64,000 bases of DNA from Lagierella massiliensis (GTDB lineage Bacteria; Bacillota; Clostridia; Tissierellales; Peptoniphilaceae), in contig NZ_CYUO01000004.1 in assembly GCF_001407835.1 (NCBI RefSeq), forward strand, positions 200,739 to 264,738, in the 5' to 3' direction. The position numbers and the translations under genes are program-made. The notes beneath the pieces are model-generated. The model saw nothing but the letters and a program-made list of their open reading frames with translations. It searched no databases and had not been told where the DNA came from. Each line of letters opens with the position of its first letter. Within the stretch, counting starts at the first letter, position 1. Shown piece after piece: positions 1-64,000 of the stretch.

Positions 1-1
1 C

Positions 2-2002
2 CAAATCATTCCTGGAACATATATAACGATAACAGTAAATCCAGGAGAAGATAAGACTGTAAGTGAATTTCTTGTAAATGGCGAAGATTTAATTGGACAA
101 TTGAAAAATAACAAATACAGTTTCTATTTAGATAAGTGTACGACCATTGAAGTAAAGTACATTCAAAAGCCAACTGATCCAAATCCAGAAAGTGATTTTG
201 TTTTTGATGTAAATACAGGAACAATTACAGATTATAGCTATAGTGGAAGAAAAGACGTTATAATACCTCGTACAATAAAAGGGGTGGAAGTAAAAGCTAT
301 AGGAGAGTATGCTTTCTATTATAAAGGTCTTAACAGCGTTAAAATTCCTGATACAGTTACAGAGATAGGAGATTTAGCATTTAACTCAAATAATCTTGGA
401 GTTGTAACCATTCCTAATTCTGTTGTAAAAATTGGAGATGGAGCATTTAAAGAAGCAGGCCTTACAAAGGTAGTCCTTCCTAAAGATATTAAAGATATAG
501 GCAAAGGAGCTTTTAAAAATAATTCACTAACTGAATTTAGCATACCTAAAAACATGGAAGTTATACCAGAATCACTTTTAGAAAATAACGAATTGGAAAA
601 AATTGTAATTCCAGATGGAGTTAAAGAAGTAGGTAAAAAAGCATTTTATAATAACAATCTAACAGAAGCAGAGTTTGCTGACTCTGTTAAAAAGATAGAC
701 TCAATGGCATTTGTTAATAACAAGCTTGAAAGTGTAGAACTTCCAAATGACTGTGATGTGCATATACTTGCATTCGATGAAAATGTAAAAACAAATATAC
801 CTAAAAAACCAGAAAAAGAAGTATCTGATGAAAAAGATTTTGCATTTGACAAAGAAACTGGAACTATCACAGAATATTTATCAGATGACCCTATAGTTAA
901 GATTCCGAGCACAATAGATGGAGTTGCTGTAAAGAGAATAGGAAATTTCGAAGACTATATAGGCATAAAAAAATTCAAAGTTGGAGCTTTTGAAGGAAAA
1001 GAAATATTACAACTTACAATTCCAGAAGGAGTTGAAGAAATATTAGAAGGAGCCTTTAAGAATAACTCCCTAAAAACTTTAAATCTTCCACAATCTTTAA
1101 AAGTTTTAGAAAAAGATGCTTTCTCAGATAATAAAATAAAATCTGTGAATATTCCAAAGGAAATCAAGGAAATTTCTGAAGGTGTTTTTAGAAACAACGA
1201 ACTTGAAGAAGTTACTATGGCAAAAGATGTAAAAAGAATTGGTGCAGAAGCCTTTATGAATAATAATCTAAAAGCCATAGATATACCAGATGGTTTAACG
1301 ACTATTGAAGCTAATAGTTTTGCTTCTAATAATTTAACGGAAGTTCTATTACCGGAAAGTGTAACATCAATAGAAATAGGTGCATTTATAGGAAATCCAA
1401 TTGAAAAAATAAATTTACCAGAAAACCTTGAAAAAATTGGAGATGGAGCTTTTAAATATACAAGACTTACAGAACTTACAGTGCCAGAAAAGGTAAAAGA
1501 AATCGGAAAAGAAGCATTTTCTTACAGCCCAATTAAAAATGCAAGCTTTTTAGGAGGGACTGAAATAGGAGAAAGAGCATTTTACTCTTGTGGATTAGAA
1601 GAATTAAACTTTTCAGATGATACTGTAATTGGAGTTCAGTCTTTCCAAAATAATAACTTAAAGAAAGTTACTATCCCTAAAAATACAGAAAGACTTGCTG
1701 ACTATGCCTTTGCTCAAAACTTTTTAACAGAAGTAAATTTACCAGAAGGTTTAAAAGTTATAGGATCAGGAAGTTTATATGTAAATCATCTTGAAAATAT
1801 TAATCTTCCATCAACAGTTGAAACAATTGAAACAGCAGCCTTTTTCAACAACAGACTTGAAAACATAGAAATAGGGCCAAATGTTAAAAAGATTGATGAC
1901 GGAGCTTTTAAAACAAACAAATTAACAGAAGTTAAAATTCCTAAGGAAATAGTTTTAGGAAAAGATGTTTTTGATGAAACTGTAAATATTGTAAAGTACT
2001 AA
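2..2002 (+). CDS. BspA-like leucine-rich-repeat surface protein, 5' end missing
   Basis: The reading frame is open from the first bases of the window, so the N-terminus lies outside; the first internal start-like codon (TTG at 101) is not a credible start. The visible part opens with an InlB/BspA-type beta repeat (VNPGEDKTVSEFLVNG, ending in EVKYI). Two LRR_5 arrays follow, with about 20 repeats of the type LTEVxIPxxVxxIGxxAFxxNxL. Each array is introduced by a related module (DFVFDVNTGTITDY and DFAFDKETGTITEY). No LPXTG or transmembrane anchor is present at the C-terminus (ends NIVKY), so any wall attachment must be N-terminal. Such proteins are usually exported adhesins; the ligand here is unknown. 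The fold is clear, the role is inferred. Confidence 0.85.
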   Translation, partial: QIIPGTYITITVNPGEDKTVSEFLVNGEDLIGQLKNNKYSFYLDKCTTIEVKYIQKPTDPNPESDFVFDVNTGTITDYSYSGRKDVIIPRTIKGVEVKAIGEYAFYYKGLNSVKIPDTVTEIGDLAFNSNNLGVVTIPNSVVKIGDGAFKEAGLTKVVLPKDIKDIGKGAFKNNSLTEFSIPKNMEVIPESLLENNELEKIVIPDGVKEVGKKAFYNNNLTEAEFADSVKKIDSMAFVNNKLESVELPNDCDVHILAFDENVKTNIPKKPEKEVSDEKDFAFDKETGTITEYLSDDPIVKIPSTIDGVAVKRIGNFEDYIGIKKFKVGAFEGKEILQLTIPEGVEEILEGAFKNNSLKTLNLPQSLKVLEKDAFSDNKIKSVNIPKEIKEISEGVFRNNELEEVTMAKDVKRIGAEAFMNNNLKAIDIPDGLTTIEANSFASNNLTEVLLPESVTSIEIGAFIGNPIEKINLPENLEKIGDGAFKYTRLTELTVPEKVKEIGKEAFSYSPIKNASFLGGTEIGERAFYSCGLEELNFSDDTVIGVQSFQNNNLKKVTIPKNTERLADYAFAQNFLTEVNLPEGLKVIGSGSLYVNHLENINLPSTVETIETAAFFNNRLENIEIGPNVKKIDDGAFKTNKLTEVKIPKEIVLGKDVFDETVNIVKY

Positions 2003-2030
2003 GAGATATGACAATATAATAATTAAAGAT

Positions 2031-2062
2031 AAAATCCTCCCTAAATTTGTGGGAGGATTTTT
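2031..2062. terminator. Bidirectional intrinsic terminator
   Basis: AAAATCCTCCC pairs with GGGAGGATTTT across a short loop and is followed by T residues on both strands. It lies between the LRR gene and the convergent histidine kinase gene. Confidence 0.8.
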
Positions 2063-2124
2063 AATACTGAAAGTTTTTCTAAATATTATTTTATCATAGG
2101 GTTCTATTTTGGCATTTAAAAGAA

Positions 2125-3351
2125 TTAAAAAAGATTTAAATCTAAGGTGTTAAAACTTATTTTAATTTTTGTTCCAACATTTTCTTTACTGACAATATCA
2201 AATGTAAATGAATTTGGGAACATCAATTTAAATCTGGAGTATACATTAAAAATCCCAACATTTTCATTAAAAACTTTGTCATTTAGTAAAATTTTATTTA
2301 TATCATCAAGCTTTTCGGACTCAATTCCTATTCCATTATCAATTATTTCTAAGAAGCAAACATCTCCTAATTTTTGTAATATTATTTTTAGTCGACCCAT
2401 TTCTTCAGTGTGTTTAAAACCATGTTTAAATACATTTTCTACTAAGGGCTGTAGTGAAAAATATGGTATTATCACATCTAATGCAGAATCGTCAACTTCC
2501 AAGCTATAATCAAATTTTTTGCTAAATCTAATCTGTTGAATGTTTAGATAGTCTTGTATGCACCTGAGTTCTTTTCTGATGGTTGTTGAATTGTCGGTGT
2601 AGGAGAATACATATCTAAGCATATTGCTGAAACTAAAAATCATGTCACTTGCTTCAGAACTTCTGTCCAAGGAAATTAATCGAGATATGCTGTTTAACAC
2701 ATTGAAAATAAAATGTGGCATTATCTGTTTTTGTAGTGTAGAATATTTAATCTTAGAAAGTTCTGACTCTAAGATTAAATTTTGTTTTTCTACTTCAAAT
2801 AGTATTTCCTTTTGTTTACTAAGTTCTTCGGAATAAATTCTATTTGCATTTAATTGAATTATATAGTCGGTAATATTGCTTAAAGCAATGACGGTAGATT
2901 CTATTTCTTCATCAGACATTTCCGGAATTTCATTAAAGTAATCATCTAAAAGTTTGCTATCCAAGTCATCTGGCCAGTTTTTTTTAAGCTCTTTATAAAA
3001 TTTTGATTCCTTTGTACATCTTACTTGACCTGCTGTTAAAGCTCCTAACAAAATACCATTTAAGTATAGGGGAATGGCTATGTTTACAAGGCCTGCATGA
3101 CAGAGGTAGATGCTTGGTTTATTGGTGAGTTTTGATTTTTTAATAGCAGCTTTGTTACATTCTTTACATTTAAGTGAACCAGTTTTAGAAGAATTAATTA
3201 AAGTGCAAAAATTGCAGAAGTTACCACCTTTTCCTATGTGGCTTCCCTCTTCATCTACAAAGACCACTCCAAAACCTGTAGCATGGCCGAAGGAGTTTTC
3301 AAGCTCCTTTTGTTTGTTCCTGGGTATTAGTTTACTTATTGAATTTGTCAT
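2125..3351 (-). CDS. PocR-domain sensor histidine kinase (LytS/YesM type)
   Basis: 408 residues and no transmembrane segment, so a cytoplasmic sensor kinase. Residues ~5-170 form a PocR-type ligand domain with a cysteine set (C46xxC49, C62xxC65, C84-H85), the pattern expected for this family. A short coiled coil (~175-205) leads into a His_kinase domain with the phospho-acceptor H213 in MPHFIFNVLN. A HATPase follows (N box LVENVFKHG, N306; G box DNGIGIE, 338-344). Its 3' end overlaps nothing, but its start overlaps the upstream response regulator gene by 20 bp, so the pair is translationally coupled. PocR domains in characterised proteins sense small metabolites or metals; the ligand here is unknown. 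The neighbouring hydrolase and permease genes are the likely targets. Confidence 0.88.
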   Translation of the reverse strand: MTNSISKLIPRNKQKELENSFGHATGFGVVFVDEEGSHIGKGGNFCNFCTLINSSKTGSLKCKECNKAAIKKSKLTNKPSIYLCHAGLVNIAIPLYLNGILLGALTAGQVRCTKESKFYKELKKNWPDDLDSKLLDDYFNEIPEMSDEEIESTVIALSNITDYIIQLNANRIYSEELSKQKEILFEVEKQNLILESELSKIKYSTLQKQIMPHFIFNVLNSISRLISLDRSSEASDMIFSFSNMLRYVFSYTDNSTTIRKELRCIQDYLNIQQIRFSKKFDYSLEVDDSALDVIIPYFSLQPLVENVFKHGFKHTEEMGRLKIILQKLGDVCFLEIIDNGIGIESEKLDDINKILLNDKVFNENVGIFNVYSRFKLMFPNSFTFDIVSKENVGTKIKISFNTLDLNLF

Positions 3352-4378
3352 TATTTTCCCTTCTCTCCATTGGTGTCATTTTAAATTTTGAATTAAAGGA
3401 TCTATAAAATTGTTGTTTATTTTTAAAACCTGCAATACTCCATATATCAGAAATTTTAAGTTCAGTAGAATCAATTAACTCCAAAGCTCTACTAAGTCTT
3501 AAATTTTCGATATAGCTGTCAACGGTTATATTTTCTTCTTGCTTAAAAACTCTACTCAAATAGGTTTTATTTACGAAGAAGATATTGCTAATTTCATTTA
3601 GTCCTATTTCAGGATTAGAAAAATTGTTTTCTATAAAATTTTTTACAATTGTTATTGAGAAAGTCTCTTCAGATCTTATATTAAATGATTCTATACAAAT
3701 TTTTTTTAGAGAATCACTTATGTTTGAATAGGTTAGGTCATCTTCTAAAAAGGATGACAAGTGGCCAAATATATTATATTTTGTGTTCTTTATATTTCTC
3801 AATGTAGTTTCAATTGTCAATAGAAAATGATTGATGTAAGTCATCTTAGCTATGTAATTTATCTGGTTTGCAACTAATAGAGAAAGTGATTCAACTGTTG
3901 ATAATCCACCAGACAAATTGTTATTTATAAGATGTTCTTTGAAAAGGTCAATTGTTTCAACTAACCTAAATCGGTCTTCTGTTGAATTACTAAGGATGAA
4001 TGTGCTATCATCATTAGCTTGAAATAGATTTTCTATTGTGTTTATTATCTTTGATTCGTCTGTTGGCTTTAATAGATAATCGTTAAAGCCATATTTTATC
4101 GCCTGTTTCGCATATTGAAATTCGGAATAAGCAGAATTGAGAATTATTTTAATATCCGGGTTATATCTTTTAATTGACTTACCTGCCTCAATACCATTTT
4201 TAAGAGGCATCGATATGTCCATAATAACAAGATCGGGATTAAATTGTTTAGTCAATTTAACTGCGTCAAGTCCGTTGTTACAAGTTCCTACAACTTCCAT
4301 ATTATTATGTTTGTTTATTATATGTGACAAGTATTCAAGTTCTAAAGATTCATCTTCTACTATCAATATTTTTATCAC
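3332..4378 (-). CDS. AraC-family response regulator (YesN-like)
   Basis: 348 residues. An N-terminal receiver domain carries the acidic pair E8/D9, the phospho-acceptor D54 in VIMDISMP, and the conserved K in LLKPTDE. A poorly conserved linker (~130-240) precedes a C-terminal AraC/XylS double helix-turn-helix (~245-345; ..YLSRVFKQEENITVDSYIENLRL..). It is first in a two-gene minus-strand operon with the PocR kinase and points away from the isochorismatase/APC genes across a 125-bp shared intergenic region. Regulators of this type usually activate neighbouring transport and catabolic genes. That role is inferred from layout only. Confidence 0.9.
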   Translation of the reverse strand: MIKILIVEDESLELEYLSHIINKHNNMEVVGTCNNGLDAVKLTKQFNPDLVIMDISMPLKNGIEAGKSIKRYNPDIKIILNSAYSEFQYAKQAIKYGFNDYLLKPTDESKIINTIENLFQANDDSTFILSNSTEDRFRLVETIDLFKEHLINNNLSGGLSTVESLSLLVANQINYIAKMTYINHFLLTIETTLRNIKNTKYNIFGHLSSFLEDDLTYSNISDSLKKICIESFNIRSEETFSITIVKNFIENNFSNPEIGLNEISNIFFVNKTYLSRVFKQEENITVDSYIENLRLSRALELIDSTELKISDIWSIAGFKNKQQFYRSFNSKFKMTPMERRENNDKFNK

Positions 4379-4503
4379 TTAGCTTCACCTCGGTAAATAA
4401 ATGATACCAAATAAGTTAAAAAATGCAACTGCTATTTGCGAACGTTTCCACTATAATTATATTAACATCAATAAGTGAGATGGTAAAACATAGGAGGTAG
4501 ATT

Positions 4504-5199
4504 ATGAGAGTAAATGAAAGACATTGTTCTTTTTATTATGAAAAAGAACAGATTAATGGAAAGTTGGAGTTTAACCTTGAAACAACGACGTTGTTAATAG
4601 TAGATTTACAAAATTATTTTGTAAACAGACCAGACTATAACTTAAATAATCCGTCAGAAAAAGATGAAGCAGAAAGATGGAAATACTTTTATGACAGGAT
4701 TGATAACGTTATTCTTCCCAATAATAAAAAGCTTCTTTCTGAAGCGAGAGAAAGAAAATTGTTAGTATCATATGCAACTATTGTTACTCAACTTTCAAAT
4801 GGAAGAGATAGATCTTTGTCGCAAAAAGAAAGTGGATTTAACAATCTTATGATTCCAAAGGGAAGTGAAGAAGCAAAAGTTCACAAATCTATAAAACCGA
4901 TAGAAGATGAATTGGTTATTGAAAAAACTACGGATTCTGCATTAACAGGATCAAATTTAAGATTATTATATAGAAATTGTGGAATAACAGATGTAATAGT
5001 TACAGGTGTCTTTACAGATCAATGTGTATCAGGGACAGTTAGAAGCTTGGCGGATGAGAGCTTTAAGGTTTGGTTGGTTGAAGATGCTTGTGCTGCAGCA
5101 ACTGAAGAAATACAAAATCATGAGTTAAAAGTATTAAATAATATTTATTGTAATGTTGTAAACACAGAAGAAGTTCTCAACTTTGTAAGGAGTAAATAA
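4504..5199 (+). CDS. Isochorismatase-family cysteine hydrolase
   Basis: 231 residues with the family's catalytic triad in order: D34 (IVDLQN), K141 (VIEKTTDSA) and C174 (GVFTDQCVSGTVRSL). The family hydrolyses amides or vinyl ethers (nicotinamide, N-carbamoylsarcosine, ureidoacrylate, biuret, isochorismate), and the sequence alone does not choose among them. A ~28-residue N-terminal extension precedes the core. It starts 10 bp after an AGGAGG site. Its stop overlaps the start of the downstream permease gene by 1 base (TAATG), so hydrolase and transporter are made together. This suggests the permease imports the hydrolase substrate or exports its product. Control by the divergent two-component system is likely. 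Confidence 0.88.
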   Translation: MRVNERHCSFYYEKEQINGKLEFNLETTTLLIVDLQNYFVNRPDYNLNNPSEKDEAERWKYFYDRIDNVILPNNKKLLSEARERKLLVSYATIVTQLSNGRDRSLSQKESGFNNLMIPKGSEEAKVHKSIKPIEDELVIEKTTDSALTGSNLRLLYRNCGITDVIVTGVFTDQCVSGTVRSLADESFKVWLVEDACAAATEEIQNHELKVLNNIYCNVVNTEEVLNFVRSK

Positions 5200-6566
5200 T
5201 GAAAGATAATAAATTAAAGAAAAATCTGTCTATATTTAACATGATAGCACTCTCCTCTGGAGCTGTTATTGGAGGATGGTTAGCGGAAGCTCCATATTGG
5301 TTTCAAACGACAGGAGCAGGGGCTGCATTCATATTTCCGATATTGGCAATATTATTAATTCCAGTTGGTTTGGCATTTGGAGAACTTACTGCAATGCTAC
5401 CATTTGCATCGGGAGTAGATATTTGGACAACAAATGCATTTGATCACAGAATGGGCTTTGGGGTTCAGTGGATGATGTTTTTGGTACAGGTTGTTGAGCC
5501 ACCTCTAATGGCTTTTATATTCGGTACAGTAATAAATCATTTTGTTCCATTAAGTCAAATGCAAATTTTAATAATAGCTTTGATAATTGTTACTATATGG
5601 TTTATTGCATCTAATTATGATATAAAACTTGCTGGGACTTTATCAACAATATTTTTTGTAGTAATGATTGCTGCAAGTTTATGTGTATCATTTTCATTCT
5701 TTTTCAGTGGAAAGTGGTCAATAGAAAACATAAACACCAATGGTGGATTTTTCCCAATGGGAGGCAAGGGAATATTCATAGCAATGGCAGTGTTCTCATT
5801 AAAATATATAGGCTTTGAAATGGCACCAACGCTTATTGAAGAGACAAATTTCCCTGCTAAAGATATCTGGAAGGTTATTGCATCGGCACTTCTTATTCCA
5901 GCTGTCCTATATTTTATTGTAGTAATGGCTATTGGAGGAATGGCTCCATGGCAAGAAATTAGTGAAATGACAATGCCAGAACCACAGCTTGTTGCTTTAC
6001 ATGGACTGCCTAAAATAATAGGAACAGTTGCAATTATTTCTGGACTTCTACATGCATTCACAACACTAATGGGTTTTTGGACATCTTCAACAAGAGTTCT
6101 GTATGGAGCTGCAGAAATTAATCAACTACCAAAAGCTTTTAGTAAGATAAACAAACATGGACAACCTTATATTTCAAATCTTGTAGTATATATATTCACA
6201 ATTTTATTCTGCCTATTTAGTGGAAGTAATTGGGTTCAATATATCTATGCTATTTCAAGTATAGCAGCAGGTGTTGTATACTTTGTATCATGTGTTAATG
6301 TAATTGTGTTAAGAAAGAAACATCCTGAATGGGAAAGACCATTCAAGGCACCTGGTGGGGTGCCAATGATGATTGCTGGTATGATAATATCAGTTTGGCT
6401 TATGATAGGTGCAGGTATGGAATTGGATAAGGGAGGATATGTTTCACTATTAGCCTTTGTAATTGTAGGATTTATTGTATACTTCATTAATAAATCCTTT
6501 AGAAAATCAAACCCTGATAAACAACCAATAGTGTTAACTCCTGAAGACATAGACAAATACCAATAG
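5199..6566 (+). CDS. APC-family amino acid permease
   Basis: 455 residues, about 12 predicted transmembrane segments. The APC signature begins in helix 1 (IALSSGAVIGGW) and continues in helix 2 (GLAFGELTAMLP). It is most like the amino acid/polyamine/organocation transporters. The substrate cannot be read from the sequence, but the coupling to a cysteine hydrolase suggests an amino-acid-derived amide or ureido compound. It is the second gene of a two-gene operon and ends at a strong bidirectional terminator. Confidence 0.88.
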   Translation: MKDNKLKKNLSIFNMIALSSGAVIGGWLAEAPYWFQTTGAGAAFIFPILAILLIPVGLAFGELTAMLPFASGVDIWTTNAFDHRMGFGVQWMMFLVQVVEPPLMAFIFGTVINHFVPLSQMQILIIALIIVTIWFIASNYDIKLAGTLSTIFFVVMIAASLCVSFSFFFSGKWSIENINTNGGFFPMGGKGIFIAMAVFSLKYIGFEMAPTLIEETNFPAKDIWKVIASALLIPAVLYFIVVMAIGGMAPWQEISEMTMPEPQLVALHGLPKIIGTVAIISGLLHAFTTLMGFWTSSTRVLYGAAEINQLPKAFSKINKHGQPYISNLVVYIFTILFCLFSGSNWVQYIYAISSIAAGVVYFVSCVNVIVLRKKHPEWERPFKAPGGVPMMIAGMIISVWLMIGAGMELDKGGYVSLLAFVIVGFIVYFINKSFRKSNPDKQPIVLTPEDIDKYQ

Positions 6567-6577
6567 ATTATGTAAAT

Positions 6578-6619
6578 AAAAAATCTACTCCAGCCCTTAC
6601 AGGTAGGAGTAGATTTTTT
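6578..6619. terminator. Bidirectional terminator
   Basis: AAAAATCTACTCC pairs with GGAGTAGATTTTT around a 14-nt loop, with T runs on both strands. It separates the APC permease gene from the convergent CWB2/NlpC gene. Confidence 0.85.
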
Positions 6620-8607
6620 TACTTAAGCACTGAAAAATCTCTTAATGTATTTGAACTTTCCAAAAATGTTATACGTCCCTTATTTTCAAGTCTTGTGCTT
6701 GAAACTGCGTTTATAAATGGAGAAACTCTTTTGCCATTTACATAGTGGTATCCATAGGAGTGAACCATCATTGGGATGCCCTGTTCGTTTTTACCAAGGT
6801 ACATTACAGTGTGTCCTGGCATATAAAGTGCACTTCCTGGATTTTGTTGTAACAATAATTTTTCCTTTGCACTATTTCCACCGGATATTTTAAAGTTTAC
6901 TTTTTTACCAACAACGTCAGCTTCTTGTGCTGATGCATTTCTTGCCATCTTTATTCCAAATGACCTATACACATCTCTAATGAAGCCGGAGCAATCTCTC
7001 GTGTTATTTGAATGGCCCCATCCATATTTTTCGCCTTGAAACTTCAGTGATTGTGATATTACATTTGCTTGTGTAAAAGGAAGATATCTTTTAACTGCGT
7101 CAGTATTTTTTATTGCAACTTCTGTTGTATTAAAATTATTTCCTGCAACTGGCATTAATACTTTAAATGAGCTACCTTCTTCACTTACAAGGGGAAGATA
7201 GGTTCCCATATCAAGGAAGCGTCCGTCAGGTAATTTAATCTGTCTACTTGTGATGGTGATAAAATCTTTTGATTTGATATTTTTAATATTTTCCTTTGAA
7301 ACAATCATTATATCTTTTTTTGGAATCCAACCTTCATAGTCGGCGCAAACTACATTTGCCCAACTACCATCGTTGCTATATCCTTTAATTGCAACTTCGT
7401 CCCATGGGAACAGTCCTGTTTCTGCGTTGTAGTCGTCAAATGTGGCAGGGTCTCTAAATGATTTGCCAAGAGGTTTTTTCTTTAATATTGTTCTCTTTGC
7501 CACATAACCATACTCTTTTGCGCTTATTTCGAATGGCTCATAAATATATGGAGATAGAGAAATATTCTTTTTATTTATTGCGTTTATTTCTTCTTCTGTA
7601 TAAATAACGTCCCTTGAGTAGTTGTTGTAGTAATCAAAGTATTCAAAGGAAGTTTTATTTTTAGGAACTTCTCGATTAGCAGTAGGATTTACAACGCTAT
7701 CATCTACTGAAGATTTTCCACCAACAACATAGATTGAATTACTATTATTCAAAAATTCTCTACTATTTGAATCTAAATTTTTTCCGTCTGTCAAAATAAT
7801 TGCCGCCTCCTTTTTAAAGCTTAAAGTGCCTGCAGCAAGACCATCAATAAAGCTATAGCCATTTACAAGAGCGGTATTTTTGTAACCTGAGGCCTTTGAG
7901 ATATTAAGAGAGGTTTCAAAACGGTTCTTACCAGAAATCCTCTTTGCTGCACCAATATATTTGTAAGTGCTTTCTGAAATTGAAGAATTACCACCAAGAA
8001 CTGTTTTTGGAGCTTCCTTTTCCTTCAGATAATTAGATGGATTGTTATTATTTACAAGGATAAGTGGTTTATCTCCCTTGGCAAGGGAAGATGATGCAAC
8101 TGCATCTGCAACTTCAGAAGCTACAAGATATCCACTTACATCAGAGTTTTTAGAAATTTCTTCGCTGATTAATTCTGATGTTTCGTATCTGTTTTTTCCA
8201 CCAAGCCTAATAACAGTATCTGAATATTGTTGAAGATTTTTTTCAACGCCACTTGATATTGATGAACTTCCTCCTAAAATGTAGATAACATTTGGTTTGA
8301 CTCTATTTATCTCATTTATTGTTTCTGTTGGAATAGCATTTGTATTTGTCAAAAGTAAAGTTCCAGAGGTTGAGTTTGCTAAAACTCCTCCTGGAAGAGC
8401 GTCTATAAAAGAATATCCATTCGCTAAAACAACGGTTCTGTTTTCGTTTTTAAGTTCATTTTCGTCTAAAACTCTCTTTGAAATTTCAACAGCAGTTTGA
8501 AATCTATTTGAGCCGCTTATTCGAGTAAACTGTCTATCTTTTGCAAAGCCAGTTGATGCTAAAGCAATTGTTAGACCAAGAGCTAAAACAATATTTTTCT
8601 TTTTCAT
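6619..8607 (-). CDS. Cell-wall-bound NlpC/P60 hydrolase with CWB2 repeats
   Basis: 662 residues. A signal peptide (~1-22, ending in FAK) is followed by three cell-wall-binding type 2 repeats (~28-115, ~125-205, ~222-305), each with an RISGxNRFxTA-like start and an LGG/VGG core. An SH3-like region follows (~365-425; GYSNDGSWANVVCADYEGWIP). The C-terminal NlpC/P60 domain has the catalytic Cys ~539 in TRDCSGFIRD and His ~599 in MPGHTVMYLG. Family knowledge points to an exported D-glutamyl-peptide endopeptidase that cuts peptidoglycan stem peptides and is held on the wall through CWB2 binding to anionic polymers. It is transcribed alone. Start: ATG, with the signal peptide beginning MKKKNIVLA. 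Confidence 0.9.
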   Translation of the reverse strand: MKKKNIVLALGLTIALASTGFAKDRQFTRISGSNRFQTAVEISKRVLDENELKNENRTVVLANGYSFIDALPGGVLANSTSGTLLLTNTNAIPTETINEINRVKPNVIYILGGSSSISSGVEKNLQQYSDTVIRLGGKNRYETSELISEEISKNSDVSGYLVASEVADAVASSSLAKGDKPLILVNNNNPSNYLKEKEAPKTVLGGNSSISESTYKYIGAAKRISGKNRFETSLNISKASGYKNTALVNGYSFIDGLAAGTLSFKKEAAIILTDGKNLDSNSREFLNNSNSIYVVGGKSSVDDSVVNPTANREVPKNKTSFEYFDYYNNYSRDVIYTEEEINAINKKNISLSPYIYEPFEISAKEYGYVAKRTILKKKPLGKSFRDPATFDDYNAETGLFPWDEVAIKGYSNDGSWANVVCADYEGWIPKKDIMIVSKENIKNIKSKDFITITSRQIKLPDGRFLDMGTYLPLVSEEGSSFKVLMPVAGNNFNTTEVAIKNTDAVKRYLPFTQANVISQSLKFQGEKYGWGHSNNTRDCSGFIRDVYRSFGIKMARNASAQEADVVGKKVNFKISGGNSAKEKLLLQQNPGSALYMPGHTVMYLGKNEQGIPMMVHSYGYHYVNGKRVSPFINAVSSTRLENKGRITFLESSNTLRDFSVLK

Positions 8608-8670
8608 AATTCACCATCCACTTCTATTTTTATTAAGCATACCACAATCTAAAAGCTATGTGAACTAAAA

Positions 8671-8692
8671 AACCTTGGGTTTCCCCAAGGTT
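8671..8692 (-). terminator. Terminator of the M29 aminopeptidase gene
   Basis: AACCTTGGGG pairs with CCCAAGGTT (minus strand) and is followed by TTTTT. It lies 5 bp beyond the stop codon. Confidence 0.8.
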
Positions 8693-8696
8693 AAAA

Positions 8697-9932
8697 CTAA
8701 AATGCCCAGTTACCATCTTTAAAGATATATTCAATTTCTCCATTTGGAAGTTCGCCAGTTATTTCAAGGTCCTTTGATCCAACCATAAAGTCTTCGTGAA
8801 TTAGTGAGTCATTCACACCAGCTTCAAGTAATTCTTCGTCAGATAGGTCAACGCCACCCTTTATACAAGTTGGATATGCCTTACCAAATGCAAAGTGACA
8901 TGAAGCATTTTCGTCGAACAATGTGTTGTAGAAAAGAAGTCCTGAGTTTGAAATTGGACTGTCATATGGAACAAGTGCAATTTCACCAAGGTATCTTGCG
9001 TTTTCGTCTACGTCAAAAAGGTCGGTTAGATGTTGCTTTCCTACCTTTGCGTCATAGTCAACAACTTTTCCATTTTCAAATGTAAATACCATTTCATCTA
9101 CAAGATTGCCAGACATATTAAGTGGCTTTGTAGAATAAAGTTTTCCATTAACTCCAGTTCTCTTAGGAAGTGTAAAAACTTCTTCTGTAGGCATGTTTGC
9201 AATAAACACATCCCCCTTTGCATTTTCAGATCCACCTGAAATCCAAATATGATTTTCAGGAAGTTCTACTTCTAAATCAGTTCCAAGGGAGTTTTTATAA
9301 TGAACTTTTTTGTATTGCTTTTCATTTAAAACAGCTGCGTGTTTGTCCATTACATCAATATGTTTATCCCATGCCTTTATAGGGTCATCTTGGTCCGTTC
9401 TTGTTGTGTAGAAAATTGCGTCCCAAAGTTTTTCCATTGCTTCTTCTTCAGAAACATCTGGGAAGACTCTCTTTGCCCATCCCACTGTAGGAACTGATAC
9501 AACGCACCATGAATTTAAATCGTTCATTGTATACTTCATGTTTTCCTTGTTGGCAGCAGAGAAGGCCTTGCTCCATGCTGCTGTTTTTTTAGGATCAACA
9601 TCTTTTAAAAGTTCAGGGTCTGTTGCTGCAACTGAGATTACACATGCACCCTTTTCCATGTAGTACTTTGTTCTTTGAACCATCCAGTCTGGAACTTCTT
9701 CAAAGTGTTCCACCGGTGCGTTTTCAAATTTCATAAGTGTAAGAGGGTCATCGGACCATTGCATCACAACTTCAACGGCACCTCTTTCGTATGCCTTCTT
9801 TGCAACAAGTCTTGCAAAGTCCGCTCTCTCAACAGGACAACGTAGTAGTACTGGTTGTCCCTTTTGAACATTAACACCTTTTTTAACTACTAAGTCCGCT
9901 AATTTTTCCATATTTTTTTCAATATTTGTCAT
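8697..9932 (-). CDS. M29-family aminopeptidase
   Basis: 411 residues, the full length of the AmpS/PepS/aminopeptidase II family. The expected two-metal ligands are visible in the C-terminal half: E in EEVFTLPKR, E in LGEIALVPYD, H in ASCHFAFGKAYP, and H and D in LIHEDFMVGS. It is a cytoplasmic metallo-aminopeptidase that releases N-terminal residues from peptides. In an amino-acid fermenter it would feed the free amino acid pool alongside PepF, encoded just upstream on the other strand. Monocistronic. Confidence 0.92.
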   Translation of the reverse strand: MTNIEKNMEKLADLVVKKGVNVQKGQPVLLRCPVERADFARLVAKKAYERGAVEVVMQWSDDPLTLMKFENAPVEHFEEVPDWMVQRTKYYMEKGACVISVAATDPELLKDVDPKKTAAWSKAFSAANKENMKYTMNDLNSWCVVSVPTVGWAKRVFPDVSEEEAMEKLWDAIFYTTRTDQDDPIKAWDKHIDVMDKHAAVLNEKQYKKVHYKNSLGTDLEVELPENHIWISGGSENAKGDVFIANMPTEEVFTLPKRTGVNGKLYSTKPLNMSGNLVDEMVFTFENGKVVDYDAKVGKQHLTDLFDVDENARYLGEIALVPYDSPISNSGLLFYNTLFDENASCHFAFGKAYPTCIKGGVDLSDEELLEAGVNDSLIHEDFMVGSKDLEITGELPNGEIEYIFKDGNWAF

Positions 9933-10070
9933 TTAATCACCTCATATCATTATTGCCTTACTTAATTGTATACCCAAAAGATGAGAAGAATAATATAATT
10001 ATAGATGAAAATGTTTTAAAATGTTTACATGGGATATATAGAAAATAGTGAAATAAAAGAGGAGGAAGAG

Positions 10071-11849
10071 ATGGATATACTTAAAATGGTTGATAGAAAA
10101 GATGTTGACGAGAGATACACTTGGAATTTAAGTCACATCTTCAAAAATAAAGAAGAAATGTTAAAACAGGTTGATGAAGTAAAGAATTTAACAGAAAAGT
10201 TTATAAAAAAATTTGACTGTGTCTATGAAGATAAGAAAACAGTTAAAGATGCACTTGAACTATATTCTGAAATTTTAGAAAAGGCCTTTCTTTCATTGGA
10301 CTATGTGTCACTTAATGTTGAAACGGATTACAATAATGGAGAAAACTATAAATTATTAGCTGAAGTGGACAATGTTTTGAGCGACCAAATGGCGAAGATT
10401 TCTTTCTTTAAGATTAGACTTTTAAACACCGACGAAAAAGTTTTAAAGGAATTAAAAGAAGATGAAAAATATGGTTCATTTATAGAAAGAGCATTAGAAG
10501 ATAAGCCATATGTATTATCGGAAGAAACTGAAAAGGCAATTGCAAAGATGACTCCACTTAATTCATTTTATTCAATTTACAATGCAATTAAGTTACAGGA
10601 CATGGTATTTCCAGACTTCGAAGCAAATGGAGAAAAGAAATCTCTTTCATACAACCTTTACGAAGGAACCTACGAAGGCTCAAATGACACAGAAATAAGA
10701 AGGAATTCATATAAAGAATTTTATAAAGTCTTAGAAGCTCATAAAAATTCAACAGCTGCTGCATACTTAGGAGAGTGTCAAAAGATGAAGGTACTTTCTG
10801 AACTAAGGGGCTACGACAGCGTGTTTGACTTTTTATTACATGACCAAAGGGTTGATAGAGAGCTTTACAATAGACAACTTGATGTTATTATGGAAGAACT
10901 TTCTCCAATTATGAGAGAGTATGCAAAGATTTTAAAAAGAAATCACAACTTAGATAAGATTACCTACATGGACTTAAAGGTTGATCCAATAACAGGTTTT
11001 GAACGAGAAATAACTGTTGAAGAGTCAAAGGATTTAATTAAAGAAGGTCTTGAAGTCCTTGGAGAAGAGTATGGAGAAATGTTGGAAGAGGCATTTAATG
11101 ATAGATGGATTGACTTTGTAAACAACCACGGCAAGTCAACAGGAGCCTTTTGTGCATCACCATATGGAACAAATTCCTTTGTGCTTATTAACTGGACCGG
11201 TACAATGACAGAAGCAATGACCCTTGCTCACGAACTTGGACATGCAGGACAGGGCAAGTACACAAATGAAAACTGTAACATCTTAGACACCGACCTTTCA
11301 CTATACTTGGTGGAAGCTCCTTCAACAGCAAATGAACTTATTATGGGAAGGGAGCTTTTGAAAAAGGCAAAGAGCGAAGATGAAAAAAAGTATTTAAAGG
11401 GACAAATCATAGCAAGAACCTACTACCACAACTTTGTAACCCACTTTATAGAAGGATATTACCAAAGGGAAGTTCTAAAACTAATTGACGAAGGAAAGTC
11501 TTTTACTGCAGACGACCTTTCAGAAATATTCCTTGACACATTAAAGAAGTTCTGGGGAGATGATGTTGAACTAACAAAGGGTGCTGAACTAACATGGATG
11601 AGACAGCCACATTACTACATGGGACTTTATCCATACACCTACTCAGCGGGATTAACCATAGGAACACAAGTTGCAAAGCTAATTGAAAAAGACCCAGCAA
11701 ATGCAAAGAACTGGATTGAAGTTTTAAAGACCGGTGGAAAACTAAAACCACTTGACTATGCAAAGGCAGCTGGAGTTGACATTTCAACTGACGAGCCACT
11801 TAGAGACACAATAAAATATATCGGTTCATTGGTAGAGGCCTTAGAATAA
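10071..11849 (+). CDS. pepF: Oligoendopeptidase F (M3B)
   Basis: 592 residues from the ATG at 10071, chosen because GAGGAGGAAGAG sits directly before it. An in-frame ATG at 10029 has no ribosome site and adds 14 non-conserved residues. The C-terminal M3 domain has the zinc motif H387-E-L-G-H391 (TLAHELGHAGQGKYT) and a downstream metal-ligand region (YLVEAPSTANELIMG). The N-terminal M3B-specific domain (~110-180) is present. It cleaves short peptides in the cytoplasm. It is first in an operon with proC, whose start overlaps its stop by one base, then the cysteine hydrolase and GNAT genes. Confidence 0.95.
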   Translation: MDILKMVDRKDVDERYTWNLSHIFKNKEEMLKQVDEVKNLTEKFIKKFDCVYEDKKTVKDALELYSEILEKAFLSLDYVSLNVETDYNNGENYKLLAEVDNVLSDQMAKISFFKIRLLNTDEKVLKELKEDEKYGSFIERALEDKPYVLSEETEKAIAKMTPLNSFYSIYNAIKLQDMVFPDFEANGEKKSLSYNLYEGTYEGSNDTEIRRNSYKEFYKVLEAHKNSTAAAYLGECQKMKVLSELRGYDSVFDFLLHDQRVDRELYNRQLDVIMEELSPIMREYAKILKRNHNLDKITYMDLKVDPITGFEREITVEESKDLIKEGLEVLGEEYGEMLEEAFNDRWIDFVNNHGKSTGAFCASPYGTNSFVLINWTGTMTEAMTLAHELGHAGQGKYTNENCNILDTDLSLYLVEAPSTANELIMGRELLKKAKSEDEKKYLKGQIIARTYYHNFVTHFIEGYYQREVLKLIDEGKSFTADDLSEIFLDTLKKFWGDDVELTKGAELTWMRQPHYYMGLYPYTYSAGLTIGTQVAKLIEKDPANAKNWIEVLKTGGKLKPLDYAKAAGVDISTDEPLRDTIKYIGSLVEALE

Positions 11850-12649
11850 TGTATAGCCTTGGATTTATCGGATTTGGCAACATGGGCAAGGCGATGGCCC
11901 TTGGTGCGGTAAAGAACGGTTATAATAAAGAAGAGATTGTGTTTTCAAAAGTGTCGGACATAAAAGCTGTGGAAGAAGAGACGGGCATAAAGGGATTTGA
12001 AGAAAACACCGATGTTGCAAAAAATTCTAAAATAATTATCCTTGCCATAAAGCCCTATCAATATGAAAAGGTGATTAGTGAAATAAAAGATTATGTGGAT
12101 GTAAATAGCATAGTGGTTCCCATAACACCAAGCTTTACAATGGAAGAGATAAAAAAACTTTTTAAAAGAGATGTGAAAGTTGCACGCATTATGCCAAACA
12201 CCCCTGCCATGGTAAATAATGGAATAACGGGAGTTTGCTTTACAGATAATATGACGGATATTGAAAGGGAAACAGTATTAAAATTTTTAAAATCCTTTGG
12301 AGAAGTCATAGAAGTGGAGGAACATTTAATTGCCGCTGTTTCTGCAGTGAGTGGATCAGGACCTGCATATATCTACATGCTCATTGAAGCAATGGCAGAC
12401 ATGGCAGTGTCAGCGGGAATAAAGAGAAAAGACGCCTACAAACTTTCCGCAAAGACAGTTGAAGGTGCGGCGAAGATGGTTCTTGAAACTAAAAAACATC
12501 CAGGAGAACTTAAAGACGACGTGTGCTCTCCGCTGGGAAGTACGATACAAGGTGTAATGGAACTTGAAGAAAATGGATTTAGAGGAAGTATAATAAAGGG
12601 ACTTAAAAAGACGCTATATAGATTTAACGAGATGAACGAAGATAAGTAG
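11849..12649 (+). CDS. proC: Pyrroline-5-carboxylate reductase
   Basis: 266 residues. A Rossmann NAD(P) site (LGFIGFGNMGKAM, residues 3-15) is followed by a ProC dimerisation domain with the signature VSGSGPAYIYMLIEAMADMA (about residues 167-186). The enzyme reduces pyrroline-5-carboxylate to proline, the last step of proline synthesis. Overlapping the pepF stop (TAATG) implies coupled translation. Its stop is immediately followed by the stem-loop switch in front of the next gene. Confidence 0.95.
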   Translation: MYSLGFIGFGNMGKAMALGAVKNGYNKEEIVFSKVSDIKAVEEETGIKGFEENTDVAKNSKIIILAIKPYQYEKVISEIKDYVDVNSIVVPITPSFTMEEIKKLFKRDVKVARIMPNTPAMVNNGITGVCFTDNMTDIERETVLKFLKSFGEVIEVEEHLIAAVSAVSGSGPAYIYMLIEAMADMAVSAGIKRKDAYKLSAKTVEGAAKMVLETKKHPGELKDDVCSPLGSTIQGVMELEENGFRGSIIKGLKKTLYRFNEMNEDK

Positions 12650-12680
12650 GGAGGGGAGACCCTCCTTTTATCAAAGGAGG
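12650..12680 (+). promoter_or_regulatory. Mutually exclusive hairpins, one burying the downstream ribosome site
   Basis: Hairpin A: GGAGGG (12650-12655) pairs with CCCTCC (12660-12665) around GAGA. Hairpin B: CCTCCTTT (12661-12668) pairs perfectly with AAAGGAGG (12673-12680) around TATC, and AAAGGAGG is the ribosome site of the hydrolase gene starting at 12686. The segment CCTCC is shared, so only one hairpin can form. A ribosome finishing proC (stop at 12647-12649) would cover part of arm A, so proC translation could influence the choice. The pairing is seen directly; the control is inferred. Confidence 0.6.
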
Positions 12681-12685
12681 AAGAT

Positions 12686-13204
12686 ATGAAGGACTTATTA
12701 ATAATTGTAGATATGCAAAATGATTTTGTTTCAGGAAGCCTTGGAACAGAAGAGGCGAAAAAAATAGTTTCAAATGTGGTGGACTTGGCAAAAAACTTTG
12801 ATGGAGATATTTATTTTACAAGGGACACCCACGAAGAAGACTACCTTGAAACACAAGAGGGAAAAAATCTTCCAGTTAAACACTGCATTAAAAGCACTGA
12901 AGGCTGGCAAATAATCGACGAACTAAAGGGATTTGTAAAGGACAATGTAATAGACAAGGTGACCTTTGGATCAAAGGAGCTTGTTGAAAAGCTGGAAAAA
13001 ATTAACCAAAACGAAGGAATAAAATCAGTTACATTAGTTGGCCTTTGCACCGACATCTGTGTTATATCAAACGCTCTTATGCTAAAGGGTTTTATGCCAG
13101 AAGTTCCAATTAAAGTTATAGCAGATGCATGCGCCGGAGTAACACCAGAAAGCCACGAAAGGGCATTAGAGTCAATGAAGACATGCCAAGTTAGCGTGGA
13201 GTAG
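12686..13204 (+). CDS. Nicotinamidase/isochorismatase-like cysteine hydrolase
   Basis: 172 residues, shorter than the hydrolase at 4504 and not a close copy. The triad is D9 (IIVDMQNDF), K91 (VIDKVTFGS) and C125 (GLCTDICVISNAL). The GLCTDICV context and length are closer to nicotinamidase-like members than to carbamoylsarcosine amidase. The second histidine of the classical nicotinamidase metal site is not obvious, although DTHEEDY is present at 47-53. It sits third in the pepF-proC operon. Its ribosome site (AAAGGAGG) is inside a perfect 8-bp hairpin, so output may be controlled at translation. Confidence 0.85.
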   Translation: MKDLLIIVDMQNDFVSGSLGTEEAKKIVSNVVDLAKNFDGDIYFTRDTHEEDYLETQEGKNLPVKHCIKSTEGWQIIDELKGFVKDNVIDKVTFGSKELVEKLEKINQNEGIKSVTLVGLCTDICVISNALMLKGFMPEVPIKVIADACAGVTPESHERALESMKTCQVSVE

Positions 13205-13229
13205 AGGATAAATTGTTTGAAGTATTAAA

Positions 13230-13700
13230 ATGAAATTAGAAATTAAAGAAGTAATAGATGAGAATTCTAAAATAGAGATAAGTGAAAAAATTTTATATAA
13301 TTTACCAAAATGGTTTGGAAGAGAGGACAGTATAAGAGAGTATGTTAAAGAGTCAACTAAGTTACCTTTTATTGCTTGCTTCTGTGAAAATGAACCAGTT
13401 GGATTTATTGTTTTAAAGGAGACAGGAAAGGACACTTGTGAAATTTTTGTGATGGGAGTACTTGAAGAACATCACAGAAAGGGCATTGGAAGTATTTTGA
13501 GCAATGCATATGAGGAACTTGCAAAGAAAAAAGGTTACTCCTATTCGCAAGTAAAGACAGTGAAAAAAGGTAAATATCATGAGTATGATATAACGAATAG
13601 TTTTTACAAAGCCATGGGTTATTCAGAATTTGAATGCTTAAAAACACTCTGGGATAAAGATAATCCATGCCAGATATATGTCAAATATCTTAACAAATAA
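13230..13700 (+). CDS. GNAT-family N-acetyltransferase
   Basis: 156 residues with the acetyl-CoA binding motif A (VMGVLEEHHRKGIGSILSNA, ~72-91) and a C-terminal motif B region (SFYKAMGYSEFE). The substrate is unknown. Upstream TTG codons are excluded by an in-frame TGA at 13218, so the ATG is the only start; its ribosome site is weak (GAAG). It is last gene of the pepF-proC operon and is followed by a strong terminator. Confidence 0.85.
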   Translation: MKLEIKEVIDENSKIEISEKILYNLPKWFGREDSIREYVKESTKLPFIACFCENEPVGFIVLKETGKDTCEIFVMGVLEEHHRKGIGSILSNAYEELAKKKGYSYSQVKTVKKGKYHEYDITNSFYKAMGYSEFECLKTLWDKDNPCQIYVKYLNK

Positions 13701-13711
13701 AGGAACAAAAG

Positions 13712-13755
13712 AAACTGTTGGGGATGAATAAACATGCCAACCCCAACAGTTTTTT
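13712..13755 (+). terminator. Terminator of the pepF-proC-hydrolase-GNAT operon
   Basis: AAACTGTTGGGG pairs perfectly with CCCCAACAGTTT around a 17-nt loop and ends in TTTTTT. Confidence 0.85.
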
Positions 13756-13766
13756 GTTGCATAAGA

Positions 13767-13788
13767 AAAGGCAGGAAACCCTGCCTTT
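13767..13788 (-). terminator. Terminator of the grd operon
   Basis: AAAGGCAGG pairs with CCTGCCTTT just beyond the grdD stop. The minus-strand T run is short (TTTTC). Confidence 0.7.
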
Positions 13789-13791
13789 AGT

Positions 13792-14937
13792 TTAGATAAA
13801 ACCTTTATTCTTTAAGATTTCTGTTGCTTTATCATGGTTTGCATCGGTAATCATTACGATTGGTCCTGTACATCCCATTCCACTTTCAGCGTAGATTCCT
13901 TCTTTCCAAAGAGCTTGTACAGCGTCTTCTAAGTCAAGAATTTCTATTCCTGAAATAGATGCAGTTACAACTTCTTTTGGAGGAGCTTCTACAGTTTCAG
14001 TTTCTTCAGCAGCTTCTTTCTTAGGTTGTAATGTTTCTATTACTTTATCATAAGATGCTTTTTCAACAGCTTTATATTCGTCAGCTTTAACTTTCATAAA
14101 GTTACCCATTACAAGGTCAGCAGCGTATTTAATTGCGTGAGCAACTACTGGAGCTCCTGATGCTCTTGAAACTATACAGATATTTCTATTAAAGTCTTTG
14201 CCAACTCCTGGACCATATCCAAATCCAGTTGCTTCGTAGCTTCCGCCTGTTGAGAAAGCTGAGAATACTTTCATTAGGATATTACCTGTTAATGAGTCAG
14301 TAACACAAACATCTGGAACGCCTCTTAAGATATCATTACCTCTTAGTACAGCACCGCCATCAGCTCTTACTGATTCAGCTAATTCTAAGTCATATCCATT
14401 TTCGATTAATGTTTCTAATGCTCTTTCAACTTGCTTTGCACCGTCAACGTTTAAAACACCAACAGTTGGTTTTTCAATTCCTAAGCTCTTAGCAACTGAA
14501 ATACCTGCAATTGCATTTCTAAGCATTCCTTCAACTCTATTTAAAGATGAAGTACCTGTTGTTGTAGCAATAAGCATTTCTCTTCCTGTGCTTGGAGCAA
14601 CAACTCTACCGATTGTAGATACTCCAATAGGGAAAGTATAGTGTAATGTTACACAACCATCTATAACTTTTTTATCAAGTAGCTCTTCCATTTTCTTATG
14701 AGCTTCTTCTTCTGAAGAAACTTCATGAGTTTCTAAATCACAGTTTTCTTGTTTTGGTCCAATTAGGACAATGTCATAAGCAGGAGACTTTGCAAGTCTT
14801 ACAGCTTCTAACATGTTTTCAACGCCATGTTCACTTCCTAATATAGTAAGACCTATTTTAGGTTTTTTAGCAAATGAACCGCTTTCAATACCATCAGCGA
14901 TTTCTAAAAGAGCCTCTGCAATAATATTCTTAGGCAT
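13792..14937 (-). CDS. grdD: Glycine reductase complex component C, subunit GrdD
   Basis: 381 residues from the ATG at 14937, preceded by AGGAG with 7-nt spacing. An upstream in-frame start at 14958 would overlap grdC and has no site. The PlsX-like fold of GrdD is visible (GLTILGSEHGVENMLEAVRLA at the N-terminus; VCVTDSLTGNILMKVFSAF mid-protein). A C-terminal extension contains VWKEGIYAESGMGCTGPIV-like segments (ALWKEGIYAESGMGCTGP). With GrdC it forms protein C, which converts the carboxymethyl-selenoether on GrdA to acetyl phosphate through an acetyl-thioester. Last gene of the operon, 10 bp after grdC. Confidence 0.93.
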   Translation of the reverse strand: MPKNIIAEALLEIADGIESGSFAKKPKIGLTILGSEHGVENMLEAVRLAKSPAYDIVLIGPKQENCDLETHEVSSEEEAHKKMEELLDKKVIDGCVTLHYTFPIGVSTIGRVVAPSTGREMLIATTTGTSSLNRVEGMLRNAIAGISVAKSLGIEKPTVGVLNVDGAKQVERALETLIENGYDLELAESVRADGGAVLRGNDILRGVPDVCVTDSLTGNILMKVFSAFSTGGSYEATGFGYGPGVGKDFNRNICIVSRASGAPVVAHAIKYAADLVMGNFMKVKADEYKAVEKASYDKVIETLQPKKEAAEETETVEAPPKEVVTASISGIEILDLEDAVQALWKEGIYAESGMGCTGPIVMITDANHDKATEILKNKGFI

Positions 14938-14947
14938 ATAACCACTC

Positions 14948-16489
14948 CTATTCTGCAAGCATATTAGATGCTAATTCTCTTAAGGATTCTCCGATTATTT
15001 TCTTGATTTCGTCTCTTGATACTCCTGATCCTTCAGCTTCAGCTTCTTCTCCAGGGTTTCTTTCAGCAATGAATGAAACACCGTCAAATAGGTTTGTAAG
15101 TCTTCCTAAGAATAGGGATCCTTTACCTATGAACATTACTCTGTTCTTGTCTCCTGTAGTAAGATCATCTATACAGAATCCTACATAAGGTGCTCCTGAA
15201 GGAATGTGTCCTTGAGTTGGAGCCCATCCAGGTAGTCCATAATTTTTAGCGAATGAAGGGATATCAGTTCTTTCTAATGCGCCGCTCTTAACTCCAAGTG
15301 CAGCAATCATCTTGAAGTTTGCTTCTGGTACATTACCTGCTCCTGCAGGAACTGTAATATCAGGATTTTGCATTTCTACTGAGAATGTATCTACATCTGT
15401 TATCTTTAGGTCAGCTTTATCTAAAGCGTTAGTAACTAATGAAGTCATAACAGCTTGAGGTGATGAACCTGTACCTACAGTATGCTTTCCTGTAATATGA
15501 GTTCTAATGATAGGAGATACACCATCATTTTTTGAGATGACAATTGCGAAAGTACCTACAACGTCTTCAAGAACAGGATAATTCTTCTTAACATGATCTT
15601 TTGCGTTCATACCAAGTTTTGCAGTAGAACCACCTGCAACAACTAATACATTGTCATATACTCCAGCTTCAACTAATGCTGCAGCTTGGATAAATGAGTG
15701 GATAGGTGCAGCACAGAAACCTCTTGTATCGGAACCTGATGCATTGTTTAATCCAACTTTTTCAGCGATAGCTTTTGCGAAGTTACCACCACCTCTTTGG
15801 TTAACGTCTCCGCAGGCTTCTTCTGAACATTCTATAACATAATCTATCTCATCTTTAGTAATATCATCATGTGATTGGAATAAATAATCAGCACATAGTA
15901 TAGCTGAAGTCTTAGAAACAAGGTTTTCAAACATTGTATGTGCACTTAAGTTAACGTCAACATCATGAGCTTGTTTAACAAGTCCAACAAGTTTTCCGTC
16001 CATGTAAAGTCCTTCTGCCTTATGTTCTTCTATAAGGTGTTTATCATTTTCGATGTTAGAAGCTTTCACTTTTGCGAAAGACTCAGCTAAATGAGGATAG
16101 TTTTCTTCAAATTTAGGTTTTACAGATTCGATAAACTCTTCTGATAGTTCAACTAATTCGAAGCAGTCACAAACCTTTATTGCGGCGATAAATTCGTCTT
16201 GAGGAACGATTTCACCAAACTTACCTTTTCTTTCACCTTTGCATTCTTTATCGAACCAAGGTAATTCGTAGTTGTTTAATTCTTCTGGTCTCATATTACC
16301 AATATAAACTTGATTTGGTAAATAATTTACAACTTCTTCATAACTTCTAATGTGATCTCCAACAACCTTCAAGAATTCTGAATCAGGGTTAGTAACTCTT
16401 TCAGTTGAAGTAGTAGAACCGTTTTGTATAATCATATCTGGTGTATGAATTAGTACATATCCGGCACTCTTAAAAACAGGTAGTGTCAT
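14948..16489 (-). CDS. grdC: Glycine reductase complex component C, subunit GrdC
   Basis: 513 residues, the family's usual length. The second half has a beta-ketoacyl-synthase (FabH-like) fold, with GSDTRGFCAAPIHSFIQAAALVE presumably around the acyl-carrying cysteine, VLVVAGGSTAKLGM, and a C-terminal GKGSLFLGRLTNLFDG segment. It partners GrdD in acetyl phosphate formation. It is separated from grdB by 80 bp holding a GNRA hairpin, and its start has a good AGGTTTTTT/GGAGG-type site. Cytoplasmic. Confidence 0.94.
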   Translation of the reverse strand: MTLPVFKSAGYVLIHTPDMIIQNGSTTSTERVTNPDSEFLKVVGDHIRSYEEVVNYLPNQVYIGNMRPEELNNYELPWFDKECKGERKGKFGEIVPQDEFIAAIKVCDCFELVELSEEFIESVKPKFEENYPHLAESFAKVKASNIENDKHLIEEHKAEGLYMDGKLVGLVKQAHDVDVNLSAHTMFENLVSKTSAILCADYLFQSHDDITKDEIDYVIECSEEACGDVNQRGGGNFAKAIAEKVGLNNASGSDTRGFCAAPIHSFIQAAALVEAGVYDNVLVVAGGSTAKLGMNAKDHVKKNYPVLEDVVGTFAIVISKNDGVSPIIRTHITGKHTVGTGSSPQAVMTSLVTNALDKADLKITDVDTFSVEMQNPDITVPAGAGNVPEANFKMIAALGVKSGALERTDIPSFAKNYGLPGWAPTQGHIPSGAPYVGFCIDDLTTGDKNRVMFIGKGSLFLGRLTNLFDGVSFIAERNPGEEAEAEGSGVSRDEIKKIIGESLRELASNMLAE

Positions 16490-16513
16490 AAAAAAACCTC
16501 CATTGTAATTATA

Positions 16514-16539
16514 GCTTCTGCCCCTTACGGAGCAGAAGC
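16514..16539 (-). promoter_or_regulatory. Intercistronic grdB-grdC hairpin with GUAA tetraloop
   Basis: On the minus strand GCTTCTGCTCC pairs with GGGGCAGAAGC (11 bp, one G-T) around GTAA, a GNRA tetraloop. No T run follows, so it is not a terminator. It probably protects or defines an mRNA 3' end, setting the grdEAB to grdCD ratio. The function is inferred. Confidence 0.7.
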
Positions 16540-16569
16540 ATTTTTATTTGTTATTTAAAAGACTAAAAA

Positions 16570-17880
16570 TTAATCTTCAAAAACTGTTTGACTATCCACT
16601 GGAGTTGTTAAAGCCTTAAGAGCTTTTTCAACTAAGTGTTTTCTTAATCCCTTTTCTTCCTTAGGATCCAATGATGGGTTTCCTAATGGGTGAGGGATAG
16701 CTATTGTTGGTACTATTCTGTTAGCTCCTACTGTTAATGAGATAGGAACTACTGTACACATGTGTACTACAGGAATACCTGTAGCTTCGATACCTTTAAC
16801 CATTGTTGCACCGCAACGTGTACAAGTACCTCATGTAGATGTTAAGATAACTGCATCTACGCCATCAGCTTTTAATTTTGCACCGATTTCTTCTGAGAAT
16901 TTCTTTGCAGAAGCTACGGCTGTACCATTTCCTACTGTAGCATAGTAATAGTCATATATCTTTCCAATTTTACCTTCTTTTTCCATTTCTCTAAGAACGT
17001 CAACTGGAAGAACTCTATCAGCATCTTCATTTGCATATGTTGGGTCATAACCACCGTGAGCTGTTTCATAAGTTGATTCATCAAGGTCGTCAACTCCAGC
17101 TATTGAGTATTCACCATACTTAGAAGCAGATGAAGATTCGATTCTGTCAGGGTTTCCCTTTGGAACAATACCACCAGAAGTTACTAAAGCGATAGTAGCT
17201 TTTGATAGGTCTTTTATTGCTTCACCAGGTTCAACTCTGTCGAAAGATGGCATTGGATATTCTGTAACGAATTCTTCGCCATTAATCTTCTTAACAAGCA
17301 TATCAACTGCTCTTTCAGAACCTCTTTTTTCAGCAAAGTAGTTAACTCTGACTCCTCTTTCGATATAACCTTCTTCTTCAGGTCCAAGAATTTCTTCGCC
17401 TTTAGCAAGCTTTTGAGCAAGTTTTGCTATAGCTGGAAGAGCCTTTCTCATACCTGCAGCTGAGTTAGCTGTTGAGATTATATATACTTCCTTCTTGAAC
17501 ATGTCTGCACCTGGGTTTTCAGGATACATACCTGTAATTGAAGGGATGTTTAATTCATCTTTAACCATTTTAGTTACAGTTCCTGCTGCAACTCCGTAAC
17601 GTCCGGCGTTGAAAGCTGGTCCTGCGATAAATAAATCAGGTTCAAAAGATTTTATCATATCTAAAACCTCTTTACTTGCTGATTCCATGTTTTCTCCGAA
17701 GTAACTGTCACCACAAACAACAGCACCAACTACTTCGAATCCTTCTCCGAGTTTTGCACTTAATTGTTTACTAACTGGAGGTAACTCTTCAGCAATGAAA
17801 GGCGCAATGTCGGCCTTTTCTTCGCCACCAATACCAGCAAAGAATTGGTTTATATAATGCACGACTTTAATGTTCGCCAT
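16570..17880 (-). CDS. grdB: Glycine reductase component B selenoprotein GrdB (Sec350)
   Basis: 436 residues read through an in-frame TGA at 16833-16831. The first part ends ..VDAVILTST and the second continues ..GTCTRCGATMVKG.., giving the GrdB motif U350-xx-C-xx-C expected for the substrate-specific selenoprotein. The upstream and downstream halves both match GrdB, and the frame is intact to a TAA stop. GrdB and GrdE form protein B, which binds glycine as a Schiff base on the GrdE pyruvoyl group and transfers the carboxymethyl group to GrdA. A naive call would give a 349-residue truncated protein plus a 77-residue fragment. Confidence 0.96.
16805..16833 (-). promoter_or_regulatory. grdB Sec UGA codon and SECIS hairpin
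   Basis: The UGA is at 16833-16831. Thirteen bases downstream on the minus strand GTTGC-GGT-GCAAC (16817-16805) forms a perfect 5-bp stem with a 3-nt loop, inside the coding sequence. Bacterial SECIS elements sit at this distance and bind SelB, encoded in this window. Confidence 0.75.
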
Positions 17881-17916
17881 TGATACATCCTCCTTTATAT
17901 AAGAATTTTATAAATA

Positions 17917-18375
17917 TTATCCTCTGATATCTTCCATTTCAGAAGCAATTTCGTCAACGTCAAGTACCATTTCCATCATACCGATTTGTTCGTCATAAAC
18001 ATCTGGATCGAATTCAGCTTTCATAGCTTCTTCGATTACATGGTAACATGCTAAGTTAAGTTCTACACCAGCTAGTGGACCAGCAAATGTAGGGTCTCCA
18101 GTTGTAACAGTTTCAGCTGCTAAACCTGCAGCTCCTGCCTCACCAGCACCTAGAATAACAACAAGATTTTCAGGACCATACTCTTCAGCTGCTTCCTTAA
18201 TTCTCTTTTGGTTTTCTAAGTCCATGGCTCCGGCACTAGTTCAGACAAAGCACTCAGTAGATGCGAATATTACTTCTGTATTTGCAACAGTGTTTACACA
18301 CTCTTCAATAGCAGGAGCAGGGATTCCATCACGGTCGCCAACGATTATAATTTTTTTGTTCTCTAATATACTCAT
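17917..18375 (-). CDS. grdA: Glycine reductase selenoprotein A GrdA (Sec45)
   Basis: 152 residues when the TGA at 18243-18241 is read as selenocysteine. The N-terminal part is [20 protein letters not shown].., and the redox motif is C42-F-V-U45, the GrdA signature. The remaining 107 residues run on in frame ([20 protein letters not shown]..). The start at 18375 has AGGAGG 8 bases before it. The internal ATG at 18225 would remove the active site. GrdA is the small carrier that takes the carboxymethyl group as a selenoether and passes it to protein C; its Cys/Sec pair is re-reduced by thioredoxin. It lies between grdE and grdB. Confidence 0.96.
18219..18243 (-). promoter_or_regulatory. grdA Sec UGA codon and probable SECIS
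   Basis: Just after the UGA, AGT(G)CC pairs with GGACT around an 8-nt loop GGAGCCAT: a 5-bp stem with one bulged G. The stem is weaker than that in grdB, so the exact fold is uncertain. Confidence 0.5.
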
Positions 18376-18401
18376 GACATCCTCCTGTTTAATTTATTTG
18401 T

Positions 18402-18445
18402 TTTAGTTTAGTTGTTTAGTTTAGTTGTTTAGTTTTTTTAAGTTG
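18402..18445 (-). repeat. 13-bp tandem repeat in the grdE-grdA spacer
   Basis: On the plus strand TTTAGTTTAGTTG occurs twice in perfect tandem (18402-18414, 18415-18427), followed by a degenerate third copy. In the mRNA this is CAACTAAACTAAA, nearly free of G and unlikely to fold, ending ~10 nt before the grdA ribosome site. It may keep the leader open for heavy grdA translation. Confidence 0.75.
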
Positions 18446-18456
18446 TACAGTTAGAA

Positions 18457-19743
18457 TTAATAACCTTTAGCAGTTAAATAATTAAAACCTGTTTCGTTAG
18501 TTGCTCCAGTTATAGCTTGAATTTCTACTAATATAGTTCCATCTTCTCTTAGGGCACCCTTAGCACCACCAGCTATAATGTCAACATATTCTATATGACC
18601 GATAATCTTGTCTAACTTAGGAAGTATAACCACTTGGTTAGCATTTCCACCAGTAACTACTGCGTTTGCTCTTTCGTCAGCGTCAGCTAATGATTGAGAA
18701 GCTCCGTCTCTACCAGCATATTCGTCAGTTACGATTACAGTCTTAACATTCTTCATTTCGATCTTCTTGCAGTTCATGATTAAGTCTGTATCTGGGTTAC
18801 CGAAACCTTCTTGAGATACGATAACTGCGTCTACTCCAAGGTATTCACATAATTTTGCAGTCCAGTTAGAAGATCTTTCCTTATCCATTAGATATACGTT
18901 CTCGTTAGTGATTATTACACCAAGGAAGTTGTAGTCTTTACCATGTCTTGCATAAAGGTCTTCTATAACTCCGTTGTTTAAGTGAACGTATGTTGGGTTC
19001 TTATCGCATGCGGATACACAGTTACCACTTACGATTGCTCCATCCATAACTTCTGTAGGGTATAGGATTGTAGGTACTATTTGTTTAGCATCTACACCGT
19101 AAACATATGTGTCATGTAGCAAACCTTGTGTTTGTAGCATGTATACATAAGCTACCTTTGGAAGATCAGGATATTCGTTAATTTGCTCTAATAATGGTTT
19201 AGTTTCATAAGTTACTACTTCATCTGGAGTAAGATCTTTTGCAAGTCTTCCGATGTAATCAGCAGCTTTAAGACCAATCATTCTTATAGCATTTTCGTGC
19301 ACATGTTGCTTAATACCGTCAATAGGTTCAGCTATAACAACTAAGTTTATAGTCTTTGAGAAAGGAGTATATTTTGCACCTTCTCCAACCATATCGATGA
19401 TACCTTCTTGGAAACCAACTATCTTACCAGTAGTAACAACAGCCATTCCCTTAAGAGCATGTGTTCTTCCTTGACCAACGGTATCAACTTTATTAAGGAT
19501 TCCAGGGAAAACTTCTCCAGGTCCTTCAACCTTTACTCTTGGTTCAAGAACGTCCTTAACAGGTGTTATTCTTACACTTTCGCCGGGTTTAGCAATGTCA
19601 AAGTCGATTGACTTAACGTGCTCATCTCCGCCTACTGCTTCTAATAACTCATCCTTATTTACGTAAAGGATACCGTCTTCGATTTTTGATGAATCAGAAA
19701 ATTGGACATCTTTTATAAAGATTTTACCTAATTCTAATTTCAT
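18457..19743 (-). CDS. grdE: Glycine reductase component B proprotein GrdE
   Basis: 428 residues. The self-cleavage site is visible as N241-C242 (VSGNCVSACDKNPTY). In the family the chain is cut before this cysteine, which becomes a pyruvoyl group that binds the glycine amino group as a Schiff base. The rest matches GrdE (PGEVFPGILNKVDTVGQGRTHALKG; AGRDGASQSLADADERANAVVTGG). It works with GrdB as protein B. The gene follows trxB with a 59-bp gap containing only a 5-bp hairpin (19779-19792), then a GGAGGTGTG ribosome site. Confidence 0.96.
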   Translation of the reverse strand: MKLELGKIFIKDVQFSDSSKIEDGILYVNKDELLEAVGGDEHVKSIDFDIAKPGESVRITPVKDVLEPRVKVEGPGEVFPGILNKVDTVGQGRTHALKGMAVVTTGKIVGFQEGIIDMVGEGAKYTPFSKTINLVVIAEPIDGIKQHVHENAIRMIGLKAADYIGRLAKDLTPDEVVTYETKPLLEQINEYPDLPKVAYVYMLQTQGLLHDTYVYGVDAKQIVPTILYPTEVMDGAIVSGNCVSACDKNPTYVHLNNGVIEDLYARHGKDYNFLGVIITNENVYLMDKERSSNWTAKLCEYLGVDAVIVSQEGFGNPDTDLIMNCKKIEMKNVKTVIVTDEYAGRDGASQSLADADERANAVVTGGNANQVVILPKLDKIIGHIEYVDIIAGGAKGALREDGTILVEIQAITGATNETGFNYLTAKGY

Positions 19744-19802
19744 ACCACACCTCCGACTAAAAATTTTTTTATATAAAACACCACAATTGGTGATTTATGC
19801 GA

Positions 19803-20741
19803 TTAAAAGTTTTCGGATATATATTTTTCTGCACTGATTGAAGCAATTGCTCCATCGGATGCAGATGTTACGATTTGTCTTACAGGGGTAACTCTAACAT
19901 CACCTGCTGCAAAGACTCCAGGGATACTTGTTCTCATTTCCCCGTCAGTAACTATATACCCTTTTTCAAGTTTTGTAAACTGACTTATTAGCTTTGAATT
20001 CGGTGTAGCACCGATAAAAACGAACACTCCCATGGTTGGGTCGTCTTCTTTTTTGGAAAGCTCTGTAATTTCTCCTGTGGAAGAATTTTTAAAGACTAGG
20101 GACTCAACAAAGTTATTTCCTTTAATTTCTTGAATCTCTTCTTCTGGGAGAAAATGAATTTTTTCGTTTTTCCTTGCCCTCTCTAAGATAACTGGTGTTA
20201 CCTTGGAAAGATTTTTTCTATGAGCAAGGTATACTTTCCTGCCGAACTTAGTAAGTTCTATCGCTTCTTCAAAAGCGGAATTTCCACTTCCAATTACTAC
20301 AATATCCAAGTCTTTAAAGAAAGCGCCGTCACAGGTTGCACAATAAGAAACTCCTTTTCCAGAAAATTCTTTTTCACCAGGAATATTAAGCTTTCTTGGC
20401 TTAGCACCTGTAGCAATTACAATTGTCTTTGTTTTGTATGTTGACTTTTCACATTCAACAGATTTTATTTTATCATCGATGTCGATTTTAACAACTGTAT
20501 CGCTAATGAATTCGGATCCAAAATTTTCAGCTTGTTCCTTGAATCTATTTGTAAGTGAAAGTCCAGTAGTATTTTCTGATGAGCCTGGATAATTTTCTAT
20601 ACTACCAGTTGAAAACATCTGTCCACCGAAACTTTCCTTTTCGATAACAAGAGTTTTTAGATTTGCTCTGGAAGAGTATAATGCACAGCTTAGCCCTGCA
20701 GGCCCCCCTCCGATAATAATAATATCATAAATATTATCCAT
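19803..20741 (-). CDS. trxB: Thioredoxin reductase
   Basis: 312 residues. An N-terminal FAD site (IIIGGGPAGLSCALYSSRA), the redox pair CATC in SYCATCDGAFF (~135-138), an NADPH site (VVIGSGNSAFEEA) and a C-terminal FAD motif (VFAAGDVRVTPVRQI) are all present. It reduces thioredoxin, which re-reduces GrdA. In characterised clostridial grd operons trxA usually follows trxB, but here grdE follows directly, so the thioredoxin must be encoded elsewhere. It starts 11 bp after the grdX stop. Confidence 0.95.
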   Translation of the reverse strand: MDNIYDIIIIGGGPAGLSCALYSSRANLKTLVIEKESFGGQMFSTGSIENYPGSSENTTGLSLTNRFKEQAENFGSEFISDTVVKIDIDDKIKSVECEKSTYKTKTIVIATGAKPRKLNIPGEKEFSGKGVSYCATCDGAFFKDLDIVVIGSGNSAFEEAIELTKFGRKVYLAHRKNLSKVTPVILERARKNEKIHFLPEEEIQEIKGNNFVESLVFKNSSTGEITELSKKEDDPTMGVFVFIGATPNSKLISQFTKLEKGYIVTDGEMRTSIPGVFAAGDVRVTPVRQIVTSASDGAIASISAEKYISENF

Positions 20742-20752
20742 TTTGCCTCCGA

Positions 20753-21127
20753 TTACCTAATTCTTGCTAATGCGTTGTCGATTAAATCTTTGTCAATAAC
20801 TTGAAAGTCATCTAAGATATCAGCAGTCCATTTCCAATCTTTATTTGTCTTGTAAAATTTCTCGGCTGTCACTATAGCATCTTCTACAAGTCTTAAAGAG
20901 TCATATTTGAGTTCGTCACCTTCTTTTAATACTATGGTTCTATAAACCGTTTCGTATGGTTTAACTGAACCATATAGGGGGTGAGTCAAAACTTCATAAC
21001 CTTGGTGAACAAGGTCTCTGACTTTTCTCAACACTGATAAATAATCTTCTTCCAAGTATCTCACTACATAACCGTCTTTTTCGAAACCTAAAAATTTAGG
21101 ATTATTTGTAACTATTAGCATAGACAC
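20753..21127 (-). CDS. grdX: GrdX protein
   Basis: 124 residues, first gene of the grd operon directly after the glycine riboswitch terminator. It matches the GrdX family pattern (MLIVTNNPKF at the start, EVLTHPLYGSVKPYETVYRTIVL mid-protein). The function of GrdX is unknown; it is found with grd genes. Its N-terminus ..MSMLIVTNNP.. allows either of the first two methionines as the start. Confidence 0.85.
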   Translation of the reverse strand: MSMLIVTNNPKFLGFEKDGYVVRYLEEDYLSVLRKVRDLVHQGYEVLTHPLYGSVKPYETVYRTIVLKEGDELKYDSLRLVEDAIVTAEKFYKTNKDWKWTADILDDFQVIDKDLIDNALARIR

Positions 21128-21179
21128 TCCTTATAAGATTCTTTGATTATAATTGTTAAGGAAAATCTTTATAAAAAAA

Positions 21180-21209
21180 CGACAAATGATAATGCCTTAT
21201 CCTCTGTCG
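21180..21209 (-). terminator. Riboswitch-controlled terminator before grdX
   Basis: On the minus strand CGACAGAGGATAA pairs with TTATCATTTGTCG (13 positions, one mismatch, one wobble) around GGCA and is followed by seven T residues. It lies between the glycine aptamer and grdX, the place for an expression platform. Confidence 0.85.
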
Positions 21210-21224
21210 CGTACTTCAGAACTC

Positions 21225-21315
21225 GGTCCCATCACAGTCCTTTTACCTGAGAATTTCAAAAACTTTTGGCTAAAGTTTTCTTGTCCCTTCGGTGCCGAAG
21301 TCTCTCCTGTAATGA
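21225..21315 (-). ncRNA. Glycine riboswitch aptamer
   Basis: The minus strand shows the conserved blocks in order: GGAGAGACTTCGGCACCGAAGG, a variable hairpin (AAAACTTTAGCCAAAAGTTTTTG), and CTCAGGTAAAAGGACTGTGATGGGAC. These are the hallmark sequences of a glycine aptamer. Only one full aptamer is clear, so this looks like a singlet rather than a tandem riboswitch. Glycine binding would prevent the downstream terminator and turn on the grd operon. This 'on' logic is inferred from glycine being the substrate. Confidence 0.9.
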
Positions 21316-21357
21316 TCATACCAATAATATTTAGTTATTTCCTTAACTTGCATTATA

Positions 21358-21386
21358 ATAATAACACCCAGATATCAATAAGTCAA
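21358..21386 (-). promoter_or_regulatory. grd operon promoter
   Basis: Minus strand TTGACT, 17-bp spacer, TATTAT (overlapped by TATAAT). It places transcription start about 30-40 nt upstream of the glycine aptamer. The remaining part of the 422-bp intergenic region carries the aptamer, its terminator and the leader of selA. Confidence 0.65.
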
Positions 21387-21548
21387 TCAAATCGCATAAA
21401 ATACCTCAATATTTATTAAAAATATTACAAAAAAGTCAAAATTAAGCTGAATAATTAATAAATGTCGTTAGACCTTTTATGTTTTGCTGATTTACATTAC
21501 ACTTAATACATATAATAGTTAAAATTATTTTATAGACAGGAGAGAAAA

Positions 21549-22958
21549 ATGCAAAAAAAAGATTTGTTCAAAATGATACCTCAAGTTGAAGAAATATTAA
21601 AATACTCTTCAATAGAAGAACTTGATTACTCAAGATCTTTGAAGACTGAAGCAATAAGAGATGTGTTAGATGAGATAAGGGGTAAGATAATAAAATCAAA
21701 TGATGATGAAATTCGAAAGTTAGAGTCACAAATTAAATTTGATAATATTATTGTGATGGTAGAAGAAAGACTTTACAGTGAATTTTCTCCTTCCTTATTA
21801 AAAGTGATAAATGGAACGGGAACTATTCTTCATACAAATTTAGGAAGATCATTACTTGATGACTCTATTAAGGAAGAAATTTGGAATATAATTTCGAGCT
21901 ATTCTAATTTGGAATATGATATAGCTGAAGGGAAAAGAGGCTCAAGGTATTCCCATGTAACTAAGATGATTAAATTATTATTTGGAGTTGAAGATGCTCT
22001 TATAGTAAACAATAATGCAGCGGCAGTGTTCTTAGTTTTAAATACTTTTGCAAAGGACAAAGAGGCGATTGTATCAAGGGGAGAACTTGTTGAAGTTGGA
22101 GGGGCTTTTAGAATACCTTCTGTAATGGCGATGAGCGGGGCAAATCTTATAGAAGTTGGAGCTACAAACAAAACCAGAATTTCTGACTATGAAGATGCGA
22201 TAACTGAAGAAACTGCAGTTTTGATGAAGGTTCATACATCGAATTACAAGATGATAGGATTTACAGATTCGGTTTCAAATAGAGAGTTGAAGGAACTTGG
22301 AAATAAATATGATATCCCTGTAATGGAAGATTTAGGTAGTGGTGTCTACTATAATATGGAAGAGTATGGACTTCCTCATGAACCTACTATATCGGAATCA
22401 ATTAAATCTGGAATAGATTTAATAACCTTTAGTGGAGATAAACTTCTTGGAGGACCACAAGCTGGAATTATAGTTGGAAAGAAAGAACATATTGACAAGA
22501 TGAAAAAAAATCAAATTCTTAGGGCATTAAGAGTAGATAAGTTTACACTTGCAGCACTTGAGTGCACTATTAGAATGTATTTCGATGAGGAAAAGGCAAA
22601 GAAAAATATTCCTACTCTAAGAATGATAACATCTACGCCAGAAGAGCTATTTGAAAAAGCAAAGATTCTTAAAGACAAAATAGATGAAAGAAACACAGTT
22701 ATTAATGTATATATAGAAGATGGAAAATCTACAGTAGGTGGAGGATCAATGCCAGGGGAGGAATTTGATTCCAAAGTTGTTGTGCTTAATGGAGAAAGTT
22801 TAACTGCCGATAGAATTGAAGAGGGTTTAAGACTTTCAAAAGCTCACATTATTGGTAGAATAAAAGACGATAAATATATGCTTGATCTAAGAACTTTAAA
22901 TGAAAAAGATTTTGATACAATAGCCGATGCAATAGAGAACTGTTTTCCAAGGAGATAG
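21549..22958 (+). CDS. selA: L-seryl-tRNA(Sec) selenium transferase
   Basis: 469 residues. PLP-dependent fold with the cofactor lysine K298 in FSGDKLLGGPQAG, a helical N-terminal domain for tRNA-Sec, and LHTNLGRSLL typical of SelA. It converts Ser-tRNA(Sec) to Sec-tRNA(Sec) using selenophosphate; the selenophosphate synthase SelD is not in this window. It is divergent from the grd operon and is followed without a gap by selB and tRNA-Sec. Confidence 0.96.
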   Translation: MQKKDLFKMIPQVEEILKYSSIEELDYSRSLKTEAIRDVLDEIRGKIIKSNDDEIRKLESQIKFDNIIVMVEERLYSEFSPSLLKVINGTGTILHTNLGRSLLDDSIKEEIWNIISSYSNLEYDIAEGKRGSRYSHVTKMIKLLFGVEDALIVNNNAAAVFLVLNTFAKDKEAIVSRGELVEVGGAFRIPSVMAMSGANLIEVGATNKTRISDYEDAITEETAVLMKVHTSNYKMIGFTDSVSNRELKELGNKYDIPVMEDLGSGVYYNMEEYGLPHEPTISESIKSGIDLITFSGDKLLGGPQAGIIVGKKEHIDKMKKNQILRALRVDKFTLAALECTIRMYFDEEKAKKNIPTLRMITSTPEELFEKAKILKDKIDERNTVINVYIEDGKSTVGGGSMPGEEFDSKVVVLNGESLTADRIEEGLRLSKAHIIGRIKDDKYMLDLRTLNEKDFDTIADAIENCFPRR

Positions 22959-22960
22959 TG

Positions 22961-24841
22961 ATGAAGAATATTATAATTGGTACAGCTGGTCATATTGACC
23001 ATGGTAAGACGACTTTAGTAAAAGCCCTTACAGGTAGAGAAACAGATACTTTAAAGGAAGAGAAGAAGAGAGGTATATCCATCAATCTTGGATTCACCTT
23101 CCTTGACTTGCCTAATGGAAACAGGGTAGGGATAGTTGATGTTCCTGGGCATGAGAAGTTTATAAAGAACATGATGGCAGGAGCAACTGGAATAGATTTG
23201 GTACTATTCATAATTGCAGCAGATGAAGGTGTTATGCCTCAAAGCCGGGAACACTTAGACATTCTTTCCTATATGAATGTGCATAGGGGAATTATTGTAG
23301 TGACAAAATGCGACATGGTTGAAGATGAATATCTTGATCTTATTGAAGAAGAACTAAAGGAATTTTCAAAAGATACATTTTTACAAGATGCACCTATTAT
23401 AAAAGTTGATTCCATTTCAGGTAGGGGAATAGACGAACTTAGAGATGTTATAGCTAAAGAGAGCGAGAAAGTTGAAGAAAAGAAGACAGACACCCCTTTT
23501 AGAATGAATATTGACAGGGCTTTTCCAGTAAAGGGAATAGGAATTGTCGTTACAGGAACATTGATGGAAGGTAAGATTTCAAAAGGTGAAGATTTAGTAA
23601 TATACCCTGGAGAAAGAACCTGTAAGGTAAGGTCTATTCAAGTTCATGGAGAAGACGAAGAAACTGCATATGCAGGACAGAGAACAGCCATAAACCTTTC
23701 AGGAATAAAATCTGGAGACGTCGAAAGAGGAGATGTTATAGCAAAGGAAGGTTCAATGATAACTACAAATATCATTGACTGTAAGGTTATAGTTTCAAAG
23801 ACTGCTGATTTTGCAATCCATCACTGGATGAGACTTAGACTTGGCATAGGCACAAGAGAAATATTTTGTAGGGCAGTTCCCCTTGATAGCGAAGAGATAT
23901 CGCAGGGGGAAGAGGGCTTTGTACAACTTCGACTTGAAGAACCACTTGTTTGTAGAAACAGAGATAGATTTGTACTTCGTTCCTATTCACCTGTTGAGAC
24001 AATTGGTGGAGGGGTTATTATTGAACCACTTGCAAAAAAACACAATACCGATGAAGAATTGGTTAAACAACTTCAAATAAAAGAGCAGGGAGAACTTAAG
24101 GATATAATTGTTCAATTTGCAAACTCTGAAGACGAACTGTTATCTCTAAAGGAAATTGTATCCTATACTGGAGAGAACAAGGAAATTGTTCTGGAAGAAG
24201 TTAATAAACTTATAGAAGATAATAAAGTGAAGAAGATTGTAGACCGATATGTAAGTGAAGAAGTTCTTTTGAACATTATTGGAAATATTAAAGATATTCT
24301 TGAAAAGTTCCATGAAAAAAATCCTCTTTCACTTGGGATGACAAAAAATGAGTTACTAACCCAAAGTATGTATAAGCTTAATCTTAGAGAACTCGAATAT
24401 ATACTAAAAGTTATGAAAGATAGAAATGTTATTACAGAGTCAGGGGACTACTTTGCACTTGAGAGTCACAAGATAGTATTGAATCCAAAGCAAGAAAAAA
24501 TAAAACAAGAACTAATAAATGAAATTAGATCAAATGGACTTGAGAAGATAGAAAATATAAAATCTTTATCACGTAACAACAAAGACAGAAGACATGTTTT
24601 AGATTTTATGATAGGTGAAGAGATTTTAGTCTTTGGATCAGAGAACAATGTCTTATTAAAAGAGGATTTTGAAAAGGCTAAAGAGGGAATTATAAATCAT
24701 TTAAAAGAAAATGAGAGGATAACAGTTTCCGAAGCGAGAGATATATTAAAGTCAAGTAGAAAAAATGTGCTTTTAATACTTGAGTATTTCGACAGTATTA
24801 AATTAACAAAGAGAGTAGAAGACTATAGAATATTGTTATAA
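22961..24841 (+). CDS. selB: Selenocysteine-specific elongation factor SelB
   Basis: 626 residues from the ATG at 22961, 6 nt after AAGGAG; an adjacent GTG at 22958 is possible. The GTPase domain has GHIDHGKTTL (G1), DVPGHEKF (G3) and VTKCDM (G4). EF-Tu-like beta domains follow, then a C-terminal region (~370-626) of winged helices that in this family bind the SECIS hairpin. It delivers Sec-tRNA(Sec) to UGA codons in grdA and grdB. Directly coupled to selA. Confidence 0.96.
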   Translation: MKNIIIGTAGHIDHGKTTLVKALTGRETDTLKEEKKRGISINLGFTFLDLPNGNRVGIVDVPGHEKFIKNMMAGATGIDLVLFIIAADEGVMPQSREHLDILSYMNVHRGIIVVTKCDMVEDEYLDLIEEELKEFSKDTFLQDAPIIKVDSISGRGIDELRDVIAKESEKVEEKKTDTPFRMNIDRAFPVKGIGIVVTGTLMEGKISKGEDLVIYPGERTCKVRSIQVHGEDEETAYAGQRTAINLSGIKSGDVERGDVIAKEGSMITTNIIDCKVIVSKTADFAIHHWMRLRLGIGTREIFCRAVPLDSEEISQGEEGFVQLRLEEPLVCRNRDRFVLRSYSPVETIGGGVIIEPLAKKHNTDEELVKQLQIKEQGELKDIIVQFANSEDELLSLKEIVSYTGENKEIVLEEVNKLIEDNKVKKIVDRYVSEEVLLNIIGNIKDILEKFHEKNPLSLGMTKNELLTQSMYKLNLRELEYILKVMKDRNVITESGDYFALESHKIVLNPKQEKIKQELINEIRSNGLEKIENIKSLSRNNKDRRHVLDFMIGEEILVFGSENNVLLKEDFEKAKEGIINHLKENERITVSEARDILKSSRKNVLLILEYFDSIKLTKRVEDYRILL

Positions 24842-24912
24842 AAGACAAACGATATTAATATAAAAATTATATTTTCTTTTATTCTAAAAGTGTGGTAAAA
24901 TAATTATAACAT

Positions 24913-25009
24913 GGGAGTGAATGAGTGCTGGTGTGCTCTCTGGTCTTCAAAACCAGTATGAGGGGTTAGGAGCTTCTTGGGTGGGTTCGATTCCCACGCA
25001 TTCCCGCCA
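24913..25009 (+). tRNA. selC: tRNA-Sec (anticodon UCA)
   Basis: 97 nt including an encoded CCA. The anticodon arm is CTGGT-CTTCAAA-ACCAG with anticodon TCA. The D arm has a 6-bp stem with a 4-nt loop, the variable arm is long (24951-24980 region), and the T arm is GTGGG-TTCGATT-CCCAC. The acceptor pairs GGGAGTG with CATTCCC, and the eighth pair is A-G, a mismatch where bacterial tRNA-Sec normally pairs. Discriminator base is G. It lies 71 bp after selB, the usual sel gene company. Confidence 0.93.
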
Positions 25010-25036
25010 CGCTACATATTAAAAAAAATAGCGTGG
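25007..25036 (+). other. Hairpin starting at the tRNA-Sec CCA end
   Basis: CCACGCTA (25007-25014) pairs perfectly with TAGCGTGG (25029-25036) around an A-rich loop. The CCA of the tRNA is the outer part of the stem. There is no T run, so it is more likely a processing signal than a terminator. Confidence 0.5.
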
Positions 25037-25054
25037 AAATGGAAGGGGAAGAAG

Positions 25055-25085
25055 GGTGTGAGTGCCCCTTTATGGTACTCACACC
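25055..25085 (+). promoter_or_regulatory. Long hairpin in the symporter leader
   Basis: GGTGTGAGTGCC pairs with GGTACTCACACC (12 bp with one G-T) around CCTTTAT, 33 bp before the symporter start. It has no T run and does not cover the ribosome site. It may stabilise the mRNA after tRNA-Sec is cut out, or bind a regulator. Confidence 0.6.
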
Positions 25086-25118
25086 AGGAAAACGTTTAAG
25101 CAAAAAAAGGAGGATAGT

Positions 25119-26552
25119 ATGAACGTTTTATTATTTGCTGCGGCTGTAGATACAGCGACCAAAATAGTTAATGCGGGAAATAGCATTGTTTGGAATAAGG
25201 TACTTATATTCTTATTACCAGTTGTTGGATTGTTTTTTACAATTTATTTAGGATTCCCTCAATTCAGAAGATTTGGAGCTGCATTTAAACAAACTTTTGG
25301 TGGTCTTTTCGATAAAGAAGAGAACGCAAGAAGAAAAGCGGCTGGAGAAATTTCATCATTCCAAGCATTAGCAGTAGCTATTGCAGCTCAAATTGGTACA
25401 GGTAACGTAGCAGGGGTTGCTACAGCGATATTGTCAGGTGGTCCAGGAGCTATATTCTGGATGTGGGTAGCCGCATTATTCGGAATGTCTACAATATTTG
25501 CGGAAGCAGTACTTGCTCAAAAGTACAGAACACTTGATGAAAATGGTGATACAGTAGGTGGACCTGCTTACTATATCAGCGAAGGCTTAAAGAACAAAGC
25601 ATTAGGAAAAGGACTTGCAGGATTTTTCTCAGTTGCCATTATATTAGCATTAGGATTTATCGGTAATATGGTTCAATCAAACTCAATGGCATCTGCAATA
25701 CATGAAGCATTTGGAGTTAGCACATTAGCTATAGGTATTGTAATAGCAGCAGTTGCTGCACTTGTATTTATTGGTGGTATTAAGAGAATTGCAAACTTTG
25801 CAGAAATGGTAGTTCCTGTAATGGCGTTAGTATATGTAGTTCTTGCAATAGTAGTATTAGTTAAATTTAGAGCTAATATAGGACATGCTTTTGGACTTAT
25901 ATTTAAGGGCGCTTTCGATCCACAAGCGGTACTTGGTGCAGGAGTAGGTATTACAGTTAAACTTGCAGTAAGATTTGGGGTAGCAAGAGGATTGTTCTCT
26001 AATGAAGCTGGTATGGGTTCTACACCTCATGCTCACGCTACAGCAAAAGTAAATCACCCAGTTGAACAAGGTTTAACAGCTATGCTTGGTGTATTTATAG
26101 ACACAGGTGTCGTATGTACAGCAACAGCACTTGTAATTATATTAACAGGAGCTTTTGAATCAGGACTTGCTGGTCCACTTATGACACAAGAAGCATTCCA
26201 TATAGCATTTGGTAAATTTGGTAAAGCTGTACTTGCAATATGCTTGACAGCATTTGCGTTTACTACAGTTATTGGATGGTATTACTTCGGTGAAACTAAT
26301 ATAAAATATCTATTTGGTAAAAAGGGACTTATGCCATACAGAATTATAGTTATAATATGTATAGTTTTAGGTTCAATGTTTGAAATTGAATTTGTATGGT
26401 TACTATCTGACTTCTTCAACGGTCTAATGGTATTCCCTAACTTAGTAGGCTTATTATTCCTTCATAAACATGTAAAAGAACTTGAAAATGATTATGACAG
26501 GTTAAAACAACTTGGAAAAATCTCATATGTTTATGAATGGGAAAAGAAATAA
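25119..26552 (+). CDS. Alanine/glycine:cation symporter (AGCS family)
   Basis: 477 residues from the ATG at 25119, 7 nt after AAAGGAGG; an in-frame start at 25062 lies inside the leader hairpin. About 10-11 transmembrane segments. AGCS signature sequences are present: GTGNVAGVATAILSGGPGAIFWMW and RGLFSNEAGMGSTPHAHATA. It imports alanine or glycine with Na+. Its place after selA-selB-tRNA-Sec and opposite the glycine reductase operon points to glycine uptake for fermentation; that is inference. Ends at a strong terminator. Confidence 0.92.
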   Translation: MNVLLFAAAVDTATKIVNAGNSIVWNKVLIFLLPVVGLFFTIYLGFPQFRRFGAAFKQTFGGLFDKEENARRKAAGEISSFQALAVAIAAQIGTGNVAGVATAILSGGPGAIFWMWVAALFGMSTIFAEAVLAQKYRTLDENGDTVGGPAYYISEGLKNKALGKGLAGFFSVAIILALGFIGNMVQSNSMASAIHEAFGVSTLAIGIVIAAVAALVFIGGIKRIANFAEMVVPVMALVYVVLAIVVLVKFRANIGHAFGLIFKGAFDPQAVLGAGVGITVKLAVRFGVARGLFSNEAGMGSTPHAHATAKVNHPVEQGLTAMLGVFIDTGVVCTATALVIILTGAFESGLAGPLMTQEAFHIAFGKFGKAVLAICLTAFAFTTVIGWYYFGETNIKYLFGKKGLMPYRIIVIICIVLGSMFEIEFVWLLSDFFNGLMVFPNLVGLLFLHKHVKELENDYDRLKQLGKISYVYEWEKK

Positions 26553-26571
26553 CTATAATCTCCTTTCATAA

Positions 26572-26604
26572 AAAATAGTGAGGGTTCGCCCTCGCTATTT
26601 TTTT
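26572..26604 (+). terminator. Terminator of the sel/symporter operon
   Basis: AAAATAGTGAGGG pairs with CCCTCGCTATTTT around a UUCG tetraloop and runs into TTTTTTT. Confidence 0.9.
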
Positions 26605-26692
26605 GCTTTAAACATTAAATAAAAAATAAGTTTAGAACTCAATACAGAACTATTATAATATGGTATTATATCAATGTAGATAGGAGGTAAGG

Positions 26693-27466
26693 ATGAGTAA
26701 TATTGATCCAAAATGGATTATCGGTCTTGGCTTATTTATTCCTGGAATTATGACAGGACTTGGAGCTATACCGATATTTTTCACAAAGGAAATAAAAAGA
26801 TCTGCACTTGATGTGCTTCTTGGATTTGCAGCGGGAGTCATGCTTGCGGCAAGTTGTTTTTCACTTATTATTCCAAGTATTGAATACGGTGGTGGTGGAG
26901 TAAAAGCAGTACTTGTGACAAGCTTAGGTATCTTTGCAGGAGCGGTAATGCTTGATTTAATAGATAAATATGCTCCACATGAACATCTGCTTGATAAGAG
27001 AAAAGAAGGCAATTCTTCAGATAGTTTAAAAAAGATATGGCTCTTTATAATTGCTATAACAATTCACAATTTTCCAGAAGGTCTTGCTACTGGAGTTGGT
27101 TTTGGGACTAATGATATAACAAATGGTATAACAATAGCTCTTGGAATTGGACTTCAAAATATGCCTGAAGGTCTTGCAGTAGCACTATCGCTTTTAAGGG
27201 AAAACTACAGTACCAAAAATGCATTTTTAATTGCGTTGTTGACAGGAATGGTAGAACCGATAGGAGCTTTGATGGGATATGGATTGGTGCATGTATTTTC
27301 ACAAGTGCTTCCATTTATTTTAGCACTTGCAGGTGGAGCCATGTTATTTGTTATAAGTGATGAAATTATTCCAGAAACCCATAGTGGTGGTTATGAGAGA
27401 CAGGCAACCTATGGAATAATAATTGGATTTATTGTGATGATGATAATGGATGTTCTACTTGGATAA
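26693..27466 (+). CDS. ZIP-family metal transporter
   Basis: 257 residues, 8 predicted transmembrane segments. Metal-site motifs are HNFPEGLATG (TM4) and NMPEGLAVAL (TM5), the GufA/ZupT subgroup pattern. It imports divalent metals such as Zn2+, Fe2+ or Mn2+; specificity is not visible. It starts 10 bp after AGGAGG, stands alone, and shares a bidirectional terminator with fumC. Confidence 0.9.
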   Translation: MSNIDPKWIIGLGLFIPGIMTGLGAIPIFFTKEIKRSALDVLLGFAAGVMLAASCFSLIIPSIEYGGGGVKAVLVTSLGIFAGAVMLDLIDKYAPHEHLLDKRKEGNSSDSLKKIWLFIIAITIHNFPEGLATGVGFGTNDITNGITIALGIGLQNMPEGLAVALSLLRENYSTKNAFLIALLTGMVEPIGALMGYGLVHVFSQVLPFILALAGGAMLFVISDEIIPETHSGGYERQATYGIIIGFIVMMIMDVLLG

Positions 27467-27504
27467 AAAAATAAGCCATGAGATAAACTCGCGGCTTATT
27501 TTTT
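27466..27504. terminator. Bidirectional terminator between the ZIP gene and fumC
   Basis: AAAAAATAAGCC pairs with GGCTTATTTTTT, with an inner TGAG/CTCG stem interrupted by one mismatch. T runs occur on both strands. Confidence 0.85.
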
Positions 27505-27507
27505 ATT

Positions 27508-28872
27508 TTAAACCATTTCTTCTGGTTTCATATACTTATCAAACTCTTCTTCAGTAAGAATTTTCAGTTCAAGAGCAGCTTCCTTTAAAGAAATATTATT
27601 TTTATGGGCGTGTTTTGCAATCTTCGCCCCATTTTCATATCCAATATATGGATTTAATGCAGTTACAAGCATTAGTGAATTATCTAAATATTCTTTTATC
27701 TTTTTTTCGTTTGGTTTAATTCCCTTTAAACAATTATTTGTAAATGATTTAAGTCCATCGGTTAAGAGTCTTACGGATTGTAGGAAATTATAAATAATTA
27801 CTGGCATATACACATTTAGTTGGAAATTTCCTTGGGATCCAGCAAATGAAACTGTTGTGTTATTACCCATAACTTGAGCCACGACCATGGTAATTGCCTC
27901 CGCTTGTGTTGGATTTACTTTACCAGGCATTATTGAAGATCCAGGTTCGTTAGCAGGTATTAGTAACTCTCCTATTCCACACCTTGGTCCAGATGCTAAA
28001 AATCTTACATCATTTGCAATTTTTAAAAGATTTGTTGCAAGAGTGTTAAGGGATGCATGGCAGTTCACTATTTCATCTTTAGAGGAAAGAGAGTGAAATT
28101 TATTTTCAGCAGGTTTAAACTCAAAACCTGTGAAAGAACTTATCTCTTTACATACCTTTTCGTCATAACCTTCCGGGGCGTTAAGTCCAGTTCCAACTGC
28201 TGTCCCACCGATTGCAAGGCTTAAAAGATGTTTTGAAGACTCTTCTATATAACTGTAATTTTTTTCAAGCATATTTGACCATGCAGATATCTCTTGACCA
28301 AGTGAAAGGGGAGTTGCATCTTGAAGATGTGTTCTTCCAACCTTTATTATATTTGCATAGTCTATGGAAAGACCATAGAGTACATCGAGAGTTTCTTTAA
28401 TCTGTGGTAAAAGTTTTGTATGAACCTCTCTATAAGCTGCGATATGCATTGCTGTAGGGAAAGTGTCGTTTGAAGACTGAGACTTGTTTACGTCGTCATT
28501 TGGATGAAGTATATCATTTCCATTAATTTCATTTCCACGATGTGCAATTACTTCGTTCACATTCATATTACTCTGAGTACCACTTCCAGTTTGCCATAGT
28601 GCCAGTGGAAACTCTTCTTTAAGACCGCTTTCAAGTATTTCGTCACAGACCTTTACGATTAAATCTCTCTTTTTTTCAGATAGTATCCCAAGTTCACAAT
28701 TTACCTTTGCACAGGAACGTTTTATAATTGCGAGAGACTTTATAATCTCTTGGGGCATTTTTTCTGTTCCTATCTTAAAATTTTGAAAAGATCTTTGTGT
28801 TTGTGCTCCCCAGTAGTGTTCTACTGGAACTTCCAATTCGCCAATGCTGTCATGTTCAATTCTTGTTTTCAA
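27508..28872 (-). CDS. fumC: Class II fumarate hydratase
   Basis: 454 residues. The superfamily signature GSSIMPGKVNPTQAEA, the SGPRCGIGELLIPANEPGS stretch and the N-terminal GAQTQRSFQNFKIGTEKMP favour FumC over aspartate ammonia-lyase. It interconverts fumarate and malate. With pyruvate carboxylase in this window it would give a partial reductive branch of the citric acid cycle. It lies 12 bp upstream of the mgtE stop region and may be co-transcribed with mgtE from the M-box leader. Confidence 0.9.
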   Translation of the reverse strand: MKTRIEHDSIGELEVPVEHYWGAQTQRSFQNFKIGTEKMPQEIIKSLAIIKRSCAKVNCELGILSEKKRDLIVKVCDEILESGLKEEFPLALWQTGSGTQSNMNVNEVIAHRGNEINGNDILHPNDDVNKSQSSNDTFPTAMHIAAYREVHTKLLPQIKETLDVLYGLSIDYANIIKVGRTHLQDATPLSLGQEISAWSNMLEKNYSYIEESSKHLLSLAIGGTAVGTGLNAPEGYDEKVCKEISSFTGFEFKPAENKFHSLSSKDEIVNCHASLNTLATNLLKIANDVRFLASGPRCGIGELLIPANEPGSSIMPGKVNPTQAEAITMVVAQVMGNNTTVSFAGSQGNFQLNVYMPVIIYNFLQSVRLLTDGLKSFTNNCLKGIKPNEKKIKEYLDNSLMLVTALNPYIGYENGAKIAKHAHKNNISLKEAALELKILTEEEFDKYMKPEEMV

Positions 28873-28884
28873 TTTAATCTCCTT

Positions 28885-30240
28885 TTAAAATGGTAAAAGC
28901 ATCATAGCTATCTTTAAGTATACGAGAATCGCAAGTGCGTCAACTATAGTTGTTATTAGTGGACTTGCCATTACGGCAGGGTCAGCGCCAAGGCTTTCGG
29001 CAATAACTGGCAAGATAGACCCAGTGACTTTGGCTAATAAAACTGTTACTGTAACAGTAAGGGAAACTACAAGTGACACTTGAAATCCGACCTTATCAAA
29101 GTACATAAGTTTTAAAAAGTTGAAAAATGCCAGTGTAAGCCCTGCAAGTACAGCAACTCTTGCCTCTTTCCAAACTACATAGAGCAAATCTTTTAGATCA
29201 ATTTCTTTTAGTGAAAGAGAACGTATTATAGTTGAAGCAGACTGACTTCCTGCGTTACCTCCAGTGTCTGTAATCATAGGTAAAAATGCGGCAAGTACAA
29301 CATATCTCTCCAAAGTGTTTTCGTAATTCATAAGGATTAAGGAAGTGAAAGTTGAAGAGATAAGAAGAATAAGTAGCCATGGGATTCTATTTTTCCAAAT
29401 TTCGATAACAGAAAGTTGTTTATATGGTTTAACGGTTGGAGTTATCGCAGACATGATGTCCATATCTTCTGTCATTTCTTCTTCAATAATATCCAAAACG
29501 TCGTCAACAGTTATGATACCCACAAGTCTGTTTTCGTTGTCAACAACGGGCATGTTGGTAAAGTCGTACTTTGTAAATAGCCTTGCAACATCTTCTCTGT
29601 CTTCAATGGTGTTAACAGAAATAACATCATGGTTCATCACTGAAGAAATGGGTGAGTTTGAATCGGAAAGGACCAAGTCTGCAAGGGATACTTCACCAAT
29701 TAGATGTCTTGTGTCATCGATGATGTAAATTATATCTATAGTTTCCTTGTTGGCTCCATTCTTTTTTAACAATTCAATAACTTCTGATACAGTATGACCA
29801 GCCTTTGTAGCCGCATATTCTATTGTCATAATTGACCCTGCGGAATCCTTAGGGTAATTAAGCATCGTGTTAATTATTTTTCTGTGGTCAGGACTTGTAA
29901 ACTTCAATACTTTTTTTACAAGGTTCGAAGGTAGTTCCTCAATAATATCTACTTTATCATCGGTTCTTAAACCATTGATTATCTCTTTTAAATCTTCATC
30001 GGAAAAACCTTCAATAAGAAGTTTCTGTTGTTCTATATCCATTTCGGCAAATACTAATGCTGCAGTATCTTTAGATAAAAGATTAAAACAAATTGTCAGA
30101 TCTGTTTGAGAAAGTTCATTAAAAAACTCTGCAATATCGTAGATGTTGAGAGAATTTAGTAGAACTTTTACATCTTTCAGATTTTTATTTTCCAAAGACT
30201 CCTTAATTCTTTCTTCAAGAATCTCTAAATTTTTTTCCAT
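28885..30240 (-). CDS. mgtE: Magnesium transporter MgtE
   Basis: 451 residues from the ATG at 30240, chosen for AAGGAGG 7 nt before it; the longer frame back to 30333 reads through the riboswitch terminator. Domains: N-terminal MgtE_N superhelix (~20-120), two CBS domains (~130-245; TVSEVIELLKKNGANKE; VVDNENRLVGIITVDDVLDI), and five transmembrane helices (~280-451) with GGNAGSQSASTIIRSL. A cytosolic Mg2+-gated channel. Expression is controlled by the M-box directly upstream. Confidence 0.95.
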   Translation of the reverse strand: MEKNLEILEERIKESLENKNLKDVKVLLNSLNIYDIAEFFNELSQTDLTICFNLLSKDTAALVFAEMDIEQQKLLIEGFSDEDLKEIINGLRTDDKVDIIEELPSNLVKKVLKFTSPDHRKIINTMLNYPKDSAGSIMTIEYAATKAGHTVSEVIELLKKNGANKETIDIIYIIDDTRHLIGEVSLADLVLSDSNSPISSVMNHDVISVNTIEDREDVARLFTKYDFTNMPVVDNENRLVGIITVDDVLDIIEEEMTEDMDIMSAITPTVKPYKQLSVIEIWKNRIPWLLILLISSTFTSLILMNYENTLERYVVLAAFLPMITDTGGNAGSQSASTIIRSLSLKEIDLKDLLYVVWKEARVAVLAGLTLAFFNFLKLMYFDKVGFQVSLVVSLTVTVTVLLAKVTGSILPVIAESLGADPAVMASPLITTIVDALAILVYLKIAMMLLPF

Positions 30241-30274
30241 AGTTCTACCTCCTTTTTGTATATAAATGAAAAAT

Positions 30275-30302
30275 CCCACAAATGACAAATGATCATTGTG
30301 GG
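30275..30302 (-). terminator. M-box expression-platform terminator
   Basis: Minus strand CCCACAA pairs with TTTGTGGG and is followed by ATTTTTC, between the M-box and mgtE. Confidence 0.8.
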
Positions 30303-30311
30303 TAATTAGAA

Positions 30312-30460
30312 ACCGTGTGAGCTTTAGCTTCATAGGGCGGTGAAATTACGTTAAACTGCACCTTGAGCACGATACAGCTTGTTAACCGGCGGATGATGTC
30401 TCCATCACTTTGCGGCAGTAATCCATATCCCTAAGTTAGCCTTACCTATCGGACCATCTA
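30312..30460 (-). ncRNA. M-box (ykoK leader) Mg2+ riboswitch
   Basis: Minus-strand blocks match the M-box: TAGGTAAGGCT at the 5' side, GGATATGGATTACTGCCGC, CATCCGCCGGTTAACAAG, and the 3' CCCTATGAAGCTAAAGCTC. Mg2+ binding would favour the terminator and shut off mgtE. The 356 bp between mgtE and the next plus-strand gene are filled by this leader, its promoter and the start of the next leader. Confidence 0.93.
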
Positions 30461-30466
30461 TTTTTT

Positions 30467-30495
30467 ATGGTAACTTATACAAGTTTAATTGTCAA
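30467..30495 (-). promoter_or_regulatory. mgtE promoter
   Basis: Minus strand TTGACA, 17-bp spacer, TACCAT, a few bases upstream of the M-box. Confidence 0.65.
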
Positions 30496-30595
30496 TAATA
30501 ATAAAGGTAAATTCTATTTTACTAATGGAATTTATAACAAATGAGACTAAATTCATAAAATGGGTATAATTATGAATACAAAGAGGGAGGATGTT

Positions 30596-30766
30596 ATGGA
30601 TAATAAAAAAGATGAAACGATAAAAAATGAAGCTGAAGAAAAAACACTTCCAACAAAGGAAGATGAAGAAAATATTAGAAAAAGCAAAGAAGAACTTGAA
30701 AAAGTTAAAGCGAGAATGGAAATTTTAAAAGATACCCAGGACATTACTCAAAATTTAAATAGATAA
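30596..30766 (+). CDS. Small charged coiled-coil protein, 56 residues
   Basis: Start at the ATG at 30596, 5 nt after GAGGGAGG; earlier in-frame ATGs lack a site. The protein is almost all K, E and D with one heptad-like stretch (~25-45, IRKSKEELEKVKARMEIL), so probably a short soluble coiled coil. No cysteine, signal or membrane segment. I do not recognise the family. It lies 22 bp upstream of another small charged protein gene and is probably in one operon with it. Confidence 0.6.
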   Translation: MDNKKDETIKNEAEEKTLPTKEDEENIRKSKEELEKVKARMEILKDTQDITQNLNR

Positions 30767-30788
30767 TAGGTAAAATGAGGAGGATTTT

Positions 30789-31076
30789 ATGGGTAAGTTC
30801 AAACCAGATGAAAATAAAAAGAATTTTGAATCAATGAATTTAGGAGTGACTAACCAAAATCAAATTCCAAGTACATTGGAAGGAAAGTTGTCAGACAAAA
30901 AAGAAGAGTTTAAAGAAGAAAAAGATGTAAAAGAAAAGGAACAAGAAAAAGATAATAAAAAGACAAAAGGAGTTTATGTCGACAAGAGGGACGTAGATAT
31001 AAAAGATTCTCTAAATATGGGTGTGACAAATCAAAACCAAATTCCAAGTTCAATTGAAAAACCTGGAAATAAATAA
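30789..31076 (+). CDS. Small charged protein with duplicated GVTNQNQIPS motif
   Basis: 95 residues, cytoplasmic by composition. Two near-identical copies of SMNLGVTNQNQIPSTLE / SLNMGVTNQNQIPSSIE (residues ~15-31 and ~78-92) flank a strongly charged linker of mostly K, E and D (~33-70). The conserved blocks look like short linear binding motifs at both ends of a disordered tether. I do not recognise the family and assign no function. A good AGGAGG site precedes the ATG, and a short hairpin (31083-31108) follows. Confidence 0.65.
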   Translation: MGKFKPDENKKNFESMNLGVTNQNQIPSTLEGKLSDKKEEFKEEKDVKEKEQEKDNKKTKGVYVDKRDVDIKDSLNMGVTNQNQIPSSIEKPGNK

Positions 31077-31082
31077 AATTAA

Positions 31083-31108
31083 GGGGAGTAGGTGTTATCC
31101 TACTCCCT
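31083..31108. terminator. Probable bidirectional terminator
   Basis: GGGGAGTAGG pairs with CCTACTCCCT around TGTTAT. The T tract is better on the minus strand (CTTAATTTTATTT). It overlaps the stop of the minus-strand membrane protein gene. Confidence 0.6.
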
Positions 31109-31483
31109 CAATTTGTCTTTATCACTATAAAATATCATAATATTTCCAACTGCTAAAATCATCAGAATTAATATTTTGAAATACTTAATCTCCATTGGAA
31201 TTTTAAAAGTATCCCGTAGTTCATAAGAAATCCTATTAAATTTACCAAAGATAATTACAAAAAGAAATAAAATATCCATAGCGATTAAAAAATTAGTTTC
31301 TTTAAATTTTCTAAATTTTTTTATCAAAAAAGTAATAGCAATAAAGATAAAGGAAACATACACTACGTACTTTGAATGAACCCTCATATCAAGCCAAAGA
31401 TTTAAACTTAAAAGGCTTGAAATTATTGCAGATAAACTTATTGAGTAAATAATAAATTTAAGAAAATTTGTTAGTCTATTCAT
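31100..31483 (-). CDS. Small membrane protein, about four TM segments
   Basis: 127 residues with predicted membrane helices around 8-30, 38-56, 65-82 and 100-118, and charged loops between. No family recognised. Its start overlaps the stop of the upstream lipoprotein gene by one base (TAATG), so the two are made together and may form one envelope unit. Confidence 0.6.
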   Translation of the reverse strand: MNRLTNFLKFIIYSISLSAIISSLLSLNLWLDMRVHSKYVVYVSFIFIAITFLIKKFRKFKETNFLIAMDILFLFVIIFGKFNRISYELRDTFKIPMEIKYFKILILMILAVGNIMIFYSDKDKLRE

Positions 31484-32166
31484 TAGTCGATGGAATAAAC
31501 TATTGCAACTTTTTGTTTGTCTTCTGGATGATTGTCTTGATTTACTTCAAATTCAACTTCCTTGGTTTCTTCAATAGCTCCAAGAGGATAAGTTCCATTA
31601 CTTGTAATACCTACAAAGCAAGAATCAAGACATGATACACAACCAGTATTAAAATCTTGAGAATTTTTTAAGTTACCAGAAAACTTCATGTCGATCTTCT
31701 TTCCGTTAGAATCTTTTAAGAAGTCATTTAGATCAGTTCCATCTTCGTTACCTTCCCAATAGATTTTTACATTTAAAGGAGTACCTTCAGATAGAGTTTT
31801 TGCTGCGTTGTCAGCAGTCATATTATCTCCAGGTTTTGCACCTATATCTTCAAGTGCCTTGTGGAAGTCTGTAGGGCTTACCAAGGTTTGAAATATTGGC
31901 ATATCTGAAAGTTTACCATCACTATAGATAACTAAATGTCTTGTAGATTCAGTTAAATACTTTCCGTTGAAAGTACCATAAATAGTAACCTTTTTACCAT
32001 CTTTATCAACTTTTAATGGGCTTTCCTCAGAAACTTCTTCTAAAACTCCTGCTTTAGTGTTGCCACCATCAGCAGAGTCAGTTCCTTTGGTATTGTCTTT
32101 TGCACAGCCTGTGATTAAAAGACATCCGACAACAAAAAATAGTAGTAAATTTTTAATTTTTTTCAT
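31483..32166 (-). CDS. YdjY-like lipoprotein with CxxCxxxC motif
   Basis: 227 residues. A lipobox LITGC (C21) makes it a membrane-anchored lipoprotein. The core HLVIYSDGKLSDMPIF followed by FHKALEDIGAKPGDN resembles the YdjY family, which has been predicted to bind an Fe-S cluster. C176-V-S-C179-L-D-S-C183 in the C-terminal third gives three closely spaced cysteines. An exported redox or metal-binding role is possible but not shown. It is coupled to the small membrane protein downstream. Confidence 0.65.
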   Translation of the reverse strand: MKKIKNLLLFFVVGCLLITGCAKDNTKGTDSADGGNTKAGVLEEVSEESPLKVDKDGKKVTIYGTFNGKYLTESTRHLVIYSDGKLSDMPIFQTLVSPTDFHKALEDIGAKPGDNMTADNAAKTLSEGTPLNVKIYWEGNEDGTDLNDFLKDSNGKKIDMKFSGNLKNSQDFNTGCVSCLDSCFVGITSNGTYPLGAIEETKEVEFEVNQDNHPEDKQKVAIVYSID

Positions 32167-32295
32167 TTCAAATCCCTCCTATTACTATCTTGTTATACTT
32201 TTATTATACTACTTGTACTTTAATTGTAAAGTTTTATAATATTATTTCAATAATTTGAATGAAATTAAATTATAGAAAAGGAAAGAAAAATAAAA

Positions 32296-32322
32296 AAGGA
32301 AACCGAATAAATAGGTTTCCTT
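32296..32322 (-). terminator. Terminator of the CWB2/sunset protein gene
   Basis: Minus strand AAGGAAACC pairs with GGTTTCCTT, followed by TTTTATTTTTC. Confidence 0.85.
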
Positions 32323-32338
32323 ATAGATTTTATTTTAT

Positions 32339-33568
32339 TTACTTTTCAGCTCTTCTCCAACCAGCTTTTTGAGCTTCTCTTTCAGTTTTAAACCATCTTT
32401 CTCCCCTTGCAGGATTAATACCAGTGCGGTCGTATGAGGCTTGTCCTGGAACATGATATATCTTACCTCTTTTAGTTATATTTCCCTTTATCAAACCTCT
32501 TCCATTTTCATCTACCCATAACTTATCTAAGTCTATAGGAACACCAGGTGTTGAAGGGTTATTGTCCTTAGGCTTTTCTGTAGGTTCTGTTGGCTTAGCA
32601 GGTTCAGTTGGTTCAACGAAAGGCTTACCAGTAACAAGTTCTTGATAAACTGAATTAGGGATAGATCCTTCACCACCAATAACGATTATTTTTTCAATTT
32701 CGTTAGCTTCAATATAACTTGCTAAATTTTTAGAAACAGCCTTACCTCTATTAAGAACTATAGGAGCGTCCATAGCTTTAGATGCAGATACTGCAGAAAG
32801 AGCATCAGGATAGTCATCGCCATTTACAACGATTAAAGTTTTTGGTTTTATTCCTAAAAATTCTTCATAGTTTTTAGCGATTTCAAGAGAGGTATCAACT
32901 CTGTCATTTCCCTTAAATCTCTTTAAAACTTCCCCATCATATTTAACAGAATTTCCACCACCAACAATATAATTAGGTTTTAAATCGCTGGAGAAGGGAA
33001 GTAATAGAGTTAATTTTGAATTTTCAGAACCAAATCTACCGATAAAAGGTGCAGAAGCTAAAGCGTCTGGAAATTCAAATCCGTCAACAGCTGCGATGTA
33101 GTGATCTTCAACTTGAGCAAGAGCAAGACGTTCACGACCTATTGCCTTTGCAGTTTCAAATCTATTTTTACCAGAAAGTCTCTTTACAGTAGCTATTTCA
33201 GATAATTTAGATTCGACTTCAGAGCTTACTGTGTCAAGTCCACCTAAAAGATAAATCTTTTCAGCACCAAGTCTTTCTATCTCTTTAGAAACATCCTCTG
33301 GAAGTGCCTTTGAAGAAGTTAAAAGTAGTGGAGCATCAAGTTGAGCCGCAAGAGTACCACCTACTAAAGCATCAGCAAAGCCCTCTCCAGAAGCTACGAC
33401 AACTTCCTTGCTATTTTCATAATTAGCCATGGATACAGCAACAGAAGTAGAATATCTGTTAGATCCGGACAACCTTTTCACTTCAGGCTGAACATTTGCT
33501 TCAGAAATACTAAAACTGCTTAGAACTAATGAAGTTCCTAATAAGACACTAAAAATTTTCTTTTTCAT
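32339..33568 (-). CDS. CWB2-repeat wall protein with C-terminal sunset-like domain
   Basis: 409 residues from the ATG at 33568; the frame to 33580 would put the start inside the GGAGG ribosome site. A signal peptide (1-~25) is followed by three CWB2 repeats (~30-120, ~125-210, ~215-305; RLSGSNRYSTSVAVS, KRLSGKNRFETAKAIG and a third with RVDTSLEIAK). A PTEPAKPTEPTEKP linker leads to a ~50-residue C-terminal module (IKGNITKRGKIYHVPGQASYD, ending ERWFKTEREAQKAGWRRAEK). That module resembles the 'sunset' domain found after nucleases and surface proteins. No catalytic domain is seen, so its role on the wall is unknown. Confidence 0.85.
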   Translation of the reverse strand: MKKKIFSVLLGTSLVLSSFSISEANVQPEVKRLSGSNRYSTSVAVSMANYENSKEVVVASGEGFADALVGGTLAAQLDAPLLLTSSKALPEDVSKEIERLGAEKIYLLGGLDTVSSEVESKLSEIATVKRLSGKNRFETAKAIGRERLALAQVEDHYIAAVDGFEFPDALASAPFIGRFGSENSKLTLLLPFSSDLKPNYIVGGGNSVKYDGEVLKRFKGNDRVDTSLEIAKNYEEFLGIKPKTLIVVNGDDYPDALSAVSASKAMDAPIVLNRGKAVSKNLASYIEANEIEKIIVIGGEGSIPNSVYQELVTGKPFVEPTEPAKPTEPTEKPKDNNPSTPGVPIDLDKLWVDENGRGLIKGNITKRGKIYHVPGQASYDRTGINPARGERWFKTEREAQKAGWRRAEK

Positions 33569-33724
33569 AATATCCTCCAATGTTTATTTTCTAAATTATA
33601 CCATAAAATCTAATATTTGTTGATGGTATTTAATAAATCAAGGTAAATATTGGTTCATGTTCCATTGAAAAAAGTTTTTTATTTCTTATTTTACTTTAAA
33701 TCTCAATAAATACATTAAATAAAT

Positions 33725-33753
33725 TTGACTGAAAAAAATTTACGAATTAAAAT
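33725..33753 (+). promoter_or_regulatory. brnQ promoter
   Basis: TTGACT, 17-bp spacer, TAAAAT. The leader then contains a 5-bp hairpin GGCAA-TCAT-TTGCC (33762-33775). No T-box or known riboswitch is visible in it. Confidence 0.55.
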
Positions 33754-33818
33754 TAAACATAGGCAATCATTTGCCGGAGTAACAAGATAAATTCCAAAAA
33801 AATTTATAGGGGGATATT

Positions 33819-35105
33819 TTGAGTAAGAAATTTAAAGATGTGATAATCGTAGGATTTGCGTTGTTTGCAATATTCTTCGGTGCGGGAAATTTAATTTTCC
33901 CTCCTTACCTTGGTGTGCTTTCAGGGAGCGAATTTAAAAAGGCCATGGTGGGGTTTTTGTTGACAGACCCAGTGTTACCAATACTTGGGGTAATAATAAC
34001 TGCAAAGCTTGGTGGGGGAGCTGAAGATCTTGGAAAGAGAGTTGGAAACACTTTTGCTAAGGTTCTTGGAACCGTTACCATACTAACTATTGGACCACTT
34101 TTTGCGATTCCACGAACTGCTGCTACAACTCACGAAGTTTTTGTATCTAAGGTTTTTCCTGGTGCTCCACAGTGGATAACGCCATTAATATTTTTTTCTT
34201 TGACTGCAATTTTTGTGTTCAATGAATCTGGAGTAATTGATAAAATCGGTAAGTATTTGACTCCGGGTCTTGTAATTATTCTTGGCATAATAATCGTCAA
34301 ATGTATTATTAGTCCTATTGGAGTTATGAATCCACCAGAGGAAGGAGAAATTTTTTTAAAGGGATTTGCAGAAGGATATCAAACCATGGATGCACTTGGT
34401 GCGGCGCTTATGACTGGAATAGTTGTGGCGGATCTTTCAAGAAAGGGTTATGAGAATGAGATTGAAAGATATAAGATGGTTAAGTGGGTTGGTCTTGTTG
34501 CATTTGTACTTCTTGCACTTATCTATGGTGGACTTATATATGTAGGAGCAACTGCTTCAAAATTATATACAGTAGAAAACACAAGAGTTGATATACTTCT
34601 TGGAACTGTTCAAAATGTACTTGGACCTATTGGTAAGATTGCAATAGGCATTGCTGTGTCTCTTGCGTGTTTGACTACCTCTGTTGGACTAAGTGCAGTT
34701 GCGGGAAACTTTTTTTCTGAAATTACAAATGAAAAGCTTGGATATAAACCTATTGTACTACTTACTGTTATTGCCTCTGGATTTTTTTCTTTAGCAGGGG
34801 TAGAAGGGCTTATCAAAGCTGCGGTTCCAATACTATCTACAGTTTATCCGATTATTATAGTGTTAATTCTATTGGGAATGATTGATAAATATATAAAATA
34901 CGATATGACCTACAAAGGTGCGGTTCTTGCAACTTTTATCATAAGCCTTATGGAAAGTCTACATAAGAGTCTTCATATTTTGGAAAAACCATTTGAAATA
35001 ATAAAAAAATTACCATTTAGTTCAGTTGGTTTTGAATGGGTTTTACCTGCTGTTGTGACTGCAATTGTATTTGGAATTATCGCTCGTGTTAGAGATAGAA
35101 AATAG
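33819..35105 (+). CDS. brnQ: Branched-chain amino acid:cation symporter
   Basis: 428 residues, TTG start 5-6 nt after AGGGGGA. About 12 transmembrane segments; the BrnQ signature FALFAIFFGAGNLIFPPYLG opens helix 1 and TTSVGLSAVAGNFFSE lies mid-protein. It imports leucine, isoleucine or valine with Na+ or H+. Monocistronic; shares a terminator with pyc. In a fermenter it would supply Stickland-type donors. Confidence 0.92.
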   Translation: MSKKFKDVIIVGFALFAIFFGAGNLIFPPYLGVLSGSEFKKAMVGFLLTDPVLPILGVIITAKLGGGAEDLGKRVGNTFAKVLGTVTILTIGPLFAIPRTAATTHEVFVSKVFPGAPQWITPLIFFSLTAIFVFNESGVIDKIGKYLTPGLVIILGIIIVKCIISPIGVMNPPEEGEIFLKGFAEGYQTMDALGAALMTGIVVADLSRKGYENEIERYKMVKWVGLVAFVLLALIYGGLIYVGATASKLYTVENTRVDILLGTVQNVLGPIGKIAIGIAVSLACLTTSVGLSAVAGNFFSEITNEKLGYKPIVLLTVIASGFFSLAGVEGLIKAAVPILSTVYPIIIVLILLGMIDKYIKYDMTYKGAVLATFIISLMESLHKSLHILEKPFEIIKKLPFSSVGFEWVLPAVVTAIVFGIIARVRDRK

Positions 35106-35106
35106 A

Positions 35107-35137
35107 AAAAAGCATCTACGATATGTAGGTGCTTTTA
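35107..35137. terminator. Bidirectional terminator between brnQ and pyc
   Basis: AAAAGCATCTAC pairs with GTAGGTGCTTTT (one G-T) around GATAT, with T tracts on both strands (longer on the minus strand). Confidence 0.8.
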
Positions 35138-35147
35138 AAATTTTTTA

Positions 35148-38100
35148 TTATTCGAATCTAATTAACAGCTGTCCTGATTCGGCCATTTCCTTTTCTTCAA
35201 TTGTTATGGTCTCTATTTTTCCGCTAATTGGTGCAAGTATATCTGTTTCCATCTTCATGGCTTCAATAACCATAAGGGATTGTCCTTCTTTTACCTCTTG
35301 TCCTTCTTGAACAAGTATCTTTACTATTGTTCCAGGGATGCTTGCTCCAATTTCTTTTTTGTCTTCAGGGTTTGCCTTTTGTTTAAAATTATTTTTAAAT
35401 TCTTTTTCAGAATGTTTATCAAATATTTTTATTACTCTTCTGTTTCCATTTACTTCAAAGGCAAGTGACACATTGCCATCTTCATCTGCATCGGAAATGT
35501 CAACAAGTTTTATAATTAAATTCTTTCCTTCTGCCAGTTTAACTTCTCTGGTTTGTCCTAAGTTTATTCCATGGAAGAAAACTTTTGATTCCATTTTGGA
35601 AAGCTCACCATAAGTCTTTTTGCTTTCAATATATTCTTCGAATACCTTAGGGTAGAGGGCATATGCAATTAAATCCTCTTCTGAAGGTTCAAAACCAAAT
35701 TTGTCTTTAAGGTATTTTTTATTTTTTTCGAAGTCCTCTGGTTCAAGAAGTTCTCCTGGTCTTACTTTGATAGGCTCCTCTCCCTTTAAAACTAATTTTT
35801 GTAATTTTTCGGGGAAGCCTCCTAAAGGTTGACCCATCATTCCCTTAAAGAATGAAACTACAGAGTCTGGGAAGTCTAAAGTCTTTCCTTTTTCGTAGAT
35901 GTTTTCTGGAGTTAAGTCGTTTTGTACCATAAAGATTGCAAAGTCTCCAACCATCTTTGATGAAGGAGTTACCTTTACGATATCTCCAACCATTTTATTT
36001 ACTTCGCGATACATATCTTTAACTTCTTTAAATCGATGACCAAGACCAAAGGATTCCACTTGAGGTTTCAAGTTTGAGTATTGACCTCCAGGGATTTCAT
36101 ATTTATATATCTCTGTTGATCCTGATTTTAAATCCGATTCAAAGTTTTGATAGATTGGTCTAACCACTTCCCAATATTTGGATATTTCTTCTGCATAATC
36201 TAAATTTATATTTGTTTTTCTTTCGGTGTTTTCAAGTGCAGCAACAACTGAGTTTAGTGCTGGTTGACTTGTAAGGCCACTCATTGAGTTAAATGCAGTG
36301 TCAACAATGTCAACTCCTGCCTCTGTTGCACTAAGAACTGTTGCAACTCCATTACCTGTAGTGTCATGGGTGTGGAGATGAATTGGTATAGACACTTCAT
36401 TTTTCAAAGCCCTTATAAGTTTTTCTCCAGCGTATGGTTTTAAAAGTCCAGACATATCCTTAATTCCAATTATATGAGCGCCACACTTTTCAAGTTCCTT
36501 AGCCATGTCAACATAATAGGAAAGGCTATACTTGTCTCTTCTTTCATCGAGGATATCGCCAGTATAGCACATTGTAGCTTCAAGAATTTTTCCTTCTTCA
36601 AGTACACAATCCATGGCATATCTCATGCCGGGAATCCAGTTTAAAGAGTCAAACACTCTAAACACATCTATTCCTTCTTTAGCTGATTTGGAAATAAATT
36701 TCTTTACTACATTGTCAGGATAATTTTTATATCCAACGGTGTTGTTTCCACGAACAAGCATTTGGAATAGTATGTTTGGAATTTTTTCCCTAAGGATTCT
36801 AAGTCTTTCCCAAGGATCTTCTTTTAAAAATCTATAGGAGACGTCAAAGGTTGCACCACCCCACATTTCAAGGGAGAATAGTTCTTTCATATACTTTGCA
36901 ACTGCTGGTGCAATTTTTTCCATGTCCACAGTTCTAACTCTTGTTGCAAGTAGTGACTGATGGGCGTCTCTAAATGTGGTGTCTGTAAGTAGGGTGTTGT
37001 TTTGCTTTTTCACCCAGTTTACAAGTCCAGTTGCACCTTCCTTATCAAAAATTTGTTTTGTTCCAGGAGTAAGGTCTTCACCTTCTAAATATGAATAATC
37101 CTTAACGGTATCGAAGTTTTTATTAATTCTATTTTTATTGTTGACTACAATGTCACCAATGTAATTTAAAACTTTTAACTCCTTGTCATTTCTTGGAGCC
37201 ACATCAAATAGCTGAGGATTTAGTTCTATAAAGCCTGTGTTGGTCTTTCCTGAAACAAAGCTATCTGAGTTTAAAACATTTAGCAAGAAGGCAATATTAG
37301 TTTTAACTCCGCTTACCTTTAGTTCTCCCAAGGCTCTCTTGGCCTTGTTAACAGTGTCTTTAAAAGTTCTTGAAGTTGTTGTGACTTTAACTAACAGACT
37401 GTCATAATATGGAGTTATTACTGAACCAACGTAGGCATTGCCAACGTCAAGACGAACTCCAAAGCCAGATCCTGAACGATACACATCAATGACTCCAGTG
37501 TCAGGTGCAAAATTATTTGTTGGATCTTCTGTTGTGACACGACATTGAACTGCATAGCCCCTTAGAGAAACATCTTCCTGTGAATTTATACCGATAAGTT
37601 CATGGCTTAAGCTATGATCTTGGGCAATTAAAATTTGTGCTTGTACAATGTCCACTCCAGTAACAAGTTCTGTAACAGTGTGTTCAACTTGAACCCTTGG
37701 GTTTACTTCTATAAAGTAGTGGTTTTTATTTTCGTCCACAAGAAATTCCACAGTACCGGCATTGTAATAGTTAACAGATTTTGCAATTTTAACGGCATCA
37801 TCACATATTTTTTTTCTTAAATCTTCATCAAGGGAGAAAGCAGGGGTATATTCAATAAGTTTTTGGTGACGCCTTTGGATAGAACAGTCCCTTTCGTAAA
37901 GATGGACTATATTTCCCTGTTTGTCTCCAAGTATTTGGACTTCAATATGTTTTGGTTTACTTAAATATTTTTCAATAAACATATCGTCAACGCCAAAGGC
38001 TTTTTTTGCTTCGGATTGTGCGGACTTAAAGGCAGGGATAAGTTCCTCTTCGCTGTTTACGATTCTCATACCACGTCCACCGCCTCCAGCAGCAGCCTTT

Positions 38101-38582
38101 ATCATTACAGGGTATCCAGCTTCTCTTGCAAATTCCAAAGCATCTTGTTTTGTTCTGATAGGCTTATCAACACCAGGAATGGTTGGGACATTTGCCTTCT
38201 TTGCAGCAATTTTAGATTTTATTTTATCTCCAAGGGTGTCAAGCACCTCATAGCTTGGTCCGATAAATATGATTCCATTGTCTTCGCATCTTTTGGCAAA
38301 TTCTTTGTTCTCTGATAAAAATCCATATCCAGGATGGATTGCATCAACGCCCTTTCTCTTTGCAAGGTTTATGATTTCGTTCATATCGAGATATGCTTCT
38401 ACAGGGTTTTTGCCAACTCCTATTTCATAGGATTCATCTGCCTTTGTTCTAAAGAGGGCAGTTCTATCTTGCTCTGAATAGATTGCAACAGATTTTATTC
38501 CAAGCTCACTACAAGCTCTGAAAATTCTTACAGCAATTTCGCCTCTATTAGCAACTAAAATCTTTTTTATTTTCACTGACAT
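35148..38582 (-). CDS. pyc: Pyruvate carboxylase
   Basis: 1144 residues from the ATG at 38582, the usual length, after AAGGAAG. In-frame ATGs at 38609 and 38627 lack a site. Biotin carboxylase with ATP-grasp (~1-450; KAAAGGGGRGMRIV, EVNPRVQVEHTVTE), the carboxyltransferase TIM barrel (~520-800; DTTFRDAHQSLLATRV), the PC allosteric region, and a biotinyl domain with the biotin lysine in VIEAMKMETDI near the C-terminus. It makes oxaloacetate from pyruvate, bicarbonate and ATP. Monocistronic. Confidence 0.97.
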   Translation of the reverse strand: MSVKIKKILVANRGEIAVRIFRACSELGIKSVAIYSEQDRTALFRTKADESYEIGVGKNPVEAYLDMNEIINLAKRKGVDAIHPGYGFLSENKEFAKRCEDNGIIFIGPSYEVLDTLGDKIKSKIAAKKANVPTIPGVDKPIRTKQDALEFAREAGYPVMIKAAAGGGGRGMRIVNSEEELIPAFKSAQSEAKKAFGVDDMFIEKYLSKPKHIEVQILGDKQGNIVHLYERDCSIQRRHQKLIEYTPAFSLDEDLRKKICDDAVKIAKSVNYYNAGTVEFLVDENKNHYFIEVNPRVQVEHTVTELVTGVDIVQAQILIAQDHSLSHELIGINSQEDVSLRGYAVQCRVTTEDPTNNFAPDTGVIDVYRSGSGFGVRLDVGNAYVGSVITPYYDSLLVKVTTTSRTFKDTVNKAKRALGELKVSGVKTNIAFLLNVLNSDSFVSGKTNTGFIELNPQLFDVAPRNDKELKVLNYIGDIVVNNKNRINKNFDTVKDYSYLEGEDLTPGTKQIFDKEGATGLVNWVKKQNNTLLTDTTFRDAHQSLLATRVRTVDMEKIAPAVAKYMKELFSLEMWGGATFDVSYRFLKEDPWERLRILREKIPNILFQMLVRGNNTVGYKNYPDNVVKKFISKSAKEGIDVFRVFDSLNWIPGMRYAMDCVLEEGKILEATMCYTGDILDERRDKYSLSYYVDMAKELEKCGAHIIGIKDMSGLLKPYAGEKLIRALKNEVSIPIHLHTHDTTGNGVATVLSATEAGVDIVDTAFNSMSGLTSQPALNSVVAALENTERKTNINLDYAEEISKYWEVVRPIYQNFESDLKSGSTEIYKYEIPGGQYSNLKPQVESFGLGHRFKEVKDMYREVNKMVGDIVKVTPSSKMVGDFAIFMVQNDLTPENIYEKGKTLDFPDSVVSFFKGMMGQPLGGFPEKLQKLVLKGEEPIKVRPGELLEPEDFEKNKKYLKDKFGFEPSEEDLIAYALYPKVFEEYIESKKTYGELSKMESKVFFHGINLGQTREVKLAEGKNLIIKLVDISDADEDGNVSLAFEVNGNRRVIKIFDKHSEKEFKNNFKQKANPEDKKEIGASIPGTIVKILVQEGQEVKEGQSLMVIEAMKMETDILAPISGKIETITIEEKEMAESGQLLIRFE

Positions 38583-38674
38583 CTCTTCCTTTTTTAGTTC
38601 TTTTTTCATGATTATATCACAAAACAATTAATAATTTGATAATATAGAGTAGAGCATATTATTCGGAGGAAGAA

Positions 38675-39913
38675 ATGAATAGAAAAATAAAAAAAGGAAT
38701 TAGATTATTTTTGTTTTTTATAATTATACTTGGCTTTGCTTCTTGTGTGCCTAAAGATAATGAAAAAACATTAAGTGAGATTGAAGTAAAAAAAGCTTCT
38801 ACAGAAAAAAATGAAAAAAACAAAATAAAAATAGAAGAGACAAAGGCGGAAAAGGGAACAACGGAAGTGTCTTTGGGAGTAACAGGAGACATAATGTACC
38901 ATCCTTGGACATTTTTTAGAAATGTTGATGGTGAAGGAAACTATGACTTTTCTTTTTTCTATAGGGGTGTGGAAGATTTGATAGAGAGTTTTGATTTGAT
39001 GGCTGGAAACTACGAAACAACATCTACTCCAAAAAGGAAGATGGAAGGCTATCCTCTTTTTAATACTCCTTCAAATTCAATAACGCAACTAAAGGAATCT
39101 GGATTTGACATACTTACTACCTCAAACAATCACTGCTTGGATTCAAGAGTTGAAGGAATCATAGATACGATTGATGCCTTAGATACAAATGGTATAAAGC
39201 ACACTGGCACATTTAAATTAGGAGAAAGACCTTTTTTAATTGTTGAAAAGAATGATATTAAAATAGGAATTCTTGCATATAGCCAAATGTTCAATGGAAT
39301 GGATCCGATTCTTTCCCAGGAACAAAGATCTATGATTAATCCTATGAATAGTGATGTCATGGAAAGGGATGTTAAAGAGTTAAAGGAACAAGTGGACTTT
39401 TTAATCGTGTTCCCACATTGGGGTGAAGAGTATATGTTTACTCCAACAGAGTTTCAAAAGAACAACGGACACAATCTATTGTCATGGGGTGCAGACATTG
39501 TAATAGGAAGTCATCCCCATGTGTTGCAGCCCATAGAAGAGGTTGATGTAGACGGAGTAAAAAAATATATTTTTTATTCCATGGGTAATTCAATTTCAGG
39601 GCAAAGGCAGGAATATAATGAACTTAGAGAAGTAGAAGCAGGGCTTATTGCAAATTTAAAAATCAAGAAGGACTTGGATGAAGAAATTACAACTCTTGAA
39701 GGAATAGAACTACATCCAACATGGGTTAAGATAGATAAGTCTACAGGTGTGGTGCAGGGTAAAGTCACATCTATAAAAGACTACTTGCCTGGAGGTAAAC
39801 TTGAAACTTCAGTATCACAAGATGTGAAAAATAGAATTTTTGAAATTGGGAAGAGATCTGTGGATATTTTAGAGTCAATGGGATATGACACTGGACTTAA
39901 AGGAGAAATATGA
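38675..39913 (+). CDS. CapA-family metallophosphatase-like lipoprotein
   Basis: 412 residues. Lipobox GFASC (C24), a charged linker, then a CapA/PGA-synthesis domain with the family's metal-site motifs: GDIMYHPW, NNHCLDS, FPHWGEEY and IGSHPHVLQ. CapA in Bacillus helps export or tether poly-gamma-glutamate, but many homologues occur without capsule genes, as here. It overlaps the flavoprotein gene by 4 bases (ATGA). Confidence 0.88.
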   Translation: MNRKIKKGIRLFLFFIIILGFASCVPKDNEKTLSEIEVKKASTEKNEKNKIKIEETKAEKGTTEVSLGVTGDIMYHPWTFFRNVDGEGNYDFSFFYRGVEDLIESFDLMAGNYETTSTPKRKMEGYPLFNTPSNSITQLKESGFDILTTSNNHCLDSRVEGIIDTIDALDTNGIKHTGTFKLGERPFLIVEKNDIKIGILAYSQMFNGMDPILSQEQRSMINPMNSDVMERDVKELKEQVDFLIVFPHWGEEYMFTPTEFQKNNGHNLLSWGADIVIGSHPHVLQPIEEVDVDGVKKYIFYSMGNSISGQRQEYNELREVEAGLIANLKIKKDLDEEITTLEGIELHPTWVKIDKSTGVVQGKVTSIKDYLPGGKLETSVSQDVKNRIFEIGKRSVDILESMGYDTGLKGEI

Positions 39914-41481
39914 TATTTGTAAACAACTTAAAACTTGGGTTAGATGAACCCATAGAAAATCTTAGGGAGAAAATAAAGAACAAATTAAAAATAAAGTACG
40001 ACGGATTTGAATATAAAATCTATAGACGTTCCATCGATGCAAGAAAAAATAAAATACAGTTTGTATACTCTGTAATTGTAGACATTCCACTATCTAAAAA
40101 GAAACTTTCGAAGTTTAACTTAGGGGAGGTAAGGGAGTATGTAGAAGATAAGTTCAAAGTAGATGTGAATAGAAAAAAAGGGCAGAGACCTGTGGTTGTT
40201 GGCTTTGGCCCCTGTGGAATATTTTTAAGCCTAATCCTGGCAAGATATGGTTTTAATCCGATTGTTATTGAAAGAGGAGAAGACATTGAAAAAAGGACGA
40301 AGTCAGTTGAAAGTTTTTGGAAAGGTGAAGCCTTGAACGAAGAGTCTAACGTTCAGTTTGGCGAAGGAGGAGCTGGAACTTTTTCTGACGGCAAACTAAC
40401 TTGTAGGTCAAAGGATCCTCTCATAAGAGAGGTTCTTGATGTATTTGTTGAACACGGAGCTCCAGAAGAGATTAAAATTTTACAAAAGCCTCACATAGGA
40501 ACTGATATTTTAAAAGAAGTTATAAAGTCTATTAGAGGTGAAATTATTTCTCTTGGTGGAGAGATTCGGTTTAACACCAAGATGACAGATATTATAATTG
40601 AAGATGGAAGAGTTAAAGGTATCATTACAGATAAGGGAGAACTTGAAACTGACAGTGTATTTTTAGCCCTTGGTCATTCATCAAGAGAAACCTTTAGAAT
40701 GTTACATCAAAAGGGGATTGCAATGGAGTCAAAACCCTTTGCAGTTGGATTTAGAATTGAACATCCCCAGACACTTATAAATAAAGCTCAATATGGAGAT
40801 GAATACGAAAATAAAATTTTACCACAGGCGGAGTATCAACTGACCTATAGAACCAAAAAGGGTAGAGGAGTTTATACATTTTGTATGTGTCCAGGGGGAA
40901 GAGTTATCTCTGCCTGCTCCGAAGAACATAGACTTTGTGTAAATGGAATGAGTTATCACAGTAGAAATTTAGAAAATGCAAACTCTGCCATAATCACAAA
41001 TATAAATGAAGAGGACTATGGAGAAGGAGTTCTTTCAGGAATGGAGTTTCAAGAGAGAATTGAAGAGAAGGCATTTAATATGGGAGAAAATTATTACGCT
41101 CCAGTTCAACTTGTTGCAGACTATATCAACAACAGGGTTTCAACAGGATTTAAAAGAGTTTTTCCAACATATAAACCAGGAACAGTTTTTAAGAATTTAA
41201 ATGAAATTTACTCAGATGAGATTAATGAAGCCATAAAAGAGGCGATAATTAATCTTGATAAAAAGCTTGAAGGCTTTTCTCTTGAAGATGCTATCTTAAC
41301 TGGAGTAGAAACGAGAACCTCATCCCCTGTTAGAATTGTAAGGGACAAAGAAAGTTTTCAGTCAATAAGTACAAAGGGATTATATCCAATTGGTGAGGGA
41401 GCAGGATATGCTGGAGGGATAATGAGCTCAGCGGTTGACGGCATAAAAGCTGCAGCGGTCTACTTACAAGAGAGCTTTTAA
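39910..41481 (+). CDS. FAD-dependent dehydrogenase (COG2509 type)
   Basis: 523 residues. A ~90-residue N-terminal domain (start MIFVNNLKLGLDEP, strand-rich) precedes a Rossmann FAD site (VVGFGPCGIFLSLILARYG, ~97-115), the family motif FGEGGAGTFSDGKLTCRSKD, CMCPGGRVI, and a C-terminal FAD motif (YPIGEGAGYAGGIMSSAVDG). This uncharacterised dehydrogenase family is common in Firmicutes. Substrate unknown. Coupled to the CapA gene; no terminator seen after it. Confidence 0.88.
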   Translation: MIFVNNLKLGLDEPIENLREKIKNKLKIKYDGFEYKIYRRSIDARKNKIQFVYSVIVDIPLSKKKLSKFNLGEVREYVEDKFKVDVNRKKGQRPVVVGFGPCGIFLSLILARYGFNPIVIERGEDIEKRTKSVESFWKGEALNEESNVQFGEGGAGTFSDGKLTCRSKDPLIREVLDVFVEHGAPEEIKILQKPHIGTDILKEVIKSIRGEIISLGGEIRFNTKMTDIIIEDGRVKGIITDKGELETDSVFLALGHSSRETFRMLHQKGIAMESKPFAVGFRIEHPQTLINKAQYGDEYENKILPQAEYQLTYRTKKGRGVYTFCMCPGGRVISACSEEHRLCVNGMSYHSRNLENANSAIITNINEEDYGEGVLSGMEFQERIEEKAFNMGENYYAPVQLVADYINNRVSTGFKRVFPTYKPGTVFKNLNEIYSDEINEAIKEAIINLDKKLEGFSLEDAILTGVETRTSSPVRIVRDKESFQSISTKGLYPIGEGAGYAGGIMSSAVDGIKAAAVYLQESF

Positions 41482-41606
41482 GCCTGATTAAAGGCGAATG
41501 CTTTAAAATTAATTATGTCTAAGACTCAAAGGGAGTAACTTTTATAGTTGAGATTTTTAAAACTTTGAGTTTACAATAGAGCTATTATTATAAAATGGAG
41601 GAAAAC

Positions 41607-42119
41607 ATGAAGAAAATTTTAACGATTCTATTTGCAGTAATCATAGGACTTTCAATATTTGGAGCTTTTGACAATGCAAAGAGAAAAAAAGAAGCAGCTG
41701 AAAGAGAAAAGATGACATCTGTTTTCTTTGCTGAAGTTGAATCAAAAGAAAAAGTTGGCGATGAAACAAAATTTGTTTTTAAAGCACTTGAAGAAAGTCC
41801 AAAAGAATTTAGAGGTAAGACCTATGAGTACACAACAAATAAGGACTTCCAACCTATAAATAAAGACGGTTCAGCTGCAACAGTGGATCTTTTTAAAGAA
41901 AAAGACGAAGTTGCAATTAGACATATTGGTAAGATTGAAGAAAAGGATACAAATGTACTTACTGGTGAAGTGACTATGTCACCATTTGTAAATCCTGTTA
42001 AAAATCCACCAAAGGTTACAGGTGACAAGGCAAGAGCATCTGAAGACTCAACTGAAGGCGGAAAGACAAATCCTGACAAGGGTGGTAAAAAGCCAACAGA
42101 AACAGGATCAAAAGAATAA
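41607..42119 (+). CDS. Small exported or membrane-anchored protein, unknown
   Basis: 170 residues from the ATG at 41607; the earlier ATG at 41595 lies in the GGAGG site. One N-terminal hydrophobic segment (~2-22) with no clear cleavage site. The rest is hydrophilic: a beta-rich middle (SKEKVGDETKFVFKALEE, GKTYEYTTNKDFQPINKDG) and a low-complexity G/K/T tail. No family recognised. Ends at a good terminator. Confidence 0.65.
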   Translation: MKKILTILFAVIIGLSIFGAFDNAKRKKEAAEREKMTSVFFAEVESKEKVGDETKFVFKALEESPKEFRGKTYEYTTNKDFQPINKDGSAATVDLFKEKDEVAIRHIGKIEEKDTNVLTGEVTMSPFVNPVKNPPKVTGDKARASEDSTEGGKTNPDKGGKKPTETGSKE

Positions 42120-42125
42120 AAAATG

Positions 42126-42157
42126 CGGTGTGACGAAATATCTGTCACACCGTTTTA
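42126..42157 (+). terminator. Terminator
   Basis: CGGTGTGAC pairs perfectly with GTCACACCG around GAAATATCT and is followed by TTTTAATTT. Confidence 0.8.
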
Positions 42158-42166
42158 ATTTGCTTT

Positions 42167-42270
42167 AAAAATCGAGCACTCAGCCCCTTGATTGAATTAA
42201 TATTCTGTATAGAATTAAACTTTGTAAGTATAACAAACTTAAATTTTAAAACTGAGTGCTTGATTTTTTT
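42167..42270. repeat. 17-bp inverted repeat enclosing a structured 68-nt element
   Basis: AAAAATCGAGCACTCAG (42167-42183) pairs fully with CTGAGTGCTTGATTTTT (42252-42268), with one G-U pair. The 68-nt interior holds two small hairpins (ATTCT-GTAT-AGAAT; TTTGT..ACAAA). On the plus strand it ends in a T run, so it could be a small RNA with its own terminator, a double terminator, or a MITE-like insertion. It fills the 149 bp between two genes. Confidence 0.6.
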
Positions 42271-42562
42271 AACTGAACTCAGGATATAGTTCAAGTTCCT
42301 CCTGACCTATAAATCTTGAGTAAATTTGAAGATATGGGGAAGTAAAGTCTATTTCATCAGTTACTTCATAATAGTCAAGTAGAGAAACCAATTCGAAGAT
42401 TTTATCTTCATTTTCTTCATCTAAATTGGCTATATATGAATTTATTATTTCCTTCATATCATCAATATTATTTAATTTAACTAATAACAGAGCTTCTTCA
42501 AAAATTATTTTTGAATTTACTTTGCATTTAAGTAATATTCTAATACTAAATATTTTTTTCAT
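42269..42562 (-). CDS. Small acidic protein, DUF4288-like
   Basis: 97 residues, cytoplasmic. The layout KCKVNSKIIFEEALLLVKLNN at the start, a middle acidic helix, and a C-terminal YLQIYSRFIGQEE resemble the DUF4288 family, which has no known function. The start has AAGGAG at good spacing. The stop sits at the T run of the inverted-repeat element. Confidence 0.6.
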   Translation of the reverse strand: MKKIFSIRILLKCKVNSKIIFEEALLLVKLNNIDDMKEIINSYIANLDEENEDKIFELVSLLDYYEVTDEIDFTSPYLQIYSRFIGQEELELYPEFS

Positions 42563-42713
42563 TTTTCTCTCCTTTACTATACTTAGTGATTATATAATGA
42601 ATTAAAAAAAATGCAAGAACTTTTTGTAAAAAATTTTAAAATTTAAGTATTAGTTCTGTTAATATAAGCAACCCTGTGATATAGTTAAGTAAAGTGATTG
42701 TTGGAGGAATGGA

Positions 42714-43184
42714 ATGAGAAGACAAGACAGAGAAGTAAAAGATATGAATGAAATAGTAGATATTCTTAAAAGGGCTGATAGAACGATACTTGCTTTTAAT
42801 GGAGAGAAATCTCCATATATCCTTCCTGTGAACACGGGAGTAGAGTACAAAGACGAAAAACTTGTACTTTATTTTCACGGTGCAAAAACTGGAACAAAAT
42901 ATAAATACATAAAAGAAGATGCATTTGTTTCCTTTGAATCAGACACAGATCTTGAACTTGTAACTGACATGGAAAGAGGTTACTGCACCATGAACTACTC
43001 AAGTGTTATAGGTTATGGAATAATTCATGAAATAGATGAGTATGATGAAAAGGAAAAGACTCTTCAAATCCTTTGTGACAGCTTTCACTTAGGTGACGGT
43101 TTTGAATACAATAGAAGGGCAATTGACAGAACTTCAGTATTTAAAATTGAAGTTTTAGAAGTTAGAGGTAAAGAAAAAAGATGA
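42714..43184 (+). CDS. NimA-like flavin-binding protein (pyridoxamine oxidase fold)
   Basis: 156 residues. The start MRRQDREVKD and the core GEKSPYILPVNTGVEYKD and LYFHGAKTGTKYKYIKED match the NimA/Pyridox_ox_2 family of small FMN-binding split-barrel proteins. Some members reduce nitroimidazoles, but most have no assigned role; no resistance is implied here. It overlaps cls by 4 bases (ATGA). Confidence 0.85.
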   Translation: MRRQDREVKDMNEIVDILKRADRTILAFNGEKSPYILPVNTGVEYKDEKLVLYFHGAKTGTKYKYIKEDAFVSFESDTDLELVTDMERGYCTMNYSSVIGYGIIHEIDEYDEKEKTLQILCDSFHLGDGFEYNRRAIDRTSVFKIEVLEVRGKEKR

Positions 43185-44716
43185 AAAAAATAGCTAAAAT
43201 AGTTACTGGAAGAGCGTTTCCAATGGTCATAATTTTTTTGATACAATTATTTTTAATTGTTGAGATGTTTATAGTCCTAAGGGAAAACTTTATATGGTTT
43301 TATGTAGTATCATTTACTCTTTCACTGATACTATTGGTAGTATTGGTTAATAAAGATACAAATCCAGACTACAAGATAACATGGATAATACCGATACTAA
43401 CCCTTCCATTATTTGGATCCTTTTTATATCTTTTCTTTGCTAAAAATAAATTTGCAGAGAGTGTAAAAAACAAGATGTCTACAACAACATCATCATTTCA
43501 TTTTCTTATGAGCTATGAAGAGAACACTCTTGAAGAGATACATAACCCAGATGCCTATTTGCAAAGCAGGTACTTGGAACGTTATGCAAGTTGTCCAGTT
43601 TATAGAAACACAAAGTCTAAGTATTATCCACTTGGAGAATTATATTTTGAAGATTTGATTGATGACATAAAAAACGCAAAGTCATTTATATTTTTAGAGT
43701 ACTTTATAATAGACGAAGGTTATGTGTGGGACACCTTGGTATCTCTTTTAAAACAAAAGATAGAAGAAGGTGTTGATGTTAGGCTTATATATGATGACTT
43801 TGGATGCATGAACAAAATGGGCAGAGACTTTGGAGATAAACTTAAAGCCTGTGGAATTAAATATCAGGTGTTTAACCCTATAAAATATATAGTGCTTCCA
43901 AAACACAACAACAGAAATCACAGGAAGATTGCGATTATAGATGGAAAAGTTGGATACACTGGAGGACTTAACCTTGCAGATGAATATATAAATAAAATTG
44001 TAAGGTTTGGGCATTGGAAGGATTCAGGTGTTCGAATTGAAGGACAAGCTGTGTGGTCTTTAACGGTATTTTTCTTATCCATGTGGAACTCACTAAGTAA
44101 TGAGTTTTTATCCTTTAACAATTATCTTCCAAGTGAATTTTTTAAAGAGGAAGGATTTGTGGAGGACGAAGGATTTGTTCAACCCTTTGCAGATGCACCA
44201 AGGGATAAGGAGCCAGTTGGAGAAAACACCTACTTAAATATTATCTACAAAGCAAAAAAATATGTTTATATAACAACACCATATCTGATACTTTCATCAG
44301 AGATGTTGACTGCATTGACAAATGCTGCAAAAGGCGGAATAGATGTAAGAATAATCACTCCATATATTGCAGACAAGAAGATGGTTTTCATGGTGACAAG
44401 ATCCTACTATGAGCCACTTTTAGCAGCTGGAGTTAAAATATATGAATACAAACCAGGGTTCATACACGCAAAAAATATTGTTTCAGACGATAATGTGGCG
44501 GTTGTAAGTACAATAAACGTGGACTTCCGTTCCCTCTATCTACACTTTGAGAATGGAATTTGGTTTTTTGAATCACCAATCATCAAAGACATTAGAGATG
44601 ACTTTATAAACACTATGGAAGTGTCTCAAAGAAAGACACTTCAAGAGATGAATGAAAGACTTTTAGTTGTTAAATTGGCAGGGTCAATATTGAAATTATT
44701 TGCCCCGATACTATAG
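43181..44716 (+). CDS. cls: Cardiolipin synthase
   Basis: 511 residues. Two N-terminal membrane segments (~10-60), then two phospholipase D-type motifs: HNNRNHRKIAIIDGKVGYTGG and HAKNIVSDDNVAVVSTINVD. It joins two phosphatidylglycerols to form cardiolipin in the membrane. It sits between the NimA-like gene and a DUF1624 gene with tight spacing, suggesting one operon. Confidence 0.93.
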   Translation: MKKIAKIVTGRAFPMVIIFLIQLFLIVEMFIVLRENFIWFYVVSFTLSLILLVVLVNKDTNPDYKITWIIPILTLPLFGSFLYLFFAKNKFAESVKNKMSTTTSSFHFLMSYEENTLEEIHNPDAYLQSRYLERYASCPVYRNTKSKYYPLGELYFEDLIDDIKNAKSFIFLEYFIIDEGYVWDTLVSLLKQKIEEGVDVRLIYDDFGCMNKMGRDFGDKLKACGIKYQVFNPIKYIVLPKHNNRNHRKIAIIDGKVGYTGGLNLADEYINKIVRFGHWKDSGVRIEGQAVWSLTVFFLSMWNSLSNEFLSFNNYLPSEFFKEEGFVEDEGFVQPFADAPRDKEPVGENTYLNIIYKAKKYVYITTPYLILSSEMLTALTNAAKGGIDVRIITPYIADKKMVFMVTRSYYEPLLAAGVKIYEYKPGFIHAKNIVSDDNVAVVSTINVDFRSLYLHFENGIWFFESPIIKDIRDDFINTMEVSQRKTLQEMNERLLVVKLAGSILKLFAPIL

Positions 44717-44724
44717 GAGAAACC

Positions 44725-45483
44725 ATGAATAAAAAAGCTAAGAAAAAAGGAAGGTACAATGGAATAGATTTTGTCGCAGGACTTGCCATGTTATTTATAA
44801 TGTTTTTTCATTTTGCCTACGACTTAAAATTTATTTTCAAACGAGATATTAATTTTTTTCCCTCACAGTGGATGGAGTATGGTAGGCTTGTGGCAGTGTT
44901 TTTATTTATGAGTATATCGGGAATGACACTTCATTTTTCAAACAGATATATTTTTAAGATTATAAAACTTTCAGTAGTTGCAGTAGCAATCTCCCTGCTT
45001 ACCTATCTATTTATGCCAGATGAATTTATAGTCTTTGGAATAATTCACTTTTTTGCATTTGGGACATTGATAATGGTTTTTTTAGAACTTATTCTAAAGT
45101 ATATCAATGGATACTTGGGATTTATATTATCCATGTTTGGATTTTATGTTTTTTGGCCTGTAACAAGTGGCTACTTAAACTGGCCTACTGGAGCAATTCG
45201 TCTTCCACAAAAGTTATATGAACTGAAATATCTTTTCTTTTTAGGTTTTCCTGGAGAAAATTTTAGCTCCGCAGACTACTATCCAATACTGCCATGGATA
45301 TTTTTATTAATTGGTGGTTACTTTTTAGGAAAGATATTCCTAAGCTTTAATCCAGAAAAAAAGAAAAAGTCTTACGATCCAATTACTTTTATTGGACGAA
45401 ACAGACTTTTCTTCTATATAATTCATCAGCCAATAATATATGTGGCACTTTCATATTATTTTAATGGTGGAATTGAAATTTAA
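44725..45483 (+). CDS. DUF1624 / HGSNAT-like membrane protein
   Basis: 252 residues, 7-8 transmembrane segments. The N-terminal RYNGIDFVAGLAMLFIMFFHFAYDLKF with its conserved H, and RNRLFFYIIHQPIIY near the C-terminus, match the heparan-alpha-glucosaminide N-acetyltransferase-like domain. It probably acylates an envelope glycan or lipid; the substrate is unknown. It follows cls by 8 bp. Confidence 0.82.
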   Translation: MNKKAKKKGRYNGIDFVAGLAMLFIMFFHFAYDLKFIFKRDINFFPSQWMEYGRLVAVFLFMSISGMTLHFSNRYIFKIIKLSVVAVAISLLTYLFMPDEFIVFGIIHFFAFGTLIMVFLELILKYINGYLGFILSMFGFYVFWPVTSGYLNWPTGAIRLPQKLYELKYLFFLGFPGENFSSADYYPILPWIFLLIGGYFLGKIFLSFNPEKKKKSYDPITFIGRNRLFFYIIHQPIIYVALSYYFNGGIEI

Positions 45484-45523
45484 AAAGTAGTATGCCAGAA
45501 TAATTCTTCTGACATACTACTTT
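45484..45523. terminator. Bidirectional terminator
   Basis: AAAGTAGTATGCCAGAA pairs with TTCTGACATACTACTTT (one mismatch), between the DUF1624 gene and a convergent lipoprotein gene. Confidence 0.8.
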
Positions 45524-45948
45524 ATTTCTACATTTTCAAAGTAGACAACTTCTATTTCCTTTCCGTTTTTAAGTACATGAATTTTCGTTGGAAGGTCATG
45601 CTTTTTAATATACTCTTCCATAGAAGAGTTACTGGATAACTCATAAAAATGTAGAGGTTCATATTTTGCGGCTTCATTTTCTAAATCTATGTACAACTCT
45701 CCTTCATTGAAATTTAATTTATAATCTTTAACTTTTGAATTAGGGTTGTTATAAACTAAAAGGAATTTATCCCTATTAAAAATTATGGCGGAGTGATGTT
45801 CGTGTTTGTTAATATCATTGATTAAACTTTCAAGTTTTGGGTTTTCAGAAAGATTAACTTTTATTTCAGCTAACTCAGTTAAGTTTTCTTTCCCCTTACA
45901 AGAAGTTATGATAGCTGCAAAAAAAATAATTAGAAATATTTTTTTCAT
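45517..45948 (-). CDS. Small lipoprotein, unknown
   Basis: 143 residues from the ATG at 45948; the frame to 45960 uses a TTG inside the GGAGG site. Signal peptide with lipobox ITSC (about C17). The mature part is ~125 residues, mixed alpha-beta, with no cysteine and no recognised family. Monocistronic. Confidence 0.65.
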   Translation of the reverse strand: MKKIFLIIFFAAIITSCKGKENLTELAEIKVNLSENPKLESLINDINKHEHHSAIIFNRDKFLLVYNNPNSKVKDYKLNFNEGELYIDLENEAAKYEPLHFYELSSNSSMEEYIKKHDLPTKIHVLKNGKEIEVVYFENVEIK

Positions 45949-46073
45949 AATTTCCTCCAATGAGAGAATTATAGCAGATTTTTCAAATCAAAGGAAATTT
46001 TGATATTATATATAACAAGTTTTTACATTAATGATTAGATGGTATACTAAATCAGTAGACAAAGGAGGCAAAG

Positions 46074-46496
46074 ATGAGAGTTTCTTGGAATGAATATTTT
46101 ATGAATTTGGCTAAGATTGTAGCTACAAGAGGCACCTGTGACAGAGCCTATGTTGGATGCGTGTTAGTGAATAAAGATAATAGAATAGTATCCACAGGTT
46201 ACAATGGATCGGTTGTTGGGAATCCTCATTGTGATGAAGTTGGACACACCATGAGGGATGGACATTGTATAGCGACAATACACGCAGAGATGAATGCACT
46301 TTTATATTGTGCTAAAGAGGGTATAAAGGTTGGAGGGTGCAAGTGTTATGTCACTCACTTTCCATGTTTAAATTGCACAAAAGCCTTAATACAGTCAGGA
46401 ATTTCCGAAATATATTACGAAGTGGGATATAGAATCGATGACTATGCAATGGAACTTTTAAAGAGGAACAAAATAAAAGTAGTACAATTAAGTTAA
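46074..46496 (+). CDS. Deoxycytidylate deaminase
   Basis: 140 residues. Zinc site H70-A-E72 (ATIHAEMNALLYC) and C98-LN-C101 (HFPCLNC), with the dCMP deaminase N-terminal RGTCDRAYVGCVLV and TGYNGSVVGNPHC. Converts dCMP to dUMP for thymidylate synthesis. Also called ComEB-like in Firmicutes. Monocistronic with a strong terminator. Confidence 0.92.
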   Translation: MRVSWNEYFMNLAKIVATRGTCDRAYVGCVLVNKDNRIVSTGYNGSVVGNPHCDEVGHTMRDGHCIATIHAEMNALLYCAKEGIKVGGCKCYVTHFPCLNCTKALIQSGISEIYYEVGYRIDDYAMELLKRNKIKVVQLS

Positions 46497-46500
46497 AATA

Positions 46501-46535
46501 AAAAGCCGTGTCACACACAATTGACCACGGCTTTT
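46501..46535. terminator. Bidirectional terminator
   Basis: AAAAGCCGTG pairs with CACGGCTTTT, with T tracts on both strands. It serves the deaminase and threonine aldolase genes. Confidence 0.8.
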
Positions 46536-46560
46536 AATAAGTAACAAATTTATGTTCGAT

Positions 46561-47589
46561 TTATAATCTTTCAATTAAGGCGTCGATATCTTCTTCTCTT
46601 GTATCCCATCCTGTTGCAATTCTTACAACCTTTGAGTACTCATCATGACGACTAATAATTTCAAAGGCGAAGTCTTGAGAAAGATTCATTAATTTTTCAT
46701 CGCTCATAACTACAAAGGTAAGATTTGTAGGAGAGTTAACAGTTAATTCATATCCCTTTTCAACAAGTGCCTTTCTAAGTTTTGTAGCAAGATTATTTGC
46801 ATTTCTTGCGATGTCAAAGTAAAGATTATCCGTAAAGAGTTCCAAAAATTGAATTCCTAACATTCTTCCCTTAGCAAGAAGAGCTCCTCTAAGCTTTAAA
46901 TTATATTGGAAGTCCTTTCTTATTTCAGGATTTATAACCACAAGAGCTTCTCCGAACATTGCACCTACCTTTGTACCTCCTATGTAAAAGAGGTCACAAT
47001 GACTTGCTAAAAATTCCAAGTCTATATCATTATTTTCTGCAGTGAGAGCATATCCAAGTCTTGCACCGTCTATATATAAATATAGTCCGTGTTGTTGACA
47101 CACTTCATAAATTTCTTCAATTTCTTTTCTCGTGTAGATTGTTCCAAACTCAGTGGAGTTAGATAGATATACCATTCTTGGTTGCACGTCGTGAATTCTT
47201 GCCATACCTTGGACATGGTGGGCGTCAATTAACTTTGCAATGTCCTTAGCCCAAAGCTTTCCATTTCTGTTAGGTAGAGTCACAATCTTGTGCCCTGTAT
47301 TTTCCACTGCACCACATTCATGTGTGTTAATATGTCCAGTGTCACATGATATAACTGCTTGATAGTGCTTGATAGTTGCAGATATTGCAACAACATTTGT
47401 TTGAGTACCACCAGAAATAAAAAAGATATCCATGTCTTCGTTGTTACAAAGTTCTTTAATTTTATTTCTTGCCTCTTCTGAGTATTTATCGAATCCGTAA
47501 ACACCAGAAGTTTCATCGTTTGTTTCCATCAATCTCTTAAGGATGTTTGGGTGAACACCACCTGCATAATCGCAATTTAAATAAATCAT
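46561..47589 (-). CDS. L-threonine aldolase family enzyme
   Basis: 342 residues from the ATG at 47589, 6-7 nt after AGAGG. PLP fold type I with FISGGTQTNVVAIS, THECGAVENTGH and the lysine in LFYIGGTKVGAMFGEALV. Threonine aldolases split threonine into glycine and acetaldehyde, which would supply substrate to the glycine reductase encoded in this window. It lies 9 bp downstream of murC, an unusual pairing. Related beta-eliminating lyases share the fold, so specificity is moderately sure. Confidence 0.85.
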   Translation of the reverse strand: MIYLNCDYAGGVHPNILKRLMETNDETSGVYGFDKYSEEARNKIKELCNNEDMDIFFISGGTQTNVVAISATIKHYQAVISCDTGHINTHECGAVENTGHKIVTLPNRNGKLWAKDIAKLIDAHHVQGMARIHDVQPRMVYLSNSTEFGTIYTRKEIEEIYEVCQQHGLYLYIDGARLGYALTAENNDIDLEFLASHCDLFYIGGTKVGAMFGEALVVINPEIRKDFQYNLKLRGALLAKGRMLGIQFLELFTDNLYFDIARNANNLATKLRKALVEKGYELTVNSPTNLTFVVMSDEKLMNLSQDFAFEIISRHDEYSKVVRIATGWDTREEDIDALIERL

Positions 47590-47598
47590 AATCAACCT

Positions 47599-48987
47599 CT
47601 ACTTTACTATCATTTTTGCGAGGACATCAGGATTACCGCATCCTGTAGTAATCACAATGTCTTCTTTTTCTACATTTTCACGAATATATTTGCATGCCTC
47701 TTCAAAAGTTTTGATATAGATGGCATTTATACCATTTTCTCTAAGTTTTTCGACCAGGTCAATTGAGTGAATAGATGGGTCAAACTTCTCCCTGGCAGCA
47801 TAAATTTCTGTTACTACTACCTCGTCACAAGCGTCAAAAGAGTTAGCAAACTCATTTAACAAATGTTTTGTCCTGCTGTAGGTGTGGGGTTGAAAAGCGC
47901 AGATTAGTTTTTTCTTTTTATGTTCACCAAGGGCAGACATAGTTGCATTTATTTCCGTAGGATGATGACCATAATCAGTCATAATAACGGCTCCATTATA
48001 CTCTCCTACAACTTCCATTCTCCTATGAAGATTGTGGTAACTTGAGATGGATTTTTTTATATGTTCCATATCAATGCCTGACTCGAAAGAGGTAATTATT
48101 GCAGCAGCAGAATTATAAATATTATATCTACCAATAATGCTCAAACTAAAATGTTGTTTTCCAAATCCAGGTCTATCACTTGTCATAGTGAATGATGGAT
48201 GACCGACTTCATCAAAACTAACATCGGTTATATTATAAGTTGCACCTTCATTTTCAATTCCAAAGGTAATAATTTCGCCCTTTATATGTTCTAAAAGAGG
48301 AAGGCAGTTTTCATCATCAATATTTATTATCGCCTTTGAATCTTCTGAAAGATTTTTCATGTAGCCTATAAAAGTGCTCACAATATGATTGATATCTTTG
48401 TAGTAATCTAAGTGATCTTCGTCGATATTTAAAATTACTGCAAGTGAAGGGTAATAATATAAAATATTTCCCTTGAATTCACATGCTTCAGTTAAAAAAT
48501 ATTCGCTCTTGCCATTGTGCATATTGCCGTGAATTTCATCAAGCTTTCCACCGAGTAAAATAGATGGGTCAACATCCGCTTCAACAAGAATTTTTGATAT
48601 CATACTTGTAGTTGTAGATTTTCCATGGGATCCAGATATTCCCATGGAATACTTATAATTTTTCATAAGAGCACCTAAGAAAACGCCCCTTGACACAACG
48701 GGACAAGTTAATTCTCTTGCACGAATAAGTTCTTCGTTATCATCAAGTATAGCATCGGTGTAAACGACAAGGTCTGGATTTTCTATATTTTCTTTTTTTT
48801 GACCTACATATATTTTAATACCAAGACTTCTTAAATTATCTAAAGTATCAGAGTCATCTCTATCGGAACCTGAAACTTCATAGCCATGAAAATTTAAAAG
48901 TTGAGCAATTCCACTCATGGAAATTCCACCGATACCTATGAAGTGTACTTTTTTTATATTTTTATCTTTATAATCAAAATTAAACAT
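47599..48987 (-). CDS. murC: UDP-N-acetylmuramate--L-alanine ligase
   Basis: 462 residues from the ATG at 48987, preceded by AGGGGGA; the longer frame to 49071 covers promoter sequence. Mur ligase domains: UDP site (HFIGIGGISMSGIAQLL), ATP loop (GISGSHGKSTTTSMI), and the C-terminal domain (MTDYGHHPTEINATM; FQPHTYSRTKHL). Adds L-alanine to UDP-MurNAc in peptidoglycan synthesis. Co-transcribed with the aldolase gene. Confidence 0.95.
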   Translation of the reverse strand: MFNFDYKDKNIKKVHFIGIGGISMSGIAQLLNFHGYEVSGSDRDDSDTLDNLRSLGIKIYVGQKKENIENPDLVVYTDAILDDNEELIRARELTCPVVSRGVFLGALMKNYKYSMGISGSHGKSTTTSMISKILVEADVDPSILLGGKLDEIHGNMHNGKSEYFLTEACEFKGNILYYYPSLAVILNIDEDHLDYYKDINHIVSTFIGYMKNLSEDSKAIINIDDENCLPLLEHIKGEIITFGIENEGATYNITDVSFDEVGHPSFTMTSDRPGFGKQHFSLSIIGRYNIYNSAAAIITSFESGIDMEHIKKSISSYHNLHRRMEVVGEYNGAVIMTDYGHHPTEINATMSALGEHKKKKLICAFQPHTYSRTKHLLNEFANSFDACDEVVVTEIYAAREKFDPSIHSIDLVEKLRENGINAIYIKTFEEACKYIRENVEKEDIVITTGCGNPDVLAKMIVK

Positions 48988-49149
48988 AATTTTCCCCCTA
49001 AACAAGAGTATTATACCATAATGACTCATTGTGATTAAGAGAAAGTTCTTAAAAAATAGATTTGTTGACAAGTTGTAACAATTAAATCTTATAATTTCTT
49101 AAAATTTTTTTAAATTTACCTAAAAAAGCATATAAATTTTAATTATTAA

Positions 49150-49179
49150 TTGACATTTAGACATAAAATGGATTAGAAT
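49150..49179 (+). promoter_or_regulatory. Pilin-sortase operon promoter
   Basis: TTGACA, 18-bp spacer, TAGAAT, about 60 bp before the pilin start. Nothing else is recognised in the 252-bp gap to murC. Confidence 0.65.
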
Positions 49180-49239
49180 AAGGTTAAATAGAAATTAATT
49201 ATAGCAATTGTCGATAGTAATATATTTTAGGAGAGAGAC

Positions 49240-50139
49240 ATGGGAAATGTAAGTAAAAAGCTCTTATTTATTCTGATGGCATCATTCTTACTTATAATTT
49301 CATCTACTTCTTTAGTGCAAGGGGCAAGCACAATTGATATTGTCCTAAAGCCGGGAGATGCAAAGAGAGAAGTTGTGGATAGGCAACTTAAAATCTGGAA
49401 GATATCCGATAAGAAGATAGAAGGCGACTTAACGGAAAAATTAAAAACTTTTGAAGATCTTTCTGAAGAAGCGTTGGATGGTAAATACAAAGATTTTTTT
49501 ATAACTGAAAAGTCTGACAAGAACGGTAAGATAGTTATAAAAGATCTCAAAGAGGGAACCTACTATGTAAGAGAAGTAGGAGATAAAGAACCTAAGACCG
49601 CTCCCTTTTTTATACTTATTCCAATGGATGAAGATATAATCTATCCGAAAGTTGAGATTAAAAAGCCTAAAGAGCCAACAGAGCCAACTAAACCAACAGA
49701 ACCGACAGGAGGACATCATTTTTTAAAGGTTGATTCAAAAGGAAATAATCCTTTAAAGAATGCAGTTTTCAAAGTCAATGTTAAAAAAGGCGATTACTAT
49801 AGAGATTATTTAGTGGATGGCAAACCATACATTATTAAATCTGATAGTGAAGGTAAGTTTGTGGTAGAAGGTTTACCTTATGGAACTTATTACTTAAAAG
49901 AAATCATACCTCCAAAAGGTTATCAAGCATTGTCTGAAACTATAAAGTTTGAAGTCTCCGGAGAATCAGACAAATTCGAAATTGTTATAAAGAACGATAA
50001 GGAAACTACGCCTAAGGAAACTGATAAGAAGCCAAATAGGAGAATAAAAGTTCCAAAAACCGGAGATATAACCCTTATAGTTATGGTAATTGCAGGTGCT
50101 TTACTATTCTACATTGGTAAAAAATTAATTAAGGAATAA
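49240..50139 (+). CDS. Small sortase-assembled pilin with Cna-B domains
   Basis: 299 residues. Signal peptide (1-~30). An N-terminal pilin domain ends in a pilin motif Y135-P-K137 (EDIIYPKVEI). A PTEPTKPTEPT spacer leads to a SpaA/Cna-B domain (~160-250) with an E-box Y218-YLKE221-IIPPKGY. The sorting signal is VPKTG (271-275), followed by a membrane helix and positive tail. Class C sortases link the YPK lysine of one subunit to the VPKTG threonine of the next, so this is a backbone-type pilin, small for its class. No tip or base pilin is present next to it. First gene of a four-gene operon. Confidence 0.87.
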   Translation: MGNVSKKLLFILMASFLLIISSTSLVQGASTIDIVLKPGDAKREVVDRQLKIWKISDKKIEGDLTEKLKTFEDLSEEALDGKYKDFFITEKSDKNGKIVIKDLKEGTYYVREVGDKEPKTAPFFILIPMDEDIIYPKVEIKKPKEPTEPTKPTEPTGGHHFLKVDSKGNNPLKNAVFKVNVKKGDYYRDYLVDGKPYIIKSDSEGKFVVEGLPYGTYYLKEIIPPKGYQALSETIKFEVSGESDKFEIVIKNDKETTPKETDKKPNRRIKVPKTGDITLIVMVIAGALLFYIGKKLIKE

Positions 50140-50193
50140 TTGGGGAGTGCATTGAGCACTCTTTTCCTAATTATTAGACTGAATTGGAGAAAA

Positions 50194-51081
50194 ATGAAAA
50201 AGAAAAATAAAAATAAAAAGAAAAGTCAATTACCTTTTATTCTAATTTTTGTAATTGGGTTTTTTATTTTGTTATATCCTCAGGTATCAAGACTTTATTA
50301 TAGGGTTCAGGCGGATCAACAAGTTAGAAACTTTGATGATGACAAGAAAAAATTAGATGATAAAGAGATAAAAAAGAGAATTGAACTTGCAAAGGGATAT
50401 AATGACAAGTTAAACAATGTTATAACAGAGGACCCCTACGAAAAAGAAAAGCAGGAAGAAGGGGTAAAAAATTATGCAAAGATGCTTGAACTACATGAAA
50501 AAATAGGTCACGTTCAAATTCCTATAATTGATGTAGATATACCTATTTATGCAGGGACTTCAGAAGAAGTTCTTCAAAAGGGCGCAGGTCATTTAGAGGG
50601 AACCTCACTTCCGATAGGAGGTCTTGATACCCACACTGTTATAACTGCCCACTCAGGTCTTCCTACAGCAAGGTTATTCACAGATTTATCTCAACTTAAA
50701 AAAGGAGACAAGTTTTTTATACATAACTTGGAACAAACCCTTGCATATGAGGTAGACCAGATAAAGATAGTTGAACCAAGTGAATTTAATGACTTATTAA
50801 TAGTTAAAGGTGAGGACTATGCAACACTTCTTACCTGTACACCAATAATGATAAATACTCATAGACTTCTTGTAAGAGGCCATAGAATTGAATACAACCC
50901 AGCAGATGCATCGGAAATGCAAAAGACGGGAAGAATTGGACTTATATATAAATATGGATTCTTTATTGACATTGCATTTATTGTGATTTTAATCTATCTG
51001 GATATAAAGTACTTTAACAAGAGAAAAAAACTTATGATGACTTTGAATGAATTAAAGTCAAAACATGGGGGGAGTGAATGA
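50194..51081 (+). CDS. Class C sortase 1
   Basis: 295 residues from the ATG at 50194 after TTGGAG; the TTG at 50140 adds 18 unlikely residues. N-terminal membrane helix, lid motif DPY (ITEDPYEKE), catalytic His in VITAHSGLP, Cys in ATLLTCTPIM, Arg in LLVRGHR, and a C-terminal membrane helix. It polymerises pilin subunits by transpeptidation outside the membrane. Very similar to the next sortase. Note AHSGLP where class C enzymes usually have GHRGL. Confidence 0.92.
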   Translation: MKKKNKNKKKSQLPFILIFVIGFFILLYPQVSRLYYRVQADQQVRNFDDDKKKLDDKEIKKRIELAKGYNDKLNNVITEDPYEKEKQEEGVKNYAKMLELHEKIGHVQIPIIDVDIPIYAGTSEEVLQKGAGHLEGTSLPIGGLDTHTVITAHSGLPTARLFTDLSQLKKGDKFFIHNLEQTLAYEVDQIKIVEPSEFNDLLIVKGEDYATLLTCTPIMINTHRLLVRGHRIEYNPADASEMQKTGRIGLIYKYGFFIDIAFIVILIYLDIKYFNKRKKLMMTLNELKSKHGGSE

Positions 51082-51944
51082 TGAAAAAGAAGAAAAATAA
51101 AAAACTTCCCTTTATCATAATATTTCTCTTAGGTTTTGGGATTATGTTATACCCAATCATATCAAGGATGTACTACAGAGTTGAAAGTGGAAAAGAGATT
51201 GAAAGCTTTGACAAAAAAGCAAGCGAACTTCCAAACGAAGAAGTTTTAAAAAGAATAGAACTTGCAAGGGCATATAATAGAACATTGGATCCTTCAAAAC
51301 TTGCAGACCCTTATACGGAGAAGGAAAAAGAAGGTATAAAGGAATATGCAAGGATGCTTGAAATTAAAGAAAAGATTGGGCACATTGAAATACCTGCTAT
51401 AGATCAGGATATTCCTATTTATGCTGGAACTTCTGAGTCCATTCTTCAAAAGGGAGCAGGACACTTAGAGGGGACATCACTTCCAGTTGGAGGAGAAAGT
51501 ACCCACACTGTCATAACTGCCCACAGAGGACTCCCAACAGCTAAGCTTTTCACTGACTTAAATAAACTTCAAAAGAAAGATCAATTTTATATTCATAATA
51601 TAGAAGGCGTTCTGGCATATGAGGTTGATCAGATAAAGGTGGTTGAACCTTCTAATTTTGATGATGTTTTAGTTGTTGAAGGGAAGGATTATGCAACTTT
51701 GTTAACTTGTACTCCATATATGATAAACTCTCACAGACTTTTAGTAAGAGGACATAGAATACCTTATAATCCACAAATACTTGGACAGGGTTCACAAGTG
51801 ACTTCATTTATAAAACATAAAGACTACTTGATGTTCTCAATACCAATAACGGTTGTGCTTCTTGCGATATTTATATTTTTAAAGAGAGAGGTTAGGACTC
51901 TTAATAAAAAATTAGGGGAAATAAGAAAAGATGAAGATAAGTAA
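51078..51944 (+). CDS. Class C sortase 2
   Basis: 288 residues. N- and C-terminal membrane helices, lid motif DPY (LADPYTEKE), His in VITAHRGLP, Cys in ATLLTCTPYM, Arg in LLVRGHRIPYN. It shares long identical stretches with sortase 1 (ILQKGAGHLEGTSLP), so the pair arose by tandem duplication. The two genes overlap by 4 bases. Confidence 0.92.
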   Translation: MMKKKKNKKLPFIIIFLLGFGIMLYPIISRMYYRVESGKEIESFDKKASELPNEEVLKRIELARAYNRTLDPSKLADPYTEKEKEGIKEYARMLEIKEKIGHIEIPAIDQDIPIYAGTSESILQKGAGHLEGTSLPVGGESTHTVITAHRGLPTAKLFTDLNKLQKKDQFYIHNIEGVLAYEVDQIKVVEPSNFDDVLVVEGKDYATLLTCTPYMINSHRLLVRGHRIPYNPQILGQGSQVTSFIKHKDYLMFSIPITVVLLAIFIFLKREVRTLNKKLGEIRKDEDK

Positions 51945-52779
51945 GAGAAAAATATTTGGATATATATTAATACTTGTAGGAATTGGACTTCCTCTATCAA
52001 ACTTTTTGAATATGAGTTATACAGAACTTACAAAGACTGGCGATTTAGAAAAATATATTCAAACTTCAACTAAAGAAGATTCTAAAGTAGAAAAAAACAT
52101 AGAAGAATATAACAAAAATATTGAAAAAGAAGAGATAAATTTCGTAGATCCATTTTCAGACGAAAACTATGAGAGACAGTACACAATCTATAGAAACAAT
52201 CCAGATAAAGAATTTGGATTTTTAGAGATACCAAAGCTTGATATAAAGATGCCTATTTATTTGGATGCTTCCATAAGACATTTGGCAAAGGGAGCAGCTC
52301 ACATAGATGGGACTCATCTTCCTGTGGGAGAGAAGGGAAGGTCTGTTATAGCTGGGCATAGGGGATTCTATAGAGACTTGATGTTTTTTCATTTGGATCG
52401 TTTAGAAAAGGGTGACCATGTTTATGTTTACAGAGGCGAAAAAGTTCTTGACTACGTTGTAGATAATAGTGAAATAATTTTTCCCTACGAGTGGGAGAAG
52501 TTAAAACCAATTGACAATGTTGATATGCTAACTCTTTTAACCTGCGAGCCTAAGAGACCACCAAGTCCAAAGAGACTTTTGGTAAACTGTGTAAGAGTAG
52601 AGGAAGAAAAAGTAGTAGAAGAGGAAAACAACAACACCAAGGAAGTTATAAAAAGGGTAGAAGTTGATAACTCAGTTAAAAATACAAAGTATGTAATATA
52701 TGCATTGACAGCATTGTTGTCACTTATCTTTTTGAGATTTTTATACAAATTAATAAAGTATATCATAAAGAGAAAGTAG
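51931..52779 (+). CDS. Class C sortase 3, divergent
   Basis: 282 residues. N-terminal membrane helix, lid motif DPF (FVDPFSDEN), His in VIAGHRGF, Cys in LTLLTCEPKRPPSPKRLLVNC, then a charged linker and a C-terminal helix. It has the classical GHRGF form and is clearly more distant from the first two. It overlaps sortase 2 by 14 bases. A separate substrate or an anchoring step is possible. Confidence 0.9.
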   Translation: MKISKRKIFGYILILVGIGLPLSNFLNMSYTELTKTGDLEKYIQTSTKEDSKVEKNIEEYNKNIEKEEINFVDPFSDENYERQYTIYRNNPDKEFGFLEIPKLDIKMPIYLDASIRHLAKGAAHIDGTHLPVGEKGRSVIAGHRGFYRDLMFFHLDRLEKGDHVYVYRGEKVLDYVVDNSEIIFPYEWEKLKPIDNVDMLTLLTCEPKRPPSPKRLLVNCVRVEEEKVVEEENNNTKEVIKRVEVDNSVKNTKYVIYALTALLSLIFLRFLYKLIKYIIKRK

Positions 52780-52806
52780 AAAGGCGGGTAAGACCTGCCT
52801 TTTTAA
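52780..52806 (+). terminator. Terminator of the pilin operon
   Basis: AAAGGCGGGT pairs with ACCTGCCTTT (one G-T) and is followed by TTTT. Confidence 0.8.
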
Positions 52807-52927
52807 TTTTAATTAAAGTTTAAAACATTACAATTTGATTGATACTTCACTAAATAGCCTTGTTAGGTAGACAATTTAGCGAAATAAATATATTATTAAA
52901 TATGAGTTGAATTATGGAGGTAATATT

Positions 52928-54316
52928 TTGAATATTTCAATAATATTGGCGGCAGGAGAAGGCACCAGAATGAAATCAAAACATTCAAAGGTACTTCACA
53001 AACTTATTAATAAGCCGATGATAAAATATGTAATGGATGCCTGCGATGAGTGCGATGTTAAAAAGAAAATACTTATTGCAGGAAAAAACAAAAATGATTT
53101 AGAAGAACTTTTCAAAGACACAGACCTTGTGATTAAAGAGCAAAAGATTGGTCCAGAGTTTCCATATGGAACTGGCTATGCAGTAAGCCTTGCTCTGGAT
53201 GAAGTTTCAGATGAAGATTCTGTTTTAATTCTCACAGGGGACGCTCCACTTATAAGAGGAGAGACTTTAAAAAATTTTATGGACTATCATAATGAAAAGA
53301 AATCTGTGGCAACGGTTTTAACAGCCGTTACAGAAGATACAGCTGGCCTTGGAAGGATAATCAAAGATGAACAAGGATATTTTTTAAAGATTGTTGAACA
53401 TAGAGACTGCACAGAAGAAGAATTAAAAATAAAAGAATACAATTCTGGAATCATGATTATTAATGGAGCTTCTTTAAAAAATGCAATTTCAAAACTTGAT
53501 AGTGACAACGATCAAGGGGAGCTTTATTTAACAGACATCTTCCAAATTATTAGAGAGGATGGAGAAAAGATTTTAACCTTCCAAATCCCTGATGAAGAGG
53601 AAGTTCATGGAATAAATTCAAAACTTCAACTTTCAGAAGCGGAGGAGGTTTTGAGGAAGAGAATAAACGAAAAGTATATGCTTGAAGGAGTTGTACTTGA
53701 AAATCCATCAAATATTTTTATAGAAGATGGAGTGAAGATTGGTAGAGACACCATTATTCATTCCGGTGCAAAAATTATGGGAGACACTACCATAGGTGAA
53801 GATTGCATAATAACAGGGGACAGTACAATTTGCGATAGTATTATTGAAGACAATGTAATTATAAAATCTTCTGTTATAGAAAAAAGTCATGTGGGAGAAG
53901 GTACAGACATTGGTCCTTTCGCACATCTTAGACCAAAAGCAAATCTTGGTAAGCATGTTCACATTGGAAACTTTGTTGAAGTTAAAAATGCGACTGTAGG
54001 AAACTATACAAAGGCAGGACACTTAGCATATATAGGCGATGCGGATCTTGGAGAACATATCAACATCGGTTGTGGTGCAATTTTTGTAAACTATGATGGA
54101 GTTAATAAACATCGCTCAAAAATTGAAGATGGTGCATTTATAGGATCAAATGCCAATATAGTTGCTCCAGTTCACATTGGAGAAAAAGGATTTATTGCGG
54201 CAGGTTCAACAATAACAAAAGATGTTGACGGTGGTGACCTATCCATTGAAAGAGGGCAACAGGCAAATATTCCTGGATGGGTTAAGAGAAGAGAGGAAAG
54301 GAACAAAAATAAATAA
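52928..54316 (+). CDS. glmU: Bifunctional UDP-N-acetylglucosamine pyrophosphorylase / GlcN-1-P acetyltransferase
   Basis: 462 residues from a TTG start 7 nt after GGAGG; the TTG at 52907 has no site. Uridyltransferase domain (SIILAAGEGTRMKSKHSKVLHKL, LTGDAPLI) and a left-handed beta-helix acetyltransferase domain (~250-450; hexapeptide repeats, GPFAHLRPKANLG). Makes UDP-GlcNAc for the wall. The next gene (pth) begins at the very next base. Confidence 0.95.
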   Translation: MNISIILAAGEGTRMKSKHSKVLHKLINKPMIKYVMDACDECDVKKKILIAGKNKNDLEELFKDTDLVIKEQKIGPEFPYGTGYAVSLALDEVSDEDSVLILTGDAPLIRGETLKNFMDYHNEKKSVATVLTAVTEDTAGLGRIIKDEQGYFLKIVEHRDCTEEELKIKEYNSGIMIINGASLKNAISKLDSDNDQGELYLTDIFQIIREDGEKILTFQIPDEEEVHGINSKLQLSEAEEVLRKRINEKYMLEGVVLENPSNIFIEDGVKIGRDTIIHSGAKIMGDTTIGEDCIITGDSTICDSIIEDNVIIKSSVIEKSHVGEGTDIGPFAHLRPKANLGKHVHIGNFVEVKNATVGNYTKAGHLAYIGDADLGEHINIGCGAIFVNYDGVNKHRSKIEDGAFIGSNANIVAPVHIGEKGFIAAGSTITKDVDGGDLSIERGQQANIPGWVKRREERNKNK

Positions 54317-54895
54317 TTGAAATTAGTAGTGGGACTGGGAAATCCAGGACAAAAATATTTAAAGAATAGACATAATGTTGGGTTTATGACTATTGATAAA
54401 CTATTAGAAAGAAATAATATAGATATAAATAGAGAAAAGTTTAGAGCGGGCATTGGCGAAGGTCGTATAGCTGGAGAGAAGGTAATACTTATGAAACCTC
54501 TTACCTATATGAATAATTCTGGAATGGCTGTTTTGGACTGTGCAAACTATTATGATATTACTCCAGAAGAAATTATAGTTATAACAGATGACATAGATAT
54601 ACCATGGGGTAGTATCAGAATAAAACAAAAGGGTTCAGCAGGAAGCCATAATGGGTTAAAGTCAATAATATACCACTTGAACTCGCAGAATTTTCCAAGA
54701 GTGAAGGTATCAGTAGGAAAGAAACTTCCGCAAATGGACTTGGCTGACTTTGTATTAAGTAATTTTTCACAAGATGAACAAAAGATTTTGGACTTGGAGA
54801 TAGAAGATGCAGCAAGAGCTGTAGAGATGTTGGTAGAAGACAGCATAGAAGAGGCTATGAATCTCTATAACGGAGTTAATCATAGCGAGTTGTGA
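54317..54895 (+). CDS. pth: Peptidyl-tRNA hydrolase
   Basis: 192 residues, TTG start directly after the glmU stop. VVGLGNPGQKYLKNRHNVGF with the catalytic H19 and N9, ITDDIDIP with the conserved D, and GSAGSHNGLKSI all match Pth. It recycles peptidyl-tRNAs released from ribosomes. In the glmU-pth-mfd-prsA operon order common to Firmicutes. Confidence 0.95.
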   Translation: MKLVVGLGNPGQKYLKNRHNVGFMTIDKLLERNNIDINREKFRAGIGEGRIAGEKVILMKPLTYMNNSGMAVLDCANYYDITPEEIIVITDDIDIPWGSIRIKQKGSAGSHNGLKSIIYHLNSQNFPRVKVSVGKKLPQMDLADFVLSNFSQDEQKILDLEIEDAARAVEMLVEDSIEEAMNLYNGVNHSEL

Positions 54896-54907
54896 TAGGA
54901 TTTGGGA

Positions 54908-57900
54908 ATGAATTTTTTTACAGATGTACTAAAGAATTTAACAGAATATAAAAGACTTTCTGAAGCTTTAAAAATTGAAAAAAATTCTATTTATTTACAT
55001 GGAGTTGTTAAAGAAAGCCTATATCATTTAATTTACTCCATGTATGAGAATGAAGGAAAAAATATTTTTATCATCACAGAAGATGAGCTTTCAGCAAAAA
55101 AACTTGTAGATGACTTTGAAGTCATAGACTCTAATATAGTGGAACACTTCCCAGAAATTGAGCTTAATTTTTATAACTTTTCATCTTTGGAGAAGAAAAA
55201 TGAAGATCAAAGACTAAAAGTTTTAAATAGGTTAATGGAAAAAAAACCTTTTATAACTGTTGCAAGTTCAAGAGCTACTCAAAGAAAACTCACAAAAATC
55301 AATCGATATAAGAATATGAGTATTGATATTCATATTGATGACACTTTAAACCTTGATAAGCTTACAGAAGATTTAATAGAATTAAATTATGAGAGGGTAA
55401 GTATTATCGAAGGACGTGGTCAATTTGCGATTAGAGGTGGTATCATAGACATCTATCCAATACAGGAGGAACATCCTGTGAGGATTGAATTATTTGACGA
55501 CGAAATAGATTCTATGAGAACCTTCAATGTTTCAGATCAAAGGTCTGTGGAAAATATTGACAGAGTAAGAGTGGCACCGGCAAGAGAGCTTATACTTGAT
55601 TCAAAGATTAGGCAAAAGATTATAAAAGGACTTTGCAGAGACTTAGATATAGCTGATCGCTCTCCAATGTATGGGGTGGACAAAGACAAACTGTTGGAAA
55701 AATATGGAGATATTTTAGAGTATATAGAGAACGGATATGAAATTTCAAATCCGGATTTAGTTGTGCCATATTTAAAAAAAGTTGACTACAGTAATATAAT
55801 AGACTATCTTCCTAAAAATTCTCTTATAATCGTAGATGATATCTCGAGAGTATATGATAGAAATAGTGAAATAAATCAAATTTTTAAAGAAGATATAACA
55901 GATAGAATGGAAAAGGGGGAAGTGTTTATCACCCATGAGGACATCTTTATAGAATTTAAGGAGATTTTAAAGTCCATCATGGATAATACTGTTCTAAATG
56001 TTACACCTCTTTCAAAAAAGACCAGACTTTTAAATCCAAATGTTGAAATCCTTATAGAATCTTCAGAGGCCATGTCCTTTAATAAAAACATGGAAGTATT
56101 ACAGGAACACTTGGATGCACATACTCGAAGAGGAGAAAAATTTGCGATATTTGCAGGTTCACAAGACCGTGCCATTTCAATTCTTAACCTATGTCAAGAA
56201 AAGAAGTTAAATGCAGCTGTAGTTGAAGATTTGGATTCAAAACTTTTGACTGGAATGATATATATCCTTCCATTTAAAATGCCAAGGGGATTTGAATATA
56301 GAAAACTGAAGTTCACCTGCTTAACTACAAGGGAAATTTATGGCAAGGAGAAGAGAAGAGCAGGTAAGATTAAAAAGAAGAGGACTTCTTCAGAAATAAT
56401 TAACTATTCTGATCTTGAAATTGGCGACTTTGTGGTTCATGAAAATCATGGTATAGGACAGTATCAAGGAATTGAACAGATCAATGTACAAAATACTAAA
56501 AAGGATTACTTAGTTATAACCTATAGAGGAAACGACAAACTTTACATCCCTACAGATCAGATGAACTTGGTACAAAAATATGTTGGAACAGGTTCTGATA
56601 AGGGACCTAAACTTAACAAGCTTGGTGGTGTAGAGTGGCATAAAGCAAAACTAAAGGCAAAAAAATCCGTTGAGACAATTGCAGAAGAACTTGTAGAGCT
56701 ATATGCCAAGAGGTCAAAGCTTGAAGGCTTTGCCTTTGACAAAGACGGAGCATGGCAAAGGGAATTTGAAGAGGACTTTATATATGAAGAAACACCAAGT
56801 CAGCTTCGTTCTATTGCAGAAATAAAAAAAGACATGGAGTCAAATAGACCAATGGACAGACTCCTATGTGGTGATGTGGGATATGGAAAGACTGAAGTTG
56901 CAATACGAGCTGCGTTTAAAGCAGTTATGAATGAAAAACAAGTTGCAATCCTGGTTCCAACCACAATACTTGCACAACAACATTATAATACCATTTTGCA
57001 AAGACTTGGTGACTACCCAGTTGAAGTTGAAATGCTTTCAAGGTTTAGAACACCTTCACAACAAAAAAAGATAATAAAAGATGTAAAGAGAGGCCTTGTA
57101 GATATAATAATAGGAACCCACAGACTATTATCAAAGGACATGGTATATAAGGACTTAGGTCTTTTAATTGTGGACGAAGAGCAGAGATTTGGGGTTAAGG
57201 ACAAGGAAAAGCTAAAGAGTTTAAAAGAAAATGTAGATGTGCTTACTCTATCTGCAACACCAATACCGAGGACATTACAGATGGGTCTTGTGGGAATAAG
57301 GGATATGTCTACCTTGGACGAACCTCCTGAAGAGAGATTTCCTATAAACACATATGTAATTGAGTACAATGAAGGAATTATTAAAGATGCAATACTAAAG
57401 GAGATGGACAGAGGGGGACAAGTGTATTTTGTCTATAACAAGGTGCAAGATATTGATGAAATGTCATTTAAATTGCAAGAACTCGTCCCTGATGCAAGAA
57501 TTGCTATTGCCCATGGTCAAATGTCTGAAAGAGAACTTGAGAATGTAATGCTTGACTTTGAAGACGGTAAGTTTGACATACTCCTTTGCACCACCATCAT
57601 AGAAACTGGTATGGACATACCAAATGTTAACACCATGATTGTCTATAACGCAGATAGAATGGGACTTTCACAGCTATATCAACTTAAGGGCCGCATAGGA
57701 AGATCCGACAGAACTTCTTTTGCATATTTCACATATGAAAAAAATAAAAGCATATCCCAAGTTGCAGAAAAAAGACTTATGGCAATTAAAGATTTTACAG
57801 AGTTTGGCTCTGGGTATAAGATAGCCATGAGAGATTTGGAGCTTAGAGGCGCAGGAAATATTTTAGGAGAAGTACAATCTGGACATATTTCTGCAATAGG

Positions 57901-58432
57901 ATACGATCTTTATGTTAAACTATTAGAGGAGACCTTAGGAGAACTAAGGGGAGAGAACAAAAACAAAGTAAGAATGTCTGAAGTTGAAGTCGATATTAAG
58001 ATGGACGCATATATTCCTTCGTCCTATATATCAGATTCAAGTGAAAAGATAGAAATGTATAAAAAGATTGCATCTATACTTGATGAAGATGACTATGACG
58101 AACTTATAGAAGAGCTTATAGATAGGTTTGGAGACCTTCCAAAGCCAGTGCAAAACATAATGGATATTGCCCTTACAAAATCCTATAGTGCAAGGGCAGG
58201 CTTTATAAAGGTATTTGAAAAAGAAGGTTCTTTTGGATTAGAATATAGTGATAAGAAAGATATTGATTTAGACGAACTAAAGTATATTAGCGAAAACTTT
58301 GAAGATAGTATGAACTTTGACTTAGGGGAAAATCCTAAGATATTTGTTAACTCAAAAGATTTAAAACCAGTGATAAGACTCTTAGTGCTGATTTTAAATT
58401 TCAATAATTTTAATAAAAAGGAAGGTAATTAA
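54908..58432 (+). CDS. mfd: Transcription-repair coupling factor Mfd
   Basis: 1174 residues from the ATG at 54908, 7 nt after AGGA; the in-frame TTG at 54902 is too close to that site. UvrB-like N-terminal domain, RNA-polymerase interaction domain (~500; GDFVVHENHGIGQYQGI), helicase domains with GDVGYGKTEVAIRAAF (Walker A), DEEQRFGV (motif II) and GRIGRSDRTSFAYF (motif VI), and a C-terminal TRCF domain. Removes stalled RNA polymerase and recruits UvrA. Confidence 0.96.
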   Translation: MNFFTDVLKNLTEYKRLSEALKIEKNSIYLHGVVKESLYHLIYSMYENEGKNIFIITEDELSAKKLVDDFEVIDSNIVEHFPEIELNFYNFSSLEKKNEDQRLKVLNRLMEKKPFITVASSRATQRKLTKINRYKNMSIDIHIDDTLNLDKLTEDLIELNYERVSIIEGRGQFAIRGGIIDIYPIQEEHPVRIELFDDEIDSMRTFNVSDQRSVENIDRVRVAPARELILDSKIRQKIIKGLCRDLDIADRSPMYGVDKDKLLEKYGDILEYIENGYEISNPDLVVPYLKKVDYSNIIDYLPKNSLIIVDDISRVYDRNSEINQIFKEDITDRMEKGEVFITHEDIFIEFKEILKSIMDNTVLNVTPLSKKTRLLNPNVEILIESSEAMSFNKNMEVLQEHLDAHTRRGEKFAIFAGSQDRAISILNLCQEKKLNAAVVEDLDSKLLTGMIYILPFKMPRGFEYRKLKFTCLTTREIYGKEKRRAGKIKKKRTSSEIINYSDLEIGDFVVHENHGIGQYQGIEQINVQNTKKDYLVITYRGNDKLYIPTDQMNLVQKYVGTGSDKGPKLNKLGGVEWHKAKLKAKKSVETIAEELVELYAKRSKLEGFAFDKDGAWQREFEEDFIYEETPSQLRSIAEIKKDMESNRPMDRLLCGDVGYGKTEVAIRAAFKAVMNEKQVAILVPTTILAQQHYNTILQRLGDYPVEVEMLSRFRTPSQQKKIIKDVKRGLVDIIIGTHRLLSKDMVYKDLGLLIVDEEQRFGVKDKEKLKSLKENVDVLTLSATPIPRTLQMGLVGIRDMSTLDEPPEERFPINTYVIEYNEGIIKDAILKEMDRGGQVYFVYNKVQDIDEMSFKLQELVPDARIAIAHGQMSERELENVMLDFEDGKFDILLCTTIIETGMDIPNVNTMIVYNADRMGLSQLYQLKGRIGRSDRTSFAYFTYEKNKSISQVAEKRLMAIKDFTEFGSGYKIAMRDLELRGAGNILGEVQSGHISAIGYDLYVKLLEETLGELRGENKNKVRMSEVEVDIKMDAYIPSSYISDSSEKIEMYKKIASILDEDDYDELIEELIDRFGDLPKPVQNIMDIALTKSYSARAGFIKVFEKEGSFGLEYSDKKDIDLDELKYISENFEDSMNFDLGENPKIFVNSKDLKPVIRLLVLILNFNNFNKKEGN

Positions 58433-58433
58433 T

Positions 58434-59627
58434 TTGAAGAAATTTACAAAAAAAATATTAATGGGAGTACTTACCACATCATTGTTGCTGACAGGTTGTG
58501 GAAAAGGAGGAAAAAAACCATCAAACGCAATAGCAAAGGTTGACGGTGAATATATAAGTGCAGAACAAGTACAGGAATACTTTAGCTATTATAAACAACA
58601 AATGGCTATGTATGGTCAAAATAATAACTTCGATGAAGAGACAGAAGAAGGCAAAAAGGCTGCACAAGGCATTAGAGAAGAGATTTTAAAATCTTTAGTA
58701 ATGCAAGAAAAAACGGTGAAACTTGCTAAAAATGAAGGGGTAAAAGTCACTGATGATGAAGTAAATACTTCTATTGACAACTTAATTGAACAAGCAGGTG
58801 GAGAAGATTCACTGAAAAAATATTTAAAAGAGACTGGACAAACAGAGGAAGAATTTAGAAAAGAACAATTCAAATCATTTGAAAAGCAAAATTATTTAAC
58901 AAAGCTCGATGAAAAATTAAAAGAAAAATTTAAACCTAAAGATGAAGACATCAAAAAGAGAATTGAAGAAGATAAAGATACTCTACTTCCAGTTTATAAC
59001 GCAAACCATATTCTATTTTCAACAATGGATGAAAATGGTCAAGCGATAACAGACGAAACTAAGATTGAAGAAATAAAACAAGAAGCTCAAAAGAAACTTG
59101 ATGAGCTAAAGACAGATAAGGCAAAATTTGAAGCAGCATTCAAGGACTATAAAGACAAAGAAGAAAAGACTACCTCAGGAACTTTTATAAAAGCTGAAGA
59201 GTTAGGAAACTTCAGTGGTGGAGATATGGTACCAGAGTTTAGTGAAGCTGTTAAGGCTATGAATCCAGGAGAGATTAGTCAAGAACTTGTGAAGACACAA
59301 TTTGGATTCCATATAATACAAGAAATTTCAAAGGCAACTACACTTGACGAACTTGATAAGGACTTCTATGAAAATCAAATCAAGGCAAAATATGTAGATA
59401 TGGTACTTGAAGAAGAAATTTCAAAGTACAAACAAGAAGAAACAGACAAAATAGAAGTTGAATACTATGACAAAGATGGAAATGTTGTGGATGACGCTGG
59501 AAAGGCTATAGCAAGTTTTGATTTTAGTAAGATTGAAGGACCTAAGACTTCAAAAAGTGAAGATGCTACAGGCGCAAAAGAAGAAGCAACAGAAGGAAAA
59601 GTAGAACAAGAAGAAGCTACAGAATAA
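58434..59627 (+). CDS. prsA: PrsA-like peptidyl-prolyl isomerase lipoprotein
   Basis: 397 residues, TTG start after AAGGAAGG. Lipobox LLTGC. A SurA_N-like chaperone segment is followed by a parvulin domain (~185-300; ANHILFSTMDE, GGDMVPEFSEAVKAMNPGEIS, TQFGFHIIQ) and an acidic T/E-rich tail. It folds exported proteins at the membrane-wall interface, here including the many surface proteins in the window. Last gene of the glmU operon; no terminator seen before the hup promoter. Confidence 0.9.
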   Translation: MKKFTKKILMGVLTTSLLLTGCGKGGKKPSNAIAKVDGEYISAEQVQEYFSYYKQQMAMYGQNNNFDEETEEGKKAAQGIREEILKSLVMQEKTVKLAKNEGVKVTDDEVNTSIDNLIEQAGGEDSLKKYLKETGQTEEEFRKEQFKSFEKQNYLTKLDEKLKEKFKPKDEDIKKRIEEDKDTLLPVYNANHILFSTMDENGQAITDETKIEEIKQEAQKKLDELKTDKAKFEAAFKDYKDKEEKTTSGTFIKAEELGNFSGGDMVPEFSEAVKAMNPGEISQELVKTQFGFHIIQEISKATTLDELDKDFYENQIKAKYVDMVLEEEISKYKQEETDKIEVEYYDKDGNVVDDAGKAIASFDFSKIEGPKTSKSEDATGAKEEATEGKVEQEEATE

Positions 59628-59707
59628 AAACATAGTTCAAAGGTCATTAGATTGAGCTGAAATATAATAAAAAATTGAAAATTCGTATAAAAAAATAGCT
59701 TAAAACC

Positions 59708-59736
59708 TTGAAACTTTGCTTTTATTTAGTTATAAT
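59708..59736 (+). promoter_or_regulatory. hup promoter
   Basis: TTGAAA, 17-bp spacer, TATAAT: near consensus, 44 bp before the HU start. Confidence 0.85.
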
Positions 59737-59779
59737 CAGAAAGAATGGTATATTCAAGAGAAAAAGTAGGAGGAAATAA

Positions 59780-60058
59780 ATGAATAAAGCAGAATTATTA
59801 ACAAAGATGGCTGAAAAGAGCCAATTAACTAAAGTAGAATCAGAAAGAGCATTAAATGCATTTATTGAAACTGTAACAGAAGCTTTAGCTGATAATGAAA
59901 AAGTTCAATTAGTAGGATTTGGTACTTTCGAATCAAGAGCAAGAAAAGCAAGAGAAGGAAGAAACCCAAGAAATCCTGAAGAAGTTATTAAGATACCTGC
60001 ATCAAATGCACCAGTATTCAAAGCTGGAAAGTCATTAAAAGAAGCAGTTAATAAGTAA
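59780..60058 (+). CDS. hup: HU family DNA-binding protein
   Basis: 92 residues, the family's standard length. The DNA-binding arm signature VGFGTFESRARKAREGRNPRNPEE is intact, with N-terminal MNKAELLTKMAEKSQL. A nucleoid protein that bends DNA. Own near-consensus promoter, AGGAGG site and terminator. Confidence 0.96.
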   Translation: MNKAELLTKMAEKSQLTKVESERALNAFIETVTEALADNEKVQLVGFGTFESRARKAREGRNPRNPEEVIKIPASNAPVFKAGKSLKEAVNK

Positions 60059-60062
60059 TTTT

Positions 60063-60093
60063 AAAAGGCGACTCCAGTGGAGTTGCTTTTTTA
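60063..60093 (+). terminator. hup terminator
   Basis: AAAGGCGACTCC pairs with GGAGTTGCTTT around a 3-nt loop and is followed by TTTT. Confidence 0.85.
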
Positions 60094-60200
60094 TTTTCAT
60101 AAATTTAAACTGGAGCTATTTTTTATAATCATATCTTGGTTAAATAGTTAAATTTCAAGATATATGCTAAAATAAATACATAAAGTCCAGGAGGCTCAAA

Positions 60201-60722
60201 ATGATATATGAAATAAAAATTGATAAATATGTAAACGATAGATTTAAAGTTTACACTGACAATAGTGACGACGTCCTTGTAGTAGGAGAAAAAGTTGGAG
60301 ATCCAGGTTCGTATTTTGATGCATTTGTAAATGAAACTGTCTCCAGAGGTGCTGAATTTGTGTTTTATGACGCAGATAGAAAAGAAATATTAAGAATCAA
60401 GAGACATTTCTATAGCGAAGATAAAAAATATGTTTTATTTGAAGGAGAAAAAGAAGTAGGACATATAGTTTCAAGACTTGAAGGCTCAGATATTTTAATT
60501 GACTTTGACTATAAAAATGTAGAAGAGCATATGTCCTTACCAAAGGGGGCAAAAGAATTTTACGTTGAAGACCTTGGCAGAATAAAATCATTAAAACAGG
60601 GCTTTAAACCATATGAAAAAATGGAAATTCAAGTTGAAAATGAAAAAGATTTTAAACTACTAATGGCAATAGCTGTCTATATTTGGGACGTGTTTATTAA
60701 AAATAAAGTTGCATTTGTATAA
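60201..60722 (+). CDS. Conserved-looking protein of unknown function, 173 residues
   Basis: A soluble, strand-rich protein with no signal or membrane segment. Short repeated patterns such as FVFYDADRKEILRIKRHF and KYVLFEGEKEVGHIV recall the LURP-one/tubby-like beta barrels (an element D-x-x-G/K-xxx-I-K-R), but this is a loose resemblance. No catalytic motif. Clear AGGAGG-like site (CCAGGAGG). Monocistronic with its own terminator. Confidence 0.6.
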   Translation: MIYEIKIDKYVNDRFKVYTDNSDDVLVVGEKVGDPGSYFDAFVNETVSRGAEFVFYDADRKEILRIKRHFYSEDKKYVLFEGEKEVGHIVSRLEGSDILIDFDYKNVEEHMSLPKGAKEFYVEDLGRIKSLKQGFKPYEKMEIQVENEKDFKLLMAIAVYIWDVFIKNKVAFV

Positions 60723-60726
60723 GAGA

Positions 60727-60759
60727 AAAAAATCCAAGGAATCAATCCCTGGATTTTTT
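60727..60759. terminator. Bidirectional terminator
   Basis: AAAAAATCCAAGGA pairs with TCCCTGGATTTTTT (one mismatch), with T runs on both strands, between convergent genes. Confidence 0.8.
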
Positions 60760-61152
60760 ATTTTTTAAACGTATATCCAATTTAAAAATCTGCAACAATC
60801 CTATTATAGTGAACAAAAAGCCTTGATAGTAGTAGTCGTATTTAAATTTTGGAATGAGTTGATTGAATAGTAGTGCTATTACAACAATCAACAGAAACAT
60901 AAAAATATGATCCGATGTTACTTTAAATTTTTTTCCCTTTTGTAAAAGTATAACTGCAAATATTAAAGCAGCGACTATAAGCCAGAAATATATTTTTATA
61001 TTCATACCATCAAATATATAATTCCTATAGACTAAATGCCTCATAAGTCCCATTTTTTTTAGGGAAAAATAATTGAATACAAGTGCCACTATTATAAGTA
61101 GCACTTGAATTACAGAAATTATTATATAGGATTTATTTCGCTGCCTTATCAT
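60742..61152 (-). CDS. Small membrane protein coupled to a rhodanese lipoprotein
   Basis: 136 residues with about four membrane helices (~10-28, 50-68, 78-96, 105-122) and a basic C-terminus. No family recognised. It starts inside the last 20 bp of the rhodanese gene, so translation is coupled; a role with that lipoprotein is inferred. Confidence 0.6.
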   Translation of the reverse strand: MIRQRNKSYIIISVIQVLLIIVALVFNYFSLKKMGLMRHLVYRNYIFDGMNIKIYFWLIVAALIFAVILLQKGKKFKVTSDHIFMFLLIVVIALLFNQLIPKFKYDYYYQGFLFTIIGLLQIFKLDIRLKNKKSRD

Positions 61153-62233
61153 TTGATAAGTCTCCTACCTTTTCGTATTTTACATTTGATGAGTTTGGGT
61201 CACCAACTTGTACATCAAGGTCATCGTGCATTTGCCATTCGTTCCATCCACCGTCAAATAGAGTTACATCATATCCTCTTTCGTACATCATTAGGAAAGG
61301 TGTTGCAGCTCTCCAACCAGTTCCACAGTAGAAGGACATATCATTTGAAAGATTAATTCCATTAGTTTTCCACTTTGAAACTACATCTTCAAAGTTCTTA
61401 ACTGTTGAGTCGTCGTTCCAGTAGTTTTCCATACCGCCATTACCTTGTCCAGAGTCTCCCCATTTTGCCCCCTTAGGTTCTCCAGCCTTTGGTATATAAG
61501 AATAACCAGAAGTTTCGCCAAGCCATTCTTCCTTTGATCTTACAGAAACAAGTTCAAAGTCTTTGTCCTCTTCAAGTTTTTTTGCAGCGTCTTCAAGACT
61601 TAGTATATATTCTGGGTGAGCTGGAGTTTTAACTCCAAAGTCTTTTTGAGATTCTGGTTTAACCGAACCTTCTTCAGTTGGAAGTCCCTTTGCTTCCCAA
61701 GCAGAAAGTCTGCCATCAATTATCTTAACGTCTTTAACTCCCATATAAAGCGCCGCCAGGGCAACTCTATCTGCACCTGTGTCAGGACCATAGATTAAAA
61801 GTGTCTTATCAGCAGTAATACCTAAGTTTAAAAAGTTCTTTTCAAGTTCTTCTGGAGATCTTAAATTCCAAACTGGTCCTTCTTCAACTAAGTCTGTGTT
61901 AATGTGGATTGCTCCAGGTATATGTTTAGTTAGATAGTCTGGGCTGTCCTTTTCTTCTCCCCAAGTTACCTCTGCAAGTACATAATCTTTTTTGTCGGCT
62001 TTGTCTAAAAAGTCCTTTGCCCAGTCTACGTCAACGTAAACTCTTTTTTCTTCAACTACAGGTTGTATTTCAACACCTGTATTGTCATCTGCTTCTGTAG
62101 CTTCTGTTTCTGTAGCTTCAGTTGCTTGTACACTTTCAGTAACATTTGTTTCTTTTGTTTCAGGCTTATTACAAGCTGTGAAAGTTAACGCCATCAATGC
62201 TACAATCGCAAATAATTTAAAATATTTCTTCAA
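61133..62233 (-). CDS. Two-domain rhodanese lipoprotein, first domain lacking its cysteine
   Basis: 366 residues. Lipobox FTAC (C21), an acidic T/E-rich linker, then two rhodanese domains (~65-185 and ~208-345). The second has C303 in SFYCGTGWRAA, the active loop of thiosulfate or 3-mercaptopyruvate sulfurtransferases. The first has Y148-G149-P-D at the matching position (LIYGPDTGADR), so it cannot carry persulfide. This tandem inactive/active layout is usual for this enzyme class, but its export by lipid anchor is less usual. Divergent from tpx. Confidence 0.88.
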   Translation of the reverse strand: MKKYFKLFAIVALMALTFTACNKPETKETNVTESVQATEATETEATEADDNTGVEIQPVVEEKRVYVDVDWAKDFLDKADKKDYVLAEVTWGEEKDSPDYLTKHIPGAIHINTDLVEEGPVWNLRSPEELEKNFLNLGITADKTLLIYGPDTGADRVALAALYMGVKDVKIIDGRLSAWEAKGLPTEEGSVKPESQKDFGVKTPAHPEYILSLEDAAKKLEEDKDFELVSVRSKEEWLGETSGYSYIPKAGEPKGAKWGDSGQGNGGMENYWNDDSTVKNFEDVVSKWKTNGINLSNDMSFYCGTGWRAATPFLMMYERGYDVTLFDGGWNEWQMHDDLDVQVGDPNSSNVKYEKVGDLSNDKAAK

Positions 62234-62383
62234 ATAAATTCATCCTTTCTTTTTTTATTTAAATGGATTTTACCATACTTTATTGCACTTTGATATAAAA
62301 GTATAAAAACAGAAAAAAGTTTTAGAATTAAGTGTAAGGGTATAAAAATAATGTTGAAAGTAAAAAACAAGGAGGTAATTTAT

Positions 62384-62884
62384 ATGAAAAGAACTTTTGG
62401 TGGTACACCAGTAACAATTGAAGGAGAAGAAGTAAAGGTTGGAGAAATGGCTCCAGAATTTAAAGCTATAAATAATGATCTATCTGTATACGATTCAAAG
62501 GAAGATAGAGGTAAGATTGTAGTTTATTCTGTAATTCCATCAGTGGACACACCAGTTTGTAACATTCAAACAAGAACTTTTAATGAAAAGGTAGGAGAAC
62601 TTGGTGATGGAGTTAAGGTTGTAACTATTTCTGTGGATTTACCTTTTGCACAACAAAGATATTGTGCAGCTGCAGGAATTGATAACATTGCAACTGTTTC
62701 AGATTACAATGGACATGACTTTGGAAGAAAATATGGTTTTTTAATGAAAGAAAATATGTTGCTTGCAAGGGGAATTATCATAGTTGATAAGGATGGAAAG
62801 ATAACTTATACAGAATATGTTCCTGAATCAGGAGATGCTGTAGATTTCGATAAGGCTTTTGAAGAAATAAAGAAATTAGCTTAA
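62384..62884 (+). CDS. tpx: Thiol peroxidase
   Basis: 166 residues from the ATG at 62384, 8 nt after AGGAGG; the ATG at 62351 has no site. Peroxidatic C59 in PSVDTPVCNIQT and resolving C94 in QQRYCAAAGI. A peroxiredoxin that uses thioredoxin to reduce peroxides. Both active positions are encoded as cysteine (no UGA) in this selenoprotein-making organism. It lies between the two rhodanese lipoprotein genes. Confidence 0.94.
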   Translation: MKRTFGGTPVTIEGEEVKVGEMAPEFKAINNDLSVYDSKEDRGKIVVYSVIPSVDTPVCNIQTRTFNEKVGELGDGVKVVTISVDLPFAQQRYCAAAGIDNIATVSDYNGHDFGRKYGFLMKENMLLARGIIIVDKDGKITYTEYVPESGDAVDFDKAFEEIKKLA

Positions 62885-62917
62885 TAAAAAAGAAATTTAT
62901 AATAAGTTAAATAAGTA

Positions 62918-62945
62918 TTGAGATTTTATTCATTTATGATATAAT
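62918..62945 (+). promoter_or_regulatory. Promoter of the second rhodanese lipoprotein gene
   Basis: TTGAGA, 16-bp spacer, TATAAT, about 40 bp before the start codon. The spacer and -10 lie inside a perfect palindrome. Confidence 0.75.
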
Positions 62946-62960
62946 CATAAATGAATAAAA
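62924..62960. promoter_or_regulatory. 37-bp perfect palindrome over the promoter (candidate operator)
   Basis: TTTTATTCATTTATGAT, spacer ATA, then its exact reverse complement ATCATAAATGAATAAAA. The T's are on the 5' side and A's on the 3' side, the reverse of a terminator. It spans the spacer, the -10 and the start point region. A repressor site is the simplest reading; the sequence matches no operator I know well. Confidence 0.7.
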
Positions 62961-62984
62961 ATGAGAATTTAGGAGGCAAATTTA

Positions 62985-63752
62985 ATGGAATTTAAGAAAA
63001 TTGTATTAGGATTAGCAGTTGTTGCATCTTTAGGTTTAACAGCATGTAACAAACCAGCTACACCTAATGAAACAGCAGGAACACAAGCTCCAGCACAAAC
63101 TGAAACAGAACAAGAAACTGAAACACAACAAGCTGAAGCAGCAGAAATTAAAACTATGACAGGAGAAGAATTAGACGCAATTGAAGGTGACAACAAGAAG
63201 AAAGACGAAGTTGTTGTAGTTGACGTTAGACCATCAGAACAATATAAAGAAAAACACTTAAAACATGCTATTAACGTAACTCTTGATGAAATCAAGGCTG
63301 ATCCTGAAGTTTTATCTGAATACAAAGAAACTCCAATTATCCTATATTGCAACTCAGGTAAGATGAGTGGAGAAGCTGCTCAAATTTTAGCTGAAAATGG
63401 CTACAAAGACATTACTAATGCAGCTGGTGTTAAAGAATATGAATACCAAAACTTAGCAAAATACGAAAGTATTACAGCTAAGAAATTCTTAGAAATGAAA
63501 AATGATGCAACTGTAGTTGACGCTAGACCTGCAAAGGACTACGAAGAAGGACATATTGATGGCGCTGTTTCAGTTCCATTTGACGCAGTTGCAGATAATA
63601 TGGATAAGATTCCTGAAGGAAAACCAGTTATAGCTTATTGCTTCACAGGTAATAAGAGTAGTGAAGTAGCTACAGAACTTGCTGAAAAGGGCTACGAAGT
63701 ATACAACGTTCTTGAAGGAACCAAAGAATACGACTACGAATTAGTAAAATAG
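62985..63752 (+). CDS. Lipoprotein with two active-type rhodanese domains
   Basis: 255 residues. Lipobox LTAC (C21), a T/Q/E-rich linker (~25-52), then two single-type rhodanese domains (~57-155 and ~163-255). Both keep a cysteine: C122 in ILYCNSGKMSGEA and C219 in IAYCFTGNKSSEV. Expected to move sulfane sulfur outside the membrane; the partner is unknown. AGGAGG site 8 nt before the ATG. Its codon choice is markedly less A/T-biased at third positions for some residues (GCT, CCA), as in well-expressed genes. Confidence 0.9.
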   Translation: MEFKKIVLGLAVVASLGLTACNKPATPNETAGTQAPAQTETEQETETQQAEAAEIKTMTGEELDAIEGDNKKKDEVVVVDVRPSEQYKEKHLKHAINVTLDEIKADPEVLSEYKETPIILYCNSGKMSGEAAQILAENGYKDITNAAGVKEYEYQNLAKYESITAKKFLEMKNDATVVDARPAKDYEEGHIDGAVSVPFDAVADNMDKIPEGKPVIAYCFTGNKSSEVATELAEKGYEVYNVLEGTKEYDYELVK

Positions 63753-63762
63753 TCTAATATGG

Positions 63763-63792
63763 GGCTACTCCTTCTGGGGTAGCCTTTTTTTA
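63763..63792 (+). terminator. Terminator of the rhodanese gene
   Basis: GGCTACTCC pairs with GGGGTAGCC around TTCT and runs into TTTTTTT. Confidence 0.88.
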
Positions 63793-63794
63793 TA

Positions 63795-64000
63795 ATGAAA
63801 AAAGCGATAATTTTTTTTACAAGAGTTCCACTCCCTGGACTTACAAAGACAAGGCTTATAAAAGATTTTTCTTCACAAGAGGCATGTAGAATTCATGAGA
63901 TTATGCTAAAGTCTATTTTTAAAAGTATCAAAGAGACAAATGCAGATGTGTTCATATATATAAATCCAATTGAAAAAAAGGAAGTTCTTTTTGGCCTTAT
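63795..64000 (+). CDS. TIGR04282-type glycosyltransferase (DUF2064), 3' end missing
   Basis: The frame is open from the ATG at 63795 to the window end (68 codons seen). The N-terminus KKAIIFFTRVPLPGLTKTRL is the nucleotide-binding start of the DUF2064/TIGR04282 GT-A-like family, some members of which sit in arsenosugar gene sets. The start lies directly at the end of the preceding terminator with no clear ribosome site, so translation may be weak or leaderless, or the transcript may begin in or before the terminator. Confidence 0.75.
   Translation, partial: MKKAIIFFTRVPLPGLTKTRLIKDFSSQEACRIHEIMLKSIFKSIKETNADVFIYINPIEKKEVLFGL

Follow-up and report, generated by a model that had tools for sequence, protein, structure and literature searches.

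The PocR domains are known from regulators of PDU and of one EUT type, and in the PDU1D and Clostridium butyricum 1,3-propanediol operon systems a PocR histidine kinase and its response regulator are located beside a catabolic operon (PMC4207490, in its accessible part). The locus described here, in a 64,000-nucleotide stretch of the Lagierella massiliensis contig NZ_CYUO01000004.1 (the window), has the same kind of regulatory pair. In contrast to those systems, however, the pair here lies opposite the genes of an amidohydrolase and an APC permease, and scans of window ORFs (ten in 101–13204 with Pfam, and most of 2125–27466 with NCBIfam) found no shell protein or diol dehydratase. The gene list of the BUF microcompartment type includes an isochorismatase, but its enzyme set differs from that of this cassette, as far as the accessible parts of PMC4207490 and PMC6620236 go. 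A literature search, with most subscription journals outside its coverage, returned no description of the cassette, and found PocR and isochorismatase together only in a microcompartment taxonomy paper. The cassette is conserved and uncharacterised, and is related to known systems.

The four-gene locus and its relatives

The divergent arrangement of a PocR two-component system and a hydrolase–permease pair, reported in an earlier note on this DNA, was confirmed, with matching Pfam families. The reverse strand encodes a PocR-domain histidine kinase of the LytS/His_kinase type (HK, 408 aa, 2125–3351) and a response regulator with an AraC-type HTH (RR, 348 aa, 3332–4378), whose genes overlap by 20 nt. 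Beyond a 125-bp gap common to RR and HYD and delimited by the ORF boundaries (4379–4503), the forward strand encodes HYD, an isochorismatase-fold cysteine amidohydrolase of 231 aa (4504–5199), and an APC-superfamily amino acid/amine permease of 455 aa (5199–6566), the first base of the permease gene being the last base of the HYD gene (a one-base stop/start overlap). All Pfam matches of the four proteins exceed the gathering cut-offs. They assign HK (PocR 117 bits, His_kinase 86, HATPase_c 31) and RR (Response_reg 96, HTH_18 58) to the PocR two-component class with an AraC-type response regulator, HYD to the isochorismatase fold (PF00857, 112 bits, cut-off 27), and the permease to the APC superfamily (AA_permease_2 111 bits, a second AA_permease profile 103). 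Thus, by domain content and gene layout, the proposed self-contained unit of sensor, regulator, hydrolase and transporter stood up, while the interpretation in the earlier note as a whole was partly supported. The host is a gut-type anaerobe.

The most hydrophobic stretch of HK (residues 87–105) lies within predicted beta-strands 89–97 and 100–112 of the PocR domain, so no transmembrane helix is indicated. Four PocR cysteines (C49, C62, C84 and C112) are invariant in an alignment of 10 kinases. The description of HK as a cytoplasmic, cysteine-containing PocR kinase was upheld. The phospho-acceptor region of HK presumably lies around H213.

Peptide patterns from the window protein led to 38 further loci encoding HYD, a set in which close relatives are favoured because of this way of finding them. 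Among the resulting 39 loci, HYD and the permease gene are linked in 29 (23 directly, 5 after one inserted gene, and 1, L039, divergently), an association that exceeds chance. The permease was not seen in 10 of the 39, one of which (L035) has only 0.4 kb of downstream sequence. The divergent HK and RR pair is present in 12 of the 39 and was not seen in 27, of which 8 have less than 2.2 kb of upstream sequence; upstream sequence is that short in 10 loci altogether, and in two of these the pair is still visible.

Neighbour genes in relatives point different ways, to ornithine, ethanolamine and acetamide. A gene of the acetamidase/formamidase family directly follows the permease gene in L052 (96 bits, cut-off 500) and in L097 (PF03069), and lies about 3 kb off in L095. 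An ornithine aminotransferase is among the neighbours in L055, the gene of an Orr-like racemase lies ahead of HYD in L036 (420 bits, under the cut-off of 480), and a gene cluster as in L036 precedes HYD in L035.

The shared intergenic region

In the RR–HYD gap of 6 of 11 distinct loci (14 regions, with L002, L110 and L017 left out as near copies) there is a direct repeat, TGCAAA-N15-TGCAAA, with a spacing of 21 bp; no different spacing between 8 and 39 occurs in more than two. One of the loci with the repeat is L016 of Faecalicatena contorta. In each of the six loci it is the sole match with no more than one mismatch in 10.7–20.7 kb. Because the repeat lies between RR and HYD, RR probably controls the HYD and permease genes in these six loci, and the repeat is a candidate operator with which the regulon could be traced in relatives. 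The gap in the window lacks the repeat: the best candidate has 3 mismatches, a level reached by 112 of 300 shuffles, although these counts are no independent tests, since the half-site was picked by eye from the counted regions. The gaps of L003, L021, L034 and L037 also lack it (3 to 5 mismatches). The RR of the window differs from its relatives in the predicted DNA-reading helix; the RR of L037 has the common helix, and yet its gap does not contain the repeat. The suggestion that control is exerted from the shared intergenic region is therefore supported by the gaps of relatives, though not by that of the window.

Within the window gap, TATAAT at 4452–4457 (forward strand), present also in L002 and L003, is a candidate −10 element of the HYD promoter, and AGGAGG at 4492–4497 (forward strand) a putative HYD ribosome-binding site. 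The sequence TGGAAACGTTCGCA at 4437–4450 (reverse strand), found in a search with the cre consensus TGNAANCGNNNNCA, overlaps the HYD promoter region. Two matches to this consensus occur in the window against 0.74 expected, and 18 of 100 shuffles reach two. The site at 4437–4450 is kept in the 96% relative L002, and not in L003.

The hydrolase and the proposed function of the cassette

The Asp-Lys-Cys triad on which isochorismatase-fold amidohydrolases rely is present in HYD as D34 (4603–4605), K141 (4924–4926) and C174 (5023–5025). The three residues are invariant in 39 HYD sequences and, together with R82, R103 and R180, in 57 sequences of HYD and its sister clade HYD2, gaps ignored. In fold and triad HYD resembles the N-carbamoylsarcosine amidohydrolase 1nba, RutB, TrtA/BiuH and NicF/Ami; unlike them, it forms a clade of its own in a gene setting of its own and lies far under every NCBIfam cut-off. 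Its identity to isochorismatase-fold amidases of known structure is 19–24%. The structural comparison proposed in the earlier note, run with a predicted HYD structure (pLDDT 87), gave Z scores of 25.0–26.7 to 3irv, NicF, RutB, Ami, TrtA, 1nba and BiuH: no single substrate family stood out among the isochorismatase-fold amidases. No NCBIfam model reached its cut-off for HYD. A grouping with nicotinamidases, which the earlier note had named as evidence against its idea, was not seen (NF008623, 20 bits, cut-off 174), and assignments as the biuret hydrolase BiuH (NF050097, 57.8 bits, cut-off 370) and as RutB (TIGR03614, 39.1 bits, cut-off 378) were likewise rejected. The permease comes closest to models of amino-acid transporters and ethanolamine permeases, all below cut-off, and it reached the NCBIfam cut-off of no named APC subfamily.

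We consider it likely that the four genes make up a cassette, under its own regulation, for the uptake and hydrolysis of a single small compound, amide or ureido, of amino-acid or amine character. The permease would import this compound, and Cys174 of HYD, aided by Asp34 and Lys141, would attack its carbonyl, releasing ammonia (and CO2 from a carbamoyl group) together with an amino acid or amine that would then be fermented. The cytoplasmic kinase may sense the substrate or the product and would phosphorylate RR, which would activate, rather than repress, the HYD and permease genes from the shared gap. The gene families, the conserved operon, the triad and the 21-bp repeat in six relatives can be read directly from the sequences, and the domain content, the linkage in 29 of 39 loci, the repeat in 6 of 11 gaps, the amidase fold with its invariant residues, the permease models and the amide and amino-acid neighbour genes all support this reading. 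It is weakened by the lack of an NCBIfam model reaching its cut-off for HYD, by the five gaps without the repeat (that of the window included), by the 10 loci in which the permease and the 27 in which the HK and RR pair were not seen, and by the disagreement among ornithine, ethanolamine and acetamide neighbours. Such a cassette is a clean and portable test case for what PocR domains bind, and for which substrates are hydrolysed by the isochorismatase-fold enzymes that are still uncharacterised, a large part of the fold.

Alternative substrates and the sister clade HYD2

The idea that HYD feeds N-carbamoylsarcosine into sarcosine reductase, put forward in the earlier note, was not borne out. 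HYD shares the fold of 1nba and the genome of the window has three Grd-type selenoproteins, but 1nba gives 38 bits to HYD against 201 to another protein of the same genome (contig C5, 1065706–1066455), which lies with a D-hydantoinase and the third Grd-type selenoprotein pair. The GrdB of that pair is nearest the sarcosine model, below every substrate-specific cut-off. In the window, the Grd partner subunit (18457–19743) matches sarcosine GrdG best, under the cut-off (670 bits against 780), and the fragment of the GrdB selenoprotein is typed as a glycine reductase subunit, with 617 bits against a cut-off of 602; a neighbourhood of hydantoinase and sarcosine reductase was thus not found for HYD, the hydantoinase being beside the C5 protein. 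It is extremely improbable that HYD is this amidohydrolase. Judged by its sequence, the C5 protein appears the better candidate, and the pathway from carbamoylsarcosine to sarcosine reductase is probably present in the organism, with that other gene fitting the amidase step better. The C5 cluster, outside which HYD lies, matches the creatinine/N-methylhydantoin pathway of Tissierella creatinophila (PMC5364220) and Clostridium sp. FS41 (PMC4417704), so the creatinine-to-sarcosine idea moves to a better gene. A role in which HYD frees ethanolamine, or an amino alcohol related to it, from an amide and so supplies ethanolamine use in organisms that have it would fit L024, L026 and L030. In these loci HYD, a beta-lactamase-fold hydrolase and the permease adjoin genes of EUT type, for shell proteins, EutP, an ANTAR regulator and its kinase, a cobalamin adenosyltransferase, a PduL-type phosphotransacylase and an aldehyde dehydrogenase (nine proteins from L030 and L026 tested with Pfam, those from L024 assigned by cluster and eye). 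The occurrence of PocR domains in regulators of one EUT type points the same way. However, EutB, found in 6 of 40 genomes with HYD and in 1 of 40 without, shows no significant difference (p 0.11), was not seen in the other 34 HYD genomes (a set with many draft or metagenome assemblies), and had no match in the genome of the window. We therefore regard this function as improbable for HYD, and an EUT link as a general rule was rejected. ANTAR hairpin loops have A at position 1 and G at position 4; by this criterion no tandem pair was found in the HYD leaders of L024, L026 and L030, and a single hairpin in L026 only. Protection, in which HYD would open a toxic amide or lactam that the permease exports or imports, seems quite improbable. 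Isochorismatase-fold lactamases exist, according to the accessible part of the source, and a beta-lactamase-fold gene lies between HYD and the permease gene in 5 of 39 loci (family tested in L026 and L030), but the permease is nearest to amino-acid-transporter models, acetamidase and ornithine genes are neighbours in other loci, and the cre-like site over the promoter region is of a kind typical for catabolic genes.

The possibility of citrulline arises mainly from HYD2, from which HYD separates (86/100). Ornithine aminomutase (PF16552) is encoded in 5 of 6 genomes with HYD2 beside a permease, APC2 (G031, G390, G781, G919 and G949), in 0 of 9 HYD2 genomes without an adjacent APC2, and in 3 of 53 genomes without the hydrolase. 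Fisher's p for 5/6 against 3/53 is 6e-5, uncorrected for kinship and with the APC2 split made after the result was seen; for all HYD2 genomes (5/15 against 3/53) it is 0.01, also uncorrected. In the sixth genome, G134, an ornithine aminotransferase (720 bits, cut-off 656) directly follows HYD2 and APC2, which together with the aminomutase gives a hint that the substrate of HYD2 resembles citrulline. If this holds, anaerobes would possess a third type of citrullinase: the known ones, Ctu (PF00795) and CtlX (PF02274), belong to other fold families and would have only the possible reaction in common, mainly with HYD2 (PMC9007349, accessible part). A Ctu or CtlX type was rejected for HYD, which at E 0.001 matched PF00857 only. 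In the literature search, with most subscription journals outside its coverage, no related report of a citrulline-hydrolysing isochorismatase was found. That HYD itself, like HYD2, is an isochorismatase-fold citrullinase, with the permease importing citrulline for conversion to ornithine, ammonia and CO2, is conceivable but doubtful. It would be consistent with the racemase before HYD in L036, the matching cluster in L035, and the 33 residues, triad included, invariant in both clades, gaps ignored. Against it, 9 clade-specific positions distinguish HYD from HYD2, ornithine aminomutase occurs in 1 of 12 genomes with window-type HYD, not that of the window, and in family f2 it occurs with and without HYD. 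Moreover, the genome of the window encodes ornithine carbamoyltransferase, so citrulline could be used otherwise. With similar doubt, HYD and HYD2 could be a single new and non-homologous family of hydrolases for ureido amino acids, either citrullinases or near analogues, served by dedicated APC importers. At least two unrelated two-component sensors (the cytoplasmic PocR kinase with an AraC-type regulator, and a dCache kinase with a sigma54 activator) would have recruited this family, which would also have spread between phyla. A purine-sensor motif (PMC11245519, accessible part) was also considered for the HYD2 dCache kinases, and no reading here draws on it. Inspected by eye rather than aligned to solved receptors, these kinases appear to be missing the arginine that belongs to the amino-acid motif (PMC10104139, accessible part), which also speaks against citrulline. 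Among solved structures, those closest to one of these kinases are 8s7c (VWFA/cache) and calcium-channel alpha-2/delta-1, with a weaker match to 3lib.

The four-gene unit and its distribution

The four open reading frames and the domains named in the earlier note were confirmed in position, and all domains exceeded the Pfam gathering scores. A kinase with PocR, His_kinase and HATPase_c domains (2125-3351, minus strand) and a regulator with Response_reg and AraC-type HTH domains (3332-4378, minus strand), whose genes overlap by 20 nt, are divergent from a hydrolase with an Isochorismatase domain (HYD; 4504-5199, plus strand) and a permease with an AA_permease_2 domain (APC; 5199-6566, plus strand), whose genes have one base in common. 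The unit is real and conserved, and we are fairly sure, at the level of mechanism class, of its predicted role as a self-regulated uptake-and-hydrolysis cassette. It is built from known parts, namely PocR two-component control, an isochorismatase-fold amidase and an APC permease, and their combination is a variant.

The window is part of contig C4 of its genome. Among named relatives, Mediannikoviicoccus vaginalis (L002, HYD 96%) is the nearest. A scan of a species-level genome collection returned 38 more loci (51-96% identity), a sample that favours close relatives, since peptides of the window's HYD protein were used in the scan. In these 39 loci, the window included, the permease follows HYD directly in 23, is separated from it by one inserted gene, always of the beta-lactamase fold, in 5, and is divergent from HYD in one (L039); it was not seen in 10, among them L035 with only 0.4 kb of downstream sequence. 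The divergent kinase-regulator pair is present in 12 of the 39; upstream sequence is shorter than 2.2 kb in 10 loci, in two of which the pair is nonetheless visible. The family is uncommon in draws from wider groups: the HYD alignment matched at E 1e-60 in 8/391 genomes of the class and 6/398 of the phylum, some matches belonging to a sister clade (HYD2) and two matching genomes being common to both draws, while a profile also covering the sister clade matched at E 1e-50 in 16/249 genomes of the order and 5/394 of another order.

In a tree of 60 rows, a branch divides 42 HYD from 15 HYD2 sequences with a support of 86/100, which is below the threshold for a well-supported branch; the distant, long-branched L106 falls on the HYD side. 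The window clade joins Pyramidobacter (Synergistota) with 97/94 support, and rows labelled Spirochaetota and Fusobacteriota are placed among Bacillota, which together suggest that HYD moved between phyla. The Fusobacterium naviforme label may be unreliable.

The divergent gap and its regulator

The gap between the regulator and HYD genes (4379-4503) contains a candidate -10 element (4452-4457), found in two relatives as well, and a putative ribosome-binding site (4492-4497). On its minus strand there is a cre-like match (4437-4450), which L002 retains and relative L003 is without. The window holds two cre-like matches vs 0.74 expected, and at least two occurred in 18 of 100 shuffles. Nine further PocR kinases are 39-68% identical to that of the window; neither the H-box nor any of four cysteines varies across the alignment.

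A direct repeat, TGCAAA-N15-TGCAAA (spacing 21, at most one mismatch), lies in this gap in 6 of 11 distinct loci (L006, L011, L013, L016, L019 and L052), the half-site having been picked by eye out of the very gap regions counted. It occurs once per locus in each of the six, and other half-site spacings, from 8 to 39, were never found in more than two of the 11 loci. In a scan of 12 loci, 14 matches were obtained at spacing 21, whereas spacings of 18-20 and 22-24 each gave 1 to 7; L017, L021, L002 and L003 gave matches outside the gap, and L034 and L037 gave none. The gap is without the repeat in five of the 11 loci (window, L003, L021, L034 and L037; 3 to 5 mismatches). The predicted second DNA-reading helix of the window and L003 regulators, FKNKQQFYRSF, deviates from the common form (e.g., FSNVSHFNRVF in L016) and may account for an altered site; against this explanation, the L037 regulator has the common helix, yet its gap is without the repeat.

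HYD and a probable route to sarcosine

Residues D34, K141 and C174 are invariant in all 39 sequences and, gaps ignored, in 57 HYD and HYD2 rows. The predicted model of HYD (pLDDT 87; residues 1-16 low) matched isochorismatase-fold amidases with Z of 25.0-26.7 and nicotinamidases with lower values, near 22. HYD scored below the cut-offs of the NCBIfam models for BiuH (57.8 vs 370), RutB (39 vs 378) and nicotinamidase (20 vs 174); thus, it is a member of the fold outside every curated NCBIfam family. A second, short isochorismatase-fold protein (12686-13204, 172 aa) is also below all NCBIfam cut-offs.

The earlier note had raised, as one idea, that HYD might feed sarcosine, the product of N-carbamoylsarcosine amidase, into the glycine/sarcosine reductase pathway. 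The genome encodes three GrdB-type selenoproteins. That of the window is of the glycine reductase type (617 bits vs cut-off 602, for the fragment that precedes the Sec codon). The subunit that partners it (18457-19743) is best matched by sarcosine GrdG, under the cut-off (670 vs 780). Matches to SECIS, tRNA-Sec and the glycine riboswitch were also obtained in this stretch. Another (L059, contig C4:108743-112917) is near the betaine model (738.5 vs cut-off 775) and adjoins a glycine betaine BCCT transporter. The third, on contig C5, falls short of all substrate-specific cut-offs (sarcosine 575/800, glycine 546/602, betaine 540/775). Its cluster (L111, C5:1059609-1067324) comprises an adjoining GrdG/E-like gene (sarcosine GrdG 481/780), genes for a sodium-dependent transporter and for a D-hydantoinase (495 bits vs cut-off 393), a small ORF that is GrdX-like by eye, a Crp-type regulator and a protein closely homologous to N-carbamoylsarcosine amidohydrolase (1nba, 201 bits, E 1.5e-58). 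In Tissierella creatinophila, which has sarcosine reductase, a D-hydantoinase-like gene is clustered with N-carbamoylsarcosine amidase (PMC5364220; compare also PMC4417704 on Clostridium sp. FS41). The C5 cluster is probably an N-methylhydantoin/creatinine to sarcosine route. The proposed pathway is therefore likely to be present in the organism, but with the amidase step assigned to the C5 gene beside the D-hydantoinase, a better candidate than HYD.

Elsewhere on C5 (L112, 84-2203), an ornithine carbamoyltransferase gene (403 bits, cut-off 281), starting 84 bases from the contig end, adjoins an arginine:glycine amidinotransferase homologue (259 bits to 1jdx); a possible reaction here is the conversion of guanidinoacetate plus ornithine to glycine plus arginine.

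Substrate hints from relatives and the sister clade

The hints given by neighbour genes of relatives diverge. Two genes near HYD in L036 are for an Orr-like racemase (420 bits vs cut-off 480) and a permease of the NCS1 type (146 vs 353), and the same gene clusters occur in L035. Acetamidase/formamidase-family genes lie directly 3' of the permease in L052 and L097, and about 3 kb away on the opposite strand in L095. In L024, L026 and L030, HYD, the beta-lactamase-fold gene and APC are at the edge of EUT-type loci; EutB was found in 6/40 HYD genomes vs 1/40 others (p 0.11) and is absent from the window's own genome. In terms of class, the HYD substrate is most safely described as a small compound with an amide or ureido group and the character of an amino acid or amine. 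As a single candidate, citrulline leads for HYD2 and is a weak guess for HYD.

Several further observations concern these loci. L036 (7297-8721) and L035 (5593-6960) encode near HYD a conserved protein, some 460 aa long, that had no Pfam match (E 0.001 for L036, 1e-5 for L035); an NCBIfam search with the L036 protein at E 1e-10 was also negative. A stem-loop and a T-rich, terminator-like stretch were seen by eye 5' of HYD in L026 and L030. The HYD copy of L068 (8442-8855, genome G598) is interrupted by a TAG stop codon and is near genes that by eye are carbamoyl-phosphate synthase-like and xanthine dehydrogenase-like. In L105 (9417-10703), a distant HYD relative is accompanied by a hydantoinase/carbamoylase-family amidase (403 bits vs cut-off 204) and, scoring under its cut-off, a YfcC-like transporter.

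In five loci where HYD2 has its own permease, APC2 (L055, L058, L096, L098 and L099), the neighbours are a dCache kinase and a regulator of the sigma54 type, as supported by ORF tables and kinase alignment for all five and by Pfam for the L055, L098 and L099 kinases and the L055 regulator; no such pair adjoins the sixth, L054. An operon of the same kind has here recruited a second type of sensor, unrelated to the first. Ornithine aminomutase is encoded in 5/6 HYD2-APC2 genomes, which represent six families, and the sixth has an ornithine aminotransferase inside the operon. The aminomutase was found in 0/9 HYD2 genomes without adjoining APC2, 1/12 with window-type HYD and 3/53 without HYD or HYD2; the split by permease was made post hoc, and the unsplit comparison gives 5/15 vs 3/53 (p 0.01, uncorrected for kinship). 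In two families (f1 and f3), the tested genomes without HYD2-APC2 were also without ornithine aminomutase; in another (f2), it occurred with HYD in one genome and without HYD in three. In L100 and L102, HYD2 is near a TenA-like gene without an adjoining permease; the L102 gene exceeded the thiaminase II cut-off (208 bits vs 130), and that of L100 is TenA-like by eye.
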